From positions 1 through 23,114 of the forward strand of contig PKTV01000084.1 in the NCBI GenBank assembly GCA_002868985.1: a DNA stretch of 23,114 bases, given 5' to 3'. A program made the translations under genes and the position numbers. Below are positions 1-23,114 of this stretch, piece by piece (the stretch's first letter is position 1; each line of letters starts with the position of its first letter). A model generated the notes under the pieces. The model was not told the DNA's origin. It ran no database searches and saw only the letters and a program-made list of their open reading frames with translations. This stretch comes from Desulfobacteraceae bacterium. GTDB taxonomy: Bacteria > Desulfobacterota > Desulfobacteria > Desulfobacterales > UBA11574.

Positions 1-174
1 CATAAAGCGTTTTAGATCCAGGCTGTCACGTACATGGGGTTCGGTTTTTGTAACAATACCAGGGATAAAGAAAAACGTCTCCACCGCATCAAAAAAAGGA
101 TGAAGTTTTTCGAATCTTCCGCCTTCGGAAAATTGTTTTCTGTTGGATTCGAAAAAATTTTTAAGAAATTTCAT
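1..174 (-). CDS. nqrB: Na+-translocating NADH:quinone reductase subunit B, N-terminal part (cut by window edge)
   Basis: The first 58 residues of an NqrB-type membrane subunit are visible; the gene continues beyond position 1. The peptide starts MKFLKNFFES and contains the cytoplasmic N-terminal region typical of NqrB (EGGRFEKLHPFFDA, then VTKTEPHVRDSLDLKRFM), which precedes the first membrane helix. In the Nqr complex NqrB carries covalent FMN and riboflavin and forms the main Na+ channel. The ATG at 174-172 lies only 2 nt after the nqrA stop (179-177), so the two genes are co-transcribed in the standard nqrAB order. No FMN or riboflavin site can be checked because the rest is missing. RnfD is the homologous alternative, but the neighbour is clearly NqrA, so NqrB is preferred. 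Confidence 0.85.
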   Translation of the reverse strand, partial: MKFLKNFFESNRKQFSEGGRFEKLHPFFDAVETFFFIPGIVTKTEPHVRDSLDLKRFM

Positions 175-176
175 GA

Positions 177-1520
177 CTATAACTGTTCCAGATAGTATGC
201 CTTTTTGGTATTTTTTAAAACAACGCTCAGTTTCACTTTCGACGGACACACATAGGTACAAAGACCGCATTCCACACAATCCAACAAACCGTGATCAAGC
301 GCCTCCTCAATTTCATCCGCCAGTATAGATTTATAGGTAAATTGAGGCAGAATATCCACCGGACAAACCTCTGCGCAGAATCCACAATTCACACAAGCTC
401 GATTTTCACCATGCTGATTGCATTCCATAGGCATTGCTGAAGGATTAAAAACAGATAAAAAGGCTCTGGACCGGCTGGGTTTATTAAACCCGGGCCTGGC
501 AAACCCAAAAAATTCTTTTTCATCGCCTTCGGGAATCAATACTAAAGAGGTCTCATAAAACCCCATATATGAATCTTTCGAACCGGTATAACCATTGAAA
601 ATTCCCCCGACAATATGTCTGGCTGCTCCGGTATCGTCTGCATGCCCCTTTGTGATATGATTCAAAGGAACCCCCATTCTGGTCTGAAGATGCTTTTTTT
701 CCCTGGCAAGGATCCCGCCTAAAACCACTGTTCGAGCCACCGGGTATTTGCCGGTCTTAAATAGCATCGCCAAAAGAATTACATCCTGCCCGTTGATATA
801 CCAGGCCCGGTTTTCATCCGGATGTTTTTTGATGGTGTAAAGCAACACACCCGGATCATCTGCCGGGTAAACACCTTCGCAGGTATGGGTCACATGGGTG
901 TTTAACCGGTCCGGAACAAAATTATTATCCGGAGATGCACTGATAAAAAGCGTTCGTGTCAATTTGTTAAGAATTTTTATACCGAATTCAAACAGATCTA
1001 CTTTGTCCTTTAAATAAACTTCCGGTACGGGTTGAAAAGGTTCTTTAGAACCCAGGCTAATAATGATCGACGGAGGGAAAGATTGTGGGTTTGGAATATT
1101 TCGAAATGGAAGTTCTCTGAAAAGCGGCCATAATCCACCGGCAGTCAACATTTGAACCAATGCTTCCCTTTCGATATCTTCCAACTGGGCCTCGTTTATC
1201 ATCGGGAATATTTCATGGCCCTCATCTTGATCCAGTGCAATGATGATCTCTTTGATTATCCTGCGGGGACCGTAATCGATTTTGGTGATCCGTCCGCCTC
1301 CCGGCGATAGAAATATGAAATCGGGATTTTGCTTGTCCTCGAAAATTGGAGAGCCCACGTTTACCTGATCGTCAACCTTGACCTTTAAACGAGGCTTTAT
1401 GAATGGAATTCTTTCCGGCAATAACGCCACTCGGGTCGGCTTCTCCAATTTTTCAACATCACAAGAAGGCGTCCCGGCGATATTAATATCGTAACCTTTT
1501 CTGATACGGATGGAAGTCAT
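177..1520 (-). CDS. nqrA: Na+-translocating NADH:quinone reductase subunit A with two 4Fe-4S motifs
   Basis: NqrA is the peripheral cytoplasmic subunit of the Na+-pumping NADH:quinone reductase. The 447-residue product has the family length (Vibrio NqrA is about 446) and its opening: IRIRKGYDINIAGTP, then PRLKVKVDDQVNVGSPIFED, the lipoyl-like barrel region. The C-terminus is unusual: C376-x2-C379-x2-C382-x3-C386-P and C415-x2-C418-x2-C421-x3-C425-P are two complete bacterial-ferredoxin motifs, as in RnfC. As I recall it, the NqrA of Vibrio retains only remnants of these and binds no cluster. The gene is first in its operon, divergent from the Fur-family gene, and nqrB follows 2 nt after its stop. 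The ATG at 1520-1518 is chosen because homologues start at the same point. Identity as NqrA rather than RnfC is supported by the N-terminus and length; cluster content is inference. Confidence 0.93.
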   Translation of the reverse strand: MTSIRIRKGYDINIAGTPSCDVEKLEKPTRVALLPERIPFIKPRLKVKVDDQVNVGSPIFEDKQNPDFIFLSPGGGRITKIDYGPRRIIKEIIIALDQDEGHEIFPMINEAQLEDIEREALVQMLTAGGLWPLFRELPFRNIPNPQSFPPSIIISLGSKEPFQPVPEVYLKDKVDLFEFGIKILNKLTRTLFISASPDNNFVPDRLNTHVTHTCEGVYPADDPGVLLYTIKKHPDENRAWYINGQDVILLAMLFKTGKYPVARTVVLGGILAREKKHLQTRMGVPLNHITKGHADDTGAARHIVGGIFNGYTGSKDSYMGFYETSLVLIPEGDEKEFFGFARPGFNKPSRSRAFLSVFNPSAMPMECNQHGENRACVNCGFCAEVCPVDILPQFTYKSILADEIEEALDHGLLDCVECGLCTYVCPSKVKLSVVLKNTKKAYYLEQL

Positions 1521-1753
1521 ATGGTGGTCTAATTGTAGAATGGTTTCATGTTTTCATAAAACAACATTCACCTAAATGCAATAATTATACCCTAAACCAT
1601 CATTTCAGATTCATGCAATATTTTTTCCCCAAAGGTTTAAAATATTATGATACAATAAAAATACGTTTTATTCACTCTTGACACAAGTTTTTATTCAGCT
1701 TAGGAAATATTTAAGGAATTGGGGAAAGAACCTATTGAACCAGAGGTAATAAC
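1521..1753. promoter_or_regulatory. Divergent nqrA / fur-family intergenic region with a PerR-box-like palindrome
   Basis: This 233-bp AT-rich gap separates nqrA (minus) from the Fur-family gene (plus). A good -10 hexamer TATAAT for nqrA reads on the minus strand at 1589-1584, without a clear -35. The 15-bp imperfect palindrome TATTATGATACAATA at 1643-1657 resembles a 7-1-7 Fur/PerR box. Its position in the control region of the regulator suggests autoregulation, perhaps also control of nqr. The palindrome is visible; its role is inference. Confidence 0.35.
1678..1706 (+). promoter_or_regulatory. Candidate sigma-70 promoter of the Fur-family gene
   Basis: A perfect -35 TTGACA at 1678-1683 is followed after 17 bp by TAGGAA at 1701-1706, a weak -10. 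Transcription would begin near 1713, about 40 nt before the TTG start. The PerR-like palindrome lies just upstream. Confidence 0.35.
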
Positions 1754-2170
1754 TTGTTGCAACGTAAAAACACAAGAATGACCCGGCAGCGCAAGGTAAT
1801 TCTTGAAGAGCTGCTAAAGCAAAATTCTCATCCAAGTGCTGATGAAATTTATCACATGGTACGCCGTCGGATGCCAAGAATCAGTCTCGGTACGGTTTAC
1901 CGGAACCTTGAAGTCCTTGCCAACATGGGTAAAATCCAGAAATTGGAACTCAGCGGCGCTTTGAAACGCTACGATTGGGATACGAACAAGCATTACCATA
2001 TTCGCTGCGTTCGCTGTGACCGGGTAGACGATGCACCGATAGCACCTTTGAACCAACTCGAGAATGACCTCTATGGGGCAACTGTTTTTGAAATTATCGG
2101 ACATAACCTTGAATTTACGGGGCTTTGTCCTGAATGTTCAGAAAAAGTAGCTGCGAACCATGCTGAATAA
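1754..2170 (+). CDS. Fur-family regulator, PerR-like
   Basis: A 138-residue Fur-superfamily repressor: N-terminal winged helix (TRQRKVILEEL ... SADEIYHMV ... LGTVYRNLEVL, residues 10-55) and C-terminal dimerisation and metal domain. Two CxxC pairs (C85/C88 and C125/C128) form the structural zinc site. H26, D74, H80, H82 and D93 align with the five regulatory metal ligands of Bacillus PerR, including the Asp that in PerR allows peroxide-driven His oxidation. PerR-like peroxide sensing is therefore the best guess, and several peroxide-defence genes lie downstream in the window. The TTG at 1754 is chosen because AGAGGT (1742-1747) lies 7 nt upstream; the ATG at 1778 has no such site. The 3' end overlaps the next gene by 11 nt. 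Fur or Zur roles cannot be excluded by reading. Confidence 0.88.
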   Translation: MLQRKNTRMTRQRKVILEELLKQNSHPSADEIYHMVRRRMPRISLGTVYRNLEVLANMGKIQKLELSGALKRYDWDTNKHYHIRCVRCDRVDDAPIAPLNQLENDLYGATVFEIIGHNLEFTGLCPECSEKVAANHAE

Positions 2171-2990
2171 CTATTTTCAACACCAGGCCCATATTTTCGA
2201 TATCGAATGCAATTTCCGGTGCCCGGATGATTGTAATGCACCCGGATGCCGGAAGGTTGATATTATTGTTGAAGTCACAATTTTTGACCTGATTAGACTC
2301 GGTCGATTCCTGAACACCCCTGCTTATCACCTCTTTTCTCAATATTGCCATCTGGGCTTGATGATATGTGAGGACAATATCCGCTATAAAAGACTCTTGA
2401 TAAAGATGAAAAAACCGTGCCTTTTCCTTTCCGAGAACCAATGCGTTGTTCATGATGCCAAACCGTTAAATTGTAAACTTTTCCCGGAACTTTACCATAT
2501 AAAGGGGGTGTTGCCGAAACTTTCTAAAAATCCATTATTTTATACATTTCCATGTCTGAAGGAACCCATCGTCATCTCGGAAAAAAGAATCAAGGCGTTA
2601 ACAAAGCTCAGAAGAATGAGTCTACGGGAACAGGCCCTGTCCCATGAATATCTGTTCGGCGTCCCAAGTTTTGTCATTGACGAAAAACCCTTGAGAAAAA
2701 AACTTCGTCGAAATCACCCGAAACACCAAAACATATCTTTACAGGATTATGACAAACTTTTGAATAAACTGCTTAAATCATACAGTTATATTGAAAATGT
2801 TTTGGAAAAGATATCCAGACTGGATGCCGAATCAGAAAGAAAAAATCTATTTGAAAAATTGAGCGATCATGTCATAATGGAACATCTCATGGAAAAAATG
2901 GTTCGACCGATGGTTGTTCACAGATTAGAAAGAGATGACATCAAGCAACTCAAAAGAAGCCTTCATCCGCCTGCAATATATTTCACCTAA
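2160..2990 (+). CDS. YkgJ-type cysteine-cluster protein (putative Zn/Fe-binding)
   Basis: A 276-residue soluble protein with the cysteine pattern of the YkgJ / UPF0153 family: C17, C21, C25 and C30 near the N-terminus, then C87 (KPCLFL), C95 (NQCVVHDAKP) and C105 (LNCKLFPE). The C-x7-C-x2-H-x6-C block with a following LFP is the hallmark. Members are annotated as putative zinc- or iron-chelating and have no established reaction. The C-terminal half (about 130-276) is charged and helical with no motif I recognise. It starts inside the end of the Fur-family gene (11-nt overlap), so it is translationally coupled to a metalloregulator. Its stop TAA (2988-2990) is supplied by the left end of the inserted repeat at 2986-3191, so the original C-terminus may have been different. 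Confidence 0.75.
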   Translation: MLNNYFQHQAHIFDIECNFRCPDDCNAPGCRKVDIIVEVTIFDLIRLGRFLNTPAYHLFSQYCHLGLMICEDNIRYKRLLIKMKKPCLFLSENQCVVHDAKPLNCKLFPELYHIKGVLPKLSKNPLFYTFPCLKEPIVISEKRIKALTKLRRMSLREQALSHEYLFGVPSFVIDEKPLRKKLRRNHPKHQNISLQDYDKLLNKLLKSYSYIENVLEKISRLDAESERKNLFEKLSDHVIMEHLMEKMVRPMVVHRLERDDIKQLKRSLHPPAIYFT

Positions 2991-3191
2991 ACTGAGCGTT
3001 TCAATTTTTAAAATGGTTGATTTAACAATATTTTTAAGGTATTCTGACATTCTGAATTTCAAAAATTGAAACCCTACCGGATTTCCAATTTCACCGCATC
3101 TACTGCGTCAGATGCCGTTCCGCATAGACGACTATAGCGAAACGACATCTTCCTTGTATCTGTGGTAATCTTGAAAATCGCTCAACTTAGG
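2986..3191 (+). mobile_element. MITE-like repeat, full copy A (CCTAA family)
   Basis: A 206-bp element bounded by imperfect terminal inverted repeats: left end CCTAAACTGAGCGTTTCAA (2986-3004), right end ending in GCTCAACTTAGG (3180-3191). It is flanked by an exact 5-bp direct duplication TTTCA (2981-2985 and 3192-3196). Its inner 106 bp (3086-3191) match the inverted copy at 19339-19444 with about nine differences by eye. An extra 83 bp (about 2999-3081, bounded by TTTC direct repeats) is absent from that copy and carries its own inverted ends TTTCAATTTTT / AAAAATTGAAA. The core 3110-3150 folds into a long hairpin. There is no transposase gene, so it would be non-autonomous. Confidence 0.75.
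3110..3150 (+). repeat. Core hairpin of the CCTAA-family repeat
   Basis: AGATGCCGTTCCGCATAG pairs with CTATAGCGAAACGACATCT around the loop ACGA with a few mismatches and one bulged A, giving a stem of nearly 20 bp. The segment just upstream, GCATCT at 3094-3099, can also pair with AGATGC at 3110-3115, so two alternative folds share one arm. The same structure is conserved in the copy at 19339-19461. Confidence 0.65.
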
Positions 3192-3579
3192 TTTCATGTA
3201 AACCATCAATAATGACATGACCGGTCACTATTTGATTTAAGATGCGAAACTTGAATGAGTTAGATTTGTAACGGATGTTTTATGATACAGACATGTATCA
3301 TAAAACATCTATGAGACATTTTTTCAGAGGTGATGTGCTCTCATACTTTTTAAAAATCGTTCTGAAAGTCAACAATCCGCTATTTATTCAGAATCATCGA
3401 ATTCCAATTAGGGCAGGGAAGCATCCTATTACCATCCATATCAGGAGTTAAAGTGCCAAGAGATATTATATCGAGTTTTTGGTTTGAAACACAAAACCTG
3501 GCACGGAATTTGATATTGATATTAAGTTGGAAAGTATAAAAAACCTATATACGTTAACACTTAAAAACGGAGGTAAACC
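3192..3579 (+). other. Gap between repeat copy A and citrate synthase
   Basis: These 388 bp contain no convincing gene. They hold the perfect hairpin at 3274-3309 and a possible promoter: TTGATA (3510-3515) and TATAAA (3535-3540) with a long 19-bp spacer, 40 nt before the citrate synthase start. A strong ribosome site GGAGG lies just before 3580. The rest shows nothing I can interpret. Confidence 0.5.
3274..3309. repeat. Perfect 16-bp inverted repeat with 4-nt loop
   Basis: GATGTTTTATGATACA (3274-3289) is followed by the loop GACA and by its exact reverse complement (3294-3309). The stem is AT-rich. A T-rich stretch follows about nine bases later, too far for a standard intrinsic terminator. 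It could be a regulator operator, a bidirectional terminator remnant or an element end; the sequence does not decide. Confidence 0.6.
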
Positions 3580-4758
3580 ATGGAATCATGTCAACCTATT
3601 TTAAATACCGGCCTCCGCGGTTTTAAAGTCGCAACGACTCGGGTCGGTGATGTTGACGGTGCTGCCGGAAGATTGATCTACAGAGGCTATTTGGTTCAGG
3701 ATTTGGCCGGAAAAGTGTCATTTGAAGAGGTTTCATATCTGTTGCTCTATGAAAGACTGCCTCAAAAAACAGAACTTGAAGATTTCAAGAAACTGCTTGT
3801 ATCGGAACGGTCCGTCCCTCCTGGACTTATCGCAGCCCTTGAAACCATACCCAAAGATGCCCTTTCCATGGATGTCCTTCAGGCAGCAACTGCCTTACTG
3901 GCACACCACGATCCTGACGCCAAGGAATACTCTCCTGAAGCGTCACATCGCATGGGAATAAAACTCATCGCAAAATTCCCAACTATTGTCGCAGCATGGG
4001 ATCGCATCCGGAACAATAAAAAACCTCTTGATCCGGATCCGGAGTTGAGCCATGCAGCCAACTTTCTTTATATGCTCAACGGAACAATTCCGGACGATGA
4101 ACTCACCAGTTTTTTCGATACCTGCCTGGTGCTTCATGCAGAACATTCTTTTAACGCTTCAACATTTTCGGCAAGACAGGTGGCATCAACAAGAGCTCAC
4201 ATGTATTCAGCCGTTGCGGCCGGGGTCGGTTCTTTATCCGGAGAATTGCACGGTGGTGCAAATACTCGCGTCATGGAGATGCTCCTTAACATCGGTTCTG
4301 TCGACAAAGTTGAAGCATATGTGAACAATCTGCTCGACACCGGTGGAATTATCATGGGACTGGGCCATGCAGTCTACAAAACCGATGATCCCAGAGCGCA
4401 TATCCTGGCACCCATGTCCAAAATAATGGGCGAGCGTATCGGAGAACCTAAGTGGTATGAAATGTCCAAAATTCTTGAGAAAAAGGGTAAGGAAGCCTTT
4501 AAACAGAGAAAAGGAAGAGACATTTTTGTAAATGTCGATTTCTACAGCGCGTCTCTCTATTATTACATGGGGATACCGATAGACCTCTTTACGCCGATAT
4601 TTGCTATCGCCAGAGTTTCCGGATGGGCTGCCCATGTGATCGAAGAGCAGTTTGGGGGTGCTGCTTCAAAACCGGTGCTTTACCGTCCCGACTCCGAGTA
4701 TATTGGAGAGTACTGCGGTCCTGAAGAGTGCGCTTTTGTACCCATGGACGAACGATGA
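3580..4758 (+). CDS. gltA: Citrate synthase
   Basis: Condenses oxaloacetate with acetyl-CoA to citrate, the entry step of the citric-acid cycle. The 392-residue protein has the citrate-synthase fold signatures: GDVDGAAGRLIYRGY near residues 22-37, SGELHGGANTRVM with catalytic His224, MGLGHAVYKTDDPRA with catalytic His263, and NVDFYSA with catalytic Asp320. GHAV followed by TDPR-like residues is closer to the eukaryotic/Si-type wording than to the GHRVYK of many bacteria. Close neighbours korAB (12497-15006) provide the ferredoxin-linked 2-oxoglutarate step, consistent with an anaerobic cycle. The ATG is preceded by a strong GGAGG site. 2-Methylcitrate synthase is the main alternative, but no prpB/prpD-like genes are nearby. 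Confidence 0.93.
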   Translation: MESCQPILNTGLRGFKVATTRVGDVDGAAGRLIYRGYLVQDLAGKVSFEEVSYLLLYERLPQKTELEDFKKLLVSERSVPPGLIAALETIPKDALSMDVLQAATALLAHHDPDAKEYSPEASHRMGIKLIAKFPTIVAAWDRIRNNKKPLDPDPELSHAANFLYMLNGTIPDDELTSFFDTCLVLHAEHSFNASTFSARQVASTRAHMYSAVAAGVGSLSGELHGGANTRVMEMLLNIGSVDKVEAYVNNLLDTGGIIMGLGHAVYKTDDPRAHILAPMSKIMGERIGEPKWYEMSKILEKKGKEAFKQRKGRDIFVNVDFYSASLYYYMGIPIDLFTPIFAIARVSGWAAHVIEEQFGGAASKPVLYRPDSEYIGEYCGPEECAFVPMDER

Positions 4759-4828
4759 TGTCAATCTAAAGAAGGGTGACGGACGGTGTTAACGGCCTAT
4801 TCCGAACGGAGTCAAGAAAGGAGCTCGA

Positions 4829-5482
4829 GTGAAAAAGTGGCGATGTACGGTCTGCGGCTACATCCATGAAGGGGAGGAGCCGCCTGAAATATGCCCGGTT
4901 TGTGGCGCTGATCGAAGTAAGTTTGTTGAAATTGTTGCTGAAGAAAATGATGAAAAGAAATCAAAAACAAAAATAGATCCCATTAAACTCGAAACCGAAA
5001 CAAAAACTTTAGATGCTGAAGGAAAAACTCTTGACCCTCCGTTAAAACATGACCGGATTTATCAACTGATGGTCAAGCATCATGTTCATCCGATTTCGGT
5101 TCATATCCCCAACGGGTTACTTCCCGTTTCCGTTCTTTTTATATTTTTAGCCGTTATTTTCAAAATCACCGGTTTAAGTCAGGCCGCATTTTACAACCTC
5201 ATCGTTGTTGTCTTTGCCATGCCGCTGGTACTTTTTTCAGGGGTTATTGTGTGGCGAAAAAAATATAACGGTGCCATGACAACCCTGTTTCTGACAAAGA
5301 TGATTTGCGGCGGTGTGGTAACATTAACGGCAATGATATTGGTGATATGGTCTATTATTGACCCCGGCGTGTTGGCACTGACTTCCTCCCATTTAGTCGC
5401 GTTTCTCTTTGTTAACATCGTTATGCTTGGTGCGGCTGTTACCGCTGGATTTCTCGGCGGAAAGCTCGTGTTCAAAGAATGA
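4829..5482 (+). CDS. Rubredoxin-like domain fused to a four-helix membrane domain (DUF2231-like)
   Basis: Residues 1-35 form a short rubrerythrin-type rubredoxin: C6-x2-C9[13 protein letters not shown]22-x2-C25-G, which binds one FeS4 iron. A charged linker (about 36-75) leads into a His-rich entry segment ([17 protein letters not shown]) and four hydrophobic helices at roughly 90-112, 116-140, 152-175 and 186-212. This resembles the DUF2231 membrane domain, some members of which have histidines suited to haem or quinone contact. The protein probably passes electrons between a membrane carrier and a soluble acceptor, but no reaction is established. GTG at 4829 is used because AAAGGAG (4817-4823) lies 5 nt upstream. 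It precedes the TrxR-like gene by 24 nt, suggesting one redox-defence transcript. Confidence 0.75.
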
Positions 5483-5506
5483 TTTCATAAAAAAGGACCA
5501 TAAACC

Positions 5507-7102
5507 ATGGATCAACAGGAAGACATTCAGGCACTGGAAGCCCAAAAAGAAATTGAAAGAATATTGGGCGCGATTAAAGAAGAAATTCCTATTTTTTTGT
5601 ACGCTCAGCCCGGCCAAAATGATGTATTCACTGATACCGCCAGGCAGGCCGTTCGTTTTTTTCGGCAACTTACCGATAAAATTGTCTTGCGCGAATTTAA
5701 TTTACATCATGAATCCGCGAAAAAATGGAACGTTGAACATTCGCCCACTTTGATTTTCAATCCGGACCGCTACAATATCCGGTGGCTGGGAGCACCCCTG
5801 GGTGAAGAAGGACGTATTTTTCTGGAGGCCGTCATCCTCATCGGGCTTCAGAGGAGCAATCTCAGCGAACAATCACTCCAGGTCATAAAACGTATAGACA
5901 CCCAAAGGAATATCAAGGTGTTTGTCAGTGCGAGCTGTCCGTATTGTCCGCAGCAGGCCCTGAACGCTTTAAAGGCAGCTGTTGAAAAGCCCGATTTAGT
6001 TTCTCTGGAAATCATCGATATACAGGCTAACCCTGAACTTGCTACCCGATATTCAGCCCAGTCTGTTCCCCAAACATATGCAAATGACATTTTGATTGCC
6101 CAGGGCGCACAGACGGAAGAGCTTTTTATGCTGTCTCTGGATAAAATGGAGGAACAGACGGTTTTTATTCCCGAAAGTGATGCAGAAGAAGTTGAAACAG
6201 ATCTGGTGGTTGTGGGGGGCGGCCCGGCGGGACTGACAGCCGGAATTTACGCAGCAAGAAGCGGTCTTAAAACGGTGGTCGTGGAAAAAGGGGTCCTTGG
6301 TGGTCAGGTGGCCACAACCCCGGTTGTTGAAAATTATCCGGGCCTCAAACAAATCGGTGGGAAAACACTTGTGGATATTATGGTGACCCATGCTCTGGAA
6401 TATGTACAGATTTTCCCGGGAGAAGGGGTTGTTGAAATTACACCCAATGATCCTATCAACGTACAAACCACCCGACGAAAGTTCAAGACCAAAGCCGTGC
6501 TGATGACCACCGGAGCCACCCACAGACATCTTCGGGTCCCCGGCGAATCTCGTCTGTCGGGGCATGGTGTCAGTTATTGCAGTACCCGTGACGTCCCGCT
6601 TTTTAAGGGGAAAAAAGCCATTGTCGTCGGCGGCGGCAACAGTGCCGCTACAGAAGCGCTTCATATGCATCATATTGGCGTGGATGTCACCCTGGTTCAC
6701 AGGAAAGGTAGTCTAAAAGCGCAGGATTTTTTGGTACAAAACCTGGTAAAAAACAACATTCCGATACTTTTTAATACTGAAGTCAAGGAAATCAGGGGAA
6801 AACATAACGTAGAAGAAGTTTTGCTTTACAATAACAAAACTGAAGAATCTTATTCTCGAACCGTTAATGGCGTCTTTATTGCCATTGGGTATGATCCTAC
6901 TGTGGAGTTGGCAAATAAAATAGGGATAGAGCTTACGGACGAAGGGTTTATCAAGCACGATAATTACAGAACAAATATCCCCGGAATTTATACTGCCGGA
7001 GATGTGTCGGGTGGATACAAGCAAATTGTTACGGCTGCCGGACACGGCGCAGAAGCGGCTATGGTCATTTTTGAAGACCTCATCAATCCATACTGGATCT
7101 AA
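5507..7102 (+). CDS. Thioredoxin-reductase/AhpF-like flavoprotein with N-terminal glutaredoxin-like unit and altered CxxC
   Basis: A 531-residue protein built like AhpF. Residues 1-215 are a double thioredoxin fold: the first half lacks cysteines, the second has C144-P-Y-C147 and the cis-Pro loop SVPQT. Residues 231-531 are a TrxB-type flavoprotein with FAD motif GGGPAG (237-242), NADPH motif GGGNSA (375-380), HRK at about 398 and a C-terminal GDV FAD motif. In TrxR and AhpF the redox centre following GVSYC is C-x2-C; here it is C358-S-T-R361, the second cysteine being Arg (codon CGT, one transition from TGT). Dithiol transfer from FAD to CPYC in the normal way would thus be impaired, and another mechanism or ferredoxin-NADP reductase-like use is possible. 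It lies directly downstream of the rubredoxin-membrane gene; AAAAAGGA provides the ribosome site. Confidence 0.82.
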   Translation: MDQQEDIQALEAQKEIERILGAIKEEIPIFLYAQPGQNDVFTDTARQAVRFFRQLTDKIVLREFNLHHESAKKWNVEHSPTLIFNPDRYNIRWLGAPLGEEGRIFLEAVILIGLQRSNLSEQSLQVIKRIDTQRNIKVFVSASCPYCPQQALNALKAAVEKPDLVSLEIIDIQANPELATRYSAQSVPQTYANDILIAQGAQTEELFMLSLDKMEEQTVFIPESDAEEVETDLVVVGGGPAGLTAGIYAARSGLKTVVVEKGVLGGQVATTPVVENYPGLKQIGGKTLVDIMVTHALEYVQIFPGEGVVEITPNDPINVQTTRRKFKTKAVLMTTGATHRHLRVPGESRLSGHGVSYCSTRDVPLFKGKKAIVVGGGNSAATEALHMHHIGVDVTLVHRKGSLKAQDFLVQNLVKNNIPILFNTEVKEIRGKHNVEEVLLYNNKTEESYSRTVNGVFIAIGYDPTVELANKIGIELTDEGFIKHDNYRTNIPGIYTAGDVSGGYKQIVTAAGHGAEAAMVIFEDLINPYWI

Positions 7103-7212
7103 TTTTTTATGATAATCAATGCATTAAAATTTAGATTGAGATTTATATCTTCTGATCCATAATCCTGAGCTTCTGCGAGCTGTTGAAAACATCATTACCT
7201 TTTGGTTTAAAA

Positions 7213-7812
7213 ATGAACAAGCAACAATCTATTTTAAATAACTCAGTTGAGAACCCCGAGAAATGGGTTGATCTGTATGGTGATTATCTTTACAGATACG
7301 CTCTTTACAGGGTTTATGAGGCCACCGTTGCAGAAGACCTGGTCCAGGAAACTTTTCTTGCCGCCCTTCGTTCTTTAAAAAATTTTCAATACCGTTCATC
7401 CATAAAAACCTGGCTTACCGGTATCCTAAAACACAAAATCATCGATCACTTTCGAAAAAAAGCAAAAGAACAACCGATGGATGATATCGAATCCAATATT
7501 AATAATTTAGACAATCTTTTTACCAAGAACGGACAATGGAAAATTAAACCGGCCGATTGGAACGCTAATCCACAGAAGCGTTATGATCAAAAGGAGTTTA
7601 TTAAGATTCTCCAAAAATGTTTGTCGGAACTTCCCGTTCGGCAGGCCAGTGCGTTTATTCTCAGAGAAATTGTTGGTGAAAATACAAAAGAAATTTGTAA
7701 GATTTTGGACATTTCTACGACCAATTCGTGGGTGTTACTTCACAGAGCCCGAATGTATTTGAGGCGATGCCTTGAAATCAACTGGTTCAACAATTCGTAT
7801 GAAAGAGAATAA
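7213..7812 (+). CDS. ECF-like sigma-70 family sigma factor
   Basis: About 199 residues with sigma region 2 (DLVQETFLAALRSLKNF, then SIKTWLTGILKHKIIDHFRKK, residues about 40-85) and region 4 (LSELPVRQASAFILREIVG, then TKEICKILDISTTNSWVLLHRARMYLRRCL). A charged insert of about 45 residues joins them, and there is no region 1 or 3, as in ECF sigma factors. The next gene, 2 nt downstream, encodes a zinc-ligand anti-sigma-like protein, the standard ECF pairing. The start is uncertain: the ATG at 7213 lacks a clear ribosome site, and TTG at 7183 would add ten residues. The regulon is unknown; position after a thiol-redox gene and before peroxide-defence genes suggests redox stress, which is inference. 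Confidence 0.85.
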   Translation: MNKQQSILNNSVENPEKWVDLYGDYLYRYALYRVYEATVAEDLVQETFLAALRSLKNFQYRSSIKTWLTGILKHKIIDHFRKKAKEQPMDDIESNINNLDNLFTKNGQWKIKPADWNANPQKRYDQKEFIKILQKCLSELPVRQASAFILREIVGENTKEICKILDISTTNSWVLLHRARMYLRRCLEINWFNNSYERE

Positions 7813-7814
7813 AA

Positions 7815-8090
7815 ATGAAGCACTGGATGTTTAATTGCAAAAAAATGACATACTTGGTGTCGGAATCCCTTGACCGAAAACTGTCTTTGCACCAGCGAAT
7901 GGGAATGAGGATACACCTGATGATGTGCAAATTCTGTTCTCGTTACCAAGAACAGTTACTCTTTTTATGTAAAACAGCCCGCCTATATTCCGAAAGCATC
8001 GAAAACTCTGATCTTTCAATTCAACTATCGTCTGAGGTTGGTAAACGGATTAAAGAATCTATGGTCCGTTTTCTGGAAAAGCATAAATAG
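7815..8090 (+). CDS. Small zinc-binding anti-sigma factor
   Basis: A 91-residue soluble protein with the zinc anti-sigma (zf-HC2-type) pattern: C8 and then H34-x3-C38-x2-C41. These four ligands match the redox-responsive ZAS domain of RsrA/ChrR-type anti-sigma factors, where oxidation of the cysteines releases the sigma factor. The rest is helical with no transmembrane segment, so it would act in the cytoplasm. It starts 2 nt after the sigma-factor stop, so the pair should be made together. Function is inferred from pairing and ligand pattern; not every ZAS protein is redox-sensitive. Confidence 0.75.
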   Translation: MKHWMFNCKKMTYLVSESLDRKLSLHQRMGMRIHLMMCKFCSRYQEQLLFLCKTARLYSESIENSDLSIQLSSEVGKRIKESMVRFLEKHK

Positions 8091-8111
8091 ACCCGCCATG
8101 GAAGACGCAAC

Positions 8112-8666
8112 ATGAAAAATAAAATTGTAAGAGATTTAATGGTACCAATATCAGAATATGAGACCATTTCCATCGAATCCAATTTATACGAAGCCGCCCT
8201 TGCCCTTGATAAAGCTCAAAAAGCCTATGAACAGGGAATGTATCCCCATAAAATCCTTCTTATATCTGATGAAAACGGAGAAATTGTCGGCAAAATTAGC
8301 CAGTTGGATGTCCTCAGAGTATTAGAACCAAAAGGAAAAAAAATCTGCGATTCCAAAACCCTATCCAGATTTGGTGTCAGTTCTCGGTATTTAAAACCGA
8401 TGCTGAGTCAATGCGAATTTTGGGACAAACCTTTGATTGATATCTGTAGGAGTGCGAGCCGGCTTAACGTCAAAATACTGGTCTGCGCTCCAGCCGAAGG
8501 AGAGTCTGTTCCGGAAGACGCTTCTCTGAGTGAAGCCATACATCAACTGGCTCTGGAGCATCATCAGTCTTTATTGGTGACCCGGGGCAAAAAAATTGTG
8601 GGGATTCTAAGACAAACATATATGTTCAAAGAGGTTGTGGAAACACTTGCAGTTTATGAGCTCTAA
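8112..8666 (+). CDS. CBS-pair protein
   Basis: A 184-residue protein made of two CBS domains: VRDLMVPISEYETISIESNLYEAA ... HKILLISDENGEIVGKISQLDVLRVL (residues 6-72) and VPEDASLSEAIHQLALEHHQSLLVTRGKKIVGILRQTYMFKEV (about 137-180). CBS pairs bind adenosyl ligands such as AMP or ATP and act as energy-state sensors; there is no attached enzyme here, so the partner is unknown. It follows the anti-sigma gene by 21 nt and precedes the SLC13 permease, so it may regulate either. The intermediate segment (75-135) is poorly conserved in type. Its stop codon abuts the short repeat at 8667-8698. Confidence 0.8.
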   Translation: MKNKIVRDLMVPISEYETISIESNLYEAALALDKAQKAYEQGMYPHKILLISDENGEIVGKISQLDVLRVLEPKGKKICDSKTLSRFGVSSRYLKPMLSQCEFWDKPLIDICRSASRLNVKILVCAPAEGESVPEDASLSEAIHQLALEHHQSLLVTRGKKIVGILRQTYMFKEVVETLAVYEL

Positions 8667-8698
8667 CCTAAACTGAGCGTTTCAAACTTTAACTTAGG
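8667..8698 (+). mobile_element. Short CCTAA-family repeat (copy C)
   Basis: A 32-bp sequence joining a left end CCTAAACTGAGCGTTTCAA to a right end AACTTAGG with almost no interior. It is flanked by TCTAA (8662-8666) and TCAAA (8699-8703), a 4-of-5 match. The left flank includes the TAA stop of the CBS gene. It looks like an extreme internal-deletion derivative of the 206/123-bp elements. Confidence 0.55.
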
Positions 8699-8761
8699 TC
8701 AAACTGTCCGGCACGTATCTCCTTAATGCGTTCTGAGAGTGATAATTTTTGGAATTAATCT

Positions 8762-10231
8762 ATGGCAGGAGATTTTGAATTTAATAATAGTAACAGCCAT
8801 TTTAACGCAAAACAATTTATTTTTCTTTTTGCCGGTATCTTGCTCTTTGCACTGGTGTATTATGCCCCGCCGTGGTCGGACGCAATCGATCCGGTCGGAA
8901 AACATTTTGTATTGAGCAGAGAGGGAAAAGGCGCTCTGGCGATATCTCTGTTTGCCACAACCTGGTGGGTTTTGGAAGTCGTACCCGTCGGTGTCACAAG
9001 TCTTGCCATTGGCGTCCTTCAGGTCTTTTTTCTTATCCGTCCGGCCAAGGCCGCGTTCACGGACTTTATGAGCCCATCGGTCATGTTTATCTTGGCCTCC
9101 ATCGTCATCGGCATGGTTTTTACAAAAACCGGACTCACCAAGCGTATGGCCTATAAAATGCTGGTGATTGTCGGCGAAAAAACCAGTATGATTTATCTCG
9201 GCTGTTTTGTGTTGATCGCTGCTTTGACTCACATAATGGCCCATACAGCTGTAGCGGCAACCATATATCCGCTTCTTGTTTCTATTTACGGGCTTTATGG
9301 AGAAGAAGACCAGCCAACGAAGTTTGGCAAGGGGCTCTTTATGGGCATGGCTTATGTCGCCGGGGCAGGAAGCATTGTAACGCTATTAGGCGCTGCACGG
9401 GGTGCGGTTGCCATAGGCTTTTATAATGACATCATTGGCCAGGATATCACATTTTTCCAATTGAGTTATTACATGCTTCCCATAGGGTGGTTGATGGTTA
9501 TTTTATTGTGGATATTTTTTATGATTTTCTTCAAGCCCGAAAAAAGCGCTATTCCAGGGTTAAGAGAAAGGGCTATTCAGCTCGATAAAAACCTGGGACC
9601 GCTTACCAGAAAAGAAATCATCGCCATGATCATCGTCTTTGCCTGTATTCTGGCAATGTCTCTGAGTTCCTTTTTTCCGGCGTTTAAGATTCTCGATAAA
9701 ACCGCCATTATCTTAACCTCAACGATTCTTTTTTTTATTACAGGTATCCTGGATGTCGATGACCTTGAAGAAATACCATGGAATATCATCCTGCTCTTTG
9801 CTGGTGCCATGAGCATGGGTTTTTGCCTCTGGCAAACAGGTGCGGCCAAGTGGCTTGCGATAAAATGGCTGATGATATTCCATAATTCAAGCGGTTTCTT
9901 CTTTATTATGGGTATTGCATTTTTCGTTATGATTATGACCAATTTTTTAATGAACGTAGCGGCCATCGCGATCTCCCTGCCGGTTGCATTGGTGCTTGCT
10001 TCTTATCTAAGCGTAGCACCGGATGTCATCCTTTTTACATCCTTGGTCGCGGCAGGAATGCCGTTTCTGTTGCTTGTCGGCGCCGCTCCAAATGCCATCG
10101 CATATGAATCCAGACAGTTTACACCGGCTGAATTTTTTCTATACGGAATACCGGCAAGTATCTTGCTGATCGCAGTAACCGGTTTTGCGGTTTACGTTCT
10201 GTGGCCGATCATGGGCATGCCGATTCATTGA
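8762..10231 (+). CDS. DASS/SLC13-family anion:Na+ permease
   Basis: A 489-residue membrane protein with about 11-12 hydrophobic helices and the divalent anion:Na+ symporter layout: an AHTAVAATIYPLLVSIYG segment in the first half and TNFLMNVAAIAISLPVALVLA in the second, each in the place of the repeated SNT hairpin motif. In both, the canonical Ser-Asn-Thr has changed (AHT and MNV), so Na+ or substrate coordination may differ from dicarboxylate carriers. Candidate substrates for this family are dicarboxylates, tricarboxylates and sulfate; the sequence does not decide. The ATG has only a weak ribosome site (GGA). It follows a short repeat and stands between the CBS protein and the OsmC gene. 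Confidence 0.82.
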   Translation: MAGDFEFNNSNSHFNAKQFIFLFAGILLFALVYYAPPWSDAIDPVGKHFVLSREGKGALAISLFATTWWVLEVVPVGVTSLAIGVLQVFFLIRPAKAAFTDFMSPSVMFILASIVIGMVFTKTGLTKRMAYKMLVIVGEKTSMIYLGCFVLIAALTHIMAHTAVAATIYPLLVSIYGLYGEEDQPTKFGKGLFMGMAYVAGAGSIVTLLGAARGAVAIGFYNDIIGQDITFFQLSYYMLPIGWLMVILLWIFFMIFFKPEKSAIPGLRERAIQLDKNLGPLTRKEIIAMIIVFACILAMSLSSFFPAFKILDKTAIILTSTILFFITGILDVDDLEEIPWNIILLFAGAMSMGFCLWQTGAAKWLAIKWLMIFHNSSGFFFIMGIAFFVMIMTNFLMNVAAIAISLPVALVLASYLSVAPDVILFTSLVAAGMPFLLLVGAAPNAIAYESRQFTPAEFFLYGIPASILLIAVTGFAVYVLWPIMGMPIH

Positions 10232-10339
10232 TGAATCGACTTGAACCATCGCCCATATGATGGCCTCATAATAAGAATATCATTGAAAATCATTTACATA
10301 ATTCACCAGCTCTGTGGGGCGATCATCAAGGAGGAGATT

Positions 10340-10810
10340 ATGGGAGAAATTGTTCACACATCACATATTACGATCACAAGAGAAATGGGGCCTACCCGGA
10401 AAGCCATGATCAAGGGTTTTGCTGAACCGGTCTATTACGGGGTTCACGGCGGAATCAAAAATTTCTATAAAGTTGATCCGGAAAAAGAGCATGCGGCAAC
10501 GTTAGATCACATCGTCGGTGCTGTGGGCGGCTGAATGATGGGCACACTGGCCGCGGTGCTGGCCGGCAAAAAAATTCGGACCTTTAAAGATCTGTTTAAC
10601 GCTAACGTAACCGGCGATATCGAAGACGTCGACGGTGTTTTGAAAATTACGCGGATTAACGTTAGTTACTGGCTTAAATTGCCAAAGGAAAAGAGGGCGG
10701 AGGCAAAAGATGCGCTGGAATCCTATTTGAAATTATGTCCCGGAGCCCAAAGCGTCATCGGTTGCATTGAAATCAACCATGAACTGACTATGGAAGACTT
10801 AATTGAATAA
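10340..10810 (+). CDS. OsmC-family selenoprotein (UGA-decoded Sec65)
   Basis: Read through the in-frame TGA at 10532-10534, the gene encodes 156 residues of an OsmC/Ohr-type thiol peroxidase. The upstream part has the OsmC strand region (IVHTSHITITREMG, GGIKNFYKVDPEKEHAATLDHIVGAVGG); the downstream part continues without a gap (MMGTLAAVLAGKKI, the long central helix; then KLCPGAQSVIGCIEI). The UGA is exactly where OsmC proteins have the peroxidatic Cys (GGC-xx-T), and C133-P is the resolving Cys position (compare about 60 and 125 in Ohr/OsmC). AAGGAGG (10328-10334) lies 5 nt before ATG 10340, whereas ATG 10535 has no ribosome site, so reinitiation is unlikely. A SECIS-like hairpin follows. 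Rubrerythrin starts 14 nt downstream, giving a peroxide-removal operon. Sec incorporation is inference until selABCD is shown in the genome. Confidence 0.87.
10532..10566 (+). promoter_or_regulatory. UGA codon and SECIS-like hairpin
   Basis: After UGA (10532-10534) and a 12-nt spacer, CTGGCC (10547-10552) pairs with GGCCGG (10561-10566), six pairs including one G-U, around the 8-nt loop GCGGTGCT. The loop contains GGU, the feature SelB reads in the E. coli fdhF SECIS, whose stem begins about 11 nt after UGA. Spacing, apical G/U and GC-rich stem all fit a bacterial SECIS. An alternative weaker stem GGCAC / GTGCT (10541-10560) exists. Confidence 0.65.
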
Positions 10811-10824
10811 AAAGGAGGAATTGT

Positions 10825-11322
10825 ATGAGTCAAACAGAAAAAAATTTACTGGAAGCATTTTCCGGAGAATCCCAGGCCAACCGAAAGTATCTTGCATTTG
10901 CAAAAAAGGCAGACCAGGAAGGTCATCCTCAGGTTGCCAACCTTTTCAGGGCGGCTGCAGAGGCTGAAACCGTCCATGCCCATGCACATCTAAGGGTCCT
11001 CAAAGGAATAAAATCAACCGCTGAAAACCTCAAAGAGGCCATTGCCGGCGAAACCCATGAGTTCAAAAGTATGTATCCGGAAATGATCGACACAGCACAA
11101 TCAGAAGGAGACAAAGCAGCTCTGAGAAGCTTTACCTTTGCCAATGAAGTTGAACAAATACACGCCGATCTTTACCAGAAGGCTCTGGACAGTCTTGATA
11201 ATCCTGAAGCCGTAGAATGCTACTATGTCTGCGCTGTGTGCGGCTATACCTGTGAGAATGAACCTCCGGAAACATGCCCGGTTTGTAACGCCAACGTCAA
11301 GGCTTTTTCCAGGGTGGATTAA
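10825..11322 (+). CDS. rbr: Rubrerythrin
   Basis: Reduces hydrogen peroxide to water in anaerobes with electrons from rubredoxin or NADH-linked carriers. The 165-residue protein has the ferritin-like di-iron domain (residues 1-125; ligand-type motifs E15, E48-x2-H51, and E110-x2-H113 in NEVEQIHADLY) and a C-terminal rubredoxin domain (C136-x2-C139-GY ... C151-P-x-C154). Length is slightly shorter than Desulfovibrio rubrerythrin (about 191), matching the compact form. AAAGGAGG precedes the ATG. It starts 14 nt after the OsmC selenoprotein gene, so the two probably form one peroxide-defence transcript, plausibly under the PerR-like regulator. Confidence 0.95.
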   Translation: MSQTEKNLLEAFSGESQANRKYLAFAKKADQEGHPQVANLFRAAAEAETVHAHAHLRVLKGIKSTAENLKEAIAGETHEFKSMYPEMIDTAQSEGDKAALRSFTFANEVEQIHADLYQKALDSLDNPEAVECYYVCAVCGYTCENEPPETCPVCNANVKAFSRVD

Positions 11323-11364
11323 AAAAAATCACAAACATTAATAAATTTAGTAAGGAGGTTGAAA

Positions 11365-11808
11365 ATGGCAAAAGTGCTTATCGGTTATTACAGCAGAACT
11401 GGAATTACGGAAAAAATGGCGGAATTTATCGCTGAAGGTGTTCGTCTCACCGGAAACACCGCGGAACTGAAAAAAATCTCTGAAATAAAAGATGAAAAAG
11501 AGATGGGAGGATACGATGGGTTCATATTCGGGTGTCCCACTTATCATCGGGATATCACTGCAGGCATGAAAACATTTCTATTCTTGGCGGAAAAAGCCAA
11601 TCTGGTGGGTAAGATGGGGGGCGCGTTCGGGTCTTATACCCACAGCGGTGAATCTGCTGACATGATTTATGACACCATGCTTTACGTATTCAAAATGGAC
11701 ATGGTTGATCTGGGCGCTTTAAATCTGAAAGAACAGGTCATGGAAACTGATGAAGGAGCGCGTGCCTGCCAGGATTACGGAAAAGCCATTGGTCAGAAGT
11801 TTTCTTAA
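11365..11808 (+). CDS. Flavodoxin-like protein
   Basis: A 147-residue flavodoxin fold. The FMN phosphate loop is SRTGITE (about 9-15) after the first strand AKVLIGYY; GCPTYHRDITAGMKTFL and GAFGSYTHSGESADMIYDTM supply the two isoalloxazine-side loops. It resembles the flavodoxin half of flavodiiron proteins (FprA) more than long-chain flavodoxins, but has no metallo-beta-lactamase partner here. It is a one- or two-electron carrier. ATG 11365 is used because AAGGAGG (11352-11358) lies 6 nt upstream; an in-frame TTG at 11359 would touch that site. It follows rubrerythrin by 42 nt and may donate electrons to it or to the OsmC system; partners are inferred from position only. Confidence 0.85.
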   Translation: MAKVLIGYYSRTGITEKMAEFIAEGVRLTGNTAELKKISEIKDEKEMGGYDGFIFGCPTYHRDITAGMKTFLFLAEKANLVGKMGGAFGSYTHSGESADMIYDTMLYVFKMDMVDLGALNLKEQVMETDEGARACQDYGKAIGQKFS

Positions 11809-11865
11809 TCCTGAGTAAAATGTTGTGTAAGTACTGTTTCAAATTGTGATCTGTCCCATTCTGCC

Positions 11866-11884
11866 CTTCCCCTTCATGGGGAAG
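11866..11884. repeat. Small hairpin between flavodoxin and ferredoxin
   Basis: CTTCCCC and GGGGAAG form a perfect 7-bp stem with loop TTCAT, about 57 nt after the flavodoxin stop. No T-run follows on the plus strand, so it is not a standard intrinsic terminator; it may be a processing or attenuation structure. Confidence 0.4.
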
Positions 11885-11974
11885 AGTTTGGGCGGGAGTG
11901 AAGCCCATTAAATAGGTAACCGAATTTTGGATCCGGAATACGAAGACTTAAATTTATTGAAAAAGGAGAAAACG

Positions 11975-12169
11975 ATGAAAGTAAAAGTCACTGAAAATTG
12001 CATGGGAGATCGGCGTTGTAACGACTTATGTCCTGAAGTTTTCGAATACGATGAGGATCAACTCAAGTCTACCATCAAGGTTGATGACGTCCCCGCACAA
12101 TACGAGGCACTTGTTAGGCAGGCTGCAGATGAATGCGGCGCCGATGCCATTATCATAGAAGAGGATTGA
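11975..12169 (+). CDS. Single-cluster ferredoxin with Asp at the second ligand position
   Basis: A 64-residue monocluster ferredoxin. The cluster motif is C9-x2-D12-x2-C15-x3-C19-P with a distal C54 (ADECGADAI). Standard [4Fe-4S] ferredoxins have Cys at position 12; Asp there is known from the Pyrococcus furiosus ferredoxin, where it ligates the fourth iron or lets it be lost to give [3Fe-4S]. The acidic character (PEVFEYDEDQL) fits an electron carrier. The ATG at 11975 is selected because AAAAGGAG lies just upstream; the frame stays open further upstream (TTG 11927) without a ribosome site. It sits before korAB, a likely ferredoxin reducer, but the inserted element at 12182-12371 and a promoter separate them. 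Confidence 0.85.
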   Translation: MKVKVTENCMGDRRCNDLCPEVFEYDEDQLKSTIKVDDVPAQYEALVRQAADECGADAIIIEED

Positions 12170-12181
12170 TGACATTTAAAC

Positions 12182-12371
12182 GGGGCCAGGATTTCACGGC
12201 ATAGCCTGAATCTTGCACAGACAATCTTGAAGTAATAATGAAAGTATTCCGAAAATACCAATCGGGTTAAAAAGTATTGTTTTAGAATTGGATTCAATTT
12301 TTAAAATATTATTATATTATTTTTAACATTTCAAGATTGTCTGTGCAAGATTCAGGTATAAATCCGGCCCC
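12182..12371. mobile_element. 190-bp inverted-repeat element (MITE-like, GGGGCC ends)
   Basis: Two arms face each other: a perfect 27-bp inverted repeat at 12205-12231 and 12330-12356 (starting CCTGAATCTTGCACAG and ending in TTGAA), extended outward by GGGGCC-GGATTT ends at 12182-12194 and 12360-12371. The left arm has eight more bases than the right. The 98-bp interior is very AT-rich and has no gene. As RNA or single-stranded DNA it would make a stem of about 40 pairs. I see no clear target duplication. It fills most of the 327-bp gap between the ferredoxin gene and korA and is unrelated to the CCTAA family. Confidence 0.65.
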
Positions 12372-12401
12372 ATAGCTTTTTATCCTGCGAAAACATTAGA
12401 T

Positions 12402-12429
12402 TTGACATGCCACGGTGTGGGATTATATT
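12402..12429 (+). promoter_or_regulatory. Candidate sigma-70 promoter for korAB
   Basis: TTGACA (12402-12407) and TATATT (12424-12429) with a 16-bp spacer, the best promoter match in the window. It lies 30 bp after the inverted-repeat element and would give a leader of about 60 nt before the korA start. Confidence 0.5.
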
Positions 12430-12496
12430 AAGTTCAATAGTATAAATCGTATCCTGCAATATCAACAGTCACCTATACGACATTAGGAGGCACATC

Positions 12497-14149
12497 ATGA
12501 CAGAAATATCGATTCTAGTCGGCGGTAAAGCGGGTGATGGTATCCGGCAGGCCGGTCACGTCATTGCCCGACTTTTGAATCGAATCGGCTATCGGATTTT
12601 TTTCTACGATGATTATCCCTCTCTAATACGTGGTGGTCACAATTTTTCCATCATCAGGGCCTCGGAAAAAAGCATCGCTGCGCACAAAGAGACGGTCGAT
12701 GTCATTGTAGCCTTAAATCAGGATACCGTTGACAATCATAAACATCGACTCAATACCGGCGGGATAATCCTCTATGATTCTAAAAAATCGGATGCCGAAG
12801 GCATCGGATTCGACTTTATGGACATTGTCAAAACGTTCGACGGAAAGCCGATTATGAGGAATACCGCAGCCATCGGAGCACTGGCCGGCGCATTAAATAT
12901 CGAATGGTCTGTTCTGGAAAAAGTCATCATGGATGCCGTAGAAAACAGCGTCGACTTGAATCTCAAAATCGCCCGGCATGCTTACGACCGGATTGAAAAC
13001 CCTTCCAAGACCGTGCCAAAACTGGATCAAAACCCCCTGCCACTGGTCTCCGGCAATGAAGCCATTGCCCTTGGGGCCGTTAAAGCCGGTTTGAACATGT
13101 ACATTGCCTATCCCATGACCCCCGCATCGGCCATTCTCCATTATCTGGCAGCCTACGAAACCGAGTTGGGGGTGGTCACCGTGCACCCTGAAAGCGAAAT
13201 TGGTGTTGCACTCATGGCACTGGGGACCGCCTATGCCGGCGCAAGGACCATGGTCGGTACTTCCGGCGGAGGATTCGCGTTGATGACAGAAGCCTTGAGC
13301 CTGGCCGGACAGGGTGAACTTCCCATGGTCATCGTGGAATCTCAGAGACCCGGGCCAGGTACCGGTGTTCCAACATACACCATGCAAGGCGATCTGGCCT
13401 TTGTTGTCCATGCCGGGCATGGGGAAATATTAAGGGTGGTGCTGGCACCCGGCGATGCTCAGGAGGCATTTTACACGACCGGACTGGCCATGAACCTTGC
13501 ATGGAAATTTCAGATTCCGACCCTTGTGCTTTCCGACAAGCATTTGAGCGAAAGCATATTCAGCTTCGAGGCCGATCTGGACAAGGTTAAACCGGAGAAG
13601 CCACTTCTATGGAAAAACCAGGGAGAATACAAAAGATATTTAGATACTCAAAACGGCATTTCACCGTTGGCCTTTCCTGGAAATCCGTCGGCAATCGTTA
13701 AAGCCACTTCCTATGAACATGATGAGAGTGGCATTACAACTGAGGAACCAGAAGCAATTTCCCGGATGCAGAGAAAACGGCTGCGCAAAAGAAAAGCTTT
13801 GGAAGATGAGCTTGAAAAATATGAAACGGTGAACGTATACGGAAACCCTGATTCAAAAACCGTCCTCCTCTGTTGGGGATCAACCAAGGGGGCATGTATA
13901 GAAGTGGCCGAAGCCTTGGATCTTAAAGTGGTCCAACCCCTGATATTGGAGCCTTTACCGGTAGAGGCGTTAAAAAAAGCCCTTTCCGGCGCCGATAAAA
14001 TCATAGACGTGGAAGTCAATGCCACCGGACAACTGGCAAAACATGTTGCCGGTCACGGTTTCTGCATTGATGATATGATTTTACGTTTTGACGCGCGTCC
14101 CTTTACCGTGGATGTTCTGATAGACAACGTAAAGGAGGTGCTCTCATGA
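12497..14149 (+). CDS. korA: 2-oxoacid:ferredoxin oxidoreductase, fused gamma-alpha subunit (2-oxoglutarate type likely)
   Basis: Together with KorB it oxidatively decarboxylates a 2-oxoacid to the acyl-CoA and reduces ferredoxin. Of the 550 residues, about 1-180 form the gamma domain (ILVGGKAGDGIRQAGHVIARLL; YPSLIRGGHNFSIIRAS) and the rest the alpha domain (SGNEAIALGAVKAGLNMYIAYPMTPASAIL; TVHPESEIGVALMALGTAYAGARTMVGTSGGGFALM). The gamma-alpha fusion with a separate beta gene and no ferredoxin-like delta subunit is typical of KorAB. A strong AGGAGG site precedes the ATG. The stop overlaps the korB start by 4 nt. Citrate synthase nearby favours 2-oxoglutarate as substrate; other oxoacids, for example branched-chain ones, cannot be excluded. 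Between about 410 and 450 it has a charged, Lys/Arg-rich stretch (RMQRKRLRKRKALEDELEKY). Confidence 0.9.
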   Translation: MTEISILVGGKAGDGIRQAGHVIARLLNRIGYRIFFYDDYPSLIRGGHNFSIIRASEKSIAAHKETVDVIVALNQDTVDNHKHRLNTGGIILYDSKKSDAEGIGFDFMDIVKTFDGKPIMRNTAAIGALAGALNIEWSVLEKVIMDAVENSVDLNLKIARHAYDRIENPSKTVPKLDQNPLPLVSGNEAIALGAVKAGLNMYIAYPMTPASAILHYLAAYETELGVVTVHPESEIGVALMALGTAYAGARTMVGTSGGGFALMTEALSLAGQGELPMVIVESQRPGPGTGVPTYTMQGDLAFVVHAGHGEILRVVLAPGDAQEAFYTTGLAMNLAWKFQIPTLVLSDKHLSESIFSFEADLDKVKPEKPLLWKNQGEYKRYLDTQNGISPLAFPGNPSAIVKATSYEHDESGITTEEPEAISRMQRKRLRKRKALEDELEKYETVNVYGNPDSKTVLLCWGSTKGACIEVAEALDLKVVQPLILEPLPVEALKKALSGADKIIDVEVNATGQLAKHVAGHGFCIDDMILRFDARPFTVDVLIDNVKEVLS

Positions 14150-15006
14150 CAACCAATATAGAATTAGGGACCTATGCTCAGAATACATGGTGCCCCGGTT
14201 GCGGCAACTTTGGTATTTTAAACACCATCAAAAAAGTCCTGCCCCAGCTTCAAGAAGACGGGCTGGACCCCAGTAACGTTGTCCTGGTTTCGGGAATCGG
14301 ATGTCATGCTAAAATTGTGGACTATGTCAATGCAAACAGCTTCTATTCGATTCATGGTCGGGTTCCCCCACCAATGACCGGAATTAAGCTGGCCAATCCG
14401 AATTTGACGGTGATCGGCCATGCCGGTGACGGAGATGCTTATGGTGAAGGTATTGAACATCTCATTTTCAGTGCCAAGCGAAATTTAGACATAACCTTCA
14501 TTGTCCACAACAACAGGGTATACGGACTCACAACCGGTCAGTTTACACCCACCAGCCCTCCCGGTTTTAAAGGTCGGTCGACCCCGGAAGGCAGTCCCGA
14601 AGAACCATTGAATCCTATCGAACTCATGCTATCTGCCGGCGCCACTTTTGTCGCCAGAGGGTATACACGAAAAATGAAACACCTCCAGTCCTTGATTAAA
14701 GCCGCGGTCAGTCACAAAGGGTTTTCATTTATCGATGTGCTTCAACCCTGCTTCACTTTTTTCGATACCTATGATTATTACAACAAAAGGGTGTATGAAT
14801 TCACCCAGCAGGATCATGATGTTTCCGATAGAAACGCAGCTTTTGTCAAGGCCGGAGAATGGGCTTACAAAGAAGGAGAGCAGATTCCCATTGGTATTTT
14901 TTACCAGGTAATAAAACCCACCTATGAAGAAAAACTTTTGAAAGGAAGGATTCCTGTTCAACTAACACCTGGGGATATCCGGCCGATTCTCGAAAAAAAT
15001 ATTTAA
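14146..15006 (+). CDS. korB: 2-oxoacid:ferredoxin oxidoreductase, beta subunit
   Basis: The thiamine-diphosphate subunit, 286 residues. WCPGCGNFGIL near the N-terminus, SGIGCHAKIVDYVN, and the TPP/Mg motif GDGDAYGEG followed by NNRVYGLTTGQFTPTSPPG are diagnostic of the KorB/PorB group. In this group the subunit also holds a proximal 4Fe-4S cluster bound by cysteines; C-x2-C near residue 16-19, C in GIGCH and C of LQPCFTFF are suitable. The gene begins within the korA stop (ATGA), and its ribosome site AAAGGAGGTG lies inside korA, so the subunits are made in step. It ends 72 nt before the NifU-like gene, whose product may help deliver its cluster. Confidence 0.93.
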   Translation: MTTNIELGTYAQNTWCPGCGNFGILNTIKKVLPQLQEDGLDPSNVVLVSGIGCHAKIVDYVNANSFYSIHGRVPPPMTGIKLANPNLTVIGHAGDGDAYGEGIEHLIFSAKRNLDITFIVHNNRVYGLTTGQFTPTSPPGFKGRSTPEGSPEEPLNPIELMLSAGATFVARGYTRKMKHLQSLIKAAVSHKGFSFIDVLQPCFTFFDTYDYYNKRVYEFTQQDHDVSDRNAAFVKAGEWAYKEGEQIPIGIFYQVIKPTYEEKLLKGRIPVQLTPGDIRPILEKNI

Positions 15007-15078
15007 TTGAATTTTTTGATAAAAACTTTCTGACCCCAAATGCAATTTGAATTCAACAGAATAAGGAGCATAAAACCA

Positions 15079-15297
15079 ATGAAAGAAAAAGTTGAAAAAG
15101 CGTTAAATGATGTCAGACCACATCTTCAGGCAGATGGTGGAGATGTGGAACTTGTTGATGTGGAAAACAATATTGTCAAAGTAAGATTAAAAGGTGCCTG
15201 CGCCGGTTGTCCCATGTCCCAGATGACACTTAAACAGGGCATAGAGCGGTATATTAAGAAGCTCATTCCGGAAATAATCAGCGTGGAATCCGTGTAA
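15079..15297 (+). CDS. NifU C-terminal-like (Nfu) Fe-S scaffold
   Basis: A 72-residue protein made only of the Nfu domain: EKVEKALNDVRPHLQADGGDVELVDV, then GACAGCPMSQMTLKQGIERYIKKLIPEI. The C-x2-C of CAGC binds a labile 4Fe-4S cluster between two monomers, which is passed to apoproteins. It follows korB on the same strand and may load KorB or the nearby ferredoxin. ATG 15079 is used because AAGGAG (15063-15068) is 10 nt upstream; the frame remains open back to 15040 but that extension does not look like Nfu sequence. Confidence 0.9.
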   Translation: MKEKVEKALNDVRPHLQADGGDVELVDVENNIVKVRLKGACAGCPMSQMTLKQGIERYIKKLIPEIISVESV

Positions 15298-15600
15298 CTT
15301 TTTGACAAACAAGCAGCAGGACCTGACCCTGAAAAAGAGAGGTGTCAGTATTTGGAAAGTGAAATCTAAATTGAGCGACTGTTTAGGTGAAAGTAAGTTT
15401 TTGGGGACCACTTTATCAAGGACTTGCCATCCAACCTCTTGACAATGCCCAATCATTGAAGATATGGAAGGTTGTTTGTCATTAAGATCAAAACGTGTAT
15501 AAATCCGTGAAATGTTTTTCATACAAAAATTGAAAAAATTAATTCTGAGAAAAGCATCAGCATAACGAATTGAGTGGGTAAAAGGTAAAAGGAGGGTTTC
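15298..15600 (+). other. Gap between Nfu and kinase-like gene
   Basis: These 303 bp contain repeat copy E at 15365-15387 and, on the minus strand, an open frame from 15522 that reads plausibly as protein only until it runs into the repeat (MKNISRIYTRFDLNDKQPSI ...). I recognise no family in it. A strong ribosome site AAAAGGAGGG precedes the next gene. No clear promoter or terminator is visible. Confidence 0.45.
15365..15387 (+). mobile_element. Short CCTAA-family repeat (copy E)
   Basis: A 23-bp imperfect palindrome, TCTAAATTGAGCG followed by ACTGTTTAGG, with both ends of the family and no interior. It is flanked by exact direct repeats TGAAA (15360-15364 and 15388-15392), the same target (TTTCA on the other strand) that flanks copy A. 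Confidence 0.55.
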
Positions 15601-16218
15601 ATGGCAGTAATTACCATTAGCAAAGAATTTGACACTGAAGGTGAAAAGATCGCATCGCTGGTAGCGGAAAAACTTGGTTACGAATACATCGGCAAAAATT
15701 TAGTCGCTGATATTGCTAAAGAACTCCATATATCTGAAAGTGAAGCAACAGCGTTTCATAAAGCTTCCCAGTCAAGAATTCTTCGTTTTGTCGATCGCTA
15801 CACTTGCTCTATTGTCCAGAAGGTGGTTGACCGTGAACACGGCTGCTTGGACGACAAGAACTACTATGAGGTCACCAAAAAGTTGGTTGAAAATGTACAT
15901 GAGGCCGGTAATGTCATCATTATTGGGTGGGGAGGCCAGTGCCTCTTAAAAGAAAAGCCGGATACGCTTCATGTGCGTTTGATAAAAGATAATGAACTAA
16001 AAATAAAGAAGCTTATGCAGGCTGAAAATCTAAGCCACAAAGCTGCTAAAGCTTTTATTGACAGAGAAGAAGAGGATTTAAAGGCTTATATCAAACAACA
16101 CTTTAACGAGGACTGGAATGCCGCTCACCTTTATGATCTAATTATAGATATGGGAAAAATATCGGTGGAAAAAGCCGTTGACATGATATGTGACAACGTA
16201 AAACATAAAACCGAATAA
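15601..16218 (+). CDS. Cytidylate-kinase-like family protein
   Basis: A 205-residue protein of the cytidylate-kinase-like (AAK/Cmk-related) family that is widespread in Desulfobacterota. It starts with AVITISKEFDTEGEKIASLVAEKLGYEYI; in the family the loop after ITIS is usually a Gly-rich P-loop such as GSGG, here replaced by DTEG, so ATP binding could be weakened. Further landmarks are NVIIIGWGGQCLLKEKPDTLHVRLI (about 100-124) and KAAKAFIDREEEDLKAYIKQHFNEDW, the lid region. The nucleotide substrate is not known. AAAAGGAGG precedes the ATG. It is followed after 196 bp by nhaA on the same strand and seems monocistronic. Confidence 0.78.
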   Translation: MAVITISKEFDTEGEKIASLVAEKLGYEYIGKNLVADIAKELHISESEATAFHKASQSRILRFVDRYTCSIVQKVVDREHGCLDDKNYYEVTKKLVENVHEAGNVIIIGWGGQCLLKEKPDTLHVRLIKDNELKIKKLMQAENLSHKAAKAFIDREEEDLKAYIKQHFNEDWNAAHLYDLIIDMGKISVEKAVDMICDNVKHKTE

Positions 16219-16225
16219 TCAAAAT

Positions 16226-16247
16226 TTAAGTGTTGCCTTACACTTAA
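16226..16247. repeat. Small perfect hairpin after the kinase-like gene
   Basis: TTAAGTGT and ACACTTAA form an 8-bp perfect stem with loop TGCCTT, starting 7 nt after the kinase-like stop. It lacks a downstream T-run. The location fits an RNA 3'-end structure, but a Rho-independent terminator cannot be claimed. Confidence 0.4.
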
Positions 16248-16414
16248 TATCGTTCTGGAGTCGGGGTGTTTTTATTTGTTAAATCGCTCCATGGATAATG
16301 CTTTTTTAAAATAGTTAAACCGCTCAAATATATAAGGCAACTCAAAATATCAGAAATTTTAGGTGATTTTCCAAAGAATGAGAGCAAAATTGGCTCACCC
16401 CAAAAAAAAGAAAT

Positions 16415-17779
16415 ATGCCTTTAAACTCTAACAAGTACATGGCATCCACCCGGCAACTGGTTGCCGACCAAATTTTAAGGCCCTTCCAACGATTTTTCAG
16501 TAAAGAAGTTGCCAGCAGTATATTGCTCATTGCTGCAACGATCATCGCCCTGATTTGGACCAATTCCAGAATCGGGGAAACCTATCACAGCTTTTGGCAT
16601 ACCGAAGTTTCCTTTGCCTTCGGACATTTTCATATCAGCAAAACACTCGTCCACTGGATCAATGACGGTTTCATGTCTTTGTTCTTTTTTACGGTGGGTC
16701 TCGAGATCAAACGCGAAATTCTTGTAGGAGAACTCGCAACCCCCAAAAAGGCTTTACTGCCGGTGGTTGCCGCGCTGGGAGGAATGATTGTACCCGGCTT
16801 CATCTATGCAGCATTTAATGCCGGATCACCCACCATAAGCGGTTGGGGAGTTCCCGTTGCAACGGATATCGCCTTTGCTTTGGGGGCAGTCGCCATATTC
16901 GGACGCAGATTACCTGTGGGCCTGAGGATCTTTCTGGCAGCCTTTGCCATTGCCGACGATCTGGGTGCGGTCGTCATTATTGCTATCTTCTATACCAAGG
17001 AAATCGTCTGGTCTTATCTTATCATCTCCCTTTTTTTGATTTTCGGACTTGCTGTCGCAAATTTTCTCTGGATCCGACAGACACTCATATATGCCATTTT
17101 GGGACTTGCCGTCTGGTTTTTTATTCTGGGATCCGGCGTTCATCCCACCATCGCCGGTGTTATCGTTTCTCTTTTTGTCCCGGCACGGGGAAGATATGAT
17201 ACCGATAACTTTTTGCAAAACGTAAAGAAAATAACGGAAAAGTTTGAATGTGAGGAACAAAGCTGTGGTTATTCGATCCTTTTAAATCAAGAACACATGT
17301 ATGCCGTTCAAGCACTGGAACTGGCCTGTCGTGATGTAGAAACACCCCTGCAACGGTTGATGCACGCCCTGCATCCATGGGTTGCACTTTTAATTCTGCC
17401 CTTTTTTGCCTTGGGGAACACCGGTTTGACCTTTCACAATATCGTTTTTTCCGAATTGGTCTCAAATCCGGTAATCATTGGGATTATCTTTGGTCTGGTT
17501 TTCGGAAAGCCCATAGGAGTCATGCTATTTTCCTATCTCTCGGTTAAAACCGGGATTGCATCCTTACCCCAAGAAGTCAGGTGGTCGCATATTTTTGGAG
17601 GGGCCATGCTTGGGGGAATCGGCTTCACCATGTCCTTGTTTCTTGCCGACCTTTCATTTTCCGAGCCTCAAATACTCAATTATGCCAGAATTGCGATCCT
17701 TACAGGATCGATTCTCTCGGCGGCAATAGGTATGTCATACCTCGGTTTTATCAGCATCTCCGCTCCTGATAGAGAATAA
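16415..17779 (+). CDS. nhaA: Na+/H+ antiporter NhaA
   Basis: Exchanges cytoplasmic Na+ for external H+, controlling pH and sodium. The 454-residue protein has the NhaA helices and essential acids: VPVATD151IAFALGAVAIFGRR (Asp133 of E. coli) and AFAIAD181D182LGAVVIIAIFYT (the Asp163/164 pair at the ion site). GLEIKREILVGEL and the C-terminal GGIGFTMSLFLADLSF are also diagnostic. A hydrophilic loop of about 65 residues (roughly 252-315, with two cysteines in ECEEQSCGYS) is longer than in E. coli NhaA (388 residues) and accounts for much of the extra length. A second ATG at 16439 could be the start; neither has a strong ribosome site. It complements the Na+-pumping Nqr encoded at the window start. 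Confidence 0.93.
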   Translation: MPLNSNKYMASTRQLVADQILRPFQRFFSKEVASSILLIAATIIALIWTNSRIGETYHSFWHTEVSFAFGHFHISKTLVHWINDGFMSLFFFTVGLEIKREILVGELATPKKALLPVVAALGGMIVPGFIYAAFNAGSPTISGWGVPVATDIAFALGAVAIFGRRLPVGLRIFLAAFAIADDLGAVVIIAIFYTKEIVWSYLIISLFLIFGLAVANFLWIRQTLIYAILGLAVWFFILGSGVHPTIAGVIVSLFVPARGRYDTDNFLQNVKKITEKFECEEQSCGYSILLNQEHMYAVQALELACRDVETPLQRLMHALHPWVALLILPFFALGNTGLTFHNIVFSELVSNPVIIGIIFGLVFGKPIGVMLFSYLSVKTGIASLPQEVRWSHIFGGAMLGGIGFTMSLFLADLSFSEPQILNYARIAILTGSILSAAIGMSYLGFISISAPDRE

Positions 17780-17965
17780 CGGTCTGGATGAGATCTTAAA
17801 GAAAAATAATTGCGATTCCGGTCTTCGAATGTTATTCTACAAGTGTTTGACAAATTAAATCAAATCGAAACAATCACCACAAATTCAACAGGCGACGATG
17901 AGATAATAAGTAACGACATCGTATCCTGGCCGTTTTTTTCTTCAACACAGTTTGAGTCTGTTTTT

Positions 17966-18049
17966 ATGCCCGTAAAACCGAGCTACCATGAGTTGGAACA
18001 AACGATTGGAGACCTAAAGAAAAACATCATTTCTCAAAAATTGAGATAG
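17966..18049 (+). pseudogene. Possible N-terminal stub of a PAS-type sensor kinase
   Basis: A 27-residue frame, MPVKPSYHELEQTIGDLKKN..., ends at a TAG. KPSYEELEQ-x-I-xx-LKK is how many Desulfobacterota PAS-domain histidine kinases begin, before a coiled coil. Nothing kinase-like follows; the glutaryl-CoA dehydrogenase gene begins 21 nt later. It may be a deletion remnant, or a tiny coiled-coil peptide in its own right. The upstream in-frame extension to TTG 17810 looks non-coding. Confidence 0.3.
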
Positions 18050-18070
18050 GTCTAATTGGGAGGATGCCAT

Positions 18071-19234
18071 ATGGATTTTGCGTTATCTAAAGAACTTCAG
18101 ATGCTAAAAAAGGCGGTTTCTGAATTTGCGGCCAAAAAAATTGCACCCTATGCTGACGAGTGGGATGCAAACCATTATTTCCCTTATAAAGAAGCCATCA
18201 AGCCCATGGGAGATCTCGGTTTTTTCGGAACGGTCATTCCTGAAAAATACGGCGGAGAAGACATGGGCTGGCTGGCTGCCATGATTGTGACCGAAGAAAT
18301 CGCAAAGGCCTCCAGTTCTCTGAGGGTTCAGGTCAACATGCAGTGTCTTGGAAGTGCGTTTACCATCTGTAAATACGGAGATGAAGCCTTAAAACAAAAA
18401 TACATCTCCAAACTGGTCAACGCCGAATATTTGGGCGGATTTGCCATAACAGAACCTGATGCCGGTTCCGATGTCATGGCCATGACGTCCACCGCCGAAG
18501 ACAAGGGCGACCACTGGTGCTTAAACGGTTCCAAGACTTGGATCTCCAATGCAGACGTTGCGGATGTGATCATCTATTATGCTTATACAGATCCGGATAA
18601 GGGCTCCAAAGGTCTTTCGGCTTTTGTCATAGAACCAAAAAACTTTAACGGTGTTAAAACATCGGTTCTAGAAAAAATGGGGTCCCACTCCTCTCCCACC
18701 GGCGAAATATTTTTAACCAATACAAAGGTCCCCAAGGAGAATATCATTGGAAAACCCGGAGACGGTGCAAGGATTCTCTTCGGATCTCTCAACCAGACCC
18801 GGCTTTCGGCAGCCGCCGGTGCCGTTGGTGTTGCACGGGCATGTTTGGAAATATCGCTAAAATATTGCAATGAACGCAAACAGTTCGGAAAACCCATCGG
18901 CGAGTTTCAAATGAATCAGGACATGATCGCTCAGATGTCCACCGAAATCGAAGCCGCCCGTTTTTTGGTTTACAAAGCGGCCTGGGCAAAGGATCAGGGA
19001 AACCTGAACAACGGTCTCGATGTGGCACAGGCAAAATATTTTTCAGGCGAAGTCGCTACCAGGTGTGCCAACTATGCCATGCGGATTCTGGGAGCGTACG
19101 GTTATTCCACCGAATATCCGGTGGCCCGTTTTTATCGGGACACACCAACCTATACCATGGTAGAAGGATCGGCCAATATCTGTAAATGGATCATTGCTTT
19201 AGATCAGCTCGGCATCAAAAAGGCAAACCGGTAA
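18071..19234 (+). CDS. Acyl-CoA dehydrogenase, probably non-decarboxylating glutaryl-CoA dehydrogenase
   Basis: A 387-residue FAD-dependent acyl-CoA dehydrogenase. Visible signatures are GGFAITEPDAGSD (FAD-site strand), NGSKTWISNAD, ERKQFGKPIGEFQMNQDMIAQM and the catalytic Glu365 in TMVEGSANICK. The whole protein closely resembles, from memory, the glutaryl-CoA dehydrogenase of Desulfococcus multivorans, which forms glutaconyl-CoA without decarboxylation. The residue before the catalytic Glu is Val364, whereas decarboxylating enzymes such as the human one have Tyr (YEGT). Glutaryl-CoA arises in anaerobic benzoate and lysine/tryptophan degradation. ATG 18071 is used because GGGAGG lies 7 nt upstream; the frame is open to TTG 18056, which overlaps that site. 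No etfAB or other pathway gene adjoins it. Confidence 0.85.
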   Translation: MDFALSKELQMLKKAVSEFAAKKIAPYADEWDANHYFPYKEAIKPMGDLGFFGTVIPEKYGGEDMGWLAAMIVTEEIAKASSSLRVQVNMQCLGSAFTICKYGDEALKQKYISKLVNAEYLGGFAITEPDAGSDVMAMTSTAEDKGDHWCLNGSKTWISNADVADVIIYYAYTDPDKGSKGLSAFVIEPKNFNGVKTSVLEKMGSHSSPTGEIFLTNTKVPKENIIGKPGDGARILFGSLNQTRLSAAAGAVGVARACLEISLKYCNERKQFGKPIGEFQMNQDMIAQMSTEIEAARFLVYKAAWAKDQGNLNNGLDVAQAKYFSGEVATRCANYAMRILGAYGYSTEYPVARFYRDTPTYTMVEGSANICKWIIALDQLGIKKANR

Positions 19235-19338
19235 ACCATAATGACCAATTTGGAATCGTCAAATAAGACTGCCTTGCTATTTCGAAAGTACTGCAACGGT
19301 TAACATTATCTTGAGCGTAAAAGAGAAAATTGTTAAAA

Positions 19339-19461
19339 CCCAAATTGAGCAATTTTCAAGTTTGCTGCAGATACAAGGAAGATGTTGTTTCGCTATAGTC
19401 GTCTATGCGGAACGACATCTGACGCAGTAGATGCGGTGAAATTGGAAACGCTCAGCTTAGG
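19339..19461 (-). mobile_element. MITE-like repeat, copy B (inverted relative to copy A)
   Basis: A 123-bp element, reverse-oriented relative to 2986-3191 and lacking its 83-bp insertion. Ends are CCCAAATTGAGC (19339-19350) and CGCTCAGCTTAGG (19449-19461). Flanks TAAAA (19334-19338) and TAGAA (19462-19466) agree at 4 of 5 positions. The core hairpin is conserved. It sits between convergent genes, directly after the stop of the minus-strand gene that ends at 19467. Confidence 0.75.
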
Positions 19462-19466
19462 TAGAA

Positions 19467-20672
19467 TTAATAGGAACTTAGCTCAACTCTCATGTGATTC
19501 TTTGAAACTTCGTAAATGTTAATGTCGACCAATTTATAGGATTTCAGCATCAAGTCGTCCGCGAGTGCTTTGGCGTTTCCTTTAAATTCAACGCTGATGA
19601 TAGTTTCATTGGTCTTCAATTCTTTTATCTGAAGATTCTTCACCCCGGATATTTTGCTGATTATGCGGATGAACTTCTCAAAATTTGCCAGATTTTCCGT
19701 ACCTTCAACGACGATCCCTATCATGTTGGTCTGCTCATCTTTTTTCTGCCAGGCATCAATGATCTGGATAGCCAGTGTTTCACCTGCAAGTGAGCCGGCA
19801 GCAGATAACGCTTTCCGGGCGCCTATTGTTTCATCGGCATCTGCTGTGACAGCACTCTTAGTTATGGTGGCGATTTCGTCACCCGTATCTGTCCGAATGG
19901 CACGTGCGAATACAACTCCTTTGAAAGACTTTATGTCTTTTCCCATGATATTCTGCGCCTGGTCTATAATTGTTTTACCCACAATGACGATATCCGCCTT
20001 TAAATTGAGACCGAGGTCAATGGCTTCTTTCTTGTCGAGATCAGGTTTGTCGTATCCATCATCAATGCTTGTGTTTTGAGCGATACTCGGATGATTAAGC
20101 ACCGGAAGCCCCTTGTTTCTCATGGTTTCGATAAAAGCGTTGATCGAAAATATTTCCCCGAAAATCGCTTTTTTCCCCCACCAGTATTTTGGTGAAGTGT
20201 CTTCAAGGTTTTGTTCTGAAACTAAAACCAATATTTTTGGCAAAGACTTGCCACCTGACATAATCCCGGCGTTTGACATAAGTTTTGTTAAGCTGGCGAT
20301 GGAAACGTTGGCCTCCACCATTACCTTGTAAGCATTTTTAATCTTAAATTCTGCCAGCACTTTGTAACCCTGAATGAATTTGCCGGTTTTATCATAAAGC
20401 GCTTCGTTGAAGCTTTGAAATGTTTGATTTAGGGATTCCGGTGGTATAAGGTCCAGTGCCACGCTCTCCACGGCGGATACCAGACTATTTTCAATGGCTT
20501 CTTTTCTTGCACGGGCAGAATTCTCTTTATAGATTTTACCGGTTCCGATGACCACAACGGTTTTGGTAGAAATCTGATCTTCAGCCTGAGCGTTCACAGA
20601 ATGTGGAAAGAAAGATAAAAGGCAAAAGATTATAAAAATAGATCTGATTAAGGTTTTGGAAGACACATCCAT
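19467..20672 (-). CDS. Exported FlgT/LPP20-like protein of unknown role
   Basis: A 401-residue exported protein. MDVSSKTLIRSIFIIFCLLSFFPHSVNAQA is a typical Sec signal with cleavage likely after VNA. The first mature domain, VVVIGTGKIYKENSARARKEAIENSLVSAVESVAL, has the G-x-G-x-I ... A-R-x-x-A pattern of the LPP20/FlgT N-terminal fold; later come a middle segment (KILVLVSEQNLEDTSPKYWW ... ADIVIVGKTIID) resembling the TolB-N/FlgT-M-type fold and a C-terminal repeat with MIGIVVEGTENLANFEKFIRII. This is the layout of FlgT-like periplasmic proteins, but no flagellar genes are nearby, so a flagellar role is not claimed. ATG 20672 is selected because GGAGG (20687-20683) lies 10 nt upstream and yields a proper signal peptide. 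Confidence 0.65.
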   Translation of the reverse strand: MDVSSKTLIRSIFIIFCLLSFFPHSVNAQAEDQISTKTVVVIGTGKIYKENSARARKEAIENSLVSAVESVALDLIPPESLNQTFQSFNEALYDKTGKFIQGYKVLAEFKIKNAYKVMVEANVSIASLTKLMSNAGIMSGGKSLPKILVLVSEQNLEDTSPKYWWGKKAIFGEIFSINAFIETMRNKGLPVLNHPSIAQNTSIDDGYDKPDLDKKEAIDLGLNLKADIVIVGKTIIDQAQNIMGKDIKSFKGVVFARAIRTDTGDEIATITKSAVTADADETIGARKALSAAGSLAGETLAIQIIDAWQKKDEQTNMIGIVVEGTENLANFEKFIRIISKISGVKNLQIKELKTNETIISVEFKGNAKALADDLMLKSYKLVDINIYEVSKNHMRVELSSY

Positions 20673-20763
20673 ATTTTTTTTACCTCCGCTCCCGACGAAA
20701 TGATTTTTTTTCAATTGATGAATTTTACATTTTACGAGGTCGTCATGCTAGAATCAACAAAAA

Positions 20764-20785
20764 CCTAAAATGAGCGTTTCAAAAG
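20764..20785. repeat. Solitary end of the CCTAA-family repeat (copy D)
   Basis: CCTAAAATGAGCGTTTCAA at 20764-20782 matches the left end of copies A and C at all but one position. No right end is visible nearby. The TCA at 20779-20781 is the TGA stop of the minus-strand polyprenyl synthase gene, so the repeat end overlaps that gene's 3' end. Confidence 0.5.
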
Positions 20786-21759
20786 TTCCGGGACAACGTA
20801 TAATCGGCAATCATCAACAGGACCTCTTTTGTTTTTGAGTTTTGGAAGACGGCGAGTGCTTCCTTTGCATTTTTAACATATTCTGTAGCAAGATTTTGAG
20901 TATACAATTGACCTCCATACTTGTCTATCATCTTTATCAATGTTTCAAAATCGTTAACAGAGAAATTTTTGTTTTTTATTATGTTTTCCATGCGGGTTCG
21001 ATTTTTTTCGTCAGCCGATTTGAGTGAATAAATGACCGGCAGGGTCATTTTTCCCTCTTTGAGATCTGCCCCCACTTCTTTCCCAAGCGTGGCGGTATCT
21101 AACGTATAATCAAGAAGATCATCCACCATCTGAAAAGCGATGCCAAGGTTGAAACCATAATCTGACAGGGCGGTCTCTTTTGTTAGTGACACATCTGCGA
21201 TCAGGGCTCCCGAACGACATGTTCCCTGAAATAGAACAGCAGTCTTACGTTTTATAATTTCCATGTACTCTGCTTCCGTGAGGTCCAAGCTGCCCTTTCT
21301 CATCAACTGATGAATTTCGCCCTGGGACATATTTTCTGTAATTCCTGATACGACCTTAATAACATCAGGCTGTTTTGTTTCAGCGGCAATGGCCAGTGAT
21401 CGTGCGAGCAGAAAGTCTCCCACGAGGACAGTAGCAGCATTGCCCCATATGGAGTTGGCCACTGGTTTACCTCTTCGCAACGTCGCTTCGTCCACGAGAT
21501 CGTCGTGCAAAAGGGTGGCGGCATGCAGATATTCAAAAATGGTTGAAAAAACCTTGTCATAGTCTCCTTTGTAACCACAAATTCTGGCCGATAGAACCAT
21601 GAGTAAAGGTCTTAACCGTTTGCCCCCGCTAAACAATATATGCCCGGCAATTTGAGAGACCAGGTCTAAATACGGATTTAAGTTTTGCTGAAGAGCGACC
21701 TCAATTTCTTCAAGATCATTTTCTACCTGCATAAGGATTTTATGTTTTAAATCGTTCAT
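20779..21759 (-). CDS. Long-chain polyprenyl diphosphate synthase
   Basis: Builds all-trans polyprenyl diphosphates from isopentenyl diphosphate for the quinone side chain. The 326-residue protein has the two aspartate-rich motifs, D86-D87-L-V-D90 (first, binds the allylic substrate via Mg2+) and D213-D214-L-L-D217 (second), plus GGKRLRP at about 45-51 and KRKTAVLFQGTC. The LLHDDLVDEATLRRG wording is typical of octaprenyl/heptaprenyl synthases (IspB/HepT group) rather than short-chain IspA. Residues just before the first motif (EYLHAATLL) are small, fitting a long product. Its start codon overlaps the rimO stop (ATGA), so it is co-translated with rimO. The stop is within a repeat end. Exact chain length cannot be read; menaquinone is the expected quinone in such bacteria. 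Confidence 0.92.
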   Translation of the reverse strand: MNDLKHKILMQVENDLEEIEVALQQNLNPYLDLVSQIAGHILFSGGKRLRPLLMVLSARICGYKGDYDKVFSTIFEYLHAATLLHDDLVDEATLRRGKPVANSIWGNAATVLVGDFLLARSLAIAAETKQPDVIKVVSGITENMSQGEIHQLMRKGSLDLTEAEYMEIIKRKTAVLFQGTCRSGALIADVSLTKETALSDYGFNLGIAFQMVDDLLDYTLDTATLGKEVGADLKEGKMTLPVIYSLKSADEKNRTRMENIIKNKNFSVNDFETLIKMIDKYGGQLYTQNLATEYVKNAKEALAVFQNSKTKEVLLMIADYTLSRNF

Positions 21760-23072
21760 ACAACTTTTCCCTTGAGATCATACTCGGAAGCTTCCTCAAT
21801 CCTGACATTAACAAAGGATCCGATGTGTAGGTTCCCGGAATGAATATCGGTGATGCCGTCGACTTCCGGAGCTTGGAAAAATGTTCTACCTTTATATAGG
21901 TTGTTGTCCATCGATTCTTCCACAAGGACATCATAATTCTTGCCGATGTGTTTACTGTTATTGAGCAAAGATATTTTCTGCTGGGCAGCCATCAGCCGGT
22001 TGTATCGATCCAGGGCTATGCTTTTATGAATGCGGTCCGGAAGCTTGTGGGAAGGAAGATCTTCAGCGTCGGAATAGATGAATACCCCAAGGTTATCAAA
22101 ACATATGTCCTGTATAAATGTTGACAGGGCTTCAAAATCTTTATCTGTTTCTCCTGGAAAACCAACGATGATGGCTGTTCTGAGCGCTGCATCAGGAACA
22201 GTGGATCGAATGTTGTCAAAGAGCCGATACAGATCTTCAGATGTATAATTGCGCCCCATTTTTCTTAGAATCCGGTCGCTGGCATGTTGAATCGGAACAT
22301 CAAAATAAGAACATATGTTTCGATGTTCGGCAACCGTTCGAATAAAAGAATCCTCTATGCTTTCAACATGGCCATAAAGTATTCTAACCCAAATATTATC
22401 GGATAGTTCGGATATTTTTTCAAGCAGTTGATAGAGCGGTACAGGGGGGTGAAGATCCGTGCCGTAATGGGTGGTATCCTGTGCAATTAAAATGAGTTCC
22501 TTGACTCCGGATGAGACCAGATCACGCGCTTCGGAAACAATATCTTCGAGATGGCGGCTTCTATGTTTTCCCCTGAGCTTTGGGATGATACAATATGTAC
22601 AGTGACGGCTGCATCCTTCTGCGACTTTAAGATACGCCATGTAAGAAGAACTCCGAATCCTCAAAGATTCCTGCTGTTCATAGGAAATGATATTCGGGTC
22701 CGGTAGAAAACACCTCCCAATATTCAAATCGTCGTTTGCAGCCGTTACAATTTTATCAAAAGCACCGGTCCCCAAGAACACATCGACTTCCGGCAGTGTT
22801 TCGACAATGGCTTCCCTGAAGCGTTCCGGGAGACATCCGGTGATGATGAGACGTCGGCAGGTTCCGTTGCTTTTGAATTTTGCCAGTTCTAAAATGGTGT
22901 CGATGGATTCGTTGACTGCGGATTCAATAAAACTGCACGTATTTACAATGATTGTGTCGGCGTTTTGTGGATCTTGTGTGATGCGCCATCCCGCTTTTAT
23001 CAATCGACCCAGCATCACTTCGCTGTCGACAAGGTTTTTTGCACAACCTAAGCTGGCCAGATAGAGTTTCAT
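21756..23072 (-). CDS. rimO: Ribosomal protein S12 methylthiotransferase RimO
   Basis: A radical-SAM enzyme that adds a methylthio group to a conserved Asp of ribosomal protein S12. The 438-residue protein has the three parts of the family: N-terminal methylthiotransferase domain (MKLYLASLGCAKNLVDSEV; cysteines C10, C46 and C80 bind the auxiliary cluster), radical-SAM core with C154-x3-C158-x2-C161, and a C-terminal TRAM domain (about 370-435). NLVDSEVMLG and VNTCSFIESAVNESIDTILE separate RimO from MiaB. ATG 23072 is chosen because MKLYLAS aligns with family starts and AAAGGA lies about 12 nt upstream; the frame is open to TTG 23108. It is the first visible gene of a minus-strand group with the polyprenyl synthase. 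Confidence 0.95.
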   Translation of the reverse strand: MKLYLASLGCAKNLVDSEVMLGRLIKAGWRITQDPQNADTIIVNTCSFIESAVNESIDTILELAKFKSNGTCRRLIITGCLPERFREAIVETLPEVDVFLGTGAFDKIVTAANDDLNIGRCFLPDPNIISYEQQESLRIRSSSYMAYLKVAEGCSRHCTYCIIPKLRGKHRSRHLEDIVSEARDLVSSGVKELILIAQDTTHYGTDLHPPVPLYQLLEKISELSDNIWVRILYGHVESIEDSFIRTVAEHRNICSYFDVPIQHASDRILRKMGRNYTSEDLYRLFDNIRSTVPDAALRTAIIVGFPGETDKDFEALSTFIQDICFDNLGVFIYSDAEDLPSHKLPDRIHKSIALDRYNRLMAAQQKISLLNNSKHIGKNYDVLVEESMDNNLYKGRTFFQAPEVDGITDIHSGNLHIGSFVNVRIEEASEYDLKGKVV

Positions 23073-23114
23073 GTAATAATTTAGTCCTTTGAAACAAGTC
23101 GATTTCAAAGAAGC

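Follow-up and report, generated by a model that had tools for sequence, protein, structure and literature searches.

The window, the whole 23,114-nucleotide stretch of DNA that was analysed, carries one OsmC-family gene with an in-frame TGA at 10340..10810 on the forward strand. We put the probability at about 0.9 that this single gene encodes an OsmC-family selenol/thiol protein in which UGA codon 65 is decoded as selenocysteine (Sec) under the direction of a hairpin, and which works through a Sec65/Cys133 cycle. As judged by sequence comparison, it is one gene with a Sec/Cys exchange, a conserved hairpin and an alignment to both catalytic Cys residues of OsmC/Ohr proteins, and a Sec at the peroxidatic position is supported. 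We infer that Sec is actually inserted in the source organism and that a peroxide substrate and a reductant take part.

The gene was delimited by frame reading, Pfam and locus comparison, and comprises 156 codons followed by the terminator TAA (10808-10810). As the original prediction held, its two open frames are in phase and are separated by a single TGA (10532..10534, forward strand; codon 65), so that readthrough gives a product of 156 amino acids. The Pfam OsmC model spans residues 56-147 of this product, across the TGA (1.8e-10; 41.5 bits against a cut-off of 27.5), and its alignment puts a Cys at residue 65. The second Cys-Pro that had been proposed at the resolving position was found as Cys133-Pro134, with the Cys133 codon at 10736..10738 (forward strand). 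A Shine-Dalgarno-like aaggagg lies 5′ of the start (10328..10334, forward strand), and none was seen by eye 5′ of the ATG at 10535, in agreement with the claim of a ribosome site only before 10340. The source MAG is a 3.05-Mb draft of 577 contigs, 89.7% complete, with the OsmC gene on contig C65.

OsmC matches were found in 14 of 40 close genomes, 69 of 389 genomes of the order and 41 of 395 genomes in a draw from the phylum (own genome included; the 69 include a few with partial matches only). Codon 65 was read in 68 loci and in 40 further rows. All 68 loci of the first set have TGA at this codon, and the further rows have TGA in 32, TGC or TGT in five distant relatives (28-33% identity) and three partial matches that fall short of codon 65. 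With two duplicates removed, the 100 TGA rows represent 98 distinct loci, and TGA is present in every one of these 98 loci, read at identities of at least 36% (range 36-99%). Outside this count are partial matches, namely second pieces in G005, G018 and G088, and matches in G215, G316, G334, G434 and G574; a TGA is recorded for those of G005, G088 and G434 and for one of the G215 pieces. An additional stop occurs in three rows only (L009, its duplicate L083, and L116), as a TAA or TAG at residue 154-155, the protein end, and the remaining TGA rows printed for both sets have no other internal stop within the match.

Two subfamilies were distinguished: A, with 52 sequences at 63% identity or more, and B, with 16 sequences at 36-46%. 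In subfamily A the median dN/dS was 0.128 for the part before the TGA and 0.222 for the part after it (usable dS in 258 and 322 of 1326 pairs); the corresponding values for subfamily B were 0.112 and 0.163 (27 and 49 of 120 pairs). Purifying selection acts on both sides of the TGA. Homologues continue past the TGA; ending there without downstream conservation is the outcome that the original prediction had named as counting against it. Invariant residues across the 68 loci include R20, H36, G68, T69, C133 and P134, and Cys133 is also kept in every one of the 40 further rows that covers it. Relatives with names are labelled Desulfobacterales, Desulfobacteraceae or Deltaproteobacteria. No relative was obtained in a plasmid search with the protein P0006 or in a search of viral contigs with A1. 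A second OsmC piece in G018 (C155:2670-2864; L022, L187) covers residues 83-154 only and is apparently a half copy.

A protein database search found 1786 relatives, of which 120 were listed; proteins shorter than 0.55 of the query length, and so the upstream halves, lie beyond the reach of this search. Among those listed, 102 are no longer than 95 amino acids, and 101 of these have an MM or MG start, as would be read from codon 66 or 67. Gene callers halve the protein, as had been expected of automated annotation: ORF calling with table 11 gives two ORFs in the window, most of the listed relatives are short, and no NCBIfam model matched the product. The 18 listed relatives longer than 95 amino acids have Cys (nine) or Trp (nine) at residue 65. 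The nine Cys forms share about 58-65% identity with the query; one of them, P0006, has Ser at 133. Together with the TGC/TGT codons of the five distant relatives, they bear out the predicted alignment with Cys-containing homologues at residue 65, and the in-frame UGA stands opposite the Cys of homologues, the pattern by which a bacterial selenoprotein is recognized. Trp at 65 was seen in P0002, P0005, P0010, P0013, P0014, P0018, P0019, P0027 and P0030. These entries may be table-4 gene calls of the TGA, and perhaps hide selenoproteins in public data.

A SECIS-like hairpin follows the TGA on the forward strand, with a 5′ arm at 10547..10553, an apical loop CGGTGC at 10554..10559 (19 nt after the TGA, G in second place) and a 3′ arm at 10560..10566. 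Both arms are delimited by covariation and by RNAalifold, the 3′ arm also by the later sequences described below, and the loop by the published bSECIS model as coded. In subfamily A (n = 52) the 7-bp helix joins columns 16-22 with 29-35, where the T of TGA is column 1. Pairing is kept in 96.0% of its cells, with 32 double-changed cells and a covariation score of 0.385, and none of 500 shuffles was as high; the double-changed cells fall in three pairs, a number matched in 27 of 500 shuffles. Slid versions of the helix paired at most 58.0% of cells, the slide of -1 having 27 double-changed cells, against 32, at 52.6% paired. RNAalifold recovered the identical helix, unaided, with three outer pairs. 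A later set of 31 sequences, two of them already in the subfamily A set, paired 96.8% of the helix cells, with 5 double-changed cells in one pair. None of 500 shuffles equalled its percentage paired, its double-changed cells or its covariation score, 407 of 500 equalled its number of double-changed pairs (1), and the slide of -1 gave 6 double-changed cells against 5. All seven pairs are kept in 24 of these sequences and six in the other 7. Folded alone, the window region is unexceptional (z -0.52; 56 of 200 shuffles equally good), and its MFE structure is a rival fold which, on the alignment, paired 81.7% of cells with 7 double-changed cells, above its own shuffles and below the main helix. 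Rfam gave no match in the window at gathering scores.

Subfamily B has a different hairpin (columns 23-29 with 33-39), which is well formed and nearly invariant. With a single double-changed cell, a count as high in 33 of 500 shuffles, it is supported by its form and not by covariation. Counted from the UGA, the hairpin lies at 19 nt in one subfamily and at about 25-26 nt in the other; L189, a member of the second type, scored best with a hairpin at 19 nt. The bSECIS model, as described in the accessible part of a published account (PMC13188914), has a loop of 3-9 nt, a stem of 4-16 bp, a G within the first two loop positions, a spacing of 16-37 nt and an MFE of -7.5 or below. The window hairpin falls within it (spacing 19, loop 6, stem 7; -9.7, counting the core helix alone). 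Applied to the core hairpin, the model as coded was passed by 43 of 52 sequences in A, 16 of 16 in B and 30 of the 31 later ones, the other nine in A failing by energy or by G position. For 36 of the 52 sequences in A and 11 of the 16 in B, no more than 10 of 200 synonymous shuffles had an equally good core hairpin; for the MFE of the whole 42-nt stretch this was so in only 9 and 5 of them, respectively. One of the five Cys genes has a hairpin of only -4.7 kcal/mol, and the other four have none of the model's form. The fraction of identical codons is highest at codons 71-74, in the middle of the hairpin (0.76-0.86, against a mean of 0.465).

In the source MAG neither selA nor tRNA-Sec was found (the tRNA candidates were Trp, Leu, Arg, Tyr and Ser tRNAs), and no selB scored over the cut-off. 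A selD gene is present (L061:1483-2430, on contig C415); its motif CGUAAK includes an in-frame TGA, and it is likely to be another selenoprotein gene. Absence of the Sec machinery had been named beforehand as evidence against selenocysteine; this holds in the MAG for selA, selB and tRNA-Sec, does not hold for selD, and relatives do have the machinery. Among the four same-genus genomes (G001-G004), selA is present in all, selB in three (G002, G003, G004) and tRNA-Sec in two (G001, G004); both selA and selB are partial in G002. In G004 the three lie on three contigs, so that three separate gaps would be needed to account for their absence from the MAG. The 6-kb selB locus of G003 gave one long match in the MAG (C72:3252-3573, 95%) plus many short repeat-like ones, with 40 of 95 candidates scored. 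Contig C72 has 3573 bases, and its last base lies inside a gene and runs towards selB; in G003 this gene is two genes (HemW and an MgtE-like protein) away from selB, and neither of the two has a long match in the MAG. Since the same-genus genomes carry the machinery and C72 breaks off in the neighbourhood of selB, the missing genes are probably due to assembly gaps.

More widely, of 27 chosen genomes 24 gave a selA; it was missing from the source MAG, G005 and G006. With up to 80 candidates scored per genome, tRNA-Sec was found in five of the 14 OsmC-positive close genomes (G001, G010, G018, G019, G031). The TGA gene, selA and selB all occur in G008, whose genome is a single contig, yet among the 80 of its 275 candidates that were scored no tRNA-Sec appeared at E 1e-8. 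In the order, selB was not enriched in genomes with OsmC (56 of 69) relative to the others (269 of 320; Fisher p 0.59), and as selB is present in 325 of the 389 genomes of the order, its co-occurrence is uninformative as a test for the machinery. Two genomes have a second tRNA-Sec of divergent sequence (anticodon tca; 53-56 bits), at G036:C31:146741-146832 and G039:C62:115833-115922 (L058, L060), about 510 and 57 bases, respectively, upstream of a second selB; both also have copies with higher scores at other sites. Additional copies with lower scores occur in G012, G020 and G028.

A structure model of the product (pLDDT 80.8) has the OsmC fold and matches OsmC/Ohr structures; whole-chain Foldseek superposition was poor (rmsd 10.7-14.3, TM about 0.5), and identity to the aligned structures is 9-21%. 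Residue 65 and Cys133, with its Pro, align with the Cys and Cys-Pro of 1lql (E 0.043) and 6d9n (E 0.02), so that by alignment at these weak E-values the product has the two redox residues of OsmC/Ohr peroxidases. The Cys aligned with residue 65 in these structures is the peroxidatic one. The predicted placement of the TGA at the catalytic Cys site agrees with both the Pfam alignment and these sequence alignments to PDB entries. In the proposed mechanism, SelB and tRNA-Sec would decode UGA codon 65 as selenocysteine, directed by the stem-loop that starts 12 nt after the UGA and reaches its apical loop after 19 nt. Sec65 would replace the peroxidatic Cys, and Cys133 would serve as resolving Cys. 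The Sec65 selenolate would reduce peroxide and become a selenenic acid, which would form a selenenylsulfide with Cys133, to be reduced in turn by a cellular dithiol. Compared with the Ohr/OsmC organic hydroperoxide reductases (1nye, 6d9n, 1lql), the protein would carry Sec where those have the peroxidatic Cys.

A rubrerythrin gene, identified by Pfam, begins 14 bases 3′ of the OsmC stop (10825..11322, forward strand), and the two genes are possibly on one transcript. Rubrerythrin is found near the OsmC gene in nine of 13 loci of family f1 (L007-L019) and in no loci of other families, in flanks of mostly 1.5-4 kb; in family f1 it fits oxidative defence. Outside this family the neighbours vary, HAD hydrolases making up 7 of 75 neighbours scanned, and gene neighbourhood was dropped there as a clue to function.

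That the TGA is a nonsense mutation or a sequencing error in a dead gene is almost certainly wrong. Such a gene would yield two ORFs on table-11 calling and short database entries starting with MM or MG, as observed; against it stand the same TGA in 98 distinct loci, purifying selection downstream and the lack of any further internal stop before residue 154. The original prediction had preferred selenocysteine to a nonsense mutation, and the conserved TGA, the Cys of relatives, the selection and the compensatory changes in the SECIS-like hairpin all favour that choice. It is very improbable that the locus makes two separate proteins, the second from the ATG at 10535. An ATG does follow the TGA, both in the window and in all but one of the 52 subfamily A sequences, whereas all 16 subfamily B genes have CTG and then ACC or ACG at codons 66-67, with no ATG, GTG or TTG; moreover, a Shine-Dalgarno sequence was not seen before 10535, and the split would cut a single Pfam domain. 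Just as improbable is a decoding of UGA as tryptophan (code 4), or its plain readthrough. The Trp at residue 65 in half of the 18 longer database relatives would suit it, if these entries were not, as we take them to be, table-4 gene calls; elsewhere the aligned residue is Cys, and TGA terminates 7 of 22 window genes and 20 of 52 subfamily A genes.

The gaps in the machinery of the MAG could also mean that Sec decoding has been lost and that the OsmC gene is a recent relic. We regard this as improbable: neither the gene nor the hairpin is damaged, the machinery is present in same-genus genomes, the two genes by which C72 stops short of selB (in the G003 order) lack long matches in the MAG as well, and the selC neighbourhood of G001 gave just three matches there, of 45-74 bases. 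A selenoprotein might also have a job other than peroxide reduction, for instance in persulfide chemistry or in an exchange between selenium and sulfur in anaerobes. The weak sequence matches to PDB entries and the varied neighbours outside family f1 would allow such a role; it is unlikely given that both catalytic Cys positions are retained and that rubrerythrin is nearby in most family f1 loci.

The original prediction placed OsmC-like selenoproteins in selenoproteome surveys, and this proved correct: in their accessible text, the Sargasso Sea and GOS surveys have OsmC-like selenoproteins with the motif UxxT (PMC1088965, PMC2398784; PF02566/COG1765), as do two reviews (PMC9312934, PMC13188914). 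The published proteins, as far as described there, share with the present one the OsmC domain, a Sec in place of a redox Cys and a bacterial SECIS-type hairpin after the UGA. The present branch reads U-M-M-G-T or U-L-T-G-T, both subfamilies having G at +3 and T at +4, and does not have the UxxT motif; on account of this motif it is considered a variant of the known OsmC-like selenoproteins. It differs also in having TGA in every genome locus read at 36% identity or more, and in comprising two subfamilies whose hairpins are differently placed. In the accessible tables the OsmC-like rows begin with 3 (Sargasso, unique sequences; PMC1088965) and 5 (GOS; PMC2398784), whereas TGA was found here in 98 distinct loci. 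The accessible main text of PMC12013277, PMC8318568 and PMC5109826 has no OsmC, and no paper naming this branch was among those listed in a literature search whose coverage mostly leaves out subscription literature. The Sec-containing SelD of the same genome also has an in-frame TGA; it is an unrelated enzyme and a well-known selenoprotein.

Tentatively, the data may describe an OsmC branch, spread over an entire phylum of anaerobes, in which selenocysteine is nearly always retained and the hairpin has two positions. TGA is present in all genome loci read at 36% identity or more, although nine Cys forms exist in the protein database; these forms and the 19-nt hairpin of L189 speak against strict dependence on Sec, and lowered our estimate from even odds to somewhat below. 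If true, Sec would be long-lived here and required for the chemistry, in contrast to the sporadic Sec forms of earlier reports, and its steady retention would offer a test of why some enzymes need selenium. The difference in hairpin position illustrates how a SECIS element may move within a coding region while Sec is retained.

The gene order in the window from 3580 to 15297 is citrate synthase, rubredoxin-DUF2231, TrxR-like, sigma factor, CBS, symporter, OsmC, rubrerythrin, flavodoxin, ferredoxin, POR and NifU, and is partly conserved within the family; citrate synthase, the sigma factor and CBS were named from their translations and the other neighbours via Pfam. A promoter-like site (11 of 12) was observed at 12402-12429, in the gap that precedes the 2-oxoacid:ferredoxin oxidoreductase genes (12497).
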